Of a stretch of DNA of 64,000 nt, positions 1 to 64,000 are shown piece by piece. The notes under the pieces were generated by a model. That model worked only from the letters and a program-made list of their open reading frames with translations, made no database searches and was not told the DNA's origin. The stretch covers positions 2,479,925 to 2,543,924 of the forward strand of contig OX638322.1 of NCBI GenBank assembly GCA_951812575.1, read 5' to 3'. The first letter of the stretch is position 1, and every line of letters starts with the position of its first letter. The stretch comes from Candidatus Binatia bacterium (lineage in GTDB: Bacteria; Desulfobacterota; Binatia; Bin18). Made by a program: the position numbers and the translations under genes.

Positions 1-1
1 C

Positions 2-607
2 GCCAAAATGGCGGCAACGGTCGATCATGTGAGTGGCGGACGCCTGATTCTGGGAATGGGTGCGGGCTGGTTTAAGCTGGAACACGACGTGTTTGGCATC
101 CCGTTTTACACGCCGGGCGGGCGCGCACGACGGCTCGTCGAATCTGTCGAACTCATCAAAATGCTATTCACTCAGGAAAAGACAACGTATGAGGGCAAAT
201 ACTATCAGATCAAAGATGCCCCATTTGAGCCCAAGCCGCTCCAGAAACCCTATCCCCCGATTTTGATTGGTGGAATGGGACCCAAGGTGGTTCAGCCGCT
301 GGTCGCTCGACATGCCGACATCTGGCATTTCTTTGTCCGTAAAGGAGGAGCCGAAGCGGCCAGAAAGATCGCTGTGAAATTTGACGCCATCTGCAAAGAG
401 GTCGGCCGCGACCCCGCCGAGATACAGAAGTCTACATCGCTCAGCCCTGAGCAACTCAAGCAGCCGCCTGACGCTGTCAGGGCAGCGGTCCAGGCGTATG
501 CGGATGCCGGAGTGCAGTATTTCATTGTGTCGATGTATCCCGACTACGATATGGCGTCCTTCCGTCGCTTTGCCAAAGAAGTGATGCCGGCATTCCGTAA
601 GGCGTAG
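2..607 (+). CDS. LLM-class flavin/F420-dependent oxidoreductase (5' partial)
   Basis: This is the C-terminal part of a luciferase-like TIM-barrel oxidoreductase; the reading frame is open to the left window edge. The visible segment starts with AKMAATVDHVSGGRL and GMGAGW, the strand-helix unit that lies mid-barrel in this family. It continues through PPILIGGMGPKVVQPLV, which lines the flavin or F420 pocket. Members oxidise or reduce small organic substrates with reduced FMN or with F420, and the substrate cannot be read from sequence. About 200 residues are present of an expected 300-350. The stop lies 6 bp before the PrpF-family gene, so the two are probably co-transcribed. Confidence 0.9.
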   Translation, partial: AKMAATVDHVSGGRLILGMGAGWFKLEHDVFGIPFYTPGGRARRLVESVELIKMLFTQEKTTYEGKYYQIKDAPFEPKPLQKPYPPILIGGMGPKVVQPLVARHADIWHFFVRKGGAEAARKIAVKFDAICKEVGRDPAEIQKSTSLSPEQLKQPPDAVRAAVQAYADAGVQYFIVSMYPDYDMASFRRFAKEVMPAFRKA

Positions 608-613
608 GAGCGT

Positions 614-1804
614 ATGCAGACAAAAATACCCGCTGTCTTTATGCGGGGCGGGACCAGCCGGGCGGTCTGCTTCCGAGAAGACGTGTTGGCTCCCTATTCA
701 CCGCTCGTGCGTGACCGTATTATCCTGGCCGCCCTGGGCAGTCCCGATGTCCACGGCCGTCAGATAGACGGCCTCGGCGGTGGGATTTCTTCTCTTAGCA
801 AAGTCGTTATTGTGGGCCGCAGTCCGCAGTCGGACAGCGATGTCACTTTCACCTTCGGCCAGGTTGACGTGCGGACGCCACACATCGACTGGAGCGGGAC
901 CTGCGGCAATATGGCGGCAGCGGTCGGCCCGTTTGCCATTGATGAGGGTATTGTTCCCGCGGTAGAGCCGGTGACCACAGTCCGTGTGTTCTCGACGAAT
1001 ACGGGTAAACGCTATGTCGCCCGTGTCCCGGTCTGCGCAGGCCAGGCTGTGGTTGAGGGCGAGTATATGATTGATGGCGTGCCCGCTCCAGGGGCGTGCA
1101 TTACCCTGGAATACCCGGACCCTGGTGGCTCGCTCGGAGGGGAGCTATTGCCTACTGGCCTGCCGCGTCAGCCGTGTGAACTGGCGGACTCACGTATTGT
1201 GACGATCTCGGTCGTGGACGCCGCGATTCCAACGGTTTTCGTCCGTGCCAGCGAACTGGGTGCGGACGCCACTCAACTCGCGCCCGCACTCGATGCAGAG
1301 TCAGCCTTGCAGCAGACCTTGGAAGAGATTCGATGCAAAGCTGCTATCCTGCTTGGCCTCACCCCGAGCCTTGAGGAGGCTCACGAGAAATTTCAGCATA
1401 CGCCCAAAGTCGTGCTGGTCGCCCCACCAGCAACCTATCTGGCAAGTAGTGGCAAGAGGGTGGAGGCGGAAAGCATTAACCTGTTGGCCCGCGCGATTTC
1501 CATGCGGAACACGCACCGCACCGTGCCGGGGACAGTCGCGATGTGTACTGCCCTTGCCGCTCAGGTTGAGGGAACCGTCGTGCATGAGGTTGCCCGGCAG
1601 GTGGCCACACACGACATCCGGATCGGGCATCCTGCCGGATTCATGGAGGTCGGAGCAACGGTCTCACGCCGGGGCGGAGGGTGGTACGCCGAGCAGGTGA
1701 TAACCAAGCGGACGGCGCGGCGGATTATGGAGGGGGCGGTCCTGGTTCCTCAAAAATATCTGGACGGTATGATCTGGTTTGGGGCAGAGAAGAGCGACGC
1801 CTAA
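614..1804 (+). CDS. PrpF/GalD-family isomerase (aconitate-type cis-trans isomerase or tautomerase)
   Basis: A 396-residue protein of the PrpF family, diaminopimelate-epimerase-like fold. Typical signatures are the N-terminal MRGGTSRAVCF, the glycine run GLGGGISSLSKVV near residue 55, and GTCGNMAAAVGPFA near residue 95, where the catalytic Cys/Lys pair is expected. Known members isomerise 2-methylaconitate (PrpF) or tautomerise 4-oxalomesaconate (GalD). No acnD/prpC or gallate genes are adjacent, so the substrate is open. Length is normal. A GGAG sits just upstream of the ATG, and the 6-bp gap to the LLM gene suggests one transcript and perhaps one pathway. Confidence 0.88.
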   Translation: MQTKIPAVFMRGGTSRAVCFREDVLAPYSPLVRDRIILAALGSPDVHGRQIDGLGGGISSLSKVVIVGRSPQSDSDVTFTFGQVDVRTPHIDWSGTCGNMAAAVGPFAIDEGIVPAVEPVTTVRVFSTNTGKRYVARVPVCAGQAVVEGEYMIDGVPAPGACITLEYPDPGGSLGGELLPTGLPRQPCELADSRIVTISVVDAAIPTVFVRASELGADATQLAPALDAESALQQTLEEIRCKAAILLGLTPSLEEAHEKFQHTPKVVLVAPPATYLASSGKRVEAESINLLARAISMRNTHRTVPGTVAMCTALAAQVEGTVVHEVARQVATHDIRIGHPAGFMEVGATVSRRGGGWYAEQVITKRTARRIMEGAVLVPQKYLDGMIWFGAEKSDA

Positions 1805-1837
1805 GGGCGACACTCATGCTCCACTAAGACCAGCCGG

Positions 1838-2299
1838 TCAACCCGAACAATCCTGCATTAACTCCAGGGTCGTGCCGTCCGGATCGCGGAAGTATACGGC
1901 CTTAACCTTCCCGTAGCCTTCTCCCTCCAGATCGAACATCTGTGGCCGCGAATAAAACTCAACGCCCTTGGCGCTCAGGTCCTGGTAGGTCTTTTCGATA
2001 TCTTTGACCCAAAACGCGACTTCTGTGATGCCGGGGTTGGCCAGTCCTGGATACGGATTGCCCGTGTCGCCGGGCTCAATGAAATGCAGAAGTTCGATCG
2101 GCGGGCCTTTGGGGTCGTCTTCGTAACGCAGGTAGACGGCGCGCAGTTTTGCCTCCGGCACCTGGGTGACCGTGCTGGCTTCTTCCCCCTGAATGGTCAC
2201 ATCGCCAATGACCTTGAGCCCCAGCATGTCCCGATAAAACTCGACAGCCCGGTCCATATCCCGAACCGTAATACCAACGTGTGCAACAGCTCCGAGCAT
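1838..2299 (-). CDS. VOC-family (glyoxalase/dioxygenase fold) protein
   Basis: A 153-residue single-module vicinal-oxygen-chelate protein with two beta-alpha-beta-beta-beta repeats. It has the N-terminal AHVGITVRDMDRAVEFYRD, a middle GITEVAFWVKDIEKTYQDL and the C-terminal FRDPDGTTLELMQD, where Glu is the usual last metal ligand. His in AHVGI and Glu in LELMQ are consistent with a metal site. Such proteins act as lyases, isomerases, ring-cleavage dioxygenases or resistance proteins, and nothing here decides which. It faces the PrpF gene convergently and is followed upstream by a second VOC gene on the same strand. Confidence 0.88.
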   Translation of the reverse strand: MLGAVAHVGITVRDMDRAVEFYRDMLGLKVIGDVTIQGEEASTVTQVPEAKLRAVYLRYEDDPKGPPIELLHFIEPGDTGNPYPGLANPGITEVAFWVKDIEKTYQDLSAKGVEFYSRPQMFDLEGEGYGKVKAVYFRDPDGTTLELMQDCSG

Positions 2300-2437
2300 A
2301 CTTGCTCCCTCCTTAGCCTATTCCCCGGTGAAGGGGTGGCGCGTAGCGCCAGGATAGATTTCTTTGGTCCTAGCACAGTCCGCTTGCACAATGGGAGAGG
2401 TGGGCGACGATTATTCTGTCGGGTCTCCCTGGGGGTA

Positions 2438-2914
2438 TCATCCATAGCCCGTTGTGACTTCCACCTGGATATTATCCGGGTCGCGCATATACACTGAGCC
2501 TTTCTCGCGGGAACCGTGGAGAGAGTAGGGCAGGCCCCTTTCGTCCAGGTTAGCTAGTAATGCCTGGAACTGATCGGACGTGGCCTTGAAGGCAACGTGA
2601 TGCATGCTGCCCACACCCTGGATAGTTGGCTCGGTGTCTTTCTGCGGAAAATCAAAGAAGGCGAGCTGGTTCCCGCCGCCCATATCCAGAAAGATATGAG
2701 TTGACGTTGGCTCGTCACGATTGGTGACGATCTTGGTCAGCCGCATGCCGACGACCTCGGTATAGAATTGAATCGTCTTTTCGAGGTCCAGGCTGATCAG
2801 CGCCAGATGGTCGACTCCGCCGGTATACTGCGGCGACGCTGCTGGGCTGTCATCTGCGAGATATTTTTGCCTGAGCGCTTCTCGACGTGTTTGATAGGTG
2901 TTGAGGTCGGTCAT
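2438..2914 (-). CDS. VOC-family protein with N-terminal extension
   Basis: A 158-residue VOC-fold protein. A roughly 30-residue polar leader (from MTDLNTYQTRREALRQKY) precedes the first module GVDHLALISLDLEKTIQFYTE. The second module has MHHVAFKATSDQFQALL and ends in MRDPDNIQVEV. Candidate metal ligands are His in VDHLAL, His in MHHVAF and Glu in QVEV. It is a separate paralogue from the VOC gene 138 bp downstream, not a duplicate, since little beyond the fold is shared. Substrate unknown. Confidence 0.87.
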   Translation of the reverse strand: MTDLNTYQTRREALRQKYLADDSPAASPQYTGGVDHLALISLDLEKTIQFYTEVVGMRLTKIVTNRDEPTSTHIFLDMGGGNQLAFFDFPQKDTEPTIQGVGSMHHVAFKATSDQFQALLANLDERGLPYSLHGSREKGSVYMRDPDNIQVEVTTGYG

Positions 2915-2923
2915 GATTTCCCC

Positions 2924-3502
2924 CTATGCTACTCTTCTTTTCTGAGGCGTCTTCTTCTGCCTTTCCTTGGGTACGGTTGCTCGCGAAGAAACAAGCTGAC
3001 TCACCGGCTGACCAAGAGCACGGGCGATCCGTTCAAGCGTTTCTAAGGCGGGACGACAGCGACCGGCTTCGAGGCGGGTCAGATTCGGACGGGCCATGCC
3101 GGCCCTTTTTGCGAGATCGGCCTGGGTCAACCCTGCTTGTTTTCTAAGATGGCGAATTTGTCGGGCCTCGAAGAGCAGGGCTGATGTATCCTGCTTTTTC
3201 CGGTTTTGCTTAAAGTAGGGATAGTCCGGTTCGCACTCGTACAGCACCCGGTCCCACGGGACTTCAAAGGTTTCTCCTGATGCAAAATAGATGGTGAAGT
3301 AATAGTCGAGGTCTTCACCCACCCGAACAGCCGCTACTGGTGAGGTCTGATCGAACTCCAAATCTGCGGCAAAAGCCGTCCGAGGTAATTGATACGCCCG
3401 TCCGTTCAGAAAGGTGACGAGAAAGGTCGCCGTCTGAGGGAAATAGGAGACCGAGCGAAGCCGTTTGTCCGGGTCTCTAATCGTCTGAGTTGCCTTCTTC
3501 AT
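2924..3502 (-). CDS. DUF2442-HTH (XRE) fusion protein, likely antitoxin/repressor
   Basis: A 192-residue two-domain protein. Residues about 12-90 match DUF2442 (RLRSVSYFPQTATFLVTF; GETFEVPWDRVLYE). Residues about 110-170 form an XRE helix-turn-helix (IRHLRKQAGLTQADLAKRAG then RPNLTRLEAGRCRPALETL). The C-terminus is a basic tail. DUF2442 proteins are commonly encoded beside DUF4160 proteins, as here, where the two genes overlap by 26 bp. An AAGGAG just upstream of the ATG supports this start. By analogy with toxin-antitoxin operons the HTH would repress the operon; the toxic partner role of DUF4160 is inference. Confidence 0.87.
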   Translation of the reverse strand: MKKATQTIRDPDKRLRSVSYFPQTATFLVTFLNGRAYQLPRTAFAADLEFDQTSPVAAVRVGEDLDYYFTIYFASGETFEVPWDRVLYECEPDYPYFKQNRKKQDTSALLFEARQIRHLRKQAGLTQADLAKRAGMARPNLTRLEAGRCRPALETLERIARALGQPVSQLVSSRATVPKERQKKTPQKRRVA

Positions 3503-3677
3503 AGAGCTCCTTCAGATACTGTCTGAGCCGGGAAGAAACCGCCCCCGACAGGACCTGTTGGTTGGTCAAATCCCAACGGGCAACGAGTTTCTTCCCGCGA
3601 AAAATATGGACGTGCCGAGGAGGATGATCCCCCTTAAACGTCACGAATATATATCCACCCCGCTTCTTCCGCGACAT
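3477..3677 (-). CDS. DUF4160 protein (partner of DUF2442)
   Basis: A 66-residue protein with the DUF4160 signature: a strand, then DHPPRHVHIFRGKKLVARWDL with its HPPHVH-type His cluster, and a C-terminal helix (RLRQYLKELYEEG). It is the first gene of a two-gene operon and its 3' end overlaps the DUF2442-HTH gene. The family is small, widespread and uncharacterised; the pairing suggests a toxin-antitoxin-like module. No strong Shine-Dalgarno is visible, but a 16-bp palindrome lies 10 bp upstream of the start. Confidence 0.85.
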   Translation of the reverse strand: MSRKKRGGYIFVTFKGDHPPRHVHIFRGKKLVARWDLTNQQVLSGAVSSRLRQYLKELYEEGNSDD

Positions 3678-3686
3678 CTTCGAGGG

Positions 3687-3702
3687 GTATCATATATGAT
3701 AC
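3687..3702. promoter_or_regulatory. Perfect 16-bp palindrome, candidate operator of the DUF4160/DUF2442-HTH operon
   Basis: GTATCATATATGATAC is a perfect 16-bp palindrome in otherwise GC-rich DNA, 10 bp upstream of the DUF4160 start codon. Its position and symmetry fit a dimeric HTH repressor binding over or beside the promoter. The HTH domain of the downstream gene is the obvious candidate binder (inference). Confidence 0.6.
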
Positions 3703-3751
3703 ATTGCTCTCAAGTCACCGCTTCCGGTCGGCTCTTCGCTCTCGCTTCCAT

Positions 3752-5293
3752 CTACAGCCGTTCCCAATCCACACTCTGCTCAAAGGCGTATGCAACGCGC
3801 AAGAGAGCGCTCTCCTGCCACCGTCGGCCAACGAGCTGCAGGCCGACCGGTAGGCCGTCGCGCAGGCCGCAGGGCAGGTTCAGCGCGGGATGGCCCGATA
3901 AATTAAACGCACTGGTGTTCTGGCCGGCCGCGGCACTGCGTCGGACCAAGTCTTTGAGGGTCAGTCCTGCTTCGAGCTTGGGGGCTCGCATGGGCGTGGT
4001 CGGCAGGGCAAGAATATCGACTTCCTGCAGGGCGTGTTCGATCTGCCGGGTGAAGCTGAGACGGAGATTCTGGGCCAGGGCGTAGTAGCGATTATTGTAC
4101 TCGCGGCGGAGATAATTCCCGACCGGCAGAATCAGTTTCAGAAACGGCGGCAGGTCGTTGGCCCGGGCGCGGCGGGCGCGGCCAAAGGTTTCGACCCAGC
4201 CGACATTGCTCGCCCCGCCATGCCCGTAGCCTTCGCCGTCAGACTCGATCAGCGCGGGGATCGAATGACTGGCAATGCCCGTCCAAATGGCCCAGGCGCT
4301 TTTGAACAGCGGCAGAGAAATCTCACTGCACGCGGCACCCAGAGTACCGAGCTGGGCGATCCCTTTTTGAAAGGCGTCAACAACTTCCGGTTCGACCGCC
4401 CGCCCGGCCAGCCCCTCTTTGACCAGGCCGATACGGAGGCCGTGGATGTCGGTTGTCAGGGCTTCGGTATACGGCTCGGTCTGAATGGGGCCGCGCACCC
4501 ACTGGGGGTCACGTGGGTCGTCACCGGCAATCACCTCAAGGGTTTGCGCAACCTCCCGGACGGTCCGCGCCATGGGGCAAATGAAATCCAGGGTGTGGTC
4601 CATATAGGTCAAGCCAAAGGAGGGCACGAGGCCATGCGTTGCCTTGATGCTGGTGATGCCACACCAGGCCGCCGGAATGCGGCCACTGCCGCCCTCATCC
4701 ACACCCAGGGCGATATCGACATCACCGTTGGCTACCGCCGCGCCACTGCCGCCGGACGAGCCACCGGGCGAATGGTCGGGGTTGCGGGGGTTGCGGGCGT
4801 AGCCGAACTCGCTGGTTTCCGCCGAAGGGGAGAGCGCGAAACTGTCCATATTGAGCTTGCCGACGATTTCGGCGCCCGCGTCCAACAGCCGCTCGACCAC
4901 GGTTGCGTCACAATCCGGCACATAGCCTGCCGCAAGCCGGGAGCCGTTCGTCAGCGGAATGCCGGCCACGGCGATGTTGTCTTTCAGGCCGACTTTCTTG
5001 TCGGCGAGCGGGCCGTCAGGCGCGCCGCTGACCCGACACTTGCGAATAAAAATATTATACGGGTCCTCTTCCGGTGTCGGCCGATAGCCGGGGTCGCGGT
5101 CGGTGTATCGAATCGGCCAGCGTGGCTGCGGCAGGTCGTCCAGACGATCCAAGGTGCTGAGCAGGCCCTCGCTGAGTTCCTCAAGGTCGAGGGCTTCCTG
5201 GGGGGTGAGGCGGAGAAAGGACAGCTCGGCTAAATCGGACAATTCTTCCGCGGTCGGCCGTCTGATCTTCCCGGTTGAACGGAGGCGTCGCAT
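3752..5293 (-). CDS. Amidase (amidase-signature family)
   Basis: A 513-residue amidase-signature hydrolase. The Ser-cisSer-Lys triad is visible: Lys about residue 104 in GLKDNIAVAG, the PGGSSGGSGAAVANG segment near residue 180, and nucleophile Ser about 203 in DEGGSGRIPAAWCG. A roughly 70-residue N-terminal region precedes the catalytic core. The enzyme hydrolyses a carboxamide to acid plus ammonia or amine. It follows hyuB by about 20 bp in the same direction, so it plausibly hydrolyses an N-carbamoyl or linear amide made by the hydantoinase set. It lacks the GatB/GatC neighbours expected of a tRNA amidotransferase. Confidence 0.9.
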   Translation of the reverse strand: MRRLRSTGKIRRPTAEELSDLAELSFLRLTPQEALDLEELSEGLLSTLDRLDDLPQPRWPIRYTDRDPGYRPTPEEDPYNIFIRKCRVSGAPDGPLADKKVGLKDNIAVAGIPLTNGSRLAAGYVPDCDATVVERLLDAGAEIVGKLNMDSFALSPSAETSEFGYARNPRNPDHSPGGSSGGSGAAVANGDVDIALGVDEGGSGRIPAAWCGITSIKATHGLVPSFGLTYMDHTLDFICPMARTVREVAQTLEVIAGDDPRDPQWVRGPIQTEPYTEALTTDIHGLRIGLVKEGLAGRAVEPEVVDAFQKGIAQLGTLGAACSEISLPLFKSAWAIWTGIASHSIPALIESDGEGYGHGGASNVGWVETFGRARRARANDLPPFLKLILPVGNYLRREYNNRYYALAQNLRLSFTRQIEHALQEVDILALPTTPMRAPKLEAGLTLKDLVRRSAAAGQNTSAFNLSGHPALNLPCGLRDGLPVGLQLVGRRWQESALLRVAYAFEQSVDWERL

Positions 5294-5312
5294 ACGGCTG
5301 CTCCTTGGGTGC

Positions 5313-7052
5313 TTACTTGGCGGCGAGTGCCCGGCGCCGCAGGGTCTCGTCGGTATCGATGGTCATGCTGTCCGGCTGGATCACGACGCCGTAGTCCCGT
5401 TCGGCGCTGTCTCTGGTGATAAACTCATCCAGCACGTCGTTGAGGACTTTTTGCGGGTCGCGGGCAAAGGGGTTGCCCCAACCACCTCCGCCGCCCTTAA
5501 AGGTGGAGATAATCGAGCCCGGCGGGGAGGGGCGATTCGCGGCTGACTCCAGGACTTCTTCCTCATGCTCCGTGCCCCAGTTCAGGACATAGCGGCTGCT
5601 CGCCCCGTTCTTTCCGCCGGCAAAGCCGGGCGAGGAGTGGCGCACGCCTGTCAGCGCCACGTTGATGATGGAGGTGTCCCGGACGCTTTCGCGCTTCATG
5701 GCAAAGCCCGGCACCCCGCGCCACTGCCCCGGAGCGGCCGTATCACCAACGTATTCATACTGGTGGTAGAAAAAGGGGAACTGAATCTCGCTCATCTCAA
5801 CCGTGGAGTAAATCAGTCCGCACATGGGGGCCGGCCAGCCGCCCCAGCCATCCTGGCCCTGGGTCCCGCCGGCCGCCACGAGGGTATTCCCGTACTCAAT
5901 GGTCACAAACATTTCGCCGTACCGAGAGTCATGCCCGTAGGTGGTGCACAGACAGTAGTTGAGCGACACCGAGCCGACTTTATCGGGAATGGCCTGCTCT
6001 AATGCCTGCATGGTGGCCGTGCCGACATCGCCGCCGATCACGACCGTGCTGAACATGCACGGAGCCGGCGGGAGCGGGTTCACGACGGTGCCCTCCGGTG
6101 CGGTAATGGTCACGGCTCGAAATACGCCGGAGTTGATTGGAATGTCTTCGGGCAGCACTGAACACAGGGCGGTATAGACCCACGAGGCCGTATTGCCAAA
6201 CGGGCTGTTCACAAAGCCGGGCGTTTCCGGGCTTGAGCCGCTCAGGTCAACGCTCAGATCAGAGCCCTTGATGGTGACGGTTGTTTTCACCTCGACATCG
6301 TAGTTGCCCAGACTGTCGTGGTCCAAAGTCGCACTGCCCCGGTATTCTCCGTCCGGCCACTTGGCGACCTCGGCCCGAAAGCGTTTTTCCGCATAGTCGA
6401 GCGTGTATTCGATACTCTCATTGACCACATCCCCACCATACTTGGCGAACAATGCCTGGACGCGCTGCTCAGCCAGATTGCACGCCCCGAACATGGCGGC
6501 CAGATCGCCACGCAACACATGGGGAATACGGGAGTTGGCCAGAATCCAGTCGAGCACATCCTGGCGCAGGACACCCTTCTCGAAGAGTTTGATCGGCGGG
6601 ATACGCAGGGCTTCCTGCCAAATATCCTTGGCTTCGGGATTATAGCCGCCCGCCACCGGCCCTCCAAAATCGGCCATGTGGGCGCGGACCGAGGGAAACA
6701 GCACCGGTTTGCCGTCAAAGAAGACGGGTTTCATTACGGTCCAGTCGGCGTGATGCGTGCCGCCGTAATACGGATCGTTCAGCATGACGATATCGCCCTC
6801 GTGCAGGTTGTCCTGAAACGACTCCATCAGGGCTTCAACCGACAGGATGGAGGCAAAGATATGGACGGGAATCGCCGTCGCTCGGGCGACCAGGCGCACA
6901 TCACTGCCATCATAAAAGAACACCCCGGTCGAGTAGTCGTGCACTTCGTTGAACAGCGGGTGCACGGCTGTCCGCTCAACCGTTTTACTCATTTCTTCAG
7001 AGATGGCCTCTAGGGAATCCTTGATCACCAGGGCGGTAATGCGGTCGATCAT
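5313..7052 (-). CDS. hyuB: Hydantoinase B / oxoprolinase beta-type subunit (full length)
   Basis: A 579-residue HyuB-family protein. It shows EGDIVMLNDPYYGGTHHADW near residue 90, the HMADFGG segment, the central VDLSGSSPETPGFVNSPFG and the C-terminal glycine-rich GGGGGWGNPFARDP. HyuB pairs with HyuA in ATP-dependent opening of cyclic amides such as hydantoins or 5-oxoproline, and in acetone/acetophenone carboxylase-like complexes. The residues around LNDP and GGTH are the usual metal-site region. It sits in a hyuA - short hyuB - hyuB - amidase run on the minus strand, which supports a ring-opening role. The actual substrate is unknown. Confidence 0.92.
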   Translation of the reverse strand: MIDRITALVIKDSLEAISEEMSKTVERTAVHPLFNEVHDYSTGVFFYDGSDVRLVARATAIPVHIFASILSVEALMESFQDNLHEGDIVMLNDPYYGGTHHADWTVMKPVFFDGKPVLFPSVRAHMADFGGPVAGGYNPEAKDIWQEALRIPPIKLFEKGVLRQDVLDWILANSRIPHVLRGDLAAMFGACNLAEQRVQALFAKYGGDVVNESIEYTLDYAEKRFRAEVAKWPDGEYRGSATLDHDSLGNYDVEVKTTVTIKGSDLSVDLSGSSPETPGFVNSPFGNTASWVYTALCSVLPEDIPINSGVFRAVTITAPEGTVVNPLPPAPCMFSTVVIGGDVGTATMQALEQAIPDKVGSVSLNYCLCTTYGHDSRYGEMFVTIEYGNTLVAAGGTQGQDGWGGWPAPMCGLIYSTVEMSEIQFPFFYHQYEYVGDTAAPGQWRGVPGFAMKRESVRDTSIINVALTGVRHSSPGFAGGKNGASSRYVLNWGTEHEEEVLESAANRPSPPGSIISTFKGGGGGWGNPFARDPQKVLNDVLDEFITRDSAERDYGVVIQPDSMTIDTDETLRRRALAAK

Positions 7053-7073
7053 ACGGGATCTCCTTTGTGGGGG

Positions 7074-8246
7074 TTAGGGGTTGGGGGTTGGGGGGGGAGA
7101 GAAGGGACAGCCGGGACGGCCGCACCCGGTGACGGTAAAAGGCAGGGGCGGGGCGGTGACCGGTGCGGTCAAGTGCTTTGCGGGCGGCAGGGTCCGGTGC
7201 GTCTGACCGAGGGCCGCCGCGACGGCCTGAACGACGGCCTGGCTCGGCTGGTAGGGCGACCAGCCCACCGACATCGGTAGCTTGGCGTGTAAAAAAGTGT
7301 TGTCAGGAAGGAATATATGGAGGTGCTGGAAAACGCCCTCATTGGCAGGTAGGGAGGGCCAGAGAGCGAGAAAAGGAATCGCCGCTACGGCCTGAGCGGT
7401 GGCTACGGTGGTGTTCACAAAGCCTTTGGCTGCGGGGGAACTGCCGGAGAAATCGAGTTCGACGGCCTGGCCTGAAACGGTCAGACGGACTGTGACGTGC
7501 AAATCCGCTTCTTCCAAACAGCAGTGTATGGGCCCACTCTCCCCCTGCCACTCGCCGGGCGGCAGTGCAGACAGGGCGGCCTGAGCCTGGGCAGCAGTAT
7601 CGACGATGATACGGTCGAGGGCTTGGGTGTAGACCGCTGGAGTTTGACGGGCGGCCAGGGCGGTCACAGCCGTATTGGCCAGTTCCAGAATATCGACCAT
7701 ATTCTGCACGTCTTTTTCGACCAGATGCGGCAGCCGGCTATTGAGGGTCAGCATGGTGAGCGCGTCGCGTTGCAGGACGCCCTTGCGGTAGAGCTTGGCC
7801 GGCGTGACCCGAATGCCCTCCGCCCAGATTTCGAGGGCAAACGGATAATACCCACCCAGGGCCATGCCGCCCAGGTCGGGCAGAGGCGTCTGGACAACGG
7901 TCCAGCCGATGAGTTGCTCAGCGACAAAGAGCGGACGTAGCAGCGTCAGGTCCTGAATATGCGTCCCGCCCGAAAACGGATCGTTGGTGAGGATGATGTC
8001 TCCCTCAGTGATGTTTTCGGAAAAGGCGTCACAGACCGTCCGGGCCACCGACCGGACCATGCCCAGGCGCGCCGCCGGGTCTATCCCGACTACGCGTCCG
8101 TCTGCTGTTGTGAGTGCAACGGTAACGTGCCGACGATCGATTAAGGCTAAAGAGGCCAGGCGGCGCAGGAGTGCCGGCCGCGCCCGTCCGAGGGTTGTTT
8201 CTATGGTCGTGCTCACTTCTTTGGCTGGGTCGAGGGAGGGTGCCAT
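7074..8246 (-). CDS. Short hydantoinase B-like subunit lacking the C-terminal region
   Basis: A 390-residue HyuB paralogue. It aligns by eye with the full-length neighbour through ITEGDIILTNDPFSGGTHIQD, the LPDLGG segment and LDFSGSSPAAKGFVN, then stops after about 70 further residues. It therefore lacks the last roughly 180-240 residues, including the Gly-rich motif. Its tail is Pro-rich (FSPPPTPNP). The ATG at 8246 was chosen because it follows the hyuA stop with one base between, so translation is probably coupled. Only about 20 bp separate its stop from the next hyuB, so no lost fragment is present. It may be a specialised subunit or a decayed copy with an intact frame. Confidence 0.82.
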   Translation of the reverse strand: MAPSLDPAKEVSTTIETTLGRARPALLRRLASLALIDRRHVTVALTTADGRVVGIDPAARLGMVRSVARTVCDAFSENITEGDIILTNDPFSGGTHIQDLTLLRPLFVAEQLIGWTVVQTPLPDLGGMALGGYYPFALEIWAEGIRVTPAKLYRKGVLQRDALTMLTLNSRLPHLVEKDVQNMVDILELANTAVTALAARQTPAVYTQALDRIIVDTAAQAQAALSALPPGEWQGESGPIHCCLEEADLHVTVRLTVSGQAVELDFSGSSPAAKGFVNTTVATAQAVAAIPFLALWPSLPANEGVFQHLHIFLPDNTFLHAKLPMSVGWSPYQPSQAVVQAVAAALGQTHRTLPPAKHLTAPVTAPPLPFTVTGCGRPGCPFSPPPTPNP

Positions 8247-8247
8247 A

Positions 8248-10323
8248 TCACTCGACCTCAACCACATAGGTGAGATGCTCGTCGAGGGTCGCGCGTTGGC
8301 CGGCAAAAAGGACGATGGAGGTGCGGGCTTCCTCGATGATGGCCGGGCCGACCACACAATGCCCCGGCACGAGTTGCGCTCCGTTGTAAATATCCGTCTC
8401 AACATAGTCTTGGGTCGAGGCCGAGTAGACAGGCCGGGTGCCCTGGAGTGCAACCTGGGCCTCCCGACTGCCCCGACGGGCTGTTTGCAAGCTCGGTTTT
8501 GCTCTTTGTCCGACGAGGTCGAGGTGGATATTGAGAATTTCGACTTCATCCTCGGGTTTCTGAAAGGTGTATAACTGCTCGTGCAGATTGTGAAAGCCCT
8601 GGATCGTTGTCGCTATATCTGTGGTATTGAGCTGCTCTGCCTGCATGGTAACCGGAACCGTCACTTCGTGTGTCTGGCCGATATAGCGCATCTCAAGCGA
8701 GAATTGGGCAAAAGTCTGGCCCAGGTGGTGCTGCTGACTCCCGAACAACCCCAGGGCTTCCTCGCGCATATGCCGGAACTGAGTGTTCATGGCCTCCAGG
8801 TCCAACTCACTCCCACGCGCATAGAAACTACGCACCCGACTCACCCGCAGGTCGGACAAGAGATCACCCAGGGCGCACAGGACGGGAGCTGTGCCTTTGG
8901 GAATCAGAATGGTTTGAATGCCAAGGTCTTCGACCAGTGCCCCGGCATGAATAGCGCCGGCGCCGCCGAACGCGGTCAGCGCGAAGTCACGTGGGTCATA
9001 GCCTTTTGCCAGAGAAACCCGCCGAACGCTATTGCTCATACCGTTATTGACAATACGAAAAATACCGCTGGCCGCTTCCAGCAGGCTCATCTCCAGCGGC
9101 TGAGCGACCCTGGTCTCGATTGACTGTCGGGCCGCCTCAGCGTCCAGCCGCATTTCGCCGCCCAGGAAAGACTCGGGACTGATATAGCCCAGGACCACGT
9201 CCGCGTCCGTGACCGTGGCCTCCCGGCCGCCAAAGCCGTAACACGCCGGGCCCGGATGGGCGCCTGCGCTCTGGGGGCCAACGCGCAGCGCGCCTCCCTC
9301 GTCGACCCAGGCGATACTGCCGCCACCAGCGCCAATGGTGTGAATATCAATAAACGGCACCGCAATCCGATACCGACTCATCCATTGATCGGTGCCGGTT
9401 TTGGGCCGACCGTCCTGCACCAGGCAGACATCGAAGCTCGTGCCTCCCATATCAACGGTGATGACATCCTTGAATCCGGACGCCTGGCCCAGATACGCGC
9501 CGGCCACCACGCCGCTGGCCGGCCCGGACAGGAGGGCCTGGACGCCGTGAGCCCTGGCCTGTTCCAGGCCCACGATACCGCCATTGCCTTGCATGATGAA
9601 GATGTCGCCCTGAAATCCGCGCTGACGAAACTCCATGTCCAGCCGCTCCAAATACTTTTGTAAGCGAGGGGTGACATAGGCATCGACCAGGGTTGTGCTC
9701 AGGCGCTCGAATTCGCGGACCTGGGGCAGGACCTCTGACGACAGCGAGACATGAACATCGGGCAGGATCTCACGAATAAGCTCACGCGTGCGGAGTTCGT
9801 GAACGGGATTCAAAAACGCAAACAGATAACACACGGCTATGGCTTCGACCTGCACCTCCGCCAGGCGCTGCACGGCCGCACGGACCTCGGCTTCTGCCAG
9901 GGGTTTGACGACCTGACCGGCGTAATCAATCCGCTCGGTCACGCCGAGACGCCGGCGGCGCGGGACGATCTGATACGGGGCCGGGAGGTGAATATCAAAA
10001 GCCGCCTCTTTATAGTTGCGGCGGATCTCTATGGTATCGCGAAAGCCGGCGGTGGTGATCAGCCCGGTAGTGGCGCCAGTGTATTCCAACATGGTGTTGG
10101 TGGCGACCGTTGTGCCATGGACAACAACCGCTATCCGGCTGAGAAAATCCTGCTCGGCCAGTCCATATTTGCGGGCCAATTTGCCGATGCCGTTGAGAAC
10201 GCCCAGGGCTTGATTCTCTCCGGTCGTCAGGACTTTCTCGGTCTGCGTCTGTCCGGCCTCGTCCGCACACACCAAGTCGGTGAAGGTCCCGCCGACATCG
10301 ACGCCTAAGCTATAGGTGGTCAT
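8248..10323 (-). CDS. hyuA: Hydantoinase A / oxoprolinase alpha-type subunit
   Basis: A 691-residue HyuA-family protein with the ASKHA-like nucleotide-binding start MTTYSLGVDVGGTFTD, the VVHGTTVATNTMLE segment near residue 80, VDMGGTSFDVCLVQDG near residue 285 and GPACYGFGG. These are the ATP-binding and phosphate-handling motifs of N-methylhydantoinase A and 5-oxoprolinase. An in-frame extension upstream to 10386 exists, but the start at 10323 gives the canonical N-terminus. With the two HyuB proteins it should form an ATP-dependent cyclic amidohydrolase; a carboxylase-type activity cannot be excluded. Confidence 0.92.
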   Translation of the reverse strand: MTTYSLGVDVGGTFTDLVCADEAGQTQTEKVLTTGENQALGVLNGIGKLARKYGLAEQDFLSRIAVVVHGTTVATNTMLEYTGATTGLITTAGFRDTIEIRRNYKEAAFDIHLPAPYQIVPRRRRLGVTERIDYAGQVVKPLAEAEVRAAVQRLAEVQVEAIAVCYLFAFLNPVHELRTRELIREILPDVHVSLSSEVLPQVREFERLSTTLVDAYVTPRLQKYLERLDMEFRQRGFQGDIFIMQGNGGIVGLEQARAHGVQALLSGPASGVVAGAYLGQASGFKDVITVDMGGTSFDVCLVQDGRPKTGTDQWMSRYRIAVPFIDIHTIGAGGGSIAWVDEGGALRVGPQSAGAHPGPACYGFGGREATVTDADVVLGYISPESFLGGEMRLDAEAARQSIETRVAQPLEMSLLEAASGIFRIVNNGMSNSVRRVSLAKGYDPRDFALTAFGGAGAIHAGALVEDLGIQTILIPKGTAPVLCALGDLLSDLRVSRVRSFYARGSELDLEAMNTQFRHMREEALGLFGSQQHHLGQTFAQFSLEMRYIGQTHEVTVPVTMQAEQLNTTDIATTIQGFHNLHEQLYTFQKPEDEVEILNIHLDLVGQRAKPSLQTARRGSREAQVALQGTRPVYSASTQDYVETDIYNGAQLVPGHCVVGPAIIEEARTSIVLFAGQRATLDEHLTYVVEVE

Positions 10324-10392
10324 ATATGACGTAGCGGTGGCACTCGGGTAGAAACTCGGCTGGCGGGCCGCCCAGTGGCCCGCCAATGAGAT

Positions 10393-10863
10393 CTATTGTC
10401 CGATAAACTGCTGATTGACCCAGCCTTGCTCAAACGGGGTCCAGCACTCCGGAGCGAGGATCAGGTTGCGGATTTTCCACTCCCCGTCCTCCCGGACGTA
10501 TTCTTCTTCGTATTTGGCCACACCCCAGACCGCCTGCTCGCCGCCTTCGAGCATGGTGCAGGGCTCCAGCAGATACCAATAGCCGGTGGCCGTGTCGCCG
10601 TTGACCTCAATACGCGGATTCATCACGTAGTGAATGGCAAATGACAGGACCTGGGGAATGGTGCCAAAAAAATCCCGAATGGCGGCTTTCCCTTCGAAGT
10701 GTCCGAAATTGCCGCCGTCCCAGACGGCGTCTTCCGTGAAGCAGCCGACAAACTTGTCTTCATCCCGCTCGTCCGCCCCGGCACAGTAGCGGGCCTTGAG
10801 CTTTTTGATGGCCTCGACGTCTTCGAGCGTTTGGACGCGTTGGGCGATGTCTTCGAGATTCAT
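10393..10863 (-). CDS. NTF2-like / SnoaL-type protein
   Basis: A 156-residue NTF2-fold protein: an N-terminal helix with EAIKKLKARYCAGADERDEDKF, then CFTEDAVWDGGNFGHFEGK, and a C-terminal sheet EYVREDGEWKIRNLIL. This fold hosts dehydratases, isomerases, ring-hydroxylating dioxygenase small subunits and binding proteins. The Asp in the AVWDGG loop is in the pocket region used catalytically in relatives. It lies between hyuA and an amidohydrolase in the same direction, consistent with a step in the same pathway. Function not assignable. Confidence 0.85.
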   Translation of the reverse strand: MNLEDIAQRVQTLEDVEAIKKLKARYCAGADERDEDKFVGCFTEDAVWDGGNFGHFEGKAAIRDFFGTIPQVLSFAIHYVMNPRIEVNGDTATGYWYLLEPCTMLEGGEQAVWGVAKYEEEYVREDGEWKIRNLILAPECWTPFEQGWVNQQFIGQ

Positions 10864-10887
10864 AGCTCCCTCCTTACTTGACTTGGG

Positions 10888-12021
10888 TTAGAGTCCAAAA
10901 AACTGGACCGCGTTTTCTCCCAATATTTTGTTGACCGATGCCTCCGGCAGGCTGTGTAAGGCGTTCCGTGCTTTGGCAACCGGGTCGGTAAAGCCTTCGG
11001 CGTGGGGGTAGTCCGAGCCGATAAAAAACTTGTGGTCGCCGAGCAGTTCAACCATATAGGGCAGCAGACGCTCATCCGGGTCGGCCGCAATCCAGATGTT
11101 CCGCTCAAAATACTCGCTGGCCGGACGCTCCATCTGACACGAGTGGCCCATATAGCTGTAGCGATAATCGAGGCGGTCGAGCCACTCGACGACCCAACCG
11201 CTGGCGGATTCAATGGTGGCGACGCGTAGCTTGGGAAAGCGCTCGAACACCCCGTCGTAGACCATGGTGGTGAGGGCCATGCGGGGGTCCTGAATGCCGT
11301 TCATACTCAGGAACATGAAGCCGGGCCGGCGGTCCGCATACCAGTCGTGACCCAGGTAGTTGGGATGCACGACCAGATGGAGACCCACCGCCATGTCGTG
11401 ATACTGGGCGGCGTCCCAGACCGGGTCAAAATCCGGACTGCCGAAACTCTTGCCGTCAACCGGCAGGGCTCCGACAAAGATCGTTCGCATGCCCGCATCG
11501 GCCAGGCGCTCGATCTCGCGTACCGCCTGGGTGGGATGGCGCAGAGAAATATGTCCGACCGGATACAGCCGGGTGCGGTGATGGGCGCACACCTCCAGCG
11601 TCCAGGTGTTATAGGCGCGACAATGGGCAGCCGCCAAATCCGGGTCGGTCACCTGACCCTCCCACATCAGCCCTAGAGTCGGATAGATAAACTGGCACTC
11701 AAAGCCCTCGTTGTCCAAGTAGGCGATCCGCCGGTCCATGTCTTCGAGGGTATTATTAAACGCGCTGGAAAAATCGAAAGAACCCAGCCCCGAGCCGTCC
11801 TCCTTCTGTCCGTATCCCACGCCCACGCCGAGCAGGTCTTCCATGCTGAACTCACCCACCCCGCGAATCCGTTTTGATTCGTTAATGAGCATGGCATGCC
11901 CGCCGGTTTCCGGGTCCTGGGTGAAGCGCAGGCAGCGGGTCCGAAACTCCGGTTCAATATAGCGCTCCCATAAATCGAGCGGTTCCATGAAATGGCTGTC
12001 CGCGTCAATAATCCGGCTCAT
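10888..12021 (-). CDS. Amidohydrolase-2 family protein (ACMSD-like metal-dependent hydrolase/decarboxylase)
   Basis: A 377-residue TIM-barrel protein of the amidohydrolase-2 family, relatives of aminocarboxymuconate-semialdehyde decarboxylase. The N-terminal RIIDADSHFMEP carries a DADSH variant of the first metal motif. Further features are VGLHLVVHPNYLG (His ligands) and the late IGSDYPHAEGF, whose Asp is the usual catalytic residue. The start at 12021 was chosen over an upstream in-frame start because an AGGAG-type site precedes it. Members decarboxylate or hydrolyse aromatic or cyclic acids. It is in the same leftward run as the hydantoinase genes. Confidence 0.88.
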   Translation of the reverse strand: MSRIIDADSHFMEPLDLWERYIEPEFRTRCLRFTQDPETGGHAMLINESKRIRGVGEFSMEDLLGVGVGYGQKEDGSGLGSFDFSSAFNNTLEDMDRRIAYLDNEGFECQFIYPTLGLMWEGQVTDPDLAAAHCRAYNTWTLEVCAHHRTRLYPVGHISLRHPTQAVREIERLADAGMRTIFVGALPVDGKSFGSPDFDPVWDAAQYHDMAVGLHLVVHPNYLGHDWYADRRPGFMFLSMNGIQDPRMALTTMVYDGVFERFPKLRVATIESASGWVVEWLDRLDYRYSYMGHSCQMERPASEYFERNIWIAADPDERLLPYMVELLGDHKFFIGSDYPHAEGFTDPVAKARNALHSLPEASVNKILGENAVQFFGL

Positions 12022-12087
12022 ACGTTTCCTTCTCTCTCCTTCTCGTAGCGAAAGACGGACGACTTGAAAAGCCTGGACGCCAACAAA

Positions 12088-12113
12088 AAGGGGCACGGCC
12101 TACCGTGCCCCTT
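12088..12113 (-). terminator. Rho-independent terminator
   Basis: An 11-bp perfect stem (AAGGGGCACGG / CCGTGCCCCTT) with loop CCTA. On the minus strand it is followed by a T-run. It lies 25 bp past the stop of the amidohydrolase gene at 12138, so the leftward hydantoinase run probably starts a separate transcript near 12040. Confidence 0.85.
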
Positions 12114-12137
12114 CGTTATCGTGCGGGTCGCGTACGA

Positions 12138-13412
12138 CTACGCAGCTCTCTGGAGTCTGGCCCGGCTCGGGGTCAGCTCGTTTCGGTAAAACTCCCCATC
12201 CTTCATGATGGCGTGCAGGTTCTTTTTGTCCTGCAGGATGGTGATGTCTTTGGTCGGATTGCCCTTGACGATGAGGAGGTCGGCGATCTTGCCCGGCTCG
12301 ATGGTCCCCAGCTCATCGCCCATGCCGAGCAACTCTGCGCCATTCTTGGTGGCCCAGCGCAGAACCTCGTTGGCCGGGATGCCGGCGCCTTTGACATAGG
12401 CTTCCAACTCGCAGGCGTACTCGCCGTGCGGCATGGAGGCGATACCGAAATCGTCACCGATGACCAGTTTCACCCCAGCTTTATTGGCTTTGGGCAGGAC
12501 TTCATACGAGTGCTCCAGATTCCGTTCCATGCTGTCGACGCCACCCCAGTCACTCGAACCCGTACGGCGTTTTTCCTCGACGACTTTCCAGGGGAAGTAC
12601 AAGCTCGGCACCACAAAAGTCTCTTGTTCGAGCATGCCCTCAATGCACTCGTCATCCATCCGGTCGCCGTGGTCGATCACATCCATGCCGGCTTGGAGGG
12701 CGGCCAGGATACCTTTCTTGGAAATGATGTGGCCCCGTATTTTTCGGCCGCGTTCATGGGCGGCGGTGGTCGCGGAGTCGATTTCGTCCTGGCTCATGGT
12801 CATGGTGTCCTCATCCCACATCAGGCCATGTCCGCCGGTCGGGTAGAGTTTGATGATGTCCACCCCCATCTTGATTTCTTCCCGCACGGCTTTGCGAAAA
12901 TCGTCCGGTCCGTCGCACACGCGGGCTAAGCCGTCCATGCCCATCTTCCAGAAGTTGGGATGACAGTCTACCGAATCGCCGGTGGTCACCACGTCCCGAC
13001 CGCAGGCCAGAAACCGCGGACCCGGAATCATGCCCGAGTTAATGGCCTTTTTCAGCGTGACATCGATGTTGTGCATCGAGCCCGCTCCAGCCGCACCGGT
13101 GTAGCCACAGCTCAGCAGCAGCTCGGCGTTCTTGGCCGCGATGAGCGTCAGATAGGTCGGCGGATATTTCATGTCAATATCGTTCATGTCGCCGACATTG
13201 GCATAGGCGACATGATAGTGGCACTGGACCATGCCCGGCATGAGGGATTTCCCACTCAGATCATATACGACATCCCTGGCGTTGGGTTTGGGCATATCGC
13301 CATTTTTCCCAACCGCCTTGATGCGCTGTCCCTGTACTACCACGGTAGAATTGGGTTGGGGCTTATGCTCGCCGTCAATCAGATTCACACCGCGAAAAAA
13401 TATACGTCCCAT
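12138..13412 (-). CDS. Amidohydrolase family protein (imidazolonepropionase/prolidase-like)
   Basis: A 424-residue metallo-amidohydrolase. A beta-sandwich N-terminus (VVQGQRIKAVGKNGDMP; GKSLMPG) leads into the metal motif QCHYHVAYANV, which is the HxH pair of this superfamily. GVDIIKLYPTGGHG supplies the expected Lys near residue 190, GHIISKKGILAALQAGMDV the His ligands, and VIGDDFGI the late Asp. Relatives are Xaa-Pro dipeptidases, imidazolonepropionases and organophosphate hydrolases. It ends at a strong terminator, which separates it from the HyuA-side genes. Confidence 0.88.
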   Translation of the reverse strand: MGRIFFRGVNLIDGEHKPQPNSTVVVQGQRIKAVGKNGDMPKPNARDVVYDLSGKSLMPGMVQCHYHVAYANVGDMNDIDMKYPPTYLTLIAAKNAELLLSCGYTGAAGAGSMHNIDVTLKKAINSGMIPGPRFLACGRDVVTTGDSVDCHPNFWKMGMDGLARVCDGPDDFRKAVREEIKMGVDIIKLYPTGGHGLMWDEDTMTMSQDEIDSATTAAHERGRKIRGHIISKKGILAALQAGMDVIDHGDRMDDECIEGMLEQETFVVPSLYFPWKVVEEKRRTGSSDWGGVDSMERNLEHSYEVLPKANKAGVKLVIGDDFGIASMPHGEYACELEAYVKGAGIPANEVLRWATKNGAELLGMGDELGTIEPGKIADLLIVKGNPTKDITILQDKKNLHAIMKDGEFYRNELTPSRARLQRAA

Positions 13413-13510
13413 AGCGACCCTCCTGTGTATAGAGTGTTCTCAAACCTGGTGTTAAGCAGTATTGCTCTTATCTAGCGTATTTCTGGCCGGAGACCAAACG
13501 GATTTTTGCC

Positions 13511-14596
13511 CTAGAGACCTTTGACCTCAGGAATGACGGTCTGCGCAAAACGGGTCATGGCGGCCTTGACCTGCTCATGCGGCACCATGCCGCCCGGATT
13601 AAACCAGCAGATCAGTTCGTTCATATTGAGCTCTTGATGGAGCTGGCGAATACGCTCCACACAGGCGCCGGTGGGACCGAAAATAGCCATGCTGTCAACG
13701 ACTTGCTCAAAGGTAATACTCTCCAGATTTTTACGGATCTCCGCGGTATAGCGGTACGACTCCATGTCCTCTTGTTTGGTCGTTCCGCTGGTCATCATGC
13801 CCAGGACGCTCCCGAAGTAATGCCGAATGCTCGGCTCTACCGTCTGGCGAACCTGCTCCAGGCTTTCACCTGGGTGCATAAAAAACATGGTTGAGACATC
13901 CTGGGGCGGGTACATGGGGTGGGTGGACTGCCCGTTATGGGGGGCGTGTTCGTTCCAGGAGTGGCGATAGGTTGCGACCTGCTCAAACATCTTGGGCAGG
14001 GGATTGGTGACCGATGCCACAAATATCGGATGGCCGATTTTCCCGGCAAACACCGCGGTTTCCGGGCTGTTGGCGGCGATCCTGATGGGCGGATGGGGCT
14101 GTTGCAGTGGTCTGGGTACGACACTGGTCTCCGGAATTGTGTAATAGCTGCCGTCATAAGAAAACGACTCATTCGTCCAGGCTTGTTTGATGATCTCCAG
14201 ACTTTCTTCAAAGCGCTCGCGGCTGTCGTCTCGTGAGCGATCAAAGCCGGCAAAATGGAGCGGAATCGTTCCGCGTCCGACGCCGAACTCCAGGCGTCCA
14301 TTGCTCAACAGATCGACCGTCGCCCCCTCTTCGGCGTTGCGGACCGGGTGCCACAGCGGCAGCAGGTTGACGGCAATGCCCAGGCGGATGCGCTGGGTCC
14401 GTTGGGCAATAGCCGTGGCCACAATCAGCGGCGACGACATAATCGAGAAGTGCTTATAAAAGTGCAGTTCCGCCAGCCAGGCACAATCGAAACCGAGTTG
14501 CTCAGCATGGATAATCTGTTCAATCGTCTCTTGATAGCGTGTTGTCTGGGTCTGGGTATCGGCGCACGGCAGCTGGTAGAAAAGACCAAATCTCAC
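13511..14596 (-). CDS. LLM-class flavin-dependent oxidoreductase (bacterial luciferase-like)
   Basis: A 361-residue luciferase-like monooxygenase. Features in order: VRFGLFYQLP, AEQLGFDCAWLAELHF, LGIAVNLLPLWHPVRNAEEGATVDLLSNGRLEFGVG (split here only by reading) and PHPPIRIAANSPETA. The start is a GTG at 14596 with GGAGG six bases upstream; the frame continues further upstream but without a site. The substrate is unknown. It is transcribed away from the CMD gene and leads the leftward catabolic genes, where it could supply the initial oxidation. Confidence 0.9.
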   Translation of the reverse strand: MRFGLFYQLPCADTQTQTTRYQETIEQIIHAEQLGFDCAWLAELHFYKHFSIMSSPLIVATAIAQRTQRIRLGIAVNLLPLWHPVRNAEEGATVDLLSNGRLEFGVGRGTIPLHFAGFDRSRDDSRERFEESLEIIKQAWTNESFSYDGSYYTIPETSVVPRPLQQPHPPIRIAANSPETAVFAGKIGHPIFVASVTNPLPKMFEQVATYRHSWNEHAPHNGQSTHPMYPPQDVSTMFFMHPGESLEQVRQTVEPSIRHYFGSVLGMMTSGTTKQEDMESYRYTAEIRKNLESITFEQVVDSMAIFGPTGACVERIRQLHQELNMNELICWFNPGGMVPHEQVKAAMTRFAQTVIPEVKGL

Positions 14597-14802
14597 GTAT
14601 TCCCTCCTCTGCTCCACACTCCCTCGTGCAGAGTACATTGTTTGTGTTGAGCATGCCCGGAGTAGGTCTGTCAAGAACAACGACACGCTCCGGGCAGGAA
14701 GGGGGAGCCCAAAGACCCGCCGTCCGGAGCCGCCCTTGTTGCCGCCGCTTGGCCTGCGGTATAGTCCCCAAGCCACATATTTTACAGCGCAGGAGGGATG
14801 CC

Positions 14803-15180
14803 ATGGCAAATCAGAGCGATCTGGAAAAAGGAATCGAAATCCGAAAAAAGTTGAGTGGAGACCGCTTCGGGGCCTCGGCCAGCGCGCTGGCCGAACTCGC
14901 TCCGGACCTGGATGAGATGTTGAACGAGGTCGTCTTCGGCCGGGTCTGGACCAGGCCGGGGCTGGAGCTCAAAATGCGCAGCGTGGCCGTGATTGCGGCC
15001 CTGACGGCCATGCAGCGGCTGCCCCAACTCAAGAGCCATATCGCGAATGGTCTGAACGCCGGCCTGACCAAGGAAGAAATTATTGAGATTTTAATCCAGA
15101 TGGCTTTTTATGCCGGCGCGCCAACCGCCGTCAACGCGTTTCAGGTCGCCAAAGAAGTCTTTGAAGCCGAGGGCGTGTAA
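14803..15180 (+). CDS. Carboxymuconolactone decarboxylase (CMD)-family protein
   Basis: A 125-residue alpha-helical CMD-family protein with RPGLELKMRSVAVIAALTAM and HIANGLNAGLTKEEIIEILI, followed by AFYAGAPTAVNAF. The usual Cys pair of AhpD-type members is absent, so a peroxidase role is unlikely. 4-carboxymuconolactone decarboxylase-like activity is possible but not proven, since no other beta-ketoadipate genes are nearby. A strong AGGAGG precedes the ATG. It is probably co-transcribed with the M20 gene 16 bp downstream. Confidence 0.88.
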   Translation: MANQSDLEKGIEIRKKLSGDRFGASASALAELAPDLDEMLNEVVFGRVWTRPGLELKMRSVAVIAALTAMQRLPQLKSHIANGLNAGLTKEEIIEILIQMAFYAGAPTAVNAFQVAKEVFEAEGV

Positions 15181-15196
15181 GGAGAAGCCTCCCAAT

Positions 15197-16546
15197 ATGG
15201 CCTGGCCCTGGAGTCGCTGGCGCCGGCAGCACTCCGCTCATCATCCCGTTCCGCCCTTGGACCTCGGTCAGTGGCGGCTGAATACGGACCGCTTTCTGCG
15301 TGTCCTGCGCGCCCTGGTCGCCGTTGGGGAGCGCCTACAGAATTCTCCGTCTCAGGCGCAGCCGCCCCCACAGGAAGATCTCGCCGGAGATATCGTTCTC
15401 GACGAGCTATCTGCTTACACCGCCCGTGGCCGCTTGCAGGTGGAACGGGTGAGTTATGCTAAAGGCCGCGGGAATCTGATCCTGAGCTATCCGGGCCGTT
15501 CTGTTGGACGTACCAACCAGACCGTTGCTTTCGTGGGTGCCCATCTCGATGTGGTGCCGGCCGACCCAAAAGACTGGCAGCGCCCGCCCTTTGCGTTGCA
15601 GGTCGAGGGAGACCGTTTGTACGGGCGAGGGGTTACCGACTGCCTGGGCCATGTGACCGTTCTGACCGACCTCTTTGCCCAGCTCGCCGAATCTGAGGTG
15701 GAGCTCGACCACAGTGTGGTCGGGGTCATTATTGCCGATGAAGAACTCTCCAACACGCACGGCGTCGGGATTGGCCGGCTGGTCAAGGACGGACGGCTCG
15801 ATCACCTCAAGAACGGACCGCTGTACTGGATCGATAGTGCTGACTTCGGACCAACCACGGCAACCGCCGGGATGGCCCTGTGGCGACTGGCTATTGAGGG
15901 CAAGGGCAGCCATTCGGGATTTCCACAAAACGGGATCAATGCCGCAGAACTGGCCACGGAAGTGACCCGCGCCCTCCAGCAGTGGTTTTACGCCCACTAT
16001 CCCGTTCACCCAAAAGAACACGAGTACGGCTTTCGCGCACCGTCGTCGCTCAAACCGACGCGGGTACAGGTTGAGAATGATACGCTGACGAAAATTCCGT
16101 CTACAGCCCGTATTGAAGGCGATATCCGTCTGACGCCGTGGTATGACCCCGACGGAGTGAAAAAAGGGCTGGCGGCCTTTCTGGAAAGGCTGGATGTCAG
16201 CCAACTGCCGGTCTTTGGCCCAGGCCGCTATGCCTGCAACGGACAGGTCGGGACGGCCCGGTTTGAGATGTTGGGAACGCCGTCCGGCGGAATGGCGTGT
16301 GACCGGACCTCAGCCGGCTATGCGGCCCTAGCCCAAGCGGTTGCGGCCGTACGACCCGACGCTCAGCCCTTTGCCCTGACGGGCAGTCTGCCCTATGTCC
16401 GCTTTCTGCAGGAGCATGACTTCGACGTGCAGATTACCGGTTTCGGCAGAAATGAAGCCTACCATGCGCCGAACGAATTTGCCGAACTGTCCCATATGCA
16501 GGACGGCTTTCGTATCCTGTGTCACCTGCTGCGACACTTCGGCTAG
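15197..16546 (+). CDS. M20-family metallohydrolase (ArgE/DapE/carboxypeptidase G2-like)
   Basis: A 449-residue di-zinc M20 hydrolase. GAHLDVVPADPKDW holds the first His/Asp pair and RLYGRGVTDCLGH the bridging Asp region. DEELSNTHGVG gives the catalytic Glu and its Glu ligand. A dimerisation (lid) domain occupies roughly residues 220-340. The usual substrates are N-acyl amino acids or small peptides. The N-terminal 60 residues are poorly conserved and basic (MAWPWSRWRRQ). GGAG lies upstream of the chosen ATG. It follows the CMD gene in the same direction. Confidence 0.88.
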   Translation: MAWPWSRWRRQHSAHHPVPPLDLGQWRLNTDRFLRVLRALVAVGERLQNSPSQAQPPPQEDLAGDIVLDELSAYTARGRLQVERVSYAKGRGNLILSYPGRSVGRTNQTVAFVGAHLDVVPADPKDWQRPPFALQVEGDRLYGRGVTDCLGHVTVLTDLFAQLAESEVELDHSVVGVIIADEELSNTHGVGIGRLVKDGRLDHLKNGPLYWIDSADFGPTTATAGMALWRLAIEGKGSHSGFPQNGINAAELATEVTRALQQWFYAHYPVHPKEHEYGFRAPSSLKPTRVQVENDTLTKIPSTARIEGDIRLTPWYDPDGVKKGLAAFLERLDVSQLPVFGPGRYACNGQVGTARFEMLGTPSGGMACDRTSAGYAALAQAVAAVRPDAQPFALTGSLPYVRFLQEHDFDVQITGFGRNEAYHAPNEFAELSHMQDGFRILCHLLRHFG

Positions 16547-16555
16547 AAGGGCGCG

Positions 16556-16843
16556 CTAGCGATGGCGGAAGGTGATCCGGCCGCGTTCGAGATCGTACGG
16601 GGAGAGCTGAACCGTGACGCTGTCACCCTGAATGATTTTGATAAAAAACTTGCGCATCTTGCCGGCAACATGGGCGAGGATGGAGTGGCCGTTCTCAAGC
16701 TCAACCCGGAAGAAGGCGTTGGGTAACACTTGGGTGACGGTCCCATTCATTTCAATCACATCTTTTTCAGCCTTGGGCTCGGTATTCCGCTCCTTCCGCT
16801 TCCGCCTGCCACCACCGCCGCCTCTTCGACGTGGTCCAGCCAT
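16556..16843 (-). CDS. infA: Translation initiation factor IF-1 with basic N-terminal extension
   Basis: A 95-residue protein. The last 70 residues are a classic IF-1 S1/OB domain ([48 protein letters not shown]). Ahead of it are about 25 residues rich in Arg, Lys and Gly ([17 protein letters not shown]), so the protein is longer than the usual 71-73. AGGAGG upstream of the ATG at 16843 shows the extension is translated. IF-1 occupies the ribosomal A site during initiation. The gene is not in a ribosomal-protein cluster here, so a second infA copy elsewhere is possible. Confidence 0.93.
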
Positions 16844-16871
16844 AAAACCTCCTCTGTACACAATAAAAAGA

Positions 16872-16905
16872 AACCCCGGCTGACGCGTGCACGGCCTCCG
16901 GGGTT
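16872..16905 (-). terminator. Terminator-like hairpin downstream of the MFS gene
   Basis: Inverted repeat AACCCCGG / CCGGGGTT with an 18-nt loop, followed on the minus strand by TCTTTTTATTG. It lies about 100 bp past the MFS stop at 17009 and just upstream of infA, so it should end the leftward MFS transcript. Confidence 0.6.
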
Positions 16906-17008
16906 GTGTTGTTCACAATCGACCCAGACGAGAAAATCCCGGTAACAGTGGCGAAAACTAGCAGATCACTTCAGCGAAAACAACCGGAATATTCTTCGTG
17001 TTGATGGG

Positions 17009-18193
17009 TCAGGCGCTCTTGCCCGCCGCCGACTGGAGCGCAGGAGTTGGTTCTACTGCGTGGGGAGCGTCGTTAGGGAGAAACCAGACTAATATCCAGG
17101 GCAGGAGGGGCAAGAGAGCGATACACTGCATAGTGGTTGCCAGTCCCCACATATCGGCCGCAACTCCGAGGACGGCGACACCCAGACCGCCCACCCCAAT
17201 ACCGAGACCGGTCATGAGACCGGCGGTGATACCCAGCCGGCCGCGCATGAGACCCTGAGCGATGACCAGGGTGACAGAGAACATCGGAGCCAGACACATA
17301 CCGGCCAACCCCAAGATCACGATGCTGGTCGTTCCGTTTGTCTGCAGAAAGAGAGAAATCAAGGGACACAGCAGACCTGTGCAATAGACCAGAAAGCGTT
17401 TGTGGCCGATATGGTCGGACAGCGGCCCACCCAACAGCGTGCCGATCGCTCCGGCGATCAGGAACAGGGACAGCACCGAGCCGACCTTGAGCGTATCCCC
17501 GCCCTGGTCGGCCAGATAGAGCGGAACATAGGTTGACATCCCCGCGTGGACGCACGCCCCGAGGGTGACGATACTCAACACCAGGGCCAGGGCGGAGCGC
17601 GGAATGGCCGCTGTGGCCGGAGCCGCGTCGGTGAGTGTCGGCCTGGTTTGCGACAGCCAGGGCAGGGCGCGCATAAAGAGCACGCCAACCAGTATCCCCG
17701 GTATCCAGAACAGTAAGAGACCGCCTTGACCGAAAGTGGTCAGACAAAAGGCAACTGCCAGCGGGCCCAGACCCAAACCGAGGTTGCCGCCCACGGAAAA
17801 GAGTGAGATCCCGGTTGCTTTTTTCTCGCCGGTAGACAGGTAGGCGGTCTTATAGGCTTCGGGGTGATAGCTGGCAATGCCGATCCCACTGACGAAGACG
17901 ACCACCAGCAGGGCGGGGTAGCTCGTCACCAGCCCCACGCTGGCCATCCCACAGGTCGCCGCCACGACTCCGAACGGCAGCAGCCAGGCCTGGGCGCTGC
18001 GGTCCGACATATAACCGAAGAGCGGTTGAATAACGGAAGAGGTCACATTCGCGACCAGGACCAGGACGCCTGTCATCGCATAGGACAAACCAAAGCTTGT
18101 TTTGAGAAAGGGCAGCAGGGCGGGCAGAGCGCCGGTATTGAGGTCAACCATCAGATGCCCTAATCCCAATAAAGCGAGTGCTTTCTTATTCAT
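17009..18193 (-). CDS. MFS transporter
   Basis: A 394-residue major facilitator protein with about 12 hydrophobic helices. It starts at MNKKALALLGLGHLMVDLN and carries the loop 2-3 motif GYMSDRSAQAWLLPFG and a second-half equivalent GGPLSDHIGHKRFLVY. It resembles fosmidomycin-resistance/sugar-efflux type carriers (HLMVDLNTGALPALLPFL), so export is a fair guess. It lies between a truncated MFS remnant upstream and infA downstream. Confidence 0.88.
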   Translation of the reverse strand: MNKKALALLGLGHLMVDLNTGALPALLPFLKTSFGLSYAMTGVLVLVANVTSSVIQPLFGYMSDRSAQAWLLPFGVVAATCGMASVGLVTSYPALLVVVFVSGIGIASYHPEAYKTAYLSTGEKKATGISLFSVGGNLGLGLGPLAVAFCLTTFGQGGLLLFWIPGILVGVLFMRALPWLSQTRPTLTDAAPATAAIPRSALALVLSIVTLGACVHAGMSTYVPLYLADQGGDTLKVGSVLSLFLIAGAIGTLLGGPLSDHIGHKRFLVYCTGLLCPLISLFLQTNGTTSIVILGLAGMCLAPMFSVTLVIAQGLMRGRLGITAGLMTGLGIGVGGLGVAVLGVAADMWGLATTMQCIALLPLLPWILVWFLPNDAPHAVEPTPALQSAAGKSA

Positions 18194-18202
18194 GCCGGCC
18201 TC

Positions 18203-18436
18203 TCATGTCACGCTCGTGGTGCTGCTGCCAGGGTCTGACGCTGCAATCCGAATCGGCTCCGGCACGACCAGAAAAGCCGAGAGGATCATCCCGAAGCGGC
18301 CCTCGTCCCAGCCCAGGGATTCCAGCATGACCGGCGCGGCCACCGCGATATTGACCCGATCAAGATAGTTGATCATGCTCCCGGTGGTCAGCAAACCGAC
18401 CAGCCGATAGCGGACGGGAAAGGCCGTGCCAGCCAT
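18203..18436 (-). pseudogene. N-terminal remnant of an ACS-type MFS transporter
   Basis: 77 codons whose first 57 residues match the start of anion:cation-symporter MFS carriers (YLDRVNIAVAAPVMLESLGW then GMILSAFLV). The similarity then stops, and a non-homologous tail runs to a stop. Only helix 1 and the start of helix 2 remain of a roughly 430-residue protein. It lies 9 bp upstream of an unrelated complete MFS gene. The remainder was probably deleted, possibly when the two carriers were brought together. Confidence 0.7.
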
Positions 18437-18465
18437 GAACAGCCTATACCCTGCTTACCCTGCTC

Positions 18466-18996
18466 CTACTTCATATGCGCGCCGGCCAGAAAGGCGATGA
18501 CGTGGCACGGTTCATCCCACGGGTTGTGCCAACGGTGCATGGTACCGCTCTGAACGATCACATCCCCTGCGCCAAGCTCGGTTTTTGAGCCGTCGTCGAG
18601 TTCGAGCACGCAGCGCCCAGACACAATATACAGCGTATCGACGGTCGCCGAGCGATGCATACCCGGATCATCCGGTTCCATGGTCGCCAGCAAGCCCGGA
18701 AACAGGCGCTCGGCTTCGGCAGCGGCTTCTGCCGGGTCGCCGTCCGCAGGCGGAGTGCTGTCCGGAGATAAAACAAACGAGGCAAAGCGAAACCCGCCGA
18801 CTGGCGGAAACCAGGCGTGATGCCGCGGTTCGCTCCCGTCGTCAGGATAGGTGAGGGTTTCGTCTGCACCCCACAGCGTGGTTAACGTGGCACCAGGCAG
18901 GCCGGGGACCTCAATGCCTGCCACTTCTCCATCGCTCGCAATGATCGATTTTCCGTCCGCTCGGTGACCTGTAACAACGCGCCTGATTGTTGACAT
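18466..18996 (-). CDS. Cupin-domain protein
   Basis: A 176-residue protein with a C-terminal cupin. HRSATVDTLYIVSGRCVLEL and IVQSGTMHRWHNPWDEPCHV correspond to cupin motifs 1 and 2, with His in HRS and HRWHN as possible metal ligands. The N-terminal half is a less conserved extension (ATLTTLWGADETLTYP). Similar proteins accompany aromatic or antibiotic catabolism genes. An AGGAGA upstream of the ATG at 18996 supports this start over a longer frame. Substrate unknown. Confidence 0.85.
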   Translation of the reverse strand: MSTIRRVVTGHRADGKSIIASDGEVAGIEVPGLPGATLTTLWGADETLTYPDDGSEPRHHAWFPPVGGFRFASFVLSPDSTPPADGDPAEAAAEAERLFPGLLATMEPDDPGMHRSATVDTLYIVSGRCVLELDDGSKTELGAGDVIVQSGTMHRWHNPWDEPCHVIAFLAGAHMK

Positions 18997-19242
18997 GAGT
19001 CTCTCCTCTGTACTTCCTTCGTCTATACCTGCGTTCTTTGCGTGTACGCCTGTCCGGTCCGTGGTGTCAACTGAACCATAGCTAAACACTCTCCCTCAGT
19101 CTGAACGATATAGAGAGGGCCTGAGCCGAGTTGTCCTCATCTCCATTTCCTGTTCTTATCCCTGCGGGGAGACCCTCAGGTGAAATTTTCTGCAATCATT
19201 TCTTTGTTGTGTTTGTGAGGGTGATTGAGGCTTGGAGGTGGT

Positions 19243-19686
19243 GTGTTCTACGGCGAACTCTTTGCCCTCAGCGCGGCCTGCCTGTGGGGGATGTCGCCCA
19301 TCTTTATCCGCAAGGGGCTGCCGTACGCGAGTGTCTCGGTCGGGCTGCTGTGCGGGCTGGGTGCCAGCCTGCCGTTGATGGCCCTGGTCTTTGCACTTCA
19401 TCCGCGTTCGGTGACGCAGGTGATTACGCCCCAGGCTGCGCTGTGGTTTATCGCCGCGGGCATCGTTGGTCCATGTTTGGGCCGGATGTGTAATTACTTG
19501 GGGGTCGCTCATCTTGGGGCGGCCAAGAGCACGCCCTTGGTGAATACCGCGCCGCTTTTTACCACGGTTTTTGCATTGCTTTTTTTGCAGGAGGATATCA
19601 GCCTCAAGATTCTGAGCGGCATCCTGAGCGTTGTGGCCGGGGTGGTGATTCTGACCGGACAAAACCGTTGGGAAGGCCGGAGATGA
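19243..19686 (+). CDS. Half-size EamA/DMT transporter, N-terminal domain
   Basis: About 147 residues forming one EamA domain (about five helices), starting FYGELFALSAACLWGMSPIF and ending with the typical GILSVVAGVVILTG. Most EamA exporters carry two such domains in one chain. Here the second is a separate gene that overlaps by ATGA. The start is uncertain: GTG at 19243 follows GGAGG, while a TTG at 19225 is also in frame. The two products probably form one transporter; the substrate is unknown. Confidence 0.82.
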   Translation: MFYGELFALSAACLWGMSPIFIRKGLPYASVSVGLLCGLGASLPLMALVFALHPRSVTQVITPQAALWFIAAGIVGPCLGRMCNYLGVAHLGAAKSTPLVNTAPLFTTVFALLFLQEDISLKILSGILSVVAGVVILTGQNRWEGRR

Positions 19687-20114
19687 GGACGAGCACTCTC
19701 CTCTATCCGTTTCTTGCTGCCTTTTGTTACGGGATGAATCCCATTCTTGCCAAACTCGGTTTGCAGTCGAGTAATGAGCCGGTGTTTGGTGCGTGCATCG
19801 GCATTCTTGCCGGCGTGGTGATGTATGCGGCCTATTTTTTTGCGAGTGGACAGGCAGGCCAGTTGCTTTCCCTACCGCGTTGGGCGGGCGTCTATTTTGG
19901 TCTGGCCGGTCTGACCTCAACTCTGGCTATTTTTTCGCTGTTTTTTGCGCTGGAATATCTGCCCGCCGTTGTTGTTGCTCCCTTTACCTCAGCCGTACCG
20001 CTCGTCACGCTCGTCCTGAGCCATCTGGTGCTGCACGATAGTGAACGCATCACCAAAGCCGACGTGGCTGGGACGATTTTCATCGTCGGCGGGATAGTGT
20101 TATTGGTCAGTTGA
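19683..20114 (+). CDS. Half-size EamA/DMT transporter, C-terminal domain
   Basis: 143 residues forming a second single EamA domain (LLYPFLAAFCYGMNPILAK; ALEYLPAVVVAPFTSAVPLV; GTIFIVGGIVLLVS). The ATG at 19683 overlaps the upstream stop (ATGA), so translation is coupled. It is not a repeat of its neighbour but corresponds to the C-terminal half of ordinary 10-helix EamA proteins. Either a heterodimeric transporter or a recently split gene is possible. Confidence 0.83.
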   Translation: MRTSTLLYPFLAAFCYGMNPILAKLGLQSSNEPVFGACIGILAGVVMYAAYFFASGQAGQLLSLPRWAGVYFGLAGLTSTLAIFSLFFALEYLPAVVVAPFTSAVPLVTLVLSHLVLHDSERITKADVAGTIFIVGGIVLLVS

Positions 20115-20138
20115 GAGACCGATCATCCGTCCCGACGA

Positions 20139-21491
20139 TTATGCGATCGATGGCGTCTCCGAGAAAGCCAACACGTCCGCACACCACTCGCCAACCGCCA
20201 ACAGCTTGTCTTCGGCAAAGGCCGCGCCCATGAGCTGTAGACCCAAGGGCAGGCCGGTTTGACTCAGCCCCGAGGGTAAGGCCAGGCTGGGCAGGCCGGA
20301 AAAGGTTGCCGGACCGTTAAAGGTCGGATCACCGGTGGTGGCGAAGCCTTTGGGCGCGGGGGCCGGGGTTGCCGGAGTCAGCAGGGCGTCTACTGTCCGG
20401 CAGAGCGCGTCCATCTCGGTCCGAAACGCGTGTTGGTGGCGTTGGGCCTCCATATACTCCACGCCGGAGACCTGGAGGCCCTTCTCGATCAAGTCCTTCA
20501 TCTGCGGGCTGTACTGCTCTTTATACCGATTGTAGACCTCGCTATGCGAATAGGCCGACTCAACGAACATCATCCTGAAGTGGGCTTCAGGCTCGCCCTT
20601 GAAGCTCTCCGGGAGTGCAACCTCGGTGATATGCGCCCCGGCTTGGGTCAGTTGCTCCGCCACGGCTTCAATATGCTGCTGGGTTTCCGCATCGGCTTTT
20701 TCAAGAAAGAACTCCCGGACCAAGCCGACGCGAGGCGGCTGCGGGTCGGCCAGAGCGGCGGTATAGTTCGGGATCGGTTGCACCGCGCTCATCGGGTCGT
20801 TCGCGTCCTCGCCGGCCAGGACCTGAAGCAGTAGGGCCGTATCGGTCACGCTGCGGGAAAAAATCCCCACATGGTCCAGGCTGCCCGCCAGAGGATAGAC
20901 GCCGTAGGCGCTGATTCGGCCAAAGGTCGGCTTGAGGCCGACGCAGCCGCAATAGGCGGCTGGGCGTATGGTTGAGCCATAGGTCTGAGAGCCCAAGGCA
21001 CCAAAGCACACCTGCGCGGCCACCGCAGCCGCCGACCCGCTGCTGGAGCCGCCCGGCGTGTGTTCAAGATTCCAGGGGTTGCGGGTTGGCGACGGAGCCA
21101 GGGCGGCAAATTCCGTGGTCTGGACTTTACCCAGAATGATCGCTCCGGCTTCCTTGAGGCGGCGCACGGCTGTGGCGTCATAGTCCGGGACATAGTCGGC
21201 ATAAATAGTCGACCCCATGGTCGTCTTCATTCCGGCGGTAAAGAAGATGTCTTTGAGGCCGAGTGGGATGCCGTGCAGCGGACCCCGGTAGTGTCCGCTG
21301 TTGATTTCCGTTTCGTACTGCTGGGCGGTAGCTAAGGCCCCCTCACCGTCGATCGTCACCCAGGCACGGAGCTGTGGCTCAAGCTGCTCCAGGCGGTTCA
21401 AACAGGATTGGACCAGGGTCACGGGGGAGAGCTGCTGGGTACGAATACGTTCGGCGGCTGTGGCGATAGTGAGCGCGTATGGTTGTGTCAT
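20139..21491 (-). CDS. Amidase (GatA-like amidase-signature family)
   Basis: A 450-residue amidase. The catalytic Lys is about residue 80 in LHGIPLGLKD, the Ser-rich loop is TPGGSSSGSAAAVA near 150, and the nucleophile Ser about 173 lies in YGSTIRPAAYCG. The compact N-terminus and size resemble GatA. However, no gatB/gatC are nearby, and the GSTIRPAAYCG variant is commoner in catabolic amidases. It is distinct from the amidase at 3752-5293. The start at 21491 gives the usual N-terminus; the Shine-Dalgarno is weak. Confidence 0.9.
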   Translation of the reverse strand: MTQPYALTIATAAERIRTQQLSPVTLVQSCLNRLEQLEPQLRAWVTIDGEGALATAQQYETEINSGHYRGPLHGIPLGLKDIFFTAGMKTTMGSTIYADYVPDYDATAVRRLKEAGAIILGKVQTTEFAALAPSPTRNPWNLEHTPGGSSSGSAAAVAAQVCFGALGSQTYGSTIRPAAYCGCVGLKPTFGRISAYGVYPLAGSLDHVGIFSRSVTDTALLLQVLAGEDANDPMSAVQPIPNYTAALADPQPPRVGLVREFFLEKADAETQQHIEAVAEQLTQAGAHITEVALPESFKGEPEAHFRMMFVESAYSHSEVYNRYKEQYSPQMKDLIEKGLQVSGVEYMEAQRHQHAFRTEMDALCRTVDALLTPATPAPAPKGFATTGDPTFNGPATFSGLPSLALPSGLSQTGLPLGLQLMGAAFAEDKLLAVGEWCADVLAFSETPSIA

Positions 21492-21626
21492 GCTGAAAAC
21501 CTTTCGTGCAGGGGAGAGCGTCCCTCGTAGCAAAAGCGATGAAGCGTGGTCAATCTGTCCGCTCCATCCCAGAGGCTTGCGGTTCGTTTAGCCCGGTGTT
21601 AGCCAGAATAAACAATACTCCTCCTT

Positions 21627-22421
21627 ATGCCTGAAATAGATTATCTTGAAATTTTCCTTGAACCGATCCGTAAGTGTGCCTATTACACCCCGAAATTCGG
21701 CTCCTCTGCGCGGAAACAGGGCTTGGTACTTATTGACTTCAAAAATTTATACGGAAGCGACCCCTTTTATTCGTGGATAGGGCTGGATTCTGACCTGATG
21801 TATGCAGCCCACAAAGCCGCTGGAGGAATGACATCCGTCTATCGGCAGATTGGCATTGGCTGTGAGCGTCTTTTCCGTGAAGTCCTGTTCGACGCCGCTG
21901 GATATGCGGACCGGGCACCATTAACTTGGTCTTATTCAACAAAAACTCGGTCGGGCGAGTCAAAGAAATTGTCCCTTGACGGCCGTTTGGGACTGGAGGA
22001 CATTGCCAGAAGAGACGTTCGGGAGAGAACTCGAAAGTGGATGGTAGACTATTGTAGACTGCTTGACATACCGGATGTTCCGCGTCGCGGGGCGGTCTTT
22101 GAGATACGTCAGGGCTACAAGAGCAAAGATTCGAAGAGACAGAACGCTGATATTGATAATGCCACCGTAGCGTGGTCGCATGGCTATCTTCCAGTATTCG
22201 CGGTCTTCTCGAGTCAAATTGATTCCGACATTGTGCTACGCTATCGCAACAATCGATGCGGTATTTTGACCGGTGTCCGAGATTCCGGACCTTTTACATC
22301 ACTGTATGATTTCATGGATGAGGTCGTTGGCTATGATCTTGCGGGTTTTTTCGAGGCGAACAGGCGGGTAATTCGGACAGAAATTGAAGGTATTTTAGAA
22401 ACCTTACTACGACCGGCATGA
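21627..22421 (+). CDS. Putative type II restriction endonuclease
   Basis: A 264-residue protein overlapping the downstream DNA methyltransferase gene by ATGA. It shows no membrane segment. A possible active site is Asp about residue 118 (LSLDGRLG) and Glu about 159 in VFEIRQGYKSKDSKRQNAD; this conserved-looking Lys-rich segment suits a DNA nuclease, but a strict ExK is not seen. Assignment as the restriction subunit rests mainly on gene coupling. Base composition is visibly AT-richer than in flanking genes, suggesting acquisition by transfer. Confidence 0.7.
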   Translation: MPEIDYLEIFLEPIRKCAYYTPKFGSSARKQGLVLIDFKNLYGSDPFYSWIGLDSDLMYAAHKAAGGMTSVYRQIGIGCERLFREVLFDAAGYADRAPLTWSYSTKTRSGESKKLSLDGRLGLEDIARRDVRERTRKWMVDYCRLLDIPDVPRRGAVFEIRQGYKSKDSKRQNADIDNATVAWSHGYLPVFAVFSSQIDSDIVLRYRNNRCGILTGVRDSGPFTSLYDFMDEVVGYDLAGFFEANRRVIRTEIEGILETLLRPA

Positions 22422-23755
22422 TATCTCAGCGCTCGGACTACACCTTCAAATATAATCGCTCGCTGGGGCGGCACGGATGGTTGCGACTGACTCCTGCCTA
22501 CTCGGTCAAACTTGTTGGCCGGATCATTGACGATTTGCCAGACCCCCGTAACATCCTCGACCCATTCTCAGGGACAGCCACTACCGGAGTTGTGGCCGCA
22601 GAACGCGGCTACAAGAGCACGCTGTTTGATATTAACCCTTTTCTGGTCTGGTTCGGCAATATCAAGCTCGCGAATTTTTCTGGAGACGATGTAGCGGCCC
22701 TTCGAGACGCTCTACGGAAGGTTGTCCTCAGTGCCACAGACACCCAGGACGAATCTTTGTGGCTTCCGCCCCTCAAGAACATCGAAAGGTGGTGGAGTAG
22801 GGATACGCTCATAATACTTGCTCAACTGCGAGCTTCGCTTATCAAAATAATCGACGAACCAAAAAACGCCGGCTTTCTTTCCCCACTCTGGATAGCGTTC
22901 GCCAGAGTTGCCATTGAACATTCCGCTGCGGCGTTTAATCACGTTTCCGTTTCCTTTCAGGATGACACCGCATCTCACTCGAAGCAGGAAATTCTTCTGG
23001 CTTTCGAGAGCTATGCAGAAGCCTTCATTGCCAGTGCGATAGCGCCTTTACCGGGAAAAGGGGTCGTTCACTTGCACAATAGCGCTTCTCCCTTTCACGA
23101 GGAGTCCCACTTCGATGCCCTTGTCACCTCTCCCCCGTACCCCAATCGCATAAGCTATATCCGGGAACTTCGTCCCTATATGTTTTGGCTTGGTTTCCTG
23201 GGCGAGGCGCGAGAAGCGGGTGAACTGGATTGGCAGGCAATTGGAGGCACCTGGGGAATTGCAACCAGCCGCTTGACCTCGTGGACGCCCGCCCATGAGT
23301 GCGCGATGCCTTCCTTGGATACGGTCGTGGAAAAAATTGAAAGGACCGGAGAAAAGAATAGCGAACTGCTCTCGCTGTATGTAAAGAAATATTTTCATGA
23401 TGTGGACGAACATATCCGATCGATGCGCTCCGCGCTGAAACCTGACGCTGAAGTACATTACATTATAGGCAACAGCACGTTCTATGGCGTCCATGTCACC
23501 ACGCCCGCCTTATACGAAGAGTCTCTTCTGGCACATGGGTTCAAAAATGTTTCTTCACGAGTCATCCGAAAAAGAAACAGCAAAAAGGAACTGTTTGAAT
23601 ACTGTACTTCCGCGACGTATGGCCGGGCAAAAAGGGAATACCACCGGGCAGCATCAGAGCATCCGCACGCGCATTCGTATGAACCTCGGTACGAACAACT
23701 GAGGCTGCTGGAGTCAGAGGCGAACTACCCGGAGAAGCAGAGGCTCACAAGCTGA
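22418..23755 (+). CDS. Type II DNA methyltransferase, predicted N4-cytosine type
   Basis: A 445-residue amino-methyltransferase. Motif I is ILDPFSGTATTG (about residues 47-57, SAM binding) and motif IV is TSPPY (about 237-241). The SPPY form is typical of N4-cytosine enzymes. The roughly 180 residues between them may hold the recognition domain. TPAYSVKLV near residue 25 is a likely motif X. It is translationally coupled to the nuclease gene upstream. It should modify the site cut by that enzyme; the sequence recognised cannot be read. Confidence 0.85.
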   Translation: MISQRSDYTFKYNRSLGRHGWLRLTPAYSVKLVGRIIDDLPDPRNILDPFSGTATTGVVAAERGYKSTLFDINPFLVWFGNIKLANFSGDDVAALRDALRKVVLSATDTQDESLWLPPLKNIERWWSRDTLIILAQLRASLIKIIDEPKNAGFLSPLWIAFARVAIEHSAAAFNHVSVSFQDDTASHSKQEILLAFESYAEAFIASAIAPLPGKGVVHLHNSASPFHEESHFDALVTSPPYPNRISYIRELRPYMFWLGFLGEAREAGELDWQAIGGTWGIATSRLTSWTPAHECAMPSLDTVVEKIERTGEKNSELLSLYVKKYFHDVDEHIRSMRSALKPDAEVHYIIGNSTFYGVHVTTPALYEESLLAHGFKNVSSRVIRKRNSKKELFEYCTSATYGRAKREYHRAASEHPHAHSYEPRYEQLRLLESEANYPEKQRLTS

Positions 23756-24009
23756 TAGACCTGACGCCTTGCCGCCCTTCGGGCGACGCTCAACACACGT
23801 GGCCTTCCGTTCGTTCTGAGCGGAGCGAAGTCGAAGGGCCAGCCCGCCTGTCGGATTACGCTCCGCTAATCCGACCTACTGACTACTCAGCCCCCAGCGG
23901 GAGAGGGGTTGGGGTGAGGGCCTCATTCGTATCACCCGCCTTATACGAGATACGAAGAGTCTCTTCTTACACAAATCGATACGGTTGAGGCCTGGCCGCA
24001 ACTCGCAGG
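23756..24009. repeat. Intergenic repeat cluster (three element types)
   Basis: The 254-bp gap between the methyltransferase and the VOC gene is packed with short repeats found elsewhere in the window. At 23807-23838 is the reverse complement of the CCCTTCGACT..GCTC element. At 23851-23874 is the TCGGATTA..TAATCCGA palindrome. At 23899-23920 is the reverse complement of CCCTCACCCCA..CTCTCCC. A CGCCC-TTC-GGGCG hairpin is at about 23774. No gene is visible. Confidence 0.7.
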
Positions 24010-24468
24010 TCAGTCTGCCACCAACTCGTCAAGCTGAACCAGAATGCCATCCGGGTCACGCAGGAAGGTACTGTTAAAGTTACCGTCTGTTGTTCTGGTA
24101 ACGGTCGGCGGCACGACAAAATCGGCGCCCTTGGCCTTCAATTCCTCGTAGACCTGGGGGAGATTTTCCACCCAAAAGGCGTAGTGATGGATGCCGATCT
24201 GGTCAAGTTTGATGGGCTCGCCGCTGACCGGCTTATCCGAGTGTTCGGATAAGACCAAAAACGCCTCGTGGGGGCCTTTTTTCCAATACAGTGTCGCCAC
24301 CCGCCGCTGGTCGTGTGGCTCTTGATACAAGGCCGGTAGGACCGTCCCCTGGGTTGATTGCACTTCGTCCCGGACGACCTCAAAGCCGAGCAGATCGCGA
24401 TAAAAACGTAGCGAGGCGTCCATATCTCGCACGCCGACGGCAATATGCGACACACCGTTTGTCACCAT
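24010..24468 (-). CDS. VOC-family protein
   Basis: A 152-residue vicinal-oxygen-chelate protein: GVSHIAVGVRDMDASLRFYRD, GIHHYAFWVENLPQVYEEL and FLRDPDGILVQLDEL. The last ligand position, commonly Glu, appears as Gln or shifted (VQLDE), so metal binding may be altered. Its general layout resembles the VOC at 1838-2299. It is divergent from the M3 peptidase gene. Substrate unknown. Confidence 0.87.
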   Translation of the reverse strand: MVTNGVSHIAVGVRDMDASLRFYRDLLGFEVVRDEVQSTQGTVLPALYQEPHDQRRVATLYWKKGPHEAFLVLSEHSDKPVSGEPIKLDQIGIHHYAFWVENLPQVYEELKAKGADFVVPPTVTRTTDGNFNSTFLRDPDGILVQLDELVAD

Positions 24469-24582
24469 GGGTCATCCCTCCTTGTGTCTGCCCTATTCTT
24501 GACAGGTCTGGAGCAGACATACAAGAAGACAGAGAACGAGTAGACACGCTTCAGAGGCGCGAACCGAGAAAAGGACGATATT

Positions 24583-26373
24583 ATGCAGCAATCCGGACTC
24601 AAAGCGGAAGGCGTACGCTGGGACTTGGGAGGACTGTATTCCAGCCCGGACGACCCGCAGCTGGAGGCCGACCTTGCGGAAGCGCGCCGTCGGGCAGAAG
24701 TCTTTGCGGAGACCTATCGTGGCGAGGTTGAAAGCGGTCAGGTCGACGGGATGGCACTCGCCCAGGCGTTGGCCGAGTATGAAGCTATTACCGAGCTCCG
24801 TCGCCGCCCCGCCTTTTACGCCTCGCTCCTGTTTGCGGCTGATACCCAGGATCAAGCGGCCCAACAGCTTGTTCAGCACACGCGCGAAGCCGCCACTAGT
24901 ATCGAGAACCTGTTGGTCTTCTTCTCTCTGGAACTCATTGCGTTGCCGGACGAGCAGCTTGCCCAACTCCTCACCGTCCCGGAGTTGCAAGACTATCAAC
25001 ACTATCTGGAAGTGGTCCGGCGCTTTAAGCCGCACACGTTGAGTGAAAAAGAGGAGCAACTCCTCAATCATAAAAACCTGTCGGGCAAACACGCCTTTCG
25101 GCAGCTGTATGACGAGCTCAGCGGCTCGCTCCGGTTTCCACTCACCAGGGACGACGAAGAACATCTGCTCACCGACGGTGAAATCCTGGCACTGCTGCGC
25201 CAGCCGGACGGCGAGCTGCGCGAGCGGGCTCTGACCTCATTTCTGGAAACCTACGCCCAGCACGCGCTTGTGCTGACCTCTGTTTTTAACAATCTGCTGC
25301 TCGATCATAAAATTGAGTGCGAGCAGCGTCAGTACGACGACGTGACGCTACCCACCCACCTGTCGAACGAGGTCGCCCCCCCAACCGTCGAGGCGATGAT
25401 GCAGGCAGTCGAACGCCACTATCCCCTGGTCCAGGAATATTTTCAGCTGAAGGCGGAATTGCTCGGGGTCGAACGGCTCAAGAACACGGACCTATACGCG
25501 CCGATTGAAACCGAGATCGAGGAAATCCCCTTTGCTGACGCTCGGGGTTTGATCCTGACCGCTTTTGGGAATTTTAACGAACAGTTTGCGGCCCTGGCCG
25601 AGGAGTTTTTCCAGAACCGGTGGATTGATGCTGAAGTCCGTGCCGGGAAACGCGGCGGCGCCTTTTGCGCGGCCTTGTCGCCCGCCCACCATCCATATGT
25701 GCTGTGCAGCTATACCGGTACCGGACGCGCGGTCTCGACCGTGGCCCACGAGCTGGGCCACGGCATTCATGATTTGCTGGCACGCCGCCAGAAATTCCTG
25801 CACTACGACGCTCCCCTGGTGCTTGCGGAGACGGCCTCGGTCTTTGCGGAAATTGTTTTGACCCGGCATCTGCTGGATAAGGCCGAGCAGCCGGACACGC
25901 GCCGCGCCCTGCTGTGCGAGGTTTTGGAGGAGATGTACGGCACGGTCTTTCGCCAAACCGCCCTGACTCGCTTTGAGATGGCGGCGCATGCCCAGCGCCG
26001 GGACGGGCAACTCAGCGCCGACGACCTGTGCGAGCTGTGGATGGCCGAACAGGGCAAGCTCTTTGGCCAGAGCGTTGAGCTGTTGCCCGTCTATCGCTGG
26101 GGCTGGTCGTATATTCCGCATTTTATTCACAGCCGGTTCTACTGCTATTCCTATCCGTTCGGCGAACTGCTTACCCTGGCCCTGTATCAACGCTATCTCG
26201 ACCAGGGGGAAGACTTTGTGCCTGGTTATTTCCGCCTATTGGAAAGTGGCGGCTCACAGCGGCCGGAGTACGCCCTGGCGCAGATGCGTATAGACATCAA
26301 TCAGCCCGAATTCTGGGACCGGGGCTTTCAGGTCATCCAAGGGTTTCTGACCGACCTCCGGGCAACACTTTAA
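24583..26373 (+). CDS. pepF: M3-family oligoendopeptidase F
   Basis: A 596-residue zinc metallopeptidase. The active site is HELGH (His389, Glu390, His393) followed by LAETASVFAE with ligand Glu about 416, as in PepF and Pz-peptidases. An N-terminal helical oligoendopeptidase domain (roughly residues 115-180) precedes the M3 fold, and no signal peptide is seen. It is a cytoplasmic enzyme that trims oligopeptides, with normal length for PepF. The start follows a weak Shine-Dalgarno (GAAAAGGA). It is followed after 15 bp by an ABM-like gene, a likely operon. Confidence 0.93.
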   Translation: MQQSGLKAEGVRWDLGGLYSSPDDPQLEADLAEARRRAEVFAETYRGEVESGQVDGMALAQALAEYEAITELRRRPAFYASLLFAADTQDQAAQQLVQHTREAATSIENLLVFFSLELIALPDEQLAQLLTVPELQDYQHYLEVVRRFKPHTLSEKEEQLLNHKNLSGKHAFRQLYDELSGSLRFPLTRDDEEHLLTDGEILALLRQPDGELRERALTSFLETYAQHALVLTSVFNNLLLDHKIECEQRQYDDVTLPTHLSNEVAPPTVEAMMQAVERHYPLVQEYFQLKAELLGVERLKNTDLYAPIETEIEEIPFADARGLILTAFGNFNEQFAALAEEFFQNRWIDAEVRAGKRGGAFCAALSPAHHPYVLCSYTGTGRAVSTVAHELGHGIHDLLARRQKFLHYDAPLVLAETASVFAEIVLTRHLLDKAEQPDTRRALLCEVLEEMYGTVFRQTALTRFEMAAHAQRRDGQLSADDLCELWMAEQGKLFGQSVELLPVYRWGWSYIPHFIHSRFYCYSYPFGELLTLALYQRYLDQGEDFVPGYFRLLESGGSQRPEYALAQMRIDINQPEFWDRGFQVIQGFLTDLRATL

Positions 26374-26388
26374 AAGGAACACCATCCT

Positions 26389-26991
26389 ATGTACGCGCGT
26401 GTTATTCCCATCCAATGCCGACCCGACCTCCTGACTGACTTCCTGTCTGTCTATCGGAGTGCGGTGCTGCCGCCGCTGGTCCGGGAGCCCGGATTCCATG
26501 GAGCCTTGGTGCTGTCTGACCCGGAGGCGCATACGGGCTTCATCGTCACCTTGTGGAATTCCGAGACTGCGCTGACCCGCTCCGAGCTGAAGAGCCGCAA
26601 GGCCGTTGCCGCCATGCTGTTACCGTTTCTGACCGCACACCCGCAGCCTGAACAATACGAAGTCCTGGTCCGGGCCGGCCAGCATATTGGCGGGCTGTTC
26701 GCCCGGATGATTACTTTGCCCGTTCCCGAGGCGCAGCTTGAGTCGGCCCGGACCGTGTATGAGCAAGAATATCTGCCCGTCCTCAGGCAGCAGCCTGGCT
26801 TTCAGGGAGTGCTGTGGCTGGCCAATCGCGCGTACGGCAGCGGACGCGGGCTGAGTTTTTGGACCAGCCGGAAACAGATGCAGGCCGCCGACCGGGAGAA
26901 CGAGATTTTTCCTCGGGTCTTGTCCCGGCTGGCGGAATATTTCTCCGCTCCGACCGAGCGGGGCTATTACGCCATTGAGGTGCAGGTATAG
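26389..26991 (+). CDS. Tandem ABM-like dimeric alpha-beta barrel protein
   Basis: A 200-residue protein made of two ABM/EthD-like ferredoxin folds. The first is MYARVIPIQCRPD..LVREPGFHGALVL; the second is FARMITLPVPEAQ..LRQQPGFQGVLWL. The internal duplication would form an intramolecular version of the usual homodimer. Such proteins include heme-degrading and quinone-forming monooxygenases, and many members have no known activity. The AAGGA site overlaps the end of the peptidase transcript, so the two genes are co-transcribed. Confidence 0.8.
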   Translation: MYARVIPIQCRPDLLTDFLSVYRSAVLPPLVREPGFHGALVLSDPEAHTGFIVTLWNSETALTRSELKSRKAVAAMLLPFLTAHPQPEQYEVLVRAGQHIGGLFARMITLPVPEAQLESARTVYEQEYLPVLRQQPGFQGVLWLANRAYGSGRGLSFWTSRKQMQAADRENEIFPRVLSRLAEYFSAPTERGYYAIEVQV

Positions 26992-27027
26992 TCAGTATCC
27001 GCTCATCCTTCTTTTGTCCTGGGAGCG

Positions 27028-27083
27028 CGGCCATCTTGGCCGCAGCTTTATGTATCATCATTGCGGGCTGGAAGCCCGCACTC
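27028..27083. repeat. Two adjacent short hairpins between convergent genes
   Basis: GCGGCC-ATCTT-GGCCGC at about 27028-27045, then GCGGGC-TGGAA-GCCCGC at about 27063-27079. They lie in the 92-bp gap between the ABM-like gene and the MFS gene, which face each other. They could end transcripts from both sides, but neither has a clean T-run. They resemble GCGGGC-N-GCCCGC intergenic repeats seen in many genomes. Confidence 0.5.
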
Positions 27084-28412
27084 CTATAATTGCCGCTTGG
27101 CGGCGAGATCCTGTTCCAAGGTCTTGCCGGTCAGCCAGAAAAAGACGGCGGACAGCAGACTGGTGCTGACAGCGACGCCGAGCAGGGAGTAGCGAATCGC
27201 GTCCGGCGTCCCGATCAGATCGTTGAGAATGCCGACCGTTTGGGGGCCGGCCCCCAGGCCGATCATCGTCAGGATAAAAATAAAGACCGCCGAAGCCGTT
27301 GCCCGCATGGCCGGCGGAGCAAGGTCCTGCACAATAGAGCCGGCCGGTCCTATCCACATCGTGCCAAAGACGTTCGCCGGGAAGAAGCTTAATAGCGCCA
27401 GGGTGGTATTATCGAGTACCAGGGCTGCGACGATAAAGGGCGTCGAACACAGCGCGCCAACCAGACTGATATGGGCGCGCGCCTTGGGCTGGTCCCTGAC
27501 CCAGCGGTCCGCAAGCCAGCCGCCGGAAAAGGCGCCAATCGCGCCGCCTATGCCGGTAATCCAGGACAACCATAAGCCCAGCTCTCCGGGTGTCATACCG
27601 TGGAGGCGAATGAAAAAGGCCGGAATCCAGGCCGCGAGCCCATAACCCACAAAGGCCTGAAAGGCCGCCGCCAAACTGATGCGACGACCGCTGGGCAGGC
27701 GGGTCAGAAACCGCCAGGTTTCCCCCAGGCTGTAGGAACGACTCGTGGCTGCCGTCCGTTCGCTCATACCTCGCGGGGGCTCGCGGACCGTGAAACGCAC
27801 CACGACGGCCATGGCGACCCCGGGCAGGCCGATAACCATAAACGCCACCCGCCAGCCAAAGGCATCATTCAGCCAGCCGCCCAACCAGAAGCCCAGACCC
27901 ACGCCCATGTAAATGCCACACGCATACACGGCCAGCACGGTCGCGCGCTTTTCCGGGGGGAAATAGTCGGACAGCAGGGAATGCGCCGGCGGGGTGCAGC
28001 CCGCCTCACCTATGCCGACGCCCACCCGGGCCAATGCCAGATCGGTAAAATTCCGTGACAGGCCTGAGGCCGCAGTCATCAGGCTCCAGGTCGCGAGACT
28101 CAGGGCAATCAGGCTCCGCCGGACCCAGCGGTCGGCGACGCGGGCGAGGGGTAGGCCGGCAATCGCGTAAAAAACGGCAAAGGCAAAACCGGTCAGAAAC
28201 CCCATGGCCGTGTCCGAGACTTGCAGGTCCTCCTTAATCGGCTGGAGCAAGATGGCCAGGATTTGACGGTCAATGAAATTAAACACGTACACCACAAAGA
28301 GGACGGCCAGGACGTAATAGGCATACGGTCCGCCGACCTCAGGGGGTGCGTCGTGGGGTTGAGAAACAGGGCTGTTCTGGTCGGGAGTCTCTTCTTGTGA
28401 GGAGGGTGGCAT
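27084..28412 (-). CDS. MFS transporter (spinster-like)
   Basis: A 442-residue major facilitator carrier. A 30-residue Pro-rich cytoplasmic leader precedes helix 1 (YYVLAVLFVVYVFNFIDRQI). The motif ARVADRWVRRSLIALS between helices 2 and 3, and GIGEAGCTPPAHSLLSDYF in helix 4, are characteristic of spinster-type MFS proteins (FIDRQ..; GEA..P). The second-half loop is GGWLADRWVRD. Spinster homologues move lipids, sugars or acids; the bacterial substrate is unknown. Confidence 0.9.
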   Translation of the reverse strand: MPPSSQEETPDQNSPVSQPHDAPPEVGGPYAYYVLAVLFVVYVFNFIDRQILAILLQPIKEDLQVSDTAMGFLTGFAFAVFYAIAGLPLARVADRWVRRSLIALSLATWSLMTAASGLSRNFTDLALARVGVGIGEAGCTPPAHSLLSDYFPPEKRATVLAVYACGIYMGVGLGFWLGGWLNDAFGWRVAFMVIGLPGVAMAVVVRFTVREPPRGMSERTAATSRSYSLGETWRFLTRLPSGRRISLAAAFQAFVGYGLAAWIPAFFIRLHGMTPGELGLWLSWITGIGGAIGAFSGGWLADRWVRDQPKARAHISLVGALCSTPFIVAALVLDNTTLALLSFFPANVFGTMWIGPAGSIVQDLAPPAMRATASAVFIFILTMIGLGAGPQTVGILNDLIGTPDAIRYSLLGVAVSTSLLSAVFFWLTGKTLEQDLAAKRQL

Positions 28413-28566
28413 GCGTTTCCTTTTTTGACAGGCTCCCCTTCTCGCCTGAAGCGCGCGCGGTTGTCAAGCACCGTCTCGGCAGAACAGACACGGCGAATAG
28501 CTGACGCTCAAAAGGGGACGTGCTACAGTCGCGCGACTGAACTGAGCCCGAGAAAGGATAAAGGAT

Positions 28567-29562
28567 ATGGCCTATAAAATTTCCATTGGTATCGATTGGC
28601 AGGGTAAGCTCGACTACCGGGCGCTGTGTGAAAAGGTGCAAATCGCGGAGGCGGCCGGGGTGCATTCGGCCTGGGTGCCGGAAGCCTGGGGGCGGGATGC
28701 CTTCACCATTCTGACCCTGCTGGCCGACAAGACGAAGACTATCAATCTCGGCACGGCGATTGTGAATACCTACTCACGCACCCCCGCAGCACTGGCCCAA
28801 CACTTTGCCACCCTGGATGAGGTCTCTGAGGGGCGGATGCTGCTCGGCCTGGGGACGAGTGGCCCACAGGTGATCGAACATTTTCATGGGGTCGCATTCA
28901 ATCCTCCACTCCAGCGCATGCGCGAGTATGTGGAGATCATCAACACGATTATGAAGGGTGAGCCGCTCAAATACTCGGGCAAGCTGTTCGATCTGCAACG
29001 CGGCTTTACGTTGCGCTTTCAGCCCGTTCGCACCCATATTCCGATTTATCTGGCAACGATGAATGCCAAGAGTGTGAAAATGACCGCCGAGCTGGCCGAC
29101 GGCTGGTTGCCGATTCTGATTCCCATTGAGCATCTCAAGAGCGAGATTGACAATCTGCGCCAAGCCAGCCTGGCCGTCGGACGTCCGGCCGACGCGGTCG
29201 CTGTCCGTTCGCCAGGCACGATCACGGTGACTTCGCAGGTTGATAAAGCCCACGCCGCCTCAGCCGGTATGCTGGCCTTTTACATTGGCCGCATGGGCAC
29301 GTTCTACGCCGCCCAACTCACCCGGCTGGGCTACGGGGAAGCGGTTGAAACCGTCAAAAAAGCCTGGGCCGGTGGCTCACGCGCCGCCGGTGAAGCCGTG
29401 CCCGCTCAGTTGGTCGATGCAACCGGCTGTGTAGGATCGGTGGAAGCAGGCATCGACCGCCTGCAAGCCCAGGCCGAGGGCGGGGTGGACCTGCATCACG
29501 TCAATGTGCAGGCAGAGAATAATAGAGAGTATGAGCGGATTCTGGCGAAGTTGGTTGGGTGA
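28567..29562 (+). CDS. LLM-class F420/flavin-dependent oxidoreductase
   Basis: A 331-residue luciferase-like TIM barrel resembling methylene-tetrahydromethanopterin reductase-type proteins. It has ISIGIDWQGKLDYRALCEKV, EAAGVHSAWVPEAWGRDAF, GTAIVNTYSRTPAALAQHFA and FQPVRTHIPIYLATMNAKSV. These features favour F420 over FMN but do not prove it. It is the closest in layout to the LLM at 31330-32313 (both have AEAWG or GEAWG and a Y(S/L)RTP-like strand). AAAGGATAAAGGAT precedes the ATG. Confidence 0.9.
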   Translation: MAYKISIGIDWQGKLDYRALCEKVQIAEAAGVHSAWVPEAWGRDAFTILTLLADKTKTINLGTAIVNTYSRTPAALAQHFATLDEVSEGRMLLGLGTSGPQVIEHFHGVAFNPPLQRMREYVEIINTIMKGEPLKYSGKLFDLQRGFTLRFQPVRTHIPIYLATMNAKSVKMTAELADGWLPILIPIEHLKSEIDNLRQASLAVGRPADAVAVRSPGTITVTSQVDKAHAASAGMLAFYIGRMGTFYAAQLTRLGYGEAVETVKKAWAGGSRAAGEAVPAQLVDATGCVGSVEAGIDRLQAQAEGGVDLHHVNVQAENNREYERILAKLVG

Positions 29563-29643
29563 TGTGGTAGGGCGGTCTGTGTCATCGCCCTTGACTACCC
29601 AAAGGATTGCCCTTTTCTCATCAAATTGAAAAGATGACGAGCA

Positions 29644-29928
29644 GTGAAAGTCATCAGCCGCAAGGCGCTTCGAGACTTCGTCCGCTTACATCCAGACGCG
29701 ACAGCCGCCCTTGAAGACTGGTATCGGAAGACGCGCCACGCCACTTGGACGACTTTAGCCGACACACGACGCACCTTTCGACACGCAGACCTCGTGGGCC
29801 GCCGGACAGTTTTTAATATCGCAGGGAATACCTATCGGCTGATCGCGCGGATTAACTACCGAACGCAACGAGTCTATATCCTGCATATCCTGACACACCA
29901 GGACTATGATAAGGGGGACTGGAAATGA
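29644..29928 (+). CDS. higB: HigB-family toxin (mRNA interferase)
   Basis: A 94-residue RelE-superfamily toxin of the HigB branch: RKALRDFVRLHPDATAALEDWY, FNIAGNTYRLIARINY, YILHILTHQDYDKGDWK. The C-terminal HxxYDK..W is the family hallmark. It would cleave mRNA on the ribosome when free of its antitoxin. The start is a GTG with a poor ribosome site. Its TGA overlaps the antitoxin ATG (ATGA), giving the toxin-first order typical of higBA. Confidence 0.9.
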   Translation: MKVISRKALRDFVRLHPDATAALEDWYRKTRHATWTTLADTRRTFRHADLVGRRTVFNIAGNTYRLIARINYRTQRVYILHILTHQDYDKGDWK

Positions 29929-30335
29929 GCACGCTCTCAATCTTTGATGAACAGAAGTATGCCCGTCTCCTTTCCAAGGCGCTGCCGGTGAAGATCCGGA
30001 CCGAGGCCGAGTACGACCGGCTGAACGCCATTATCCGTGAACTTGTTGACCGGGACGAAGAGGGCCTTTCGCCTGAAGAAGAGCGGCTTGTAGACCTCCT
30101 CAGTGACCTGATTCAGCAGTATGACGAGGAACACTATCCGATCAAAGACCTGCCGCCGCATCAGATGCTACGCTCCCTCATGGATGATAACGACCTCGAC
30201 CATAAGGACATCTGGCAACTCTTCGGCTCTCAGGATGTAGCCTCAGAGGTGCTTAATGGGAGGCGAGCTATCAGCAGGGAGCAGGCGAAGAAGCTGGGGG
30301 ACTTCTTTAAGATTGATCCTGGAGTATTTCTTTAG
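29925..30335 (+). CDS. higA: HigA-family antitoxin (XRE HTH)
   Basis: A 136-residue antitoxin. An acidic helical N-terminal half (RDEEGLSPEEERLVDLLSDL) probably binds the toxin, and a C-terminal XRE HTH (MLRSLMDDNDLDHKDIWQLF; EVLNGRRAISREQAKKLGDF) binds DNA. It overlaps higB and should autoregulate the operon. No conspicuous operator palindrome is seen upstream of higB. The sequence immediately after its stop turns AT-rich. Confidence 0.9.
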   Translation: MSTLSIFDEQKYARLLSKALPVKIRTEAEYDRLNAIIRELVDRDEEGLSPEEERLVDLLSDLIQQYDEEHYPIKDLPPHQMLRSLMDDNDLDHKDIWQLFGSQDVASEVLNGRRAISREQAKKLGDFFKIDPGVFL

Positions 30336-30351
30336 CCTTTCCGAAGGATTA

Positions 30352-30720
30352 ATGACTCGAATCCTTATTCTGTTCTTTTCTGCAATTGCTTTCGTTGGTG
30401 TGCTTGTAGGGGGCGGATTACCCATACCACCCCTGTGTCGCGAAACGGGCTTCGCCAGAGTATTGTACAAACTCCACGGGAATCAAATCCTCTTCAGCAT
30501 ATCTACGGGATTCTTAGTCAGCATATTTACTTGGTTTCTTGTCGTTGTCCTGCCTGACCTCAATCGTCGTAAGCTTCTGCGAAAAAGGCTGCGGACATGT
30601 TATCTCAACTTTCGAAAAAATGTGATTCGGACACTTCTCTTAGTCTCTGACGACCATGACACCTGCGTGGAGGCAATATCGGATCCTATGAAAGTTCAGA
30701 GAACACTTCTCCATGGGTAA
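30352..30720 (+). CDS. Membrane protein, N-terminal part of a probable split gene
   Basis: A 122-residue product with two hydrophobic helices (about residues 3-24 and 48-68: ILFSISTGFLVSIFTWFLVV), followed by a basic cytoplasmic helix (RRKLLRKRLRTCYLNFRKN). The start follows AAGGA 17 bp after higA. Together with the next reading frame it looks like one known-style protein: two helices plus a soluble WYDVLNGL.. domain. The frame closes at a TAA inside GGGTAAATGG. The region is AT-rich compared with the window. Function unknown. Confidence 0.6.
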   Translation: MTRILILFFSAIAFVGVLVGGGLPIPPLCRETGFARVLYKLHGNQILFSISTGFLVSIFTWFLVVVLPDLNRRKLLRKRLRTCYLNFRKNVIRTLLLVSDDHDTCVEAISDPMKVQRTLLHG

Positions 30721-31027
30721 ATGGTATGATGTTCTCAATGGGTTACAAGACCAGCCGGACGAACTGCAGGATGTACTCGTCGAGCTTGATTTACTTGCTG
30801 GTGAATTCGCTTTTGTCTTGAATAGCTTAGAGATTGATGATGACCAACTGATCCGCTTTTTCAGGGAGTTTTCTGCGTACCAGTACCGTTTGCGGAATGC
30901 GCGCGTGTACGCCTATGATCCAGTAAAATATATAGGACAGCATCTTTATCATATTTTAGCATGTCATGACATGATATCTGGGCCGGAAGACACAGATTTC
31001 GTGTTAGATAATATAAATAGGTTGTGA
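30713..31027 (+). CDS. C-terminal part of the split membrane-associated protein
   Basis: A 104-residue soluble, acidic, helical product (KWYDVLNGLQDQPDELQDVL; EFAFVLNSLEIDDDQLIRFF) in the +1 frame relative to the preceding gene, overlapping it by 8 bp. It lacks membrane helices. The best reading is that it continues the upstream protein after a one-base shift near 30715-30722, by indel, by programmed +1 shift at GGG-TAA, or as a separately initiated product. AT-rich like its partner. Confidence 0.55.
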   Translation: MGKWYDVLNGLQDQPDELQDVLVELDLLAGEFAFVLNSLEIDDDQLIRFFREFSAYQYRLRNARVYAYDPVKYIGQHLYHILACHDMISGPEDTDFVLDNINRL

Positions 31028-31329
31028 TGTGATAAGTGTTACGAAGATGGCTCCAATCATGCCTTCGTCATGACCTGCGCCTGCTTGAACCACGTCTGTC
31101 CCTCTGCCGGCTCGACCCGTGCCGCTGCCAATACGACCAACACAACCAATACTACGAACGCCATAGCGTATTCTTCTCAGGAAAGAGTTTTGTAGGTCGG
31201 GCTAGCCATAGGCGTAAGCCGGCCTTCCGTACTTGCCGGATTACGCTCCGCTAATCCGACCTACTGATCTTTGGAGGAGTCGAATCTTGTGATTGCACCG
31301 CTCGGACCTTGAGCCTGGACACGGGGAAT
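31028..31329. other. 302-bp gap with one possible tiny reverse-strand gene and a repeat
   Basis: No well-supported gene. The right third carries the palindromic element described at 31192-31264. On the minus strand at 31057-31164 is a 35-codon frame with a hydrophobic start (MAFVVLVVLVVLAAARVEP) and only a weak GAGAAG site. It could be a small membrane peptide or a decayed signal peptide. Confidence 0.3.
31192..31264. repeat. Palindromic intergenic repeat bounded by GTAGGTCGG / CCGACCTAC
   Basis: A 73-bp element with 9-bp perfect terminal inverted repeats. Its right half contains the CGGATTA-CGCTCCGC-TAATCCG hairpin also present at 23851-23874 and 47660-47683. The layout resembles REP/BIME-type elements or small non-autonomous repeats. 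No transposase (RAYT) is in the window. Confidence 0.7.
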
Positions 31330-32313
31330 TTACTGCCCGAACGTCTCAACCAGCATATGCATATCTTCCCCGGTGATTTGGCTCGTCGGTGGAGAGGCGA
31401 CTATGGGGTGCTCCACGCCGGCGTCGATAAAATGACCAAGTTGGGCGCGGCAGTCTTCGGGCGGACCGAAGACGAACAACTCTTCGACCATGGAATCCGG
31501 AATGGATTCTTCCGCTCCCTTCCGGTCGCCAGCCTGCCAACGGGCATGCACTTCATCCAGAATATCGCTATAGCCGAAGCGGCGGAAACCCTGGATATAC
31601 GTATTGGCCTGGCAGTAGCCCACCAACACATGGCGCAGTTGTCGCAGGGCCTGTTCCCGGTCCTGTTTGACCAGCGTATGCACATAGCAGCCGATATCGA
31701 TATCGCTCAGACTGCGCCCGGCACGTTCCGCCCCTTTTGCAATCTCGGCCAGCGAATGGGGAATCTGTCGCGCCGGCAACCAGGCCAGCAGCACGCCGTC
31801 CGCGATCTCTCCGACTAGCTGGAGCATGCGCGGGTTCACGGCCGCCAGATAGATAGGCATGGCTCCCGACAGGCGCAGGCTGAGACGAAAGCCCTGTGGC
31901 CGGTAGAACCCGTCGGTACGCGTAACCCGCTCGCCGGCCAGCACGCGGCGGACAATATCCACATACTCGCGCGTGCGGGCTACGGGCCGGTCCCAGGCAA
32001 TACCGTGAAAAGTGTTGATATTGCGCGTGCTCACCCCGATGCCCAGCCGCGCCCGACCTGGCGCAACCAAATCCATGCTGGCGGCCTGCATAGCGGTGAG
32101 CGTTGGTGGGCGGAGGTAGAGCGAGATGATGCCCGTACCGACATGAATGCGCTGCGTGGTGGCCAGAAAGGCGGTGACCAGCGTACTCGTCTCCGTACCC
32201 CAGGCTTCACCGAACCACAAGCTCTCGAAGCCGCGTTCTTCGGCCTGGCGTGCGACCTGCTGATACACCTCGAAATGATGTCCGGTCGGCGGCAGGCCCA
32301 ATCCTATGCGCAT
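31330..32313 (-). CDS. LLM-class F420/flavin-dependent oxidoreductase
   Basis: A 327-residue luciferase-like protein: MRIGLGLPPTGHHFEVYQQV, ERGFESLWFGEAWGTETSTL, IISLYLRPPTLTAMQAASMD and AMPIYLAAVNPRMLQLV. The start at 32313 has an AAAAGGGAG site and gives the canonical N-terminus. Without the barrel insertions of luciferase, it resembles F420-dependent reductases. It is separated from the ABC-F gene by only about 50 bp, in the same direction. Substrate unknown. Confidence 0.9.
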   Translation of the reverse strand: MRIGLGLPPTGHHFEVYQQVARQAEERGFESLWFGEAWGTETSTLVTAFLATTQRIHVGTGIISLYLRPPTLTAMQAASMDLVAPGRARLGIGVSTRNINTFHGIAWDRPVARTREYVDIVRRVLAGERVTRTDGFYRPQGFRLSLRLSGAMPIYLAAVNPRMLQLVGEIADGVLLAWLPARQIPHSLAEIAKGAERAGRSLSDIDIGCYVHTLVKQDREQALRQLRHVLVGYCQANTYIQGFRRFGYSDILDEVHARWQAGDRKGAEESIPDSMVEELFVFGPPEDCRAQLGHFIDAGVEHPIVASPPTSQITGEDMHMLVETFGQ

Positions 32314-32363
32314 AGTGTCTCTCCCTTTTCCAGAATTACGTCTTCCAGAATGACGTCCCGGGT

Positions 32364-34370
32364 CTAATCGCTTTCGTGTTCTTCGGCTAATGCCGTCCAT
32401 TCCACATACTGCTCGTCAAGTTGCTGTTTGACCTGCTCATACTGGCCGGCCACCTCGCGGGCTTTTTCTCGGTCCTGAAACGTCTTTTCATCCGCAAGGC
32501 GGCGTTCGAGCCTTTCCTTGTGGTCCTCCAGCGTGGCGATATGCTGCTCCAGCGCGGCCAACCGTTTGGCCCGTTTTTGCCGTTCGGCCCGGGCGGCCTT
32601 TTGCTGTTGATAGGAGAGCTTGCCGTGCTTTGCCTCGCGGATGGCGGCCAGCGTCCCTTCAATACCCGCCGCGCTTGCCGTAGGCGAAGCAACGGCGGCC
32701 CGCTGGACTACGCTCTGAAGGCGAACCTGTTCCTGGGGTGGAGACGAGTCTGTCTGTCGCTCTTTCCGCTCCAGAAACTCTTCAAACGTTCCGGGATAGG
32801 TGGTGCAGTACCCATCTTGGAGTTCAAGCACTTTTGTCACCAGACCGCTGAGAAAATAGCGGTCGTGCGACACCACGACAAAAGTTCCCGCATACTGCAA
32901 CAGGGCTTCTTTCACGATGTCTTTGGTGCGGATATCGAGATGGTTGGTGGGCTCATCCAGAATGAGCAGATTCGAGGCCTGCAGCAGCATTTTTGCCAAT
33001 GCCAGTCGACTTTTTTCACCGCCGCTGAGCACGGCGACGCGCTTTTCAATCGCATCCCCGGAAAAGAGGAAGGCTCCCAGCAGAGTCCGGAGCTGGGGAA
33101 CGACGTCGATGGCCGCTTCCCGGACGATCTCTTCATACACCGTGTTGTTGGTCTGTAAGCGTTCGGCCTGCTGCTGGGCATAGTAATCGAGGACGACCTG
33201 ATGACCGAGCTGACGGTCGCCTGAGGTGGGCTCTTCAACCCCGGACAGGATGCGGCTGAGGGTGGACTTGCCCGCCCCGTTGACGCCGACGACCGCCACC
33301 CGGTCTCCACGCTCAATCACCAAGTCTATATTCTCAAACACCTGCACGCTGTCGTAGCGTTTGCTGACCCCCTGTAATTCGATCACTCGTCGCCCGCTCC
33401 GAGGAGCCTGAGGAAAATGAAAGCGGACACCCTTGGGCACGGTTTGGGGCGGGTCGAGCTTTTCCATCTTCTCAAGCTGTTTGACGCGGCTCTGGACCTG
33501 CGGAGCTTTCCGGGCGTTATAGCGAAACGTATTGATAAAGCGGGTGAGGCGCTCAATCTCTTCCTGCTGCGTGTCATAGGCTTTTCGATACGACTCCAGG
33601 TGTTCTTCAAAAACGTGTTCAAAGGTCGAGTAGTTGCCCGTATATTCGGTCAGGGCAGAGCGATGCAGGGCGACCACCCGATTAACCATCCGATCCAGAA
33701 AGGACCGGTCGTGCGAAACGATGACAATACTGCCGCGGTAATTGTGCAGATACGACTCAAGCCACAGCAGCGAGTCGAGATCGAGGTGATTGGTCGGCTC
33801 ATCGAGCAGCAAGACGGCGGGCTGCTGGAGCAGGAGCTTGGCCAGCGCAATCCGCATCTGCCAGCCCCCACTGAACGTCTCGGTGCGCGTCGTAAACTGC
33901 GCCTCGTGAAAGCCCAGGCCGGTCAGGACCTTGGCGACCTGGGCATCGGCCTGAAACCCGTCGAGTTCTTCGATTCGGTGCTGGAGGTCTCCGTAGCGTG
34001 TAATCAGTTCCGCTTGTGCCAACGCATCGGAGGCCGCTCCATTAGCGCTGTCGAGCGCGGCCTGAATCGTCTCCAGTTCCTGCTGTAGCGCGGTCAGCTC
34101 CGGTAAAGCAGAGCGCGTCTCAGCGAAGAGGTCACGTCCGGAAATGTCGATTCCCTCCTGGGGCAGATAGCCAATGCTGAGGTCCCGACCGCGCTGGACT
34201 CGGCCCGTATCGGGCTCAAGCTGTCCGGTCAAGAGGCGGAAAAGGGTTGTCTTGCCCGCACCGTTAGGGCCAACCAGACCCACCCGATCGCCTTTCCGAA
34301 TATGCCAGTTGAGATTACGGAACAGTTCCTGTCCGCCAAAGGCGAGGGACAGATTGATAAGCTGGAGCAT
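32364..34370 (-). CDS. ABC-F family ATPase (Uup/YheS-like)
   Basis: A 668-residue soluble tandem ABC ATPase. The first domain has Walker A GPNGAGKTT (about residues 35-43) and Walker B VLLLDEPTNHLD. The second has GVNGAGKST, signature LSGGEKSRLALAK and LLILDEPTNHLD. The inter-domain linker (about residues 240-320) is charged and helical, as in ABC-F proteins that contact the ribosomal E site. The C-terminus is a coiled coil (KRLAALEQHIATLEDHKER), as in Uup. It has no membrane segments. It is expected to rescue or tune stalled ribosomes or to give antibiotic resistance. Confidence 0.92.
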   Translation of the reverse strand: MLQLINLSLAFGGQELFRNLNWHIRKGDRVGLVGPNGAGKTTLFRLLTGQLEPDTGRVQRGRDLSIGYLPQEGIDISGRDLFAETRSALPELTALQQELETIQAALDSANGAASDALAQAELITRYGDLQHRIEELDGFQADAQVAKVLTGLGFHEAQFTTRTETFSGGWQMRIALAKLLLQQPAVLLLDEPTNHLDLDSLLWLESYLHNYRGSIVIVSHDRSFLDRMVNRVVALHRSALTEYTGNYSTFEHVFEEHLESYRKAYDTQQEEIERLTRFINTFRYNARKAPQVQSRVKQLEKMEKLDPPQTVPKGVRFHFPQAPRSGRRVIELQGVSKRYDSVQVFENIDLVIERGDRVAVVGVNGAGKSTLSRILSGVEEPTSGDRQLGHQVVLDYYAQQQAERLQTNNTVYEEIVREAAIDVVPQLRTLLGAFLFSGDAIEKRVAVLSGGEKSRLALAKMLLQASNLLILDEPTNHLDIRTKDIVKEALLQYAGTFVVVSHDRYFLSGLVTKVLELQDGYCTTYPGTFEEFLERKERQTDSSPPQEQVRLQSVVQRAAVASPTASAAGIEGTLAAIREAKHGKLSYQQQKAARAERQKRAKRLAALEQHIATLEDHKERLERRLADEKTFQDREKAREVAGQYEQVKQQLDEQYVEWTALAEEHESD

Positions 34371-34482
34371 GGAGACGGATAGACCTTGAGATAATCGTTG
34401 GGGACAGAACCCACTCTTTCTATATCAGTGGCAATAGGGAACGATCCAGGCCGGGTCCACTCGGGCGCTTGGACGGCTGTGA

Positions 34483-35304
34483 CTACTCGTTTTCTTCCGG
34501 AGGTAATAACAGCGCTTCTCCCAGCGAGCGGATCAACCAGCGATGGATATCCCCGACAAGGGTCGCCGCCCGTGGACCGGCCAGCAGCCAGTGACCTTGG
34601 TCCGGGTAGCTCAGGCTGGTGGCCCGCAGGGCGTCTGCGAGCCAACGCACGGCTGAAGCGGGCACCATGCGGTCTTCCTGCCCCCAGACAACCAGACTGG
34701 GACAGGGCAGGGGGATTGTCGGAAAATCGGTCTGGCCTCGGGTAAGGGTACGGACGACGCTACCCGAGTCCGGCTCAAGCTGGGCGTATAACTGGTCGGG
34801 CAGTCCTGCCGGAAGCGTGTGAAAAAGAAAATCGCGGGCCAGACGACGAGACGGAGGGGGATGGGCGCGATTCCACAGAAGCGCGGGCAGGGTGGCGAGT
34901 CGCACCAGCGGGAGAGCCGGGCGCAGGTCGGGTTGCCAGTGGCAGGGCAGCATGGGAGAGATGCAGATGAGGGCGCGCGGTTGTACGCGGGTAGCGACGA
35001 GGAGTGAGAGGAGACTACCGAGATCAAAACCGATCACAATGGGTGGGCAATCGAACGTAGCGGCGGCGGTGGTAATGGTCGTGAGATGATCGTCAAGAGA
35101 GATGTCGCCTCGCCGGCGGGCTGCGTGCGGCTCGTACAGGTCAAGCGCCCAGCATGCCCAACCACGTTGAGAAAATCCCCACGCGACTTCCTGCCATATC
35201 CAGCTTCCCGTCCATAAACCCGGCAGCAAGAGCAGCGGAGCGGTAAATTTCTCGCGTTCCGGGAAGAATACCTCAGCAGTGTACGCGGCAAGTCGCTGTT
35301 TCAT
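34483..35304 (-). CDS. Alpha/beta-fold hydrolase with Asp at the nucleophile elbow
   Basis: A 273-residue alpha/beta hydrolase. The oxyanion region is LLLLPGLWTGSWIWQEVA, and the elbow is IVIGFDLGS with Asp about residue 94 where esterases have Ser. The acid is in VVWGQEDRMVP and the His in DQGHWLLAGP. An Asp nucleophile is the chemistry of haloalkane dehalogenases and epoxide hydrolases, but the flanking sequence (GFDLG, not HDWG) is atypical. The ATG at 35304 is used; a GTG lies two codons earlier. The start abuts the terminator of the upstream histone-like gene. Confidence 0.82.
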   Translation of the reverse strand: MKQRLAAYTAEVFFPEREKFTAPLLLLPGLWTGSWIWQEVAWGFSQRGWACWALDLYEPHAARRRGDISLDDHLTTITTAAATFDCPPIVIGFDLGSLLSLLVATRVQPRALICISPMLPCHWQPDLRPALPLVRLATLPALLWNRAHPPPSRRLARDFLFHTLPAGLPDQLYAQLEPDSGSVVRTLTRGQTDFPTIPLPCPSLVVWGQEDRMVPASAVRWLADALRATSLSYPDQGHWLLAGPRAATLVGDIHRWLIRSLGEALLLPPEENE

Positions 35305-35315
35305 GGGCACAAAAG

Positions 35316-35339
35316 AAAAGGCCCGCTTTGGGGCCTTTT
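35316..35339 (-). terminator. Terminator of the histone H1-like gene
   Basis: A nine-bp stem AAAAGGCCC / GGGCCTTTT with a 6-nt loop. On the minus strand it is followed by CTTTTG. It lies about 45 bp past the stop of the Lys/Ala-rich gene and directly upstream of the hydrolase start. Confidence 0.75.
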
Positions 35340-35384
35340 CTTGGAAATCCTCCGCCTCGTGTCTCGCCGCCGCGCTGAGCGACG

Positions 35385-35621
35385 CTACGCTCTCTTCTTG
35401 GCCGCTCTCTTCTTAGCCGGGGCCTTCTTGGCCGCTCTCTTCTTAGCCGGGGCCTTCTTGGCCGCTCTCTTCTTAGCCGGAGCTTTCTTAGCTGCTTTCT
35501 TAGCCGGGGCCTTCTTGGCCGCTCTTTTCTTAGCCGGAGCTTTCTTAGCTGCTTTCTTGGCCGGGGCCTTCTTGGCCGCCTTCTTTACGGTTTTCTTGGC
35601 CGCTTTCTTCTTCGCAGGCAT
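35385..35621 (-). CDS. Histone H1-like Lys/Ala/Pro-rich DNA-binding protein
   Basis: A 78-residue protein made almost only of Lys, Ala, Pro and Arg. After [18 protein letters not shown] it repeats [10 protein letters not shown]-type units of 9-10 residues to the end. This is the composition of eukaryotic H1 tails and bacterial H1-like proteins (chlamydial Hc2, AlgP, BpH1). It would bind DNA by charge and be nucleoid-associated. GGAGGT precedes the ATG, and a terminator follows. The repeated DNA invites copy-number change; the hydrophobic frame on the opposite strand is an artefact of the repeat. Confidence 0.85.
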
Positions 35622-35744
35622 AGTGACCTCCTTCGCTATGAGTGTGGGAACCCCTTAGTCCATAGAAAAAGGCGGAAGGGTATTTGCGTTTTCTTCTATC
35701 AGATCGACGCCTTTGCTGCAACAAAAATACACAAGAACAGGGTG

Positions 35745-37433
<1,689 letters not shown>

Positions 37434-37537
37434 ACAATGACTTTATATCCGTCGTCTTGCCCATTGCGCGACATGCGGATTGCCTTTTTCTTTCCCTATT
37501 CTCCGCTCTATTGCCGTGAGCGTGTCTCTGCCTGAGG

Positions 37538-38359
37538 TCATCCGCTCAGCCCCCATGCCATGTCTGTGACAATATCGCGTGCGGCCTGGCGCGGGTCGGT
37601 GGCATCCCGAATAGGTCTGCCCACAACCAGATAATTCGCTCCGGCCCGCATGGCCTGGTGCGGCGTGAGAATTCGCTTCTGATCGTCGGCCGTGCTGCCC
37701 TGCGGACGAACGCCTGGAATGACCAGGGTCAGTTTGTCTCCACAGGCACGACGGATTGCGGCAATTTCTTGAGGAGAGGCTACCAGACCGTCAATACCCA
37801 CTTGCTGGGCAAGCCGGGCGAGCCGAACGACCTGCGCCGCCGGACCAGCCCTGACTCCGACCTGCTTGAGGTCGTCTCGGCCCAGACTCGTCAGCACGGT
37901 GACCGCTAGAAGGGTTGGGCGGGTGAGCTGTTCGGCGCGACACACGCTGCGGACTGCCCGGTGGGCCTGCTGTAACATATCGGTGCCGCCGGAGGCGTGC
38001 AGGGTGAACATCTTTACCCCCAGACGGGCGGCTTCCACTGAGGCGGAAGCCACGGTCTGGGGAATGTCGTGGAATTTGAGGTCGAGAAAGACCGCCCCGC
38101 CCTTGGCGTGAATGCGACGGATCACCTCGGGGCCGGCGTGCACGAACAGCTGCTTGCCGACCTTGAACAGGCCGACCTCGTCGGCAAGCAGGGCAACGTA
38201 GTGATTCACTTCCTTCAGTGAAGCAACGTCGAGCGCAAAGATCAGTCGGCGGCGCGCGCGCGGGTGGCTCGCCCTTCGACTCGGCTCAGGACGAGTTTTC
38301 CGGGAACCCCGAGGTCGTGCCTGCGTGTTACGTGCCTGATTGACGGAACGAGGAGCCAT
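37538..38359 (-). CDS. pyrF: Orotidine 5'-phosphate decarboxylase with N-terminal extension
   Basis: The catalytic domain starts at RRLIFALDVASLKEV (residue 37) and holds the catalytic FLDLKFHDIPQTV (Asp92-Lys94). GVRPQGSTADDQKR and YLVVGRPIRDATDP bind the phosphate. It converts OMP to UMP. The frame begins about 37 residues before the usual start with a basic Arg/Pro-rich leader, and the repeat at 38272-38295 encodes part of it (about residues 22-30). No ATG occurs between the leader and LIFALDV, so the leader may really be translated, or a non-ATG start is used. Confidence 0.93.
   Translation of the reverse strand: MAPRSVNQARNTQARPRGSRKTRPEPSRRASHPRARRRLIFALDVASLKEVNHYVALLADEVGLFKVGKQLFVHAGPEVIRRIHAKGGAVFLDLKFHDIPQTVASASVEAARLGVKMFTLHASGGTDMLQQAHRAVRSVCRAEQLTRPTLLAVTVLTSLGRDDLKQVGVRAGPAAQVVRLARLAQQVGIDGLVASPQEIAAIRRACGDKLTLVIPGVRPQGSTADDQKRILTPHQAMRAGANYLVVGRPIRDATDPRQAARDIVTDMAWGLSG
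38272..38295. repeat. CCCTTCGACTCGGCTC-type repeat inside the pyrF leader
   Basis: One of four copies of a roughly 25-bp element (CCCTTCGACTCGGCTC, A/GGGACAGGC). This copy ends GGACGAG and lies in the first 30 codons of pyrF. Similar copies are at 38374-38398, 43165-43189 and, inverted, at 23807-23838. Confidence 0.75.
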
Positions 38360-38373
38360 GGTGTTGCGCGCTT

Positions 38374-38398
38374 CCCTTCGACTCGGCTCGGGACAGGC
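38374..38398. repeat. CCCTTCGACTCGGCTC-type repeat between pyrF and proS
   Basis: Second copy of the element, in the 45-bp gap between the proS stop (38405) and the pyrF start (38359), only about 80 bp from the copy in the pyrF leader and in the same orientation. Read on the plus strand it spells LRLGSGQA, as in the asparaginase copy. Confidence 0.75.
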
Positions 38399-38404
38399 CC
38401 GGAC

Positions 38405-40123
38405 TCAGGCGGTCTCCGCATTACTGAGCGCCTGCCGGATGGTTTCGACCGCCCGATCTGCCGGGACTTCCGTCATTGTTCCATCCGCGCGGAGCTTTAA
38501 TTCAATCACCCCGCGGGCTAAAGACTTGCCACCAATCGTGGCCCGGAGCGGGATGCCCAGCAGGTCAGCATCCTTAAATTTCACACCCGGCCGCTCTGCC
38601 CGATCGTCAAACAAGACATCCGTCCCGGACTGCCGGAGTTTGGCATAGACATCTTCTGCCGCCTTCCGGGTCGTGTCGTCATTCCAATTGACCGGCACGA
38701 TATGGATGTCTGCGGGCGCGAGCGGTTTGGGCCAGACAATGCCGGCCTCATCATGGTTCTGCTCAATGGCGGCCGCAACGGTCCGGGTAATACCAATGCC
38801 ATAACAGCCCATTTCCATGGGATGCTGTGCGCCTGTGGCATCCAAATAGGTCGCATTCATCGCCTGGCTATACTTCGTGCCAAGATAAAACGTCTGACCG
38901 ACCTCAATGCCGCGATGAGCGGTAAACCGCCCTTTCTCACAGCGCGGGCAGGTGTCGCCCGCTATTGCCCGGCGCAGGTCGGCGAACTGGAGGGCGGGCA
39001 GGTCGCGCTCGATATCAAGCCCGGTCATATGCATATCCCGCTCGTTTGCCCCACACACCAGGCCTCTTGCAGCCCGCAGAGTCTGGTCGCTGATGAGCCG
39101 GGCCTCGATCCGTAGTGGCCCGGCAAAACCGGTTGGGGCGCCCGTCACCTTATGGACAGTTTCTTCATCCGCGAGCGCGACCCACTCACAGCCGAGCAGG
39201 TTTTTCAGCTTGGGCTCGCTGAGCTCGTGGTCTCCCCGCACCAGGGCGGCGACTACCGCGCCCGTATCGGTCTCGTAGAGCAGGGTCTTGACGAAGCGCT
39301 CCGGGGACTCACCCAGAAAGGTCGAGACTTCCTCGATGGTCCGTTGGTCTGGCGTCTCGACTCGGGTGAGCGCTGCTGCGCGCGTGTCTGACGGCGGCGG
39401 CGGTGGGGCGAGTTCGGCTTTTTCCACATTGGCGGCATACTCGCACGAGTCACAACTGACAAGGGCGTCTTCGCCGGAGTCCGCCAGCACCTGGAACTCG
39501 TGTGACAGACTGCCCCCGATGGCTCCAGTATCCGCCTCAACCGGACGGTAGGTTAAGCCGCAGCGATCAAAGACCCGCCGGTAGGCGTCGTACATATTGC
39601 GGTATTCGCGCTGGCAGTCCTCCAGGTCGGTATGAAAGGAATAGGCGTCTTTCATGATAAACTCGCGGCCGCGCATCAAGCCAAAACGGGGCCGGACTTC
39701 ATCCCGAAACTTGGTCTGGATCTGATACAGATTGAGCGGCAGGTCCCGGTACGACCGGATTTCACGCCGGACGATATCGGTCACGACCTCCTCATGGGTC
39801 GGTCCAAAGCAGAAGTCGCGGTCGTGCCGATCTTTGATGCGCAGCAGCTCTCTACCATACACATCCCAGCGACCACTCTCCTGCCAGAGTTCGGCCGGAC
39901 AGACCGCCGGCATGAGAATTTCCTGGGCCCCCGCGCGGTTCATCTCTTCGCGGACAATGTTTTCGACTTTCCGCACCACGCGCAGCCCGAGCGGCAGAAA
40001 GTCATACACGCCACGCGCCACCTGGCGCATCATACCCGCACGCAGCAAGAGTTTATGGCTGATGACTTCGGCCTCAGTCGGATCTTCACGTAATGTTGGG
40101 ATGAATGTTTGGCGATAGCGCAC
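38405..40123 (-). CDS. proS: Prolyl-tRNA synthetase (bacterial type)
   Basis: A 572-residue class II synthetase with the bacterial editing insertion. Motifs are AGMMRQVARGVYDFLPLGLR, EILMPAVCPAELW, FCFGPTHEEVVTD, RPRFGLMRGREFIMKDAYSF and the late EMGCYGIGITRTVAAAIEQN. The INS editing domain lies at about residues 225-400. It charges tRNA-Pro in the cytoplasm. The start is GTG at 40123. The 158-bp gap upstream, divergent from an acyl-CoA dehydrogenase, holds no visible gene. Confidence 0.97.
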   Translation of the reverse strand: MRYRQTFIPTLREDPTEAEVISHKLLLRAGMMRQVARGVYDFLPLGLRVVRKVENIVREEMNRAGAQEILMPAVCPAELWQESGRWDVYGRELLRIKDRHDRDFCFGPTHEEVVTDIVRREIRSYRDLPLNLYQIQTKFRDEVRPRFGLMRGREFIMKDAYSFHTDLEDCQREYRNMYDAYRRVFDRCGLTYRPVEADTGAIGGSLSHEFQVLADSGEDALVSCDSCEYAANVEKAELAPPPPPSDTRAAALTRVETPDQRTIEEVSTFLGESPERFVKTLLYETDTGAVVAALVRGDHELSEPKLKNLLGCEWVALADEETVHKVTGAPTGFAGPLRIEARLISDQTLRAARGLVCGANERDMHMTGLDIERDLPALQFADLRRAIAGDTCPRCEKGRFTAHRGIEVGQTFYLGTKYSQAMNATYLDATGAQHPMEMGCYGIGITRTVAAAIEQNHDEAGIVWPKPLAPADIHIVPVNWNDDTTRKAAEDVYAKLRQSGTDVLFDDRAERPGVKFKDADLLGIPLRATIGGKSLARGVIELKLRADGTMTEVPADRAVETIRQALSNAETA

Positions 40124-40281
40124 CCGAACCCCCGATCAGCTAGAGAAAGATGTCGGGCTCAATTAGTCAGCGCGCGGGCCAAGTGTCAAGCCGGGCGCAG
40201 TCTTTCTCCCCGGCCCCTTTCCTTTCTCCCGGCCAAAAACTATAATTCGCGCGCGATACTTCCCCGCGACAGGAGTACAGC

Positions 40282-41466
40282 GTGGACTTTGACTATTCTC
40301 CACAGGAAGAAACGTTTCGGCAGGAACTGCGCTCGTGGCTCGAAGCCAATCCGGCGGACAACTACGACCCGGCCACCTTCGAGATTATCGACCAGGAAGA
40401 GCGCTTTCAGATCAAGTTCGACTGGCAGAAGAAGCTGCACGGCGCGGGCTGGGTCGGCATTCATTGGCCCCAGGAGTACGGCGGCCGGGGCGCGACAATC
40501 ATGGAGCAGACCATCTACCAGCAGGAGATGGCCCGGGTGCACGCGCCCGGATTAGCCAATCCGCTGGGGATTTCGCTGGTCGGCCCGACCCTGATGCACT
40601 GGGGAACGGAGGAGCAGAAAGAGCGTTTTGTGCCCAAGATTCTCAGCGCCGACGAACTGTGGTGCCAGGGCTATTCCGAACCGGGTTCCGGCTCGGACCT
40701 GGCCTCCCTCCAGACGCGGGCGGTTGACGCTGGCGACGACTTTGTTGTGAACGGCCAGAAAGTCTGGACGAGCTTTGCCCACAAAGCGGACTACTGCATT
40801 CTTGTGGCGCGGACCGACCCCGACGCACCCAAGCACAAAGGACTGTCCTATCTCCTGGTGGATATGCACTCGCCTGGGGTCACGGTCCGGCCCCTGGTCC
40901 AAATCTCGGGTGATGCGGAATTCAATGAGGTCTTCTTCGAGGATGTCCGGGTGCCCAAAGCCAATCTGGTTGGCGAACGGAATAACGGCTGGCAGGTGGC
41001 GATTACGACGCTCATGTTCGAGCGAGCGAACTTCGGCATGGTCTACAACCTGGAGCCCATGCTGGACAGATTGAAGGCGTGCATCAAAGACCTGGAGGTC
41101 AATGGTCAACCGGCAGCCGACGACCCGGATGTGCGACAGCAGGTGGCCGCCTTTCATGTTGAAATCCAGGCGCTCAAGTTCAACGGCTATCGGCAACTGA
41201 CCCAACAGTTACGCGGTAACCCGCCGGGGCCGGAAGGCTCGATCAGCAAGCTGGCCGGGAGTGAACTCTATATCCGCATGGTACATTTTGCGATGGAACT
41301 GCTGGGTCCGTACAGTCAGTGCGCCTTGGGTGAAGATCAAGGCATCGATAACGGTTTTTGGGCGCGGCGCGCCTTAGGCTCCCGCCTGTACACGATTGCG
41401 GGCGGGACGTCGGAGATCATGCGTAATATCGTTGGCGAGCGCGTCCTGCGGTTGTCAAAGGGTTAA
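40282..41466 (+). CDS. Acyl-CoA dehydrogenase, subunit 1 of a pair
   Basis: A 394-residue FAD-dependent acyl-CoA dehydrogenase. Family segments are WQKKLHGAGWVGIHWPQEYGG, WCQGYSEPGSGSDLASLQT (FAD and substrate loop), VNGQKVWTSFAHKADYCILV and the C-terminal YTIAGGTSEIMRNIVGERV. The start is GTG with AGGAG upstream. The next gene encodes a second, different dehydrogenase after 10 bp. Such pairs form heteromeric enzymes in side-chain degradation of bulky acyl-CoAs, for example steroids in actinobacteria. Substrate here unknown. Confidence 0.92.
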   Translation: MDFDYSPQEETFRQELRSWLEANPADNYDPATFEIIDQEERFQIKFDWQKKLHGAGWVGIHWPQEYGGRGATIMEQTIYQQEMARVHAPGLANPLGISLVGPTLMHWGTEEQKERFVPKILSADELWCQGYSEPGSGSDLASLQTRAVDAGDDFVVNGQKVWTSFAHKADYCILVARTDPDAPKHKGLSYLLVDMHSPGVTVRPLVQISGDAEFNEVFFEDVRVPKANLVGERNNGWQVAITTLMFERANFGMVYNLEPMLDRLKACIKDLEVNGQPAADDPDVRQQVAAFHVEIQALKFNGYRQLTQQLRGNPPGPEGSISKLAGSELYIRMVHFAMELLGPYSQCALGEDQGIDNGFWARRALGSRLYTIAGGTSEIMRNIVGERVLRLSKG

Positions 41467-41476
41467 AGGGGGAAGC

Positions 41477-42619
41477 ATGGATTTCGGTTTTAGTGAAGAT
41501 CAAGAACTGCTGCGCGACTCGGCTCGAAAATTCCTGGACGCGGAATGCCCGACCACGTTCGTACGCAAGATGATGGAAGATGACAGCGCCCACGCCACAG
41601 AGCTCTGGAAAAAAGCCGCGGAGTTGGGCTGGATGGGTATTCTGATTCCCGAGGGGCACGGCGGGATTGGCGGGAGTTTTCTCGATCTGGTTGTCGTGAT
41701 GGAAGAGATGGGCAGGTCTCTGATGCCTGGGCCGTTCCTGGCGACCGTGCTCCTGGGCAGTGCGGCTGTGCTGGTCGGCGGCTCGGACGAGCAAAAGAAC
41801 GCCGTTCTTCCCAAGGTCGCGGCGGGTGAATGGGTCATGACCCTGGCCCAAGCCGAAAAGAGCGGCCGCTATGATGCCGGTGGCATCGGGATGCCGGCAA
41901 CGGCTCGGGGCAGCGACTTTGTGCTGTCCGGGGAAAAACTTTTTGTGCCGGACGCGCATGTTGCCGATCAGATGGTGGTTGCCGCACGTACCGGTTCACC
42001 CGATGCTCCGGCAGAGGAGGGTATTACGCTCTTTCTGGTCGATGCCAAGTCGCCGGGGGTCGAGATCACCCAATTGAAAACCGTGGACATGACCCGTCGC
42101 CAGTGTCACGTCGCCTTCCAGGATGTTGCGGTGGCCAGCTCGCAGGTTCTTGGCGAGGTGGGCCAGGGCTGGCCGATTCTCCAGCGCGTCCTCGATCAAG
42201 CCATCGCCGGGCTGTGCACCGAGATGGTCGGGACCGGACAGCAGGCGCTCGATATGGCCGTTGAGTACGCTAAAGAGCGGGTGCAGTTCGGGAAACCCAT
42301 AGGCAGTTTTCAAGCCGTCAAGCACAAATGTGTGGATATGATGGTCCAGGTCGAAAACGCGCGCTCACTGACCTATTACGCAGCCTGGACGGTCGATGAG
42401 AATGTGGACGAAGCGTCCCAGGCCGTGCCCATGGCCAAGGCGTATTGCAGCGATATGTGTAAAACGGTGACCAGTGAGGCCATTCAGGTCCACGGTGGTA
42501 TCGGGTTTACCTGGGAGCACGATATGCACCTCTTTTATCGGCGCGGCCTGGCGTCCGAAGCCGCCTTCGGCAGTGCCCCGACGCACCGTGAAGTGGTGGC
42601 GCAGACGCTGGATTTATAG
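41477..42619 (+). CDS. Acyl-CoA dehydrogenase, subunit 2 of a pair
   Basis: A 380-residue acyl-CoA dehydrogenase paralogue starting MDFGFSEDQELLRDSARKFL. It has the mid-domain LSGEKLFVPDAHVADQMVVA and the C-terminal AIQVHGGIGFTWEHDMHLFY. The GSGSD-type substrate loop of its partner is replaced by AEKSGRYDAGG, and the GGTSE motif is absent. The split of motifs between the two chains fits an alpha-2-beta-2 complex in which each supplies part of the cofactor site. GGGGGAAG precedes the ATG. Confidence 0.9.
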   Translation: MDFGFSEDQELLRDSARKFLDAECPTTFVRKMMEDDSAHATELWKKAAELGWMGILIPEGHGGIGGSFLDLVVVMEEMGRSLMPGPFLATVLLGSAAVLVGGSDEQKNAVLPKVAAGEWVMTLAQAEKSGRYDAGGIGMPATARGSDFVLSGEKLFVPDAHVADQMVVAARTGSPDAPAEEGITLFLVDAKSPGVEITQLKTVDMTRRQCHVAFQDVAVASSQVLGEVGQGWPILQRVLDQAIAGLCTEMVGTGQQALDMAVEYAKERVQFGKPIGSFQAVKHKCVDMMVQVENARSLTYYAAWTVDENVDEASQAVPMAKAYCSDMCKTVTSEAIQVHGGIGFTWEHDMHLFYRRGLASEAAFGSAPTHREVVAQTLDL

Positions 42620-42644
42620 GGGCACGGCTCGCCTTGCCCTGTCC

Positions 42645-42679
42645 CCCTCACCCCAGCCCTCTCCCTCCAGGGGAGAGGG
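42645..42679. repeat. CCCTCACCCCA-type repeat with hairpin
   Basis: CCCTCACCCCAGCCCTCTCCC at 42645-42665, whose second half folds back on GGGAGAGGG (stem 42657-42679). A near-identical element in opposite orientation is at 23899-23920. It fills the gap between the acyl-CoA dehydrogenase and asparaginase genes and may act as a transcription end. Confidence 0.65.
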
Positions 42680-42716
42680 AGCAGCCCTTTTATAGAGGCA
42701 AGGTTCGCTTCACACC

Positions 42717-43607
42717 ATGACTCCGGCTCTGATCCTCCATGGTGGTGCCGGAGCTGTGACGCCATCAGCACTGCAAGCCGAGCGTCGATCAGGATTGACG
42801 GCCGCTTTTAAGGCAGGCTGGGGTATTCTTGTTCGGGGCGGGACTGCCCTCGATGCGGTTGTGCAAGCTACCGTGACCCTCGAAGATCATCCTCTCTTCA
42901 ACGCCGGCCTTGGCTCGTGTCTGACAGAAGACGGGACCGTCGAAGTTGACGCCTCCCTCATGGATGGTTCGACATTTCAGACTGGTGCCGTGGGAGCGGC
43001 CAGGAACATCAAGAACGCCATCCGCCTTGCTCGGGAGGTCATGGCAGACGGGCGACACGTGTTCCTAGTCGGCCAGGGTGCGGAACGATTCGCACGCGAG
43101 CACGGACTGCCGCAAGCTGCGGCAGACGAACTGATTACCCCCCGTCAACACCAGCGTTGGCAGGCCCTTCGCCTAGGCTCAGGACAGGCGCAACGGACCA
43201 ACGGCGAACCCGGTACGGTGGGGGCGGTTGCCTTGGATTCGTCGGGCAGGCTGGCGGCGGCAACCTCAACCGGCGGCGTGATGGGCAAGCGCTCCGGTCG
43301 TGTGGGTGACTCCGCTGTCATTGGGGCCGGGACGTATGCGGACAGCGCAATGGGCGCCTGCTCGGCAACGGGCGATGGCGAGCAGATTATTCGGGCGACC
43401 CTGGCCCGCACGGCGGTGGAATTGCTGCGCGGCGGCAAAGACCCCGCACAGGCCGCTCGTACCGCTCTCGCTCACCTCACCCACCAGACACGAGGCGAAG
43501 CCGGTCTGATTCTGCTTGATCCCTTTGGCCGGAGGGGTGTGGCGTATACTACGGAGTCGATGAGTGTGGCATTTCGGGCTGAGGGACGTCTTGTAGTGCG
43601 GGTGTAA
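42717..43607 (+). CDS. Isoaspartyl peptidase / type III L-asparaginase (Ntn hydrolase)
   Basis: A 296-residue precursor of a plant-type asparaginase: LILHGGAGAV at the N-terminus, FNAGLGSCLTEDGTVEVDAS, and the autocleavage site EPGTVGAVALD with nucleophile Thr167 that becomes the N-terminus of the beta subunit. TSTGGVMGKRSGRVGDSAVIG follows. It cleaves isoaspartyl dipeptides or asparagine. The alpha-beta linker contains a short repeat-encoded insertion (LRLGSGQA, about residues 150-158), ahead of the cleavage site and removable on maturation. It is transcribed with its neighbours on the plus strand. Confidence 0.92.
   Translation: MTPALILHGGAGAVTPSALQAERRSGLTAAFKAGWGILVRGGTALDAVVQATVTLEDHPLFNAGLGSCLTEDGTVEVDASLMDGSTFQTGAVGAARNIKNAIRLAREVMADGRHVFLVGQGAERFAREHGLPQAAADELITPRQHQRWQALRLGSGQAQRTNGEPGTVGAVALDSSGRLAAATSTGGVMGKRSGRVGDSAVIGAGTYADSAMGACSATGDGEQIIRATLARTAVELLRGGKDPAQAARTALAHLTHQTRGEAGLILLDPFGRRGVAYTTESMSVAFRAEGRLVVRV
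43165..43189. repeat. In-frame CCCTTCG..GGACAGGC repeat within the asparaginase gene
   Basis: A copy of the dispersed element (variant CCCTTCGCCTAGGCTC then AGGACAGGC) in frame inside codons about 150-158 of the asparaginase gene, encoding ALRLGSGQA in the disposable linker. It shows the repeat can be tolerated within coding DNA. Confidence 0.75.
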
Positions 43608-43714
43608 CGGAGGTCCTCCTGACCGCCTCTGGCATTTTTGGGCGCACTAAGGATAAGATGCTCCGTCACACGGCATGAACCAAGAAGAACTCGGAAGAAA
43701 GGGGAGTAGAGTCT

Positions 43715-45349
43715 ATGGCAAAGGTTGATGGTAATTCATTAGTTGTCAAATCGCTCAAAGACGAGGGCGTGGATACTGTTTTCTACATCACTGGCGGACC
43801 GATGGTCGATGTGGCCTCCAAATGCATTGAGATTGGATTTAACTCGGTCGATGTGCGCCACGAGCAGGGGGCTTCCATGGCGGCCCATGCCTATAGTCGG
43901 GTGCTGGGCAAGCCGGGAGTGTGCTTTGCCGCCTCCGGCCCTGGCGTTACGAATCTGATCACCGGTGTGGGCAATGCCTATCTGGACGCCGTTCCGGTCG
44001 TTGCTCTGGGCGGAGCGAGTGCCATTTCCCAGGACGGCATGGGCGCGTTCCAGGAGATGGATCAGGTCGGCATGTTCAAGCCGATCACCAAAATGTCCGA
44101 GCGGGTCAAAGACGCGCGTCGCATTCCGGAAATCATCAATAAAGCCTTTCGCGTGGCCACCAGCGGCCAGCCGGGTCCGGTCTATGTCGATCTGCCGGGC
44201 GATGTGCTCTACCGGGTGGTTGAAGAAGAGGAAGTCACGTTTCCCAAACGGCCCCATCAGGTCCCGCGGGTGGGCGGTGATCCGGCCTTGGTCAAGGAGG
44301 CGGTGGCGTTGCTGAAGGCGGCTGAGAGGCCTCTGGTGATTACCGGCACCGGCATCATCTGGTCGGGCGCAATGCAGGAACTCCAGGAGTTTGTTGAAAC
44401 GACCGGCATTCCCTTTTACACCACCCCACAGGGGCGTGGCGTCATTCCTGAGGATCATGCCCTGAGCTTTCTGGGCGCGCGCAACCGGGCCTGGAAAGAG
44501 GCCGATGTGGTGCTGGTTGTCGGCACGCGCTTCAATTTCATTCTGGGTTTTGGACAGGCGCCGCGTTTTGCGGAAGATGTCAAGATGATTCAGGTCGATA
44601 TCGCGGACGAAGAGATCGGCCGCAACCGCGCGGTTGATGTCGGGATCGTGGGTGACGCCAAGGTGGTCTTACGCCAACTGATCGACGAGGCCAGCGACTC
44701 TTTCCAGGGCCGGGACGAACTGGCCTGGATCGATACGCTGCGCGGCTATGACCAACGCTCTCAGGAAAAGATGAGTGCCATCATGCAGGCGGACACCTCG
44801 CCCATGCACCCCCTCCGCTTGTGCAAGGAGGTCCGGGACTTTATGGACCGCGACGCCATTATTGTCGTCGACGGCCACGAGATTCTCAACTTTGCGCGGC
44901 AATCGGTGCCGACCAACGCTCCCGGCCACCGGGTCAACGCCGGCCCGAACGGCTGTATGGGCGTGGCCGTGCCGTTCGGACTGGGCGCAAAAGTGGCCAA
45001 ACCGGACACCCAGGTCATTGTCCTCAGCGGAGACGGTTCGTTTGGTATGAACGGCATGGAAATCGATACCATGGTCCGCAAGAACATTCCGGCCATCATC
45101 GTCATCAGCAATAATGGCGGCTGGGCTGGCGCGGGGGTGATGAACGCCGGACGCGACCTGGGCTTCAGCCGGTATGATGAGATGGCCAAGGTGTTCGGGG
45201 CGCACGGCGAGTTTGTCGAAAGGCCAGAGGATATTCGGCCGGCACTCGAACGCGCGGTCGCCTCGGGCAAGCCGGCAGTGGTCAACGTGGTGACCGACCC
45301 CAGCGCGCGGTCGTCAACCCAGTCGTTTGCCGCCTACCGGGCAATTTAA
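43715..45349 (+). CDS. Thiamine-diphosphate-dependent enzyme (acetolactate synthase / oxalyl-CoA decarboxylase-like)
   Basis: A 544-residue ThDP enzyme with the three usual domains. The pyrimidine domain (1-170) has the activating Glu50 in VRHEQGASMAA and ASGPGVTNLITGV. A central domain (about 190-330) starts PLVITGTGIIWSG. The diphosphate domain has the GDGSFGMNGMEIDTM..SNNGG motif for Mg-ThDP. It lacks the FAD/quinone segments of pyruvate oxidase as far as can be seen. Oxalyl-CoA decarboxylase, benzaldehyde lyase and 2-hydroxyacyl-CoA lyase are candidates. GGGGAG precedes the ATG. Confidence 0.88.
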   Translation: MAKVDGNSLVVKSLKDEGVDTVFYITGGPMVDVASKCIEIGFNSVDVRHEQGASMAAHAYSRVLGKPGVCFAASGPGVTNLITGVGNAYLDAVPVVALGGASAISQDGMGAFQEMDQVGMFKPITKMSERVKDARRIPEIINKAFRVATSGQPGPVYVDLPGDVLYRVVEEEEVTFPKRPHQVPRVGGDPALVKEAVALLKAAERPLVITGTGIIWSGAMQELQEFVETTGIPFYTTPQGRGVIPEDHALSFLGARNRAWKEADVVLVVGTRFNFILGFGQAPRFAEDVKMIQVDIADEEIGRNRAVDVGIVGDAKVVLRQLIDEASDSFQGRDELAWIDTLRGYDQRSQEKMSAIMQADTSPMHPLRLCKEVRDFMDRDAIIVVDGHEILNFARQSVPTNAPGHRVNAGPNGCMGVAVPFGLGAKVAKPDTQVIVLSGDGSFGMNGMEIDTMVRKNIPAIIVISNNGGWAGAGVMNAGRDLGFSRYDEMAKVFGAHGEFVERPEDIRPALERAVASGKPAVVNVVTDPSARSSTQSFAAYRAI

Positions 45350-45430
45350 CTCTCGGGTTCACTCTCGGGGTCAGAGGGCGGGCCGTTCAGGCCCGCCCTG
45401 GTCTGCACTCCCTGCCGGGACGGTCCGCAC

Positions 45431-46009
45431 ATGTCCGACATCGAAGAAATCTTGACCTTCTGGTTTGACGAAGTCCGGGACGAGCCGGCCTATTTTGAAG
45501 AATACGCCCCGCGCTGGTTTGTCCAGAATGCCGACTTCGACCGGCAGATCGTCCAGCGTTTCCAGGCCGATTATGAGCTGGCCGCTCAAGGTCAACTCAC
45601 CCACTGGACGGAGACGGCGCGGGGCGGACTAGCGCTTATCCTGGTCCTGGATCAGTTTCCCCGCAATATGTTCCGCAACGACCCGCGCGCCTTTGCGACC
45701 GACCCGCTGGCATGGCAGATAGCAAAGCAAATGATCGCTGCGGGGTTTGACCGGCAGTTGCGTCTGATCGAACGCTATTTCGTATACGTCCCGTTTATGC
45801 ATAGCGAGGATCGTACACATCAGCAGCGCTCGGTCATGCTCTTTCAGCAGTTGGCCGAAGAGCGCGCCTATTTTGATACCTCCTATGCGGTCAGACATCA
45901 GGAGGTGATAGACCGCTTCGGTCGGTTTCCCCACCGCAACACCGTCCTGGGCCGGGCTTCAACACCGGCGGAATTAGAGTTTCTCAAGCAGTTCGGCTCT
46001 TCATTTTAG
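45431..46009 (+). CDS. DUF924-family protein
   Basis: A 192-residue helical protein of the DUF924 family, TPR-like. It starts EEILTFWFDE, then RWFVQNADFDRQIVQRF, the family hallmark LALILVLDQFPRNMFRNDPRAF, and MHSEDRTHQQRSVMLF. Function is unknown in the family; a substrate-binding pocket around DQFPRN is presumed. It is 81 bp after the ThDP gene in the same direction. No signal peptide is visible. Confidence 0.92.
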   Translation: MSDIEEILTFWFDEVRDEPAYFEEYAPRWFVQNADFDRQIVQRFQADYELAAQGQLTHWTETARGGLALILVLDQFPRNMFRNDPRAFATDPLAWQIAKQMIAAGFDRQLRLIERYFVYVPFMHSEDRTHQQRSVMLFQQLAEERAYFDTSYAVRHQEVIDRFGRFPHRNTVLGRASTPAELEFLKQFGSSF

Positions 46010-46118
46010 ACTGTGGCCTTCTGTAGCGTGCCGGGTACGGGGTGTAGCCTTTTCTCCGCAGGCTGGATATCCTGCCCGTCTGGTATCCATACATAGTCAT
46101 CGTGAGGAGTTGAAACGC

Positions 46119-47114
46119 ATGGGGGAAGCCATACACGCAATTGTCATCAACAGGGTTGAGAAGAAAATCTCGTCCGAGCTGAAAGAAATCACGCTGGACG
46201 ATCTGCCAGCCGGGGATGTGACCGTCAACGTCGCCTATTCCACGCTGAACTACAAAGACGGCCTGGCCGTCACCGGGACCGCGCCCATTGCGCGCACCTA
46301 CCCCATGATTGGCGGGATCGACTTGGCCGGGACGGTCGAGGCGTCGAGTTCGCCAGCCTATCAGCCTGGAGATAAGGTCTTGATCACCGGCTGGGAACTC
46401 AGCATGAGCCACGGCGGTGGCTATGCCCAGAAACAGCGGGTCAAATCCGAATGGCTGACGCGCGTGCCTGACGCCTTCAGCCTCAAACAAGCCATGGCCG
46501 TGGGCACGGCCGGCTATACGGCCATGCTCTGTATCCTGGACCTGGAGCGCATGGGCGTAACACCCGGAGAGAAAGAGGTGATTGTGACCGGGGCCGCGGG
46601 CGGCGTCGGTAGCGTAGCGGTCGCCGTGCTATCCCAGCTTGGTTACAAAGTGGCGGCATCAACCGGACGACCGGAACTGAGCGACTATCTCACCGGTCTG
46701 GGCGCCTCGACCATTGTTGAACGGGCCGAACTCGCCGAGCCCTCGGGCCGCCCGCTGGACGCCGAGCGCTGGGCGGGCGGTGTCGACTCCGTGGGCGGAC
46801 AGACCTTGGCCTCGGTTCTGCGGGGGACCTGTTACGGCGGGGCGGTGGCGGCCTGTGGTCTGGCCGGCGGGGCTGATCTGCCGACCTCGGTTCTGCCATT
46901 CATTCTGCGGAACGTCAGTTTGATCGGGGTGGACTCCGTAATGTGTCCCAACCCCAAACGGCAAACGGCCTGGGACCGTCTCGCCCAGGACCTGCCGCTG
47001 GAAAGGCTGGACGCCATGACCGTGGTGGAACCCATGTCCAAAGTGTTGGAGCTGGCCCCGCAGATTTTACGCGGACAGGTCCGTGGCCGCGTGGTCATTG
47101 ATGTGAATGCCTGA
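46119..47114 (+). CDS. acuI: Acrylyl-CoA reductase AcuI / YhdH-like MDR oxidoreductase
   Basis: A 331-residue medium-chain reductase. A catalytic N-terminal domain without zinc-ligand cysteines has STLNYKDGLAVTGTAPIAR and MIGGIDLAGTVEASS. The NADPH-binding Rossmann motif is VIVTGAAGGVGSVAVAVL near residue 155, and LIGVDSVMCPNPKR is typical of the AcuI/YhdH branch. It reduces acryloyl-CoA to propionyl-CoA in 3-hydroxypropionate or DMSP catabolism. GAGGAG upstream places the start at 46119 rather than at the upstream TTG. Confidence 0.9.
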   Translation: MGEAIHAIVINRVEKKISSELKEITLDDLPAGDVTVNVAYSTLNYKDGLAVTGTAPIARTYPMIGGIDLAGTVEASSSPAYQPGDKVLITGWELSMSHGGGYAQKQRVKSEWLTRVPDAFSLKQAMAVGTAGYTAMLCILDLERMGVTPGEKEVIVTGAAGGVGSVAVAVLSQLGYKVAASTGRPELSDYLTGLGASTIVERAELAEPSGRPLDAERWAGGVDSVGGQTLASVLRGTCYGGAVAACGLAGGADLPTSVLPFILRNVSLIGVDSVMCPNPKRQTAWDRLAQDLPLERLDAMTVVEPMSKVLELAPQILRGQVRGRVVIDVNA

Positions 47115-47137
47115 GTTCGACGGGAAAAGGTAGTAAC

Positions 47138-47644
47138 TTGGCCGTGACTGGTACGAACAACGGCGCCGCCGAAGAACATCTCAGCCTCCCGGCCCGAGAC
47201 CTTCACTTCCCCACCAACCGCTCCATGGGAGAGCTATTCATCCGGGATGGAGTGCATCGCGCGGATGACTATGCCTTCTGGGAGCCGATTGGTCGGGCGC
47301 AGGGGAGTTTTTCTATCCCCGCGGGTAAAGAACTCCGGCTCAACGTCAACCCGCAGGCGTCTACCGATCTTTCGCCATTTCGCGCTATCCCTGGGCACGC
47401 CATTCAATACCTGCAACTCTCGGCCTCGCGGATAAATAATGACAGCCTGGCCCATCTGGCCCATCTGACCGGGCTGCGCGTGCTGTGGCTATACGATACA
47501 CGCATCAGTGACGCCGGCCTAGTCCATCTGCAAAGCCTGAGCGGGCTGCGGGTGCTCAATCTGCGCAGCACGCTGGCCAGTCGCGGTGGCATCGACGCGC
47601 TTCAGGCAAAGCTGCCCAAGTGCGAGTTTCGCCGGCCGTGGTAA
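47138..47644 (+). CDS. Leucine-rich-repeat-like protein
   Basis: A 168-residue protein with a roughly 75-residue non-repetitive N-terminus and then about three leucine-rich units: IQYLQLSASRINNDSLAHLA, LTGLRVLWLYDTRISDAGLV and LSGLRVLNLRSTLASRGGID. Spacing and DAGL..L motifs resemble cysteine-containing or GALA-type LRRs. The start may be TTG at 47138 or a later GTG. No signal peptide or anchor. A protein-binding role is likely. A dispersed palindrome begins 16 bp after its stop. Confidence 0.7.
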   Translation: MAVTGTNNGAAEEHLSLPARDLHFPTNRSMGELFIRDGVHRADDYAFWEPIGRAQGSFSIPAGKELRLNVNPQASTDLSPFRAIPGHAIQYLQLSASRINNDSLAHLAHLTGLRVLWLYDTRISDAGLVHLQSLSGLRVLNLRSTLASRGGIDALQAKLPKCEFRRPW

Positions 47645-47659
47645 AGGGGAGGCCCTTTG

Positions 47660-47683
47660 TCGGATTACGCTACGCTAATCCGA
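47660..47683. repeat. TCGGATTA..TAATCCGA palindromic repeat, third copy
   Basis: TCGGATTA-CGCTACGC-TAATCCGA, one loop base different from the copies at 23851-23874 and 31237-31258, in the 60-bp gap between two convergent genes. Could serve as a bidirectional transcription end. Confidence 0.7.
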
Positions 47684-47705
47684 CCTGTGTTTTCGTCCAA
47701 CCGAC

Positions 47706-48164
47706 CTAGGATTGTTCCATCTCAACCAACTCCAGCACGGTTCCGTCCGGGTCTTTGAAACACACAAAGCGTGCGCTGGGCGCGTCGGGAGGATCGAGCA
47801 GGACGGGCTCGGAGATAAATTCGACTCCGTTCTCCTTCAGGGTTTGGACATCGGCATCAAGATTCGCGCTGAGCAGAGCAATCCGAGCGATACCGAGATG
47901 GTACAGATGCGGGTACGGCGGGTCGTTGTCTCGGGGTTCTTTCCATTCCAAGAGATCGATAAGCGGTGTGGTGGGAGAGCCTTCTAACTGGAGCAAGGCA
48001 CCCCGTACAAGATACGGCGGCATGCCGACCGCGGCCGCCACTTCTGGGGTGTTCCGCTCCGGCACTTCCCACATGACCTTGAACCCGAGCAGTTCGTAAA
48101 ACTGACGCGAACGCTCATAATCACGACAGTTGACATTGACGTGCATCATTCCCGAGATGTGCAT
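47706..48164 (-). CDS. VOC-family protein
   Basis: A 152-residue VOC-fold protein: MMHVNVNCRDYERSRQFYEL, GIARIALLSANLDADVQTL and FKDPDGTVLELVEM. His in MMHVN and Glu in LELVE are the expected ligands; the second module has Arg-Ile where His is often found. The N-terminal MHVNVNC is typical of bleomycin-resistance/dioxygenase-like members. It faces the LRR-like gene. Substrate unknown. Confidence 0.87.
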   Translation of the reverse strand: MHISGMMHVNVNCRDYERSRQFYELLGFKVMWEVPERNTPEVAAAVGMPPYLVRGALLQLEGSPTTPLIDLLEWKEPRDNDPPYPHLYHLGIARIALLSANLDADVQTLKENGVEFISEPVLLDPPDAPSARFVCFKDPDGTVLELVEMEQS

Positions 48165-48226
48165 AACAGCCTCCTCGCTCTATAGGGCGTCTTTCGAGGA
48201 CAATGGTCTGTATGAAAAAGAGGACA

Positions 48227-48258
48227 ACTCTCGGAAACCAAGTCGGGCTTCCGAGAGT
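48227..48258 (-). terminator. Terminator-like hairpin after the enoyl-CoA hydratase gene
   Basis: A ten-bp perfect stem ACTCTCGGAA / TTCCGAGAGT with a 12-nt loop, 10 bp past the stop at 48268. On the minus strand a T-run (CTCTTTTTC) follows a few bases after the stem. Confidence 0.6.
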
Positions 48259-48267
48259 AGAGAGAAC

Positions 48268-49089
48268 TTACTTGCCGGTATAGCCGGGGTTGGTAGGACT
48301 ATCGAGCCAGTCGCGCCGTTTCTCGTACGGTAGATCAATATAGGTCTGCATGGCCAGCAGGCCGTCGTCGGACAGCATGGTCTCCAGAAAGGCCGAGCTT
48401 TCTATGTCGAGTCCGGCGGCGAGGTGGGTATCGTTGCCGGCGTAGACCGAGTGCTTGGCGCGGGCGACGGCAATCGGCGGGAAATTCGCAATCTCACGGG
48501 CGATTTCCGTGGCGCGGGCGAGCGCGTCATCGGCCACTTCGTGGACCAGACCGAAATGGAGCGCCTCGTCGGGCGGGACCACGCGAGAGCGAATCACAAA
48601 CTCAAGCGCACGTCCGATCCCGATCAGCCGCGACAGGCGCTGGGTGCCGCTGCCGCCGGGAAGAATGCCGAGTTTGACTTCCGGAAACCCATACCGATAG
48701 TCACCCTTCTGGCCGATACGCAGGTCGCACGACAGGCTGAGTTCAAACCCCCCGCCCATGGTGTCTCCGTTCATGGCAACGATAATCGCCTTGGGCAGCT
48801 CGCTCAAATTCTTCAGCATGGCATGATAGGCCGCGGTGAGTGAGGTGCCGGCCTGACGCATGGCTTCCCGGTCCTTGGCCAAATCAACCAGTTCTTCCAC
48901 GCTGTAGTGGGTAATGAACTTGCCCTCCATCGCGCCGGTCAACACGACGGCCCGGATAGCAGGGTCGCGCCAGTCCTCAATCAGCTTCCACAATTCTTGG
49001 GTGCCTTCCGCACAGAAATAATTCATCGGTGGGTTATGGTATTTTGCGATTACGACCCCGTCGCTCTGTTCAGTCTGCCAATAGCTCAT
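48268..49089 (-). CDS. Enoyl-CoA hydratase/isomerase family protein (crotonase)
   Basis: A 273-residue crotonase. The oxyanion loop GDTMGGGFELSLSCDLRIG carries the first catalytic Glu (in FEL). FPEVKLGILPGGSGTQRL carries the second. Both are present, so hydratase chemistry on an enoyl-CoA is expected. The N-terminus has YHNPPMNYFCAEGTQEL in place of the usual NPPVNALS. The start at 49089 is supported by AGAGGA upstream. It would complement the acyl-CoA dehydrogenase pair at 40-42.6 kb, though it lies in a different transcription unit. Confidence 0.92.
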   Translation of the reverse strand: MSYWQTEQSDGVVIAKYHNPPMNYFCAEGTQELWKLIEDWRDPAIRAVVLTGAMEGKFITHYSVEELVDLAKDREAMRQAGTSLTAAYHAMLKNLSELPKAIIVAMNGDTMGGGFELSLSCDLRIGQKGDYRYGFPEVKLGILPGGSGTQRLSRLIGIGRALEFVIRSRVVPPDEALHFGLVHEVADDALARATEIAREIANFPPIAVARAKHSVYAGNDTHLAAGLDIESSAFLETMLSDDGLLAMQTYIDLPYEKRRDWLDSPTNPGYTGK

Positions 49090-49187
49090 ATGCGTGTCCT
49101 CTTCTCTGTCTAAACTAGCCACTTGGAAACCCACCCCGGCGCTAACGCGCCACTCCTCCGAGGAGGGGATGGGGGAAGGGAAAAAAA

Positions 49188-49212
49188 GAGCCCACCGGGG
49201 TGCGATGGGCTC
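49188..49212 (-). terminator. Strong rho-independent terminator of the small Cys protein gene
   Basis: Stem GAGCCCA / TGGGCTC with an 11-nt loop. On the minus strand it is followed by TTTTTTT. It lies about 40 bp past the stop of the 68-residue gene. Confidence 0.85.
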
Positions 49213-49254
49213 GTATGCTGTATCAACGCGAGTATCGCTGGTCAGCGCCGGCGC

Positions 49255-49461
49255 TTAGCGGTCTGCCTTTCGGGACTTAATTGTCACGATCTTTTTCTCG
49301 GCGTCCTGAGCGGTTTCCCAGGCATCGTGCTTGGTAGCACAGCACATCAGCACCCTGACCAGGGTGTCTTTATGCTCGACGCCAGTCTCGTCCTGACAGG
49401 GACCACAGGACCAGAGATCCTCTTTAATGTCGCCGATTTCTCCACCAATCACTTGTGGCAT
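49255..49461 (-). CDS. Small acidic protein with Cys pairs, function unknown
   Basis: A 68-residue protein starting MPQVIGGEIGDIKED. It has a CxxC (WSCGPCQDE) and an adjacent Cys pair (VLMCCATKHDAW), which together could bind a metal. It then has an ordinary charged C-terminus (KIVTIKSRKADR). A near-perfect AGGAGGTGACT ribosome site upstream and a strong terminator downstream show a genuine, well-expressed gene despite its size. It resembles no family I can name. Confidence 0.75.
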   Translation of the reverse strand: MPQVIGGEIGDIKEDLWSCGPCQDETGVEHKDTLVRVLMCCATKHDAWETAQDAEKKIVTIKSRKADR

Positions 49462-49583
49462 AGTCACCTCCTGTTTTTTCTTTTCTTATAGCGCAAGAGC
49501 TATTATAAGGTCCAGGGGTTGATATCCAGGCAAGGCCGTGCAACTCAATACGCAGAGACATATCCACAAAGGAGGATGCCAGA

Positions 49584-49880
49584 ATGGGTACAACGGTCGT
49601 TCTGCTGGAAGTACAGGTCAAACCTGAATGCGTGCAAGAGGTGAAAGACTATCTGAAAGAGGCATTACCGGATACGCGCGCCTACGATGGCTGCCAGAGT
49701 ATTGATATCTACGGCAATCTCGACGAGTCGAACAACCTCGTGTTCTACGAACGCTGGGATTCCCGCGAGCACTATCAGAAATATCTGAATTGGCGGACCG
49801 AGAGAGGCGATTTTGAGAACCTCAGCTCAAAGCTGGCCAGTCCGGCGAGTATTCGGTATTACGACCGCATTGATGTATAG
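49584..49880 (+). CDS. ABM-family (antibiotic biosynthesis monooxygenase-like) protein
   Basis: A 98-residue single ferredoxin-like fold: TVVLLEVQVKPECVQEVKDY, ALPDTRAYDGCQSIDIYGN and LVFYERWDSREHYQKYLNWR. Members form dimers and act as small monooxygenases or quinol-forming enzymes, or have no known activity. GGAGG lies eight bases before the ATG. A perfect terminator follows, so it forms a single-gene unit. Confidence 0.9.
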   Translation: MGTTVVLLEVQVKPECVQEVKDYLKEALPDTRAYDGCQSIDIYGNLDESNNLVFYERWDSREHYQKYLNWRTERGDFENLSSKLASPASIRYYDRIDV

Positions 49881-49910
49881 CGCGTCCTGCCCTGATTTGG
49901 ATTTTGAGAC

Positions 49911-49935
49911 AGGCCGGCTTTGCCGGCCTTTTTTT
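49911..49935 (+). terminator. Rho-independent terminator
   Basis: An 8-bp perfect stem AGGCCGGC / GCCGGCCT with loop TTT followed by a T-run, 30 bp past the ABM gene stop. The DNA from here to 50040 becomes strikingly AT-rich and holds no gene. Confidence 0.92.
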
Positions 49936-50040
49936 GTTAATCAGTAATAAGAAATAGACACTACGTATTAATAGGGGTACAGAATTTATCTTTACATTAC
50001 AAGGACTTATATATATCTGGTTGTGAATCGATTTCTTAAT

Positions 50041-50880
50041 TCACAGGTTTTTCTCGTGCCAAGTAAGAAAACGTTTCATAGTAACATCATAGAGCGTACG
50101 AGGAGCGTCAACGGGTAAATCGAGTTGTTCCTTTACTCGTTTTGCTAAGTCCTTATGTGTCCAAGGATAGAGTTGATACTTGAGAATCAAGACAAACCCT
50201 CCTTCTTGTCGGACTTCCTCCATCCAATGGGCGGGAAACATTCTAACGACAAATACCGGACGAATACCTAAATACTTGCAGAGTCTGATTTTGATCGTCA
50301 GTTCGTCATGGTTCATATAACCGAGTGTGTTCTTAACTTCGATACCGTAGGCCACGCCATCCTTCTCGAAAATGAAATCTAGATCGTGACCAGACTCCTC
50401 CCATTCTTTGTCACGAAACCTATTAACGTTACGTCCCTTCATAACAAACTGAGATCGCGCGAATCCTTCGAGGATCATACTTTCGCCGTGGAGCCTAAGC
50501 GCAGCCCCGATATTCGGGTCGGCATATTCTTCCACAAGCGTGACAAGACGGGAGGCGCTCCGACGGTAATATCGGAAGGAGCGATGCCATAGTAGCATAA
50601 TCGACCCGCCTGTTTTGATCCCTCTTTTCTCTCGTCTTATAAGCCCCTGTGCCTCTAAGTCTCGTAATGCACGGTTCGTGATCCAATGGAAATAGCTTCC
50701 TTCATTCTGTACTTCGAGCTGCCGAGAGAAAAAAACCGCTTCTCGGTTCTTATCGAAGAAATCGCTAAGCCGTGCTCGTGCGTCACGTTCCTTTGGGTCG
50801 GGGGGACGATGTGGGTAATTGTCTGGATCAGGAGAGAAATCTTGGTAATCTGCCAATGAGATCGTATCCCAGCATATCAC
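50041..50880 (-). CDS. wHTH - PD-(D/E)XK nuclease-like protein, possibly fused to a VapC start
   Basis: Up to 279 residues. Residues about 35-90 look like a winged helix (HWITNRALRDLEAQGLIRR), followed by a basic helix. The nuclease signature is GHDLDFIF (Asp166/168) with YGIEVKNT (Glu181-x-Lys183). The GTG start overlaps the antitoxin stop (GTGA). The first six residues, MICWDT, match the start of VapC PIN toxins (WDTS), and homology to that family ends there. TTG at 50856 (…ADYQDFSPDPDNY) may be the native start. The gene is AT-rich relative to flanks, consistent with acquisition. Confidence 0.7.
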   Translation of the reverse strand: MICWDTISLADYQDFSPDPDNYPHRPPDPKERDARARLSDFFDKNREAVFFSRQLEVQNEGSYFHWITNRALRDLEAQGLIRREKRGIKTGGSIMLLWHRSFRYYRRSASRLVTLVEEYADPNIGAALRLHGESMILEGFARSQFVMKGRNVNRFRDKEWEESGHDLDFIFEKDGVAYGIEVKNTLGYMNHDELTIKIRLCKYLGIRPVFVVRMFPAHWMEEVRQEGGFVLILKYQLYPWTHKDLAKRVKEQLDLPVDAPRTLYDVTMKRFLTWHEKNL

Positions 50881-51164
50881 CGGCCTTCTTCCCGCTCACG
50901 CACGACCGTCGAACGGACGGCTGCCTGGGGGTCAGAAGGGCGTAGGAGATCCCAAAAGTCTTCCGGTAAGGGTTTTTCCCCACGCCTCACAAGACCGGCT
51001 TTCTCCATGTCTTGCAGGTGCTCGGGGAGAGATACTTGACTGGGGGGAAGCAAACGTGCGACCGGGCGACCGTACTCGGTGATGATCACTTCTTCGCCAG
51101 CTTTGACCTGACGCAAATACGCACTGAGCGACGTTTTGAGCTTGGATATGGTTGTGGTCTGCAT
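50877..51164 (-). CDS. Phd/YefM-family antitoxin
   Basis: A 95-residue antitoxin of the prevent-host-death family: MQTTTISKLKTSLSAYLRQV (DNA-binding N-terminus), GEEVIITEYGRPVARLLPP, then a disordered Pro/acidic tail that normally wraps the toxin. The longer upstream frame lacks a ribosome site, so ATG 51164 is used. In most genomes this gene type precedes a VapC/PIN, Doc or YoeB toxin; here the downstream gene encodes a PD-(D/E)XK-like nuclease. Confidence 0.88.
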   Translation of the reverse strand: MQTTTISKLKTSLSAYLRQVKAGEEVIITEYGRPVARLLPPSQVSLPEHLQDMEKAGLVRRGEKPLPEDFWDLLRPSDPQAAVRSTVVREREEGR

Positions 51165-51400
51165 TGTGATCTCTATTGGAAGTGTATTTTGGTCAGAATA
51201 AACTGATTCTTTTATCGTGCCAAGGGTGAGGCGCGGAAGAGGTTGGAAGCCCAACTGAGTAGAGATTCCCAGCCTCCCTAGACAGTCGCCGTCTACGTCA
51301 GATACGTAACCGGACGGAACAAGAAACATGACACTTTGGCACGATCCTGTTGCTTTCCTGCAACGAGAACGGATATCGAGCAATACACAAAGGAGGCTCT
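51165..51400. promoter_or_regulatory. Divergent intergenic region, no gene seen
   Basis: 236 bp between the leftward Phd gene and the rightward LLM gene. It should hold promoters for both. It contains AT-rich stretches (AAATACACTTCC, AGAATAAACTGATTC), but no clean palindrome or repeat stands out. Confidence 0.4.
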
Positions 51401-52309
51401 ATGACGCAGAAACCGGCCATCGCCCTGGTCGCCGTTGCCGGGCGAAGAAAACAAACCCTGGACGTGGCAACCCAAATTGAAAAGGAAGGCTTCAGCGGTA
51501 TTTACTGTCAGAGTGTCGGCGACTGTATTGGCCTGTGCGAGGCCCTGGCCTTTGCCACCAACGAGATTCCGTTCGGGACCAGCATTGCCAATATGTATAC
51601 CCGTCATCCGTATGATTTTGCCCAAACTGCGGCTCTTATTCATGAGGTCTCGGGCGGACGCTTCCGTTTTGGCGTGGGTGTGAGTCACGGTCCGATGCTG
51701 AACCGCCTGAAGGTAAAGGCCGGCAAGCCACTGGCCGATATGCGCCAATTTGTCTCCGACCTGCACGCCAGCGTTGGCCGAAAGGATGCGCTGCCGCCCA
51801 TTGTCCTGGCCACCTTACGCAAGGCCATGGTCAAACTGTCGGCCGAGATTTCTCAGGGCGCGGTCTGGGCCAATGCTGCCCGGTCGCATATGGCCACGTC
51901 GCTGAGCTTCCTGCCGCAGGAAAAAATGCAGGATGACGGGTTTTTTGTCGGTAATATGATCCCGACCATTATTTCGGACGATAAAGAGGCGGCCGCGAAG
52001 GTCCATCGCCGGACCCTCAGCACCTATGTCCGCTTGCCCAACTATCAGCAGTATTGGATCGAAGCCGGCTATGAAGAGGAAATGCAGGCCATCCAGCAGG
52101 CCATCGTCAATAAGGAAGACGAGAAGATTCCGTCCCTCATGTCCGACCGCTGGCTGAGCCAGGTCACCCTGTACGGCAGTGTGTCCGAGGTCAGAGCCGG
52201 CGTCGAAGCCTGGTATGACACCGGCCTCAAGACGCCTATTCTGGTGCCCTCATCAGCCAACGGCAACCAAATGGTCGCCTTGCAGGAGGTGATGGCGGCG
52301 TTTCGGTAG
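51401..52309 (+). CDS. LLM-class oxidoreductase
   Basis: A 302-residue luciferase-like protein that is shorter and more divergent than the others here. It starts MTQKPAIALVAVAGRRKQTL, then EKEGFSGIYCQSVGDCIGL, FGTSIANMYTRHPYDFAQT and SGGRFRFGVGVSHGPM. The last two carry the barrel loops of the F420/flavin family. The C-terminal YGSVSEVRAGVEAWYDTG is also typical. AGGAGG sits seven bases before the ATG. Substrate unknown. Confidence 0.88.
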   Translation: MTQKPAIALVAVAGRRKQTLDVATQIEKEGFSGIYCQSVGDCIGLCEALAFATNEIPFGTSIANMYTRHPYDFAQTAALIHEVSGGRFRFGVGVSHGPMLNRLKVKAGKPLADMRQFVSDLHASVGRKDALPPIVLATLRKAMVKLSAEISQGAVWANAARSHMATSLSFLPQEKMQDDGFFVGNMIPTIISDDKEAAAKVHRRTLSTYVRLPNYQQYWIEAGYEEEMQAIQQAIVNKEDEKIPSLMSDRWLSQVTLYGSVSEVRAGVEAWYDTGLKTPILVPSSANGNQMVALQEVMAAFR

Positions 52310-52368
52310 GGGGGTGGAGTAAGCAGCCGTTCTCTTAACGAGGTCCCCCGGCTGCCTCTCTCGTATGT

Positions 52369-53241
52369 TCACGACGCGAGGAATGCAACAATCCGTGGGT
52401 TGATTTCGGCTGGCCTTTCCAGGTGCAGGAAATGTCCAAGCCCCAGATAGATTTCTTTTTCCAGGCCCTGGGTGAACAAATGGTCTATGGCGTTGAAGGC
52501 GGCAAGACGGCCTGGCCGGTCTCGTGTGCCATGCAGGGCAAGCGTCGGAACCGTGGTGGGGGCGACCATCTTCTCCTGGAGGGACTGTAGGGCCGGGTCT
52601 CGATTATCGGGATGAAACGTATGCCGGTAGTAATTGAGCGCAGCGGTCACCACCCCCGGCTGCCGAAAGGTCTCTTTCACGCTGGCCATGATCTCTGCCG
52701 GAATGTCGTACTCGGGCGAGGCGTCCTGCCACCAGCGCTCGATAAAGGCAAAATCGTGGGCCGAGACCGCCTGTTCGGCGAACGGCATCTGAAAAAAGTA
52801 GGCGTGCCAGCCGCCTTTGATCATGTCGTAGTCCGAGGCCAAGGCACCCAGCATGGCCCCCGGATGCGCGACCGCAAGGACGACAATTTTCTGTATCCGC
52901 CCCGGCGCGAGGGCGGCCGCTCCAAAGGTCGCAAACGCGCCCCAGTCATGCCCCACGATACACGCCCGCTCGGCTCCCAAAGCCGGAATCAACGCAACCG
53001 CATCTTGCGCGAGCAGGACCGATTGATAGCGTCCGTCCGCTGGGGCAGACGTTGGGGCATAGCCTCGCATGAACGGCGCGACGGCATGAAAACCCGCCTC
53101 GGCCAGGGCCGGTAAGAGGGTACGATAGGTATAGGCATTATCCGGAAAGCCGTGCAAACACAGGACGAGCGGTCCGCGACCGGCTTCGAGGCAGTGAAAG
53201 TGGATGCCGTTTGCCGTGACTGTGCGTGTGTGAAACTCCAT
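52369..53241 (-). CDS. Alpha/beta hydrolase, epoxide hydrolase / haloalkane dehalogenase-like
   Basis: A 290-residue alpha/beta hydrolase with oxyanion loop LVLCLHGFPDNAYTYR, elbow CIVGHDWGAFA with an Asp nucleophile, and C-terminal LGLGHFLHLERP with the base His. HGFPD..GHDWG is the epoxide hydrolase pattern; dehalogenases share it. A cap domain (about residues 130-215) carries Tyr residues that could activate the epoxide. It lies back to back with the leftward dehydrogenase gene. Substrate unknown. Confidence 0.88.
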   Translation of the reverse strand: MEFHTRTVTANGIHFHCLEAGRGPLVLCLHGFPDNAYTYRTLLPALAEAGFHAVAPFMRGYAPTSAPADGRYQSVLLAQDAVALIPALGAERACIVGHDWGAFATFGAAALAPGRIQKIVVLAVAHPGAMLGALASDYDMIKGGWHAYFFQMPFAEQAVSAHDFAFIERWWQDASPEYDIPAEIMASVKETFRQPGVVTAALNYYRHTFHPDNRDPALQSLQEKMVAPTTVPTLALHGTRDRPGRLAAFNAIDHLFTQGLEKEIYLGLGHFLHLERPAEINPRIVAFLAS

Positions 53242-53298
53242 ACTTTTCTCTCCGTTCTACGATTCTGGGCTCCCGCTTGAGGAAAAAGCAACATGCCG

Positions 53299-54468
53299 TT
53301 ACGCGTCCTCTGCACTCAGCGGCTGACGTGTCCGCGCGGTCTTTTTCCAGCGCTCTCGAACAATCCTGAGCGCCGCCTCAAACGGTGGACAGCGCGAGCG
53401 TTTGCTCCGCGAGAGCACCAGTTTGGTATTCTTCCGAATATGCTGGCTGACAAAGGCAAAGGATTTCTCGGTCCCAAGTCCCCGGATATCGGCCAGCGCG
53501 GCCAGGACCCCGCCGCCGTTTGAGACAAAATCGGGCACGACGCCAACCCCGCGCCGGGACAGGCGGTTCGCAATCGAGGGTCGAAACGGAATGTTTGCCG
53601 CCGGGACAACCAGTTTGGCCTGAATCCGGTCAACGTTCTTCGCATGAATGACATCCGGGCGGGCACCGGGAATGAGGATATCAACCGGCAGCGTAAAGAG
53701 CGCGCGCCGAGAGAGCAGTCTCCCACCTCGATAGTGCCGGACGGCCTCATCTCCATACTCTTGGCGCAGCTCCAAGAGCCGCTCGACATCCAGACCCTTC
53801 GGGTCATGACGGGTACCGGCCAGAGTTGAGACGGCCACCACCCGGGCTCCCGCCCGGATAAAGAAACGAGCCGCCCCGCCCCCAACCTTGCCGAACCCCT
53901 CAACGGCAACCGTAGCGCCTCGTATCGGCAGTTGAAAAGCCTTGGCCGCCACCAGGGCTGACTCAACCACGCCAAAGCCCGTCAATTGGTCTTCAAGCGG
54001 CAATCCCGCAAACTGTTTGATCCGCAACCCACTATAGCGCCGCTTCCCCGCCGCGTTCCGTAGCGGCAGAAAGTCGTCGTCCGACGTCCCCATGTCCGCG
54101 CCGGGATAATAGGTCCGCTTTTCATACAGGGGCTGAAGAACCTGGAGGAACGCGTCCAGAACCGCCTGGCGGTCCTGGGTTGCCGGGTCGTACCAGATGC
54201 CGGCTTTTGCGCCCCCGGCCGGAAATTCGAGCATCAGATATTTATACGTCATGGCCCGAGCCAGGCGGATCATCTCTTCAACCGACAGGTCGGGGAGCAT
54301 CCGCACGCCACCCGCACTCATGCCAAAAGCAGTGGTGTCAATGACAATCACCGCTCGCATCTGACTGGCCGGATCATAAAAGGAGAGAATCCGTTCCGGG
54401 CCTGTCGCGTCCTGATACCGGGAGAAGGGAAATGATGGCTGGGTACGCATAATGGCCCGAGGTTTCAT
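53299..54468 (-). CDS. Glu/Leu/Phe/Val dehydrogenase (leucine dehydrogenase-like)
   Basis: A 389-residue amino-acid dehydrogenase. RAMTYKYLMLEFPAGGAKAG is the substrate-binding segment with the catalytic Lys, GADMGTSDDDFLPL follows, and GATVAVEGFGKVGGGAARFF is the Rossmann motif. It is shorter than the neighbouring GDH, as are leucine/phenylalanine dehydrogenases. It deaminates a hydrophobic or acidic L-amino acid with NAD(P). Its start region is divergent from the GDH gene at 54583, and a shared control region of about 110 bp lies between. Confidence 0.9.
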   Translation of the reverse strand: MKPRAIMRTQPSFPFSRYQDATGPERILSFYDPASQMRAVIVIDTTAFGMSAGGVRMLPDLSVEEMIRLARAMTYKYLMLEFPAGGAKAGIWYDPATQDRQAVLDAFLQVLQPLYEKRTYYPGADMGTSDDDFLPLRNAAGKRRYSGLRIKQFAGLPLEDQLTGFGVVESALVAAKAFQLPIRGATVAVEGFGKVGGGAARFFIRAGARVVAVSTLAGTRHDPKGLDVERLLELRQEYGDEAVRHYRGGRLLSRRALFTLPVDILIPGARPDVIHAKNVDRIQAKLVVPAANIPFRPSIANRLSRRGVGVVPDFVSNGGGVLAALADIRGLGTEKSFAFVSQHIRKNTKLVLSRSKRSRCPPFEAALRIVRERWKKTARTRQPLSAEDA

Positions 54469-54582
54469 GCCTCCCCGTAGAGGTCAATGGGGCGAATAAA
54501 TATGACGCTAGGGTGCCCGAAACCCCTTTCCTGTTCTGATACAATAAACCAAGCCAATGAACATGGAGGGGAGGGGAGTCAC

Positions 54583-56004
54583 ATGCCAAAAACAAACGGA
54601 ACACTCGGTTTTTTTGAGAACGTGAACCGGAGTTTCGATAGAGCGGCCCGATTCCTGACCTACCCGGAGGGCCTGCTCAAGCAGGTACGCACCTGTAACA
54701 GCGTGTATACCGTGCATTTCCCCATCAAAACGCAGCACGGATACGAAGTGATCTCCGGCTGGCGGGTGCAGCACAGCCACCACAAAGCGCCGTGTAAGGG
54801 CGGCATTCGGTATGCGCCGGAGGTGAGTGAACATGAGGTCAAGGCGCTGGCCGCATTGATGACGTATAAATGCGCCCTGGTTGACGTCCCGTTCGGAGGT
54901 GCCAAGGGCGGGGTCCAGATCGATCCGAATCGCTATACGCCTGACGAAATAGAGCGGATCACGCGGCGCTATACGGCCGAACTGATCAAGAAGAATTTCA
55001 TTGGTCCCGGCGTTGATGTCCCGGCTCCCGACTATGGCACCGGCGGCCGTGAGATGGCCTGGATCTTTGATACCTATGCGTCGTTTTATCCCGGCCAGAT
55101 CGATGCCACGGCCTGTGTGACCGGAAAACCCATCACCCAAGGGGGAATACAGGGCCGGGTCGAGGCAACCGGGCGCGGGGTGTATTTCGGGCTGCGCGAA
55201 GCGTGTGAGCAGGCTGAAGACATGAAACGGATCGGCCTGAGTCCGGGCCTGGCGGACAAGACGGTCATTGTGCAGGGACTCGGCAATGTGGGCTACCACG
55301 CAGCAAAATTCTGCCGGGAGGGCGGTTGTCGGATTGTCGGTATCGCCGAGTATGAGGGCGGGATTTATAATCCTCGGGGGCTCGATGTGGACGCGGTCCT
55401 CGCCCACCGGCGAGAGACGCGCTCCATTCTCGATTTCCCGGGGGCGGAGAACATCCGGCCTTCTTCCGACACGCTGGAACGGGAGTGTGACATCCTGATC
55501 CCGGCCGCCCTCGAAAACCAGATTACCGAGGCGAATGCCCCCCGCATTCAGGCCAAAATTGTTGCCGAGGCCGCCAACGGCCCGGTCACCGCCCAGGCTG
55601 AGGACATCTTATCCGCCAGGGGCGTGTGGATCATTCCCGATGTGTATCTGAACGCCGGTGGGGTGACGGTCTCGTATTTTGAGTGGCTGAAGAATCTGTC
55701 GCATGTCAACCTGGGTCGCATGGGCAAGCGCTTTGAGCAATCCGCCTTTGACAGGATTCTCCACACGGTTGAACGCCTGACGGACACCTGGCTCCCGGAG
55801 GCGGAGCGCCGGTCAATCGTGCATGGTGCGGATGAAATCGATCTGGTGAATTCGGGGCTGGAGGAAACCATGATTACCGCCTATCATCAGATCTACGAAG
55901 AGTGGAAAGGGGATGCACGGATACCCGACCTGCGTACGGCCGCCTTTATCAGCGCGATGAAAAAAATTGCCGTATCGTATATGGAACTCGGCATTTTTCC
56001 CTAA
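54583..56004 (+). CDS. gdhA: Glutamate dehydrogenase
   Basis: A 473-residue glutamate dehydrogenase: [26 protein letters not shown], then [21 protein letters not shown] with the catalytic Lys, [21 protein letters not shown] and [21 protein letters not shown] for the NAD(P) fold. It interconverts glutamate and 2-oxoglutarate plus ammonium. GGAGGGGAGGGGAG precedes the ATG. It is followed closely by the DUF2007 gene. The close head-to-head paralogue suggests two roles, such as anabolic and catabolic. Confidence 0.94.
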
Positions 56005-56024
56005 CGGAGAGCCGGTCAACCACC

Positions 56025-56354
56025 ATGAGGCGTGTCTACACTGCTCACGACCCGACTGAAGCGCATCTGGTCAAGGGTCTACTCGAAGCCGAGGGCATCG
56101 AAGCGATTGTCCAGGGCGAGCACCTATTTCCTCTCCGTGGCAGCCTGCCAGTCACCGCTGACACCAATCCTTCCGTGTGGGTGGCGAACGATATGGACTT
56201 TGACCAGGGTCGGGCGATTGCCCAAGCCTACGACCACGGTGCTCGGGCTGGCCAGAAAGGTGCTCCACCCTGGTCCTGTCCACGCTGCGGGGAAAATCTG
56301 GAAGGCCAGTTTACCGCCTGCTGGAAATGTGGAGCGACCCGGCCCCCGGCGTAG
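56025..56354 (+). CDS. DUF2007 domain protein with zinc ribbon
   Basis: A 109-residue protein. An N-terminal DUF2007 domain starts RRVYTAHDPTEAHLVKGLLEAEGIEAIVQGE. The C-terminal PWSCPRCGENLEGQF..CWKCGATRP is a four-Cys zinc ribbon. DUF2007 proteins are predicted signal-transducing or protein-binding adaptors and are often fused to zinc ribbons or membrane helices. It is 20 bp after gdhA, so it may modulate that enzyme (inference). Confidence 0.88.
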   Translation: MRRVYTAHDPTEAHLVKGLLEAEGIEAIVQGEHLFPLRGSLPVTADTNPSVWVANDMDFDQGRAIAQAYDHGARAGQKGAPPWSCPRCGENLEGQFTACWKCGATRPPA

Positions 56355-56368
56355 CACAGGGGCCGACG

Positions 56369-56848
56369 TTATTTTGCCAACCCCACGGTCTCCATCCGGG
56401 TGGGCTTCATGACAACCAGAACCCGGGGCTCCGTTTTCATGCGTTCAAGATATTTCGCGCCGCCTTCCTCGCCCTGATATTTCACCAGGATTTTCCGGGT
56501 GTCCTCCCAAATATCCTGCTCGCGGATTTCGACTTTGCCCTCAGCCGTGACATAGCCGAAGCCGGTGACATCATCGATGCACAGGCTCATGCGAGTGTCG
56601 CGGACCAGGTTTTTATATTTGGCGCGCTCGGTGGTAATGGAGACGATAAATTGCTCGCCGTCCCACACAAACCAGACTGGAGTAAGCTGGGGTGTGCCAT
56701 TGGCGCGAATCGTGGCCATGGTGGCATTCCGACTTTCGGCCAGAAAGCTCTCAACGGTCCGCTTGTCCTCCTGAGCCCACACCGCGCCGGTCAGGCCGAG
56801 GGTAAGGATGGCCCCCCATACGACAGTCCTGTACGTAGTGTTCCGCAT
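56369..56848 (-). CDS. Secreted PPOX-fold (pyridoxamine-phosphate oxidase-like) protein
   Basis: A 159-residue protein with a Sec signal peptide (MRNTTYRTVVWGAILTLG...AVWAQ) and then a split-barrel flavin/F420-binding fold: ESRNATMATIRANGTPQLTPVWFVW, ITTERAKYKNLVRDTRMSLC and GYVTAEGKVEIRE. That core is the layout of F420-dependent PPOX-class proteins such as TIGR03618. The start at 56848 has AAAGGAG upstream. Export of a flavin- or F420-dependent enzyme is unusual; it could bind heme or another ligand in the periplasm. Confidence 0.85.
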   Translation of the reverse strand: MRNTTYRTVVWGAILTLGLTGAVWAQEDKRTVESFLAESRNATMATIRANGTPQLTPVWFVWDGEQFIVSITTERAKYKNLVRDTRMSLCIDDVTGFGYVTAEGKVEIREQDIWEDTRKILVKYQGEEGGAKYLERMKTEPRVLVVMKPTRMETVGLAK

Positions 56849-56928
56849 CGTCGTGCTCCTTTCGTGTGCGACACATAGCAGAGAACGGGCGGCAGGAGTA
56901 GTTCCACGCCGCGCGGCAGAACAGCCGA

Positions 56929-57573
56929 CTAGGTGATGACCTTGCGCCACACGGTGGCCAGCCAGGGCTGTTGTTGGCGCGGTTTTCCGGGTGGACGGTA
57001 GTAATGCGTGACTTCTTGAAAATTTGCATCCGCGAGCAACCGTTGCCACGTCTCAAACGTGTAAAAGCTGCCGTAGCGATGGTCTTGCCAGAATTCTTGG
57101 TCATTGCCGCGCGGATTGGAGCTGAACAGGACACCGTTCGGTTTGAGCGTCTCCCAAAGCTGTCCGAGAATGCGCGGCAACTCCTGGCTCGGAATATGAA
57201 AGAGTGCGGCGTTGGCAAAAATGCCGTCAAAGCGCTCGGACGGGAGTCTCAGATCGAGAAAATCCTGATGCCACACCTCGCAGCCCGTCTGGCGTCTGGC
57301 CATTTCAACAAAGCGTTCCGCGCCGTCCAGGCCAACGGCCTCGTGGCCCAGGTCGCGAAAGGCTGCCAGGTCACGGCCTGGGCCGCAGCCGAAGTCGAGG
57401 ATGGAATATGGACCGTCTCCCGCTATATGATCGAGCAGGGCGGCTCGGTTCTGGCTGACATCGTGGCCTTGCGTCCCACGCCAGAACGCTTCCGCAAACC
57501 GTTCATAAAAATCCAGGGTCGTACGAGCGGTCTGCCTGACTTCTTCAGGGCTCAGGTGTGCGAATTGTTTCAT
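56929..57573 (-). CDS. Class I SAM-dependent methyltransferase
   Basis: A 214-residue methyltransferase. Motif I is ILDFGCGPGRDLAAF (about residues 57-71), followed by VGLDGAERFVEMAR (ribose-binding acidic residue) and motif IV-like FDGIFANAALFHIP. The N-terminal 45 residues (PEEVRQTARTTLDFYERFAE) are typical of Methyltransf_11/25 proteins acting on small molecules. The tail PPGKPRQQQPWLATVW is basic. Substrate unknown. Confidence 0.9.
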   Translation of the reverse strand: MKQFAHLSPEEVRQTARTTLDFYERFAEAFWRGTQGHDVSQNRAALLDHIAGDGPYSILDFGCGPGRDLAAFRDLGHEAVGLDGAERFVEMARRQTGCEVWHQDFLDLRLPSERFDGIFANAALFHIPSQELPRILGQLWETLKPNGVLFSSNPRGNDQEFWQDHRYGSFYTFETWQRLLADANFQEVTHYYRPPGKPRQQQPWLATVWRKVIT

Positions 57574-57704
57574 ATCGGGTCGAGTATTCCTGGTAGCACA
57601 GGTCTCTGCGTCCTGTCTTGGCCATCTGGACTACTGCCCGCTTGTGAGGGATTTCTTTCCACCCTTCTTTTTGACACAATGCGCTCCTGTCTCAGGGACA
57701 CGCT

Positions 57705-59612
57705 ATGCCGCATATTATTGGTACTGCCGGACATATTGACCACGGCAAGACCTCATTGCTCAAGGCCCTGACCGGTCACGATACCGACCGGCTCAAAGAG
57801 GAAAAGGAACGGGGCATCTCCATTGATCTCGGTTTTGCCTATCTGGATTTGCCGGGCGGCGAGCGGGCCGGGATTGTTGATGTGCCTGGTCACGAGCGTT
57901 TTATCCGCAATATGCTGGCCGGCGCCCAAGGCATAGACTTGGTGCTGTTTACCGTTGCCGCGGACGATGGCGTGATGCCCCAAACCGAGGAGCATTTCGA
58001 TTTTCTCCACCTGCTGGGCGTGCAGAAGGGCCTCTTCGTTATTACCAAAGCCGATATGGTGGGTCCCGAGCGGATTGAAGAGGTCCGGGAAGAAATCGAA
58101 ATTCTGACGATTGACACCATTTTTGAAGACGCGCCCATCCTGCTGGTCTCGTCTGTGACCGGCCAGGGTCTGGACAGCCTGCAACAGGAGATTGCGCGGC
58201 AGCTTGAATCCTATAGCCGGCCTTCTCAGCCCGGCTACTTTCGGCTGCCGGTCGACCGGGTCTTTACGCTCAAGGGTCACGGGGTTGTTGTGACCGGGAC
58301 CGCGCTGGCCGGAACGGTCCGTGAAGGTGAGACCGTGCGGGTGCTTCCGACGCAAAGCGAAGCGCGCGTGCGCTCGCTCCAGGTCCACGGGGAGGACAGG
58401 TCCGAAGCGCATTGGGGACAGCGGGTTGCGCTGAATCTGGTCGGACTGGATAAGGCGGATATGGCTCGTGGCCATGTCGTGTGTCATCCCCAAGTCCGCA
58501 TGACGACCACCCGTTTTGATGCCAGCGTTGAAATTCGGCCGAGCGCGGGACGTGAGGTTGTGAACCACGAGCGGGTGCGCATTCATCTTGGCACGGCAGA
58601 AGTCATCGGGAAAATCATCGTGCTTGGTGGGCGTGAGGTCTTGCCGCCGAAATCGACGGCCCTGTGTCAAATTGTCGCCCAGGAGCCCTTGGTTGCCCTG
58701 CGCGGGGACCACTTCGTGCTGCGAAATCAAACAGCACAGGGGACCTTGGGAGGCGGGGTGGTGATCAATCCTTTTGCCCAACGCCACCGTAAGGCGGAGA
58801 CACAGGTTACGGAACGCTTGTATGCCCTGCAAACCCGAGACCTACGCGAGGCCTGCCACGCCTATCTGGAAATCTGCCCGCAGTTTGCCGTCCGGTTGGA
58901 CGAGATTTACCACGGGGTGAACGCCCGCGAAGAGGAAATTACTGCCCTGCTTGCAGACGATGCGGCGATTCTGCCTTTTCCCGATGCCCAGCATCCCGAA
59001 GCCTATTCCATTGCGACAAAGTGGCAGCGGTTGGTTGCTGCCGTCGAAAAGATGCTGGCCGTCTTTCACGCCCAGACCCCGCTGGCTCAGGGGATGGAAA
59101 TGGAGTCGGTGCGGAGCCAATTGCCGTTTAGCCTGACCCCCAAGATTTTTCGGGTTGTGGCTGAACGGCTTATTGCGGAGGGGATTGTCGTTCGCCACGA
59201 GAGCCTGCTGCGTCTGCCGTCCCACACTGTCTCGTTAAGCCAGGAAGAGCAGGCCATCGCCGCTCGACTCGAACGGCTCGTGCAAGACGGACGATTCACC
59301 CCACCGGACACGAAGGGGCTGGCGGAGTTACTACAACTTCCTCGTAAGCGGCTGAACGATTTCTTAGGGGTGCTTGAGTCACGGGGCGCGCTGGTCAAAA
59401 TTACACCGGATTTCTACATCAGTGGCACAGTGCTAGGTCAAGCGCAGGCGACATTGACTGACTATGTGGCGTCCCACGGAGACATTACCGCGGCCATATT
59501 CCGCGACCTGCTCGGTATTAGCCGAAAAACTGCCATTCCTCTGCTGGAATACTTCGACCGCAGCGGCCTCACGGTCCGGGTCGGTGATGTGCGCAAGCTG
59601 CGGAAAACCTAG
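57705..59612 (+). CDS. selB: Selenocysteine-specific elongation factor SelB
   Basis: A 635-residue GTPase. Motifs are GTAGHIDHGKTSLL (G1), GISIDLGFAYL (G2), DVPGHERFIRNML (G3) and ITKADMVGPERI (G4, TKAD rather than NKAD). Elongation-factor barrels follow to about residue 370, then the C-terminal winged helices that bind the SECIS hairpin (for example FHAQTPLAQGMEMESVRSQLP and DYVASHGDITAAIFRDLLG). It delivers Sec-tRNA to UGA codons with a SECIS element. selA, selC and selD were not found in the window. Start ATG 57705. Confidence 0.95.
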   Translation: MPHIIGTAGHIDHGKTSLLKALTGHDTDRLKEEKERGISIDLGFAYLDLPGGERAGIVDVPGHERFIRNMLAGAQGIDLVLFTVAADDGVMPQTEEHFDFLHLLGVQKGLFVITKADMVGPERIEEVREEIEILTIDTIFEDAPILLVSSVTGQGLDSLQQEIARQLESYSRPSQPGYFRLPVDRVFTLKGHGVVVTGTALAGTVREGETVRVLPTQSEARVRSLQVHGEDRSEAHWGQRVALNLVGLDKADMARGHVVCHPQVRMTTTRFDASVEIRPSAGREVVNHERVRIHLGTAEVIGKIIVLGGREVLPPKSTALCQIVAQEPLVALRGDHFVLRNQTAQGTLGGGVVINPFAQRHRKAETQVTERLYALQTRDLREACHAYLEICPQFAVRLDEIYHGVNAREEEITALLADDAAILPFPDAQHPEAYSIATKWQRLVAAVEKMLAVFHAQTPLAQGMEMESVRSQLPFSLTPKIFRVVAERLIAEGIVVRHESLLRLPSHTVSLSQEEQAIAARLERLVQDGRFTPPDTKGLAELLQLPRKRLNDFLGVLESRGALVKITPDFYISGTVLGQAQATLTDYVASHGDITAAIFRDLLGISRKTAIPLLEYFDRSGLTVRVGDVRKLRKT

Positions 59613-59964
59613 GAGAAAAGATCTCTTGGGCTGTGTATGGAACGAATGGACGCTCGGAGGAGAGCGCTCAGGGAGGGAGGGGGAATGCCATGACCGCAAA
59701 TTCCTTTACCGTCATGGCATTCCAGTAAGCAAGAAGGCTCACTCAAGAGCCCGTGCCCCAATCAGGGCCTATCCACAACCACATCCACAACCACCACATG
59801 TTCACAGGGTAAACGAATTAGAAATATATTTCAAGCTCTGGATTAAATTTTTATTCTAACCAGCTACAAAAAAAGAAAAATAGATATTGTTTCATGATAG
59901 AAAGCCTACGGGGCTGGGTGTAAAAGGTCCGAGCAGTGTCTGCTTAACTCTATTCCGGTAGCTT
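59613..59964. other. 352-bp intergenic region with long inverted repeat and AT-rich promoter stretch
   Basis: No gene seen. It contains the 13-bp inverted repeat described at 59682-59723, then an AT-rich stretch (about 59810-59915, for example AAATATATTTCAAGC and AAATTTTTATTC) that is the likely promoter of the lol/bamA genes. I looked here for selC; no cloverleaf with a TCA anticodon is evident. Confidence 0.55.
59682..59723. repeat. 13-bp perfect inverted repeat downstream of selB
   Basis: GGAATGCCATGAC and GTCATGGCATTCC separated by 16 nt, about 70 bp past the selB stop. It forms a long stem but has no T-run after it, so a repeat element or an mRNA 3'-end structure is as likely as a terminator. 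Confidence 0.65.
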
Positions 59965-61230
59965 GTGCGATACGAACTTTTTCTGAGCCTGCGTTATCTT
60001 CGAGCCAGACGGCGCGAGGTCTTTATCTCGTTAATCACCATGATTTCCATGGTTGGAGTCATGATTGGCGTGATGACGCTGAACATCGTCTTGGCGGTAA
60101 TGACGGGATTTGAAGAAGATTTACGAGACCGCATTCTGGGCTTTAATCCGCACGTCGTGATTTCCAGCTTGCAGGGTTTTGTGGACGGATATACGGATGT
60201 CGTTGACGCGGTGAGTCAGGTGCCCGATGTGGTGGCCGTGGCACCGTTTGTTTACGGTCAGGTGATGGTCAGTGCGGGACAGAGTGTGTCTGGCTCGCTT
60301 GTGCGTGGAGTCGACCCCTCGTTGGCCAGTGCGGTGGTCGATATTGATGCGCATCTATCTTTTGGTGAAGTCGACCAGCTCGGCCAAAAACAGGAATTGA
60401 CGTTTCAGACTGAGGAAACAGTCCAAACGGTTCATCTCTCCGGTGTGCTCGTCGGGCATGAGCTGGCGCGTCAAATTGGCGTCTTTGTGGGCGACCCGAT
60501 CAATATCATTTCTCCGCTGAGCACCACCCCCGGTCCCCTTGGCGTTGTCCCCAGGGTCAAGCGCTTTGTGATTGTCGGGGTGTTTGACGCGGGCATGTTT
60601 GAATACGATAGCGCCTTGATCTATATGTCGCTCGCCGATGCGCAACAGTTTTTTACCCTGGGCGAACAGGTGACCGGTATTGAGGTAAAGGTCCGCGATG
60701 TGTATCAAGCCCAAACGGTCGCCCGCGAGTTAGAAGGCGTGTTGGGATTCCCCTATACGACCCGAGACTGGACCGAGGTGAACAGCAATATTTTTGCCGC
60801 GCTGAAACTTGAAAAGGTTGTCTACTTTATCGTGCTCCTGCTCATCGTCCTGGTTGCCGCGTTCAATATCATTGCCACGCTGATCATGGTGGTCATGGAA
60901 AAACGTAAGGATATCGCGGTGTTGAAGTCCATGGGAGCAACGGGTAACGCCCTCAGTCGCGTCTTTATCTATAAAGGGCTCATCATCGGCGTTGTCGGAA
61001 CGCTGATGGGCACGCTGCTGGGTTGGGTCGGCTGTTGGCTGCTGGACCGCTATGAGTTCATCGAACTCCCGAAAGACGTTTTCTATGTTTCGACCCTGCC
61101 GGTGAAAATGTATGCGGAGAATTTTTTCATTGTTGGGGTCGCGTCTGTGATTATCTGTTTGCTCGCCACCATCTATCCCGCGCGTCAGGCCGCGCGATTG
61201 GCGCCGGTCGAGGTCATTCGCTACGAGTAA
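59965..61230 (+). CDS. lolC: LolC/LolE-family lipoprotein-releasing ABC permease
   Basis: A 421-residue inner-membrane permease. The N-terminal RYELFLSLRYLRARRREVFI precedes helix 1 (GVMIGVMTLNIVLAVMTGF). A large periplasmic domain (about residues 60-270) follows, then three C-terminal helices (VVYFIVLLLIVLVAAFNIIA; GLIIGVVGTLMGTLLG; FFIVGVASVIICLLATIY). NPHVVISS is a LolE hallmark. With LolD it extracts outer-membrane lipoproteins from the inner membrane and hands them to LolA. The start is GTG at 59965. Only one LolC/E gene is seen, so a single homodimeric (LolF-type) permease is possible. Confidence 0.93.
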   Translation: MRYELFLSLRYLRARRREVFISLITMISMVGVMIGVMTLNIVLAVMTGFEEDLRDRILGFNPHVVISSLQGFVDGYTDVVDAVSQVPDVVAVAPFVYGQVMVSAGQSVSGSLVRGVDPSLASAVVDIDAHLSFGEVDQLGQKQELTFQTEETVQTVHLSGVLVGHELARQIGVFVGDPINIISPLSTTPGPLGVVPRVKRFVIVGVFDAGMFEYDSALIYMSLADAQQFFTLGEQVTGIEVKVRDVYQAQTVARELEGVLGFPYTTRDWTEVNSNIFAALKLEKVVYFIVLLLIVLVAAFNIIATLIMVVMEKRKDIAVLKSMGATGNALSRVFIYKGLIIGVVGTLMGTLLGWVGCWLLDRYEFIELPKDVFYVSTLPVKMYAENFFIVGVASVIICLLATIYPARQAARLAPVEVIRYE

Positions 61231-61248
61231 GGAACGGACCGCTGAGAA

Positions 61249-61947
61249 ATGGCATATCTCCTCCAGGCAACGCAGCTCAGCAAACAGTACGGAGAAGGGG
61301 AACACGCGGTTCGTGTGCTGGAAAAATTGGACCTCGCCCTGCGGCCGGCCGAACGGACTGCTATCATTGGAGAATCCGGAGTGGGGAAGAGTACGCTGCT
61401 GCATATTCTGGGTACACTCGACCGGCCTACCTCAGGACAGGTCACGCTCGACGGTCAAGACCTGTTCAGCCTGCCCGAAGGAGAACAGGCCGCCTTACGC
61501 AACCGAGAGATTGGATTTGTCTTTCAACTGCATCATCTCCTGCCGGATTTTAGTGCTCTTGAGAATGTGATGATGCCAGGACTGATCGCCGGACTGAGCC
61601 AGGAGGGGTCCCGGACCCGTGCCGCTCAGATATTGGAGCGGGTCGGTCTGTCTGCCCGGCTGAGCCACCGGCCGGGAGAATTGTCCGGGGGAGAACAGCA
61701 ACGGGTAGCGGTTGCGCGTGCCCTGGTCCTGGAGCCTCGGCTGGTACTGGCCGACGAGCCGACCGGCAATCTTGACCCCGAGACCGGCGAGGGGGTACTG
61801 CGCTTGCTGCTCGCGTTGAATCAGGCCATGGGCGTGGCCATGATTGTTGTCACGCATAGCGAAAAACTTGCCGCAGCGATGGATCGGACACTGCGACTCA
61901 AACATGGCATACTCACCGAGGTAGACCAAGGAGACGGGACATCCTGA
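61249..61947 (+). CDS. lolD: LolD lipoprotein-release ATPase
   Basis: A 232-residue ABC ATPase with Walker [12 protein letters not shown] (about residues 40-50), Q-loop [11 protein letters not shown], signature [15 protein letters not shown] and Walker [17 protein letters not shown]. This is the ATP-hydrolysing subunit for the LolC/E permease, 18 bp downstream of it. Complete, of normal length. Followed by a 189-bp gap holding a possible hairpin (CCCCGGCTCCTTT..GGGAAGG) and then bamA. Confidence 0.94.
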
Positions 61948-62136
61948 CCGGAGCTATAGCAGGGACGCGTGTGCGGGGGAGGGGCTATGGTCAAGGTGCT
62001 TCCGGTGCGAAAATTCTAGCGTTCGCCACTTCCTCCCCGGCTCCTTTCAGGGAAGGTAGGAAGGGGATTGCTGCCTTTACAATGTGAGGTGATTTTGGTA
62101 GGGGGAAGGGCGGTCTCAAAGGCAGACACGACACAC

Positions 62137-64000
62137 ATGGCTCGCACATTTCTCGCAATCACCAGCATATGTCTGTTCATTTGCTCCGGGCTTCTGGGAG
62201 TTGTATCTCCTGCCCTGGCTGACGACGCCGAACTCTCGGAAGATCATATTCCCGACACCCTTCCTGACGATGTCTTTGAAGTGGATGAATTTGAAGCCGA
62301 GACATTGCTTGAAGAAGAGGGAATCGAAGACGGTGACGCATCCGAGGTCGAAGTAGTCGAAGCGGACGAACCGGAAGACGACCCATTCGAATCCGCTCAG
62401 CCCGAGGAGCCGGCCGACATTGTCGATACCATTGTGATTGGCGGCAACGACCGTGTGGAGGAAGAGGCGATCCGCATTCGGACCTCTGCTCTGCCTGGTA
62501 CCGCGTTGAATCGGGATACGGTTGATGCGGATATCCGGTCCATTTATGACATGGGATTCTTCCATAATGTGGAAGCGCGGTTCGAGCGAGAAGACGGCCG
62601 TAACGTCTTGACGTATTGGGTCAGTGAGCGGCCACTCATTCGCGAAGTCCTCTTCGAAGGAAATAAGAAGCTCGACAAAGAAGCGCTTGAGGTCGCGCTG
62701 AAAATTCATCCTCGCACCATTCTCAACCCCGTCCGCATCAGGCGGGGGATAGAAGACGCCAAAAAAGCCTATGAAGAAAAAGGGTATTTAGACACCGATA
62801 TCTCGTATCGGGCCGAGCAGTTCGGTCCGGGAGAAGCCACGGTGACCTTTACGATCGAGGAACAGAAGCCGACCGGTATCGCTCAAATCCATTTTGAGGG
62901 GAATGAGACGTTTGAAGATGCCCGGCTGCAATCCATTATGGCGACTCGCAAGAAGAGTTTTTTATCTCGCTTCACGAGCATGGGGACGCTCAACCGAGAG
63001 GCGCTCAAGACGGACACGGAGCGGATTACCGCCTATTACTACGATAACGGTTATATCAACGTCAAAGTCGATGAGCCGAAAATCGAACGCCACGATGACG
63101 GCATGCATGTGACCATTCGGATCGACGAGGGTGAGCAATATACCCTTGGCGAAGTGCATATTGTCGGTGATTTCCCCGGGAGTGAAGACCAGGCCCTGCG
63201 GGCGGTTGCCCTGGAAGAAGGCGAGGTCTTTAAGGCCAGTAATCTCCGGGAAGATGTCTTTCGGTTGACCGGCTATTTCAGCAACCACGGTTTTGCTTTT
63301 GTGAACGTTGAGCCGGAAACCCAGGTCGAGCAGGACGACAGCGTCGTCAACATCTCTTATCGGGTTGATAAGGGGCCGGAAGTCTATGTCGACCGGATTG
63401 ATATTGCGGGCAATACCAAAACGCGTGACAAAGTCATTCGGCGAGAACTGCGCATTGCCGAGCAGAGCAAGTTCAACGCCACCAGAATAGAGCACAGCCG
63501 TGCCCGGGTCCAGCGACTCGGGTTTTTCCAGGATGTGAATATTGCGACGCGCCGGGGCGCACGGAGCGATCTGCTCAATGTGTTGGTCGATGTCAAGGAG
63601 ACCCAAACCGGAGCCTTCAGTATTGGGGCCGGATTTAATACCGCGACCAGTCTCATCGGTTCCGCCCGTATTCAGGAAATGAATCTCTTTGGGTATGGCC
63701 ATCAGTTTGTGATTAGCGGCAGTCTGGGCAGCCGGTACCGGAACTCCACCCTCAGTTGGACGGATCCCTATTTTCTGGATACCCATCTGACCTTGGGGAC
63801 GGAGATCTTCGACTGGCGCTTTGCGTTTGAGGATTTTGACAGGGCCGGGACGGGCGGTGGGGTACGGCTCTTCTATCCCATTGACGAATTAGGGCTCAAA
63901 ACCCTGTGGGGCTTTCCCCTGGATGATGTGGATATTGGTATGCAATACCAGTGGGAAAAATCCAAGATCAGCAATTTTGAACCGATCGCTCCCGATGCGG
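62137..64000 (+). CDS. bamA: Outer-membrane assembly factor BamA (3' partial)
   Basis: 621 codons visible, open to the window end. A Sec signal peptide (MARTFLAITSICLFICSGLL... ALA) is followed by a roughly 70-residue Asp/Glu-rich stretch (for example EFEAETLLEEEGIEDGDASE), not usual in BamA. POTRA repeats start at VDTIVIGGNDRVEEEAIRIR. Later units include IREVLFEGNKKLDKEALEVA, GIAQIHFEGNETFED and VYVDRIDIAGNTKTRDKVI. The barrel begins near NTATSLIGSARIQEMNLFG. BamA inserts beta-barrel proteins into the outer membrane. Confidence 0.92.
   Translation, partial: MARTFLAITSICLFICSGLLGVVSPALADDAELSEDHIPDTLPDDVFEVDEFEAETLLEEEGIEDGDASEVEVVEADEPEDDPFESAQPEEPADIVDTIVIGGNDRVEEEAIRIRTSALPGTALNRDTVDADIRSIYDMGFFHNVEARFEREDGRNVLTYWVSERPLIREVLFEGNKKLDKEALEVALKIHPRTILNPVRIRRGIEDAKKAYEEKGYLDTDISYRAEQFGPGEATVTFTIEEQKPTGIAQIHFEGNETFEDARLQSIMATRKKSFLSRFTSMGTLNREALKTDTERITAYYYDNGYINVKVDEPKIERHDDGMHVTIRIDEGEQYTLGEVHIVGDFPGSEDQALRAVALEEGEVFKASNLREDVFRLTGYFSNHGFAFVNVEPETQVEQDDSVVNISYRVDKGPEVYVDRIDIAGNTKTRDKVIRRELRIAEQSKFNATRIEHSRARVQRLGFFQDVNIATRRGARSDLLNVLVDVKETQTGAFSIGAGFNTATSLIGSARIQEMNLFGYGHQFVISGSLGSRYRNSTLSWTDPYFLDTHLTLGTEIFDWRFAFEDFDRAGTGGGVRLFYPIDELGLKTLWGFPLDDVDIGMQYQWEKSKISNFEPIAPDA

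What the first reader, a model, noticed from the sequence alone, without database searches (positions are those of the whole stretch)
50041..51164. Phd antitoxin coupled to a PD-(D/E)XK nuclease whose first codons look like VapC
The antitoxin stop overlaps the nuclease GTG (GTGA), as antitoxin and VapC genes normally do. The nuclease frame opens with MICWDT, matching the WDT(S) start of VapC toxins, then becomes an unrelated winged-helix nuclease with Asp168 and Glu181-x-Lys183. A TTG nine codons in could be the nuclease's own start. This looks like a toxin-antitoxin locus in which the toxin was replaced or overwritten after six codons by an AT-rich incoming gene. It could be a new Phd-nuclease toxin or defence pair, or a nuclease that borrows an antitoxin's promoter.
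Basis: partly seen in the sequence, partly recalled or inferred. Interest (0 to 1): 0.62.

Follow-up and report, generated by a model that had tools for sequence, protein, structure and literature searches.

The report
Nuclease gene overwrote a VapC toxin
In this bacterium an unclassified nuclease-like gene has taken the place of the toxin gene in an ordinary antitoxin-toxin pair, leaving only the toxin's first six codons; a sister genome keeps the original pair, so the swap can be seen directly.

Summary
A Phd antitoxin gene (51164-50877, minus) overlaps by GTGA a 279-codon frame (50880-50041) that opens MICWDT and then encodes a nuclease-like protein. The overwriting is visible directly. Sister genome G004, with the same flanking genes, carries phd (85% identical) plus an intact VapC. 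Its DNA matches the window up to GTGATATKCTGGGATACG (six codons), diverges, and matches again at the shared terminator. 29 of 30 related VapC genes in the class lie directly behind a Phd relative, so VapC is ancestral. Nuclease homologues (Nostoc plasmid, genome G316) start exactly at the window's ninth codon (TTG), with no Phd found beside them. The nuclease is therefore an incoming gene using a toxin's promoter and start region. A new Phd-nuclease toxin pair is not supported: G006 has intact phd but a stop codon in its nuclease. Two unexpected points: the nuclease is far less diverged between window and G006 (dS 0.11) than phd (0.40), so it probably moved between phd loci; and it carries a conserved 3' element (TACCCCYATKAATACG, often after a hairpin) also found in Nostoc and two other genomes, so it looks like a promoterless mobile unit. 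How it moves and what it cuts are unknown.

The parts
51195..51223 (-). promoter-like TTGGCA-17-TATTCT upstream of phd
   Evidence: consensus scan, no more hits than in shuffles; nearly the same stretch is present in G006 and G004
50877..51164 (-). phd antitoxin gene, 95 aa
   Evidence: PF02604 E 5.8e-11; TIGR01552; orthologues 87% in G006, 85% in G004
50863..50880 (-). remnant of vapC: GTG + 5 codons (VICWDT), shared with intact vapC of G004
   Evidence: alignment with L008 and L036
50857..50862 (-). left junction: sequence ATCTCA, no longer vapC, 6 bases before the nuclease's own start
   Evidence: divergence point against G004
50041..50856 (-). nuclease gene from its own TTG start, 271 aa; N-terminal winged-helix-like region, then PD-(D/E)XK-type motif E125...D160...E173-x-K175 (numbered from TTG)
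   Evidence: homologues start here; motif residues invariant in four sequences including a 26% identical one; no Pfam/NCBIfam/PADLOC family
50023..50044 (-). hairpin GTGAATT-N8-GATTCAC around the stop codon
   Evidence: also in G006, G316 and the truncated copy in G586
49955..49979 (-). conserved 3' element TACCCCTATTAATACGTAGTGTCTA, about 60 bases after the stop
   Evidence: found 60-77 bases after the stop in G316, a Nostoc plasmid and G586, each time next to this nuclease
49931..49954 (-). right junction of the replacement, between the 3' element and the terminator
   Evidence: comparison with G004 and G006
49911..49929 (+). terminator hairpin shared with all sister genomes, also those without phd

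Best explanation
A Phd-VapC toxin-antitoxin module sat between a luciferase-like monooxygenase gene and an ABM monooxygenase gene. In the lineages of the window and G006 the vapC coding sequence, from codon 7 to just before the terminator, was replaced by a promoterless unit: a winged-helix/PD-(D/E)XK-type nuclease gene starting at its own TTG, plus a conserved 3' element. The nuclease is now transcribed from the phd promoter and translated either from vapC's GTG (adding MICWDTIS) or from its own TTG. Phd is left as an antitoxin without its cognate toxin. Shown: the replacement, its direction, its boundaries and the homologous start. Inferred: that the gene is a mobile nuclease using the operon's expression, not a toxin held by Phd. 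Also inferred: that it passed between phd loci by recombination after the host lineages had split.
For: Intact phd-vapC at the same site in G004 with junctions at codon 6/7 and at the terminator. 29 of 30 related VapC genes follow a Phd relative; the window's Phd nests among VapC-linked Phds. Nuclease homologues in Nostoc plasmid AP018330.1 (50%) and G316 (55%) align from codon 8-9 and start with TTG/GTG at that point; no Phd family among the neighbours tested. Nuclease dS window-G006 0.108 against 0.396 for phd and 0.175-0.69 for eight other flanking genes; four-fold sites 7/113 against 15/50, Fisher p 1e-4. Conserved 3' element in four lineages.
Against: No predicted or solved structure confirms the nuclease fold: both AlphaFold runs had pLDDT about 40 and no PDB relative was found. 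The catalytic call rests on motif conservation. The lower dS is close to that of one flanking gene (ECH, 0.175; p 0.06), so slow evolution is not fully excluded. Phd stays under selection (dN/dS about 0.16-0.19), which could mean it still has a role with the nuclease.
Confidence: 0.66

Rival explanations
1. New toxin-antitoxin pair: the nuclease is a toxin that took over VapC's place and is held by the same Phd.
For: Operon layout with the 4-base overlap kept; frame kept open through eight codons; phd under purifying selection. Phd antitoxins are known to pair with unrelated toxins (Fic/Doc, PIN, RelE, MazF-like; PMC2701414).
Against: Adjacency to Phd seen only at this one site. No Phd was found beside the Nostoc and G316 homologues. 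In G006 the nuclease has a TGA at codon 35 while phd is intact. The C-terminal part of Phd, expected to bind the toxin, still ends like VapC-linked Phds.
Confidence: 0.12
2. Homing-type element: the nuclease cuts vapC (or empty) alleles and is copied in by repair, so the unit spreads among phd-vapC loci by itself.
For: Same insertion point in two lineages although the nuclease is less diverged than phd and the flanks. In the Phd tree the G006 nuclease-linked Phd groups with the G004 VapC-linked Phd (94/86). Conserved 3' element with the gene across phyla. Single gene without promoter.
Against: No target site shown; homologues elsewhere were not seen to lie in vapC; vapC is gone, not interrupted; excess identity in the last 69 bases of phd is not significant (p 0.09).
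Confidence: 0.15
3. Single old replacement with slow evolution of the nuclease; no horizontal movement between the two sister lineages.
For: Identical left junction in window and G006; one flanking gene (ECH) has nearly as low dS.
Against: dS 0.108 against 0.396 in the neighbouring phd; G002, the closest relative by flanking genes, has no phd at all, and G004 has vapC.
Confidence: 0.2

Closest known systems
Phd-VapC (PHD-PIN) type II toxin-antitoxin modules
   Same: Phd gene, promoter region, 4-base overlap and the first six toxin codons are those of this module
   Different: the PIN toxin is gone; a larger, unrelated nuclease-like gene follows
PD-(D/E)XK nucleases with a winged helix (for example Mrr-type; comparison from general knowledge)
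   Same: E...D-x12-E-x-K motif, preceded by a helix-turn-helix-like region
   Different: no Pfam, NCBIfam, PADLOC or PDB relative at usable scores
Free-standing homing endonuclease genes (phage T4 seg/mob type; general knowledge, review PMC2988022 listed, not read)
   Same: single nuclease gene present at one site in some relatives and absent in others, apparently moving apart from its flanks
   Different: no cleavage site known; resident gene replaced, not only invaded; catalytic family differs from the GIY-YIG/HNH ones of T4

Membership tests
Type II toxin-antitoxin module | antitoxin of a known family | tested here: met
   PF02604 / TIGR01552
Type II toxin-antitoxin module | recurrent pairing of this antitoxin with this toxin family in other genomes | tested here: not met
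   no Phd neighbour found for the nuclease homologues in the Nostoc plasmid and G316; Phd relatives pair with VapC
Type II toxin-antitoxin module | toxicity relieved by the antitoxin | not testable with these tools
   needs expression
VapC (PIN) | PIN domain over about 130 residues | tested here: not met
   only six codons remain; no PIN match in the nuclease, while the G004 protein has one (PF01850, 3.7e-7)
PD-(D/E)XK nuclease | conserved E...D...E-x-K residues | tested here: met
   E125, D160, E173, K175 invariant in four sequences, one only 26% identical
PD-(D/E)XK nuclease | fold | tested here: inconclusive
   AlphaFold pLDDT about 40 with two sequences; no PDB hit
Homing endonuclease gene | presence/absence at one site and movement apart from the flanks | tested here: inconclusive
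   dS contrast and allele distribution agree, tract test weak
Homing endonuclease gene | cleaves the allele without the gene | not testable with these tools
   needs biochemistry

The most novel reading that the evidence does not exclude
An unnamed kind of small mobile element: a promoterless winged-helix/PD-(D/E)XK nuclease gene with a conserved 3' element of hairpin plus TACCCCYATKAATACG. It spreads across phyla and plasmids, displaces resident genes such as vapC inside operons, and is copied between allelic sites by its own nuclease.
Probability: 0.2. Interest if true: 0.75.

Novelty: new variant of a known kind. Interest (0 to 1): 0.52.

Why it matters
It is a toxin swap with several states of one chromosomal site preserved in one genus: empty (G001, G002, G003, G005), phd-vapC (G004), phd-nuclease (window), and phd with a broken nuclease (G006). 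That gives a direct case for how antitoxin operons take up new partner genes, a step usually only inferred. The unclassified nuclease with its conserved 3' element may be a small mobile unit worth testing, and the case shows that an antitoxin next to a nuclease must not be read as a new toxin pair without comparing alleles.

Tried and rejected
Structure prediction of the whole nuclease and of its C-terminal 172 residues: pLDDT about 40, so no fold search was made. PDB sequence search: nothing convincing. Phage records and viral contigs: no homologue. 3' element in viral contigs: 19 short matches, none next to this nuclease. Integron cassette: the short insert resembles a cassette in layout, but no attC-type core sites were seen by eye. 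Rfam: no credible match. G147 copy (L003) is a decayed relative without the 3' element. An empty site for G316 could not be found; its flanks are repeat-rich and lie near a transposase gene. A 25-base match to the 3' element in a Variovorax plasmid (E 0.3) lies in another gene and was taken as chance. A tract of co-transfer at the end of phd: suggestive, not significant.

Full report
What is there. On the minus strand a 95-aa Phd/YefM antitoxin gene (51164-50877) overlaps by GTGA a 279-codon frame (50880-50041). The antitoxin matches PF02604 and TIGR01552. It has no match of note in Pfam, NCBIfam or PADLOC. The genome is of the same genus as a Candidatus Binatia assembly (OY282457.1, which is G006).

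The replacement seen directly. Genome G004 of the same genus has the same flanking genes and a phd 85% identical, followed by an intact 143-aa VapC with a PIN domain. Aligned with it, the window continues without a break through the end of phd and the first 18 bases of the toxin gene. It then differs until the terminator hairpin before the ABM gene, where identity resumes. So vapC from codon 7 on was replaced. G006 has the same junctions as the window. Four other genomes of the genus, among them G002, the closest relative by these flanking genes, have the flanking genes adjacent with no phd at all.

Direction. Relatives of the G004 VapC occur in 53 of 145 genomes searched. Of 30 loci examined, 29 have a Phd relative directly upstream, mostly with the same 4-base overlap, up to 67% identical to the window's Phd outside the genus. 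In a tree the window's Phd is nested among VapC-linked Phds. VapC is the older partner.

Where the nuclease begins. Homologues were found on a Nostoc commune plasmid (50% identical, from query residue 9) and in genome G316 of the same phylum but outside the window's class (55%, from residue 8). G316 starts TTG GCG GAT, exactly where the window has TTG GCA GAT at codon 9, and Nostoc starts with GTG there. MICWDTIS is therefore not part of the family. No Phd was found beside these copies. More distant relatives (26% identical in G107, a similar gene in G023) extend the family; the G107 protein keeps E125, D160 and E173-x-K175 (numbered from the TTG), which supports a PD-(D/E)XK assignment by motif. 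The fold itself could not be modelled.

Did it move separately? Between window and G006 the nuclease has dS 0.108, against 0.396 for phd and 0.175-0.69 for eight other nearby genes. At four-fold sites it is 7/113 against 15/50 for phd (p 1e-4) and p 1e-6 against all pooled, but p 0.06 against the slowest neighbour. In the Phd tree the G006 Phd joins the VapC-linked G004 Phd (94/86) and not the window's. This suggests that the nuclease came into the two phd backgrounds separately or passed between them. A shared tract in the last 69 bases of phd is not significant.

A conserved 3' element. Around or after the stop lies a hairpin GTGAATT...(A/G)ATTCAC in the window, G006, G316 and a truncated copy in G586. 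Then, 60-77 bases after the stop, comes TACCCCYATKAATACG followed by a looser TAGT..CTA, also in the Nostoc plasmid; the rest of the 3' region is not conserved. The 16-base element occurs once in the window's genome and in none of 281 other relatives searched for an exact match; G006 carries it with one mismatch. The insert in the window thus begins six bases before the gene's start and ends soon after this element, without a promoter of its own. Its role (end of a mobile unit, RNA element or recognition site) is not known.

Function. In G006 the nuclease is cut by TGA at codon 35 while phd is open. Together with the lack of Phd beside other copies, this argues against a tight toxin-antitoxin pair. 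Phd antitoxins are known with Fic/Doc, PIN, RelE and MazF-like toxins (PMC2701414); no paper on a PD-(D/E)XK partner turned up in the searches made, which do not cover most subscription journals. The best reading is a nuclease gene that took over a toxin's slot and its expression signals, leaving Phd without its cognate toxin.

Noticed in passing
L036:5103-5105 (G006): The G006 nuclease has an in-frame TGA at codon 35 of the frame from GTG (CGA in the window), with phd intact.
   Followed up: yes
window 49955-49979: A conserved non-coding element TACCCCYATKAATACG follows the nuclease in four lineages, including a cyanobacterial plasmid.
   Followed up: partly
L095:1415-1640 (G586): A 5'-truncated copy of the nuclease with hairpin and 3' element near a radC-like reading frame.
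   Followed up: partly
L004:300-1346 and L004:1661-2035 (G107): A distant nuclease relative lies near a small protein with a weak RWD/E2-like match (Pfam E 0.007 and 0.027, below cut-off).
   Followed up: no
L089:4258-6435 (G316): The G316 nuclease lies between rearranged direct repeats that recur in that genome, near a DDE transposase gene.
   Followed up: partly
window 53299-56004: Two divergently placed Glu/Leu/Phe/Val dehydrogenase family genes next to each other.
   Followed up: no
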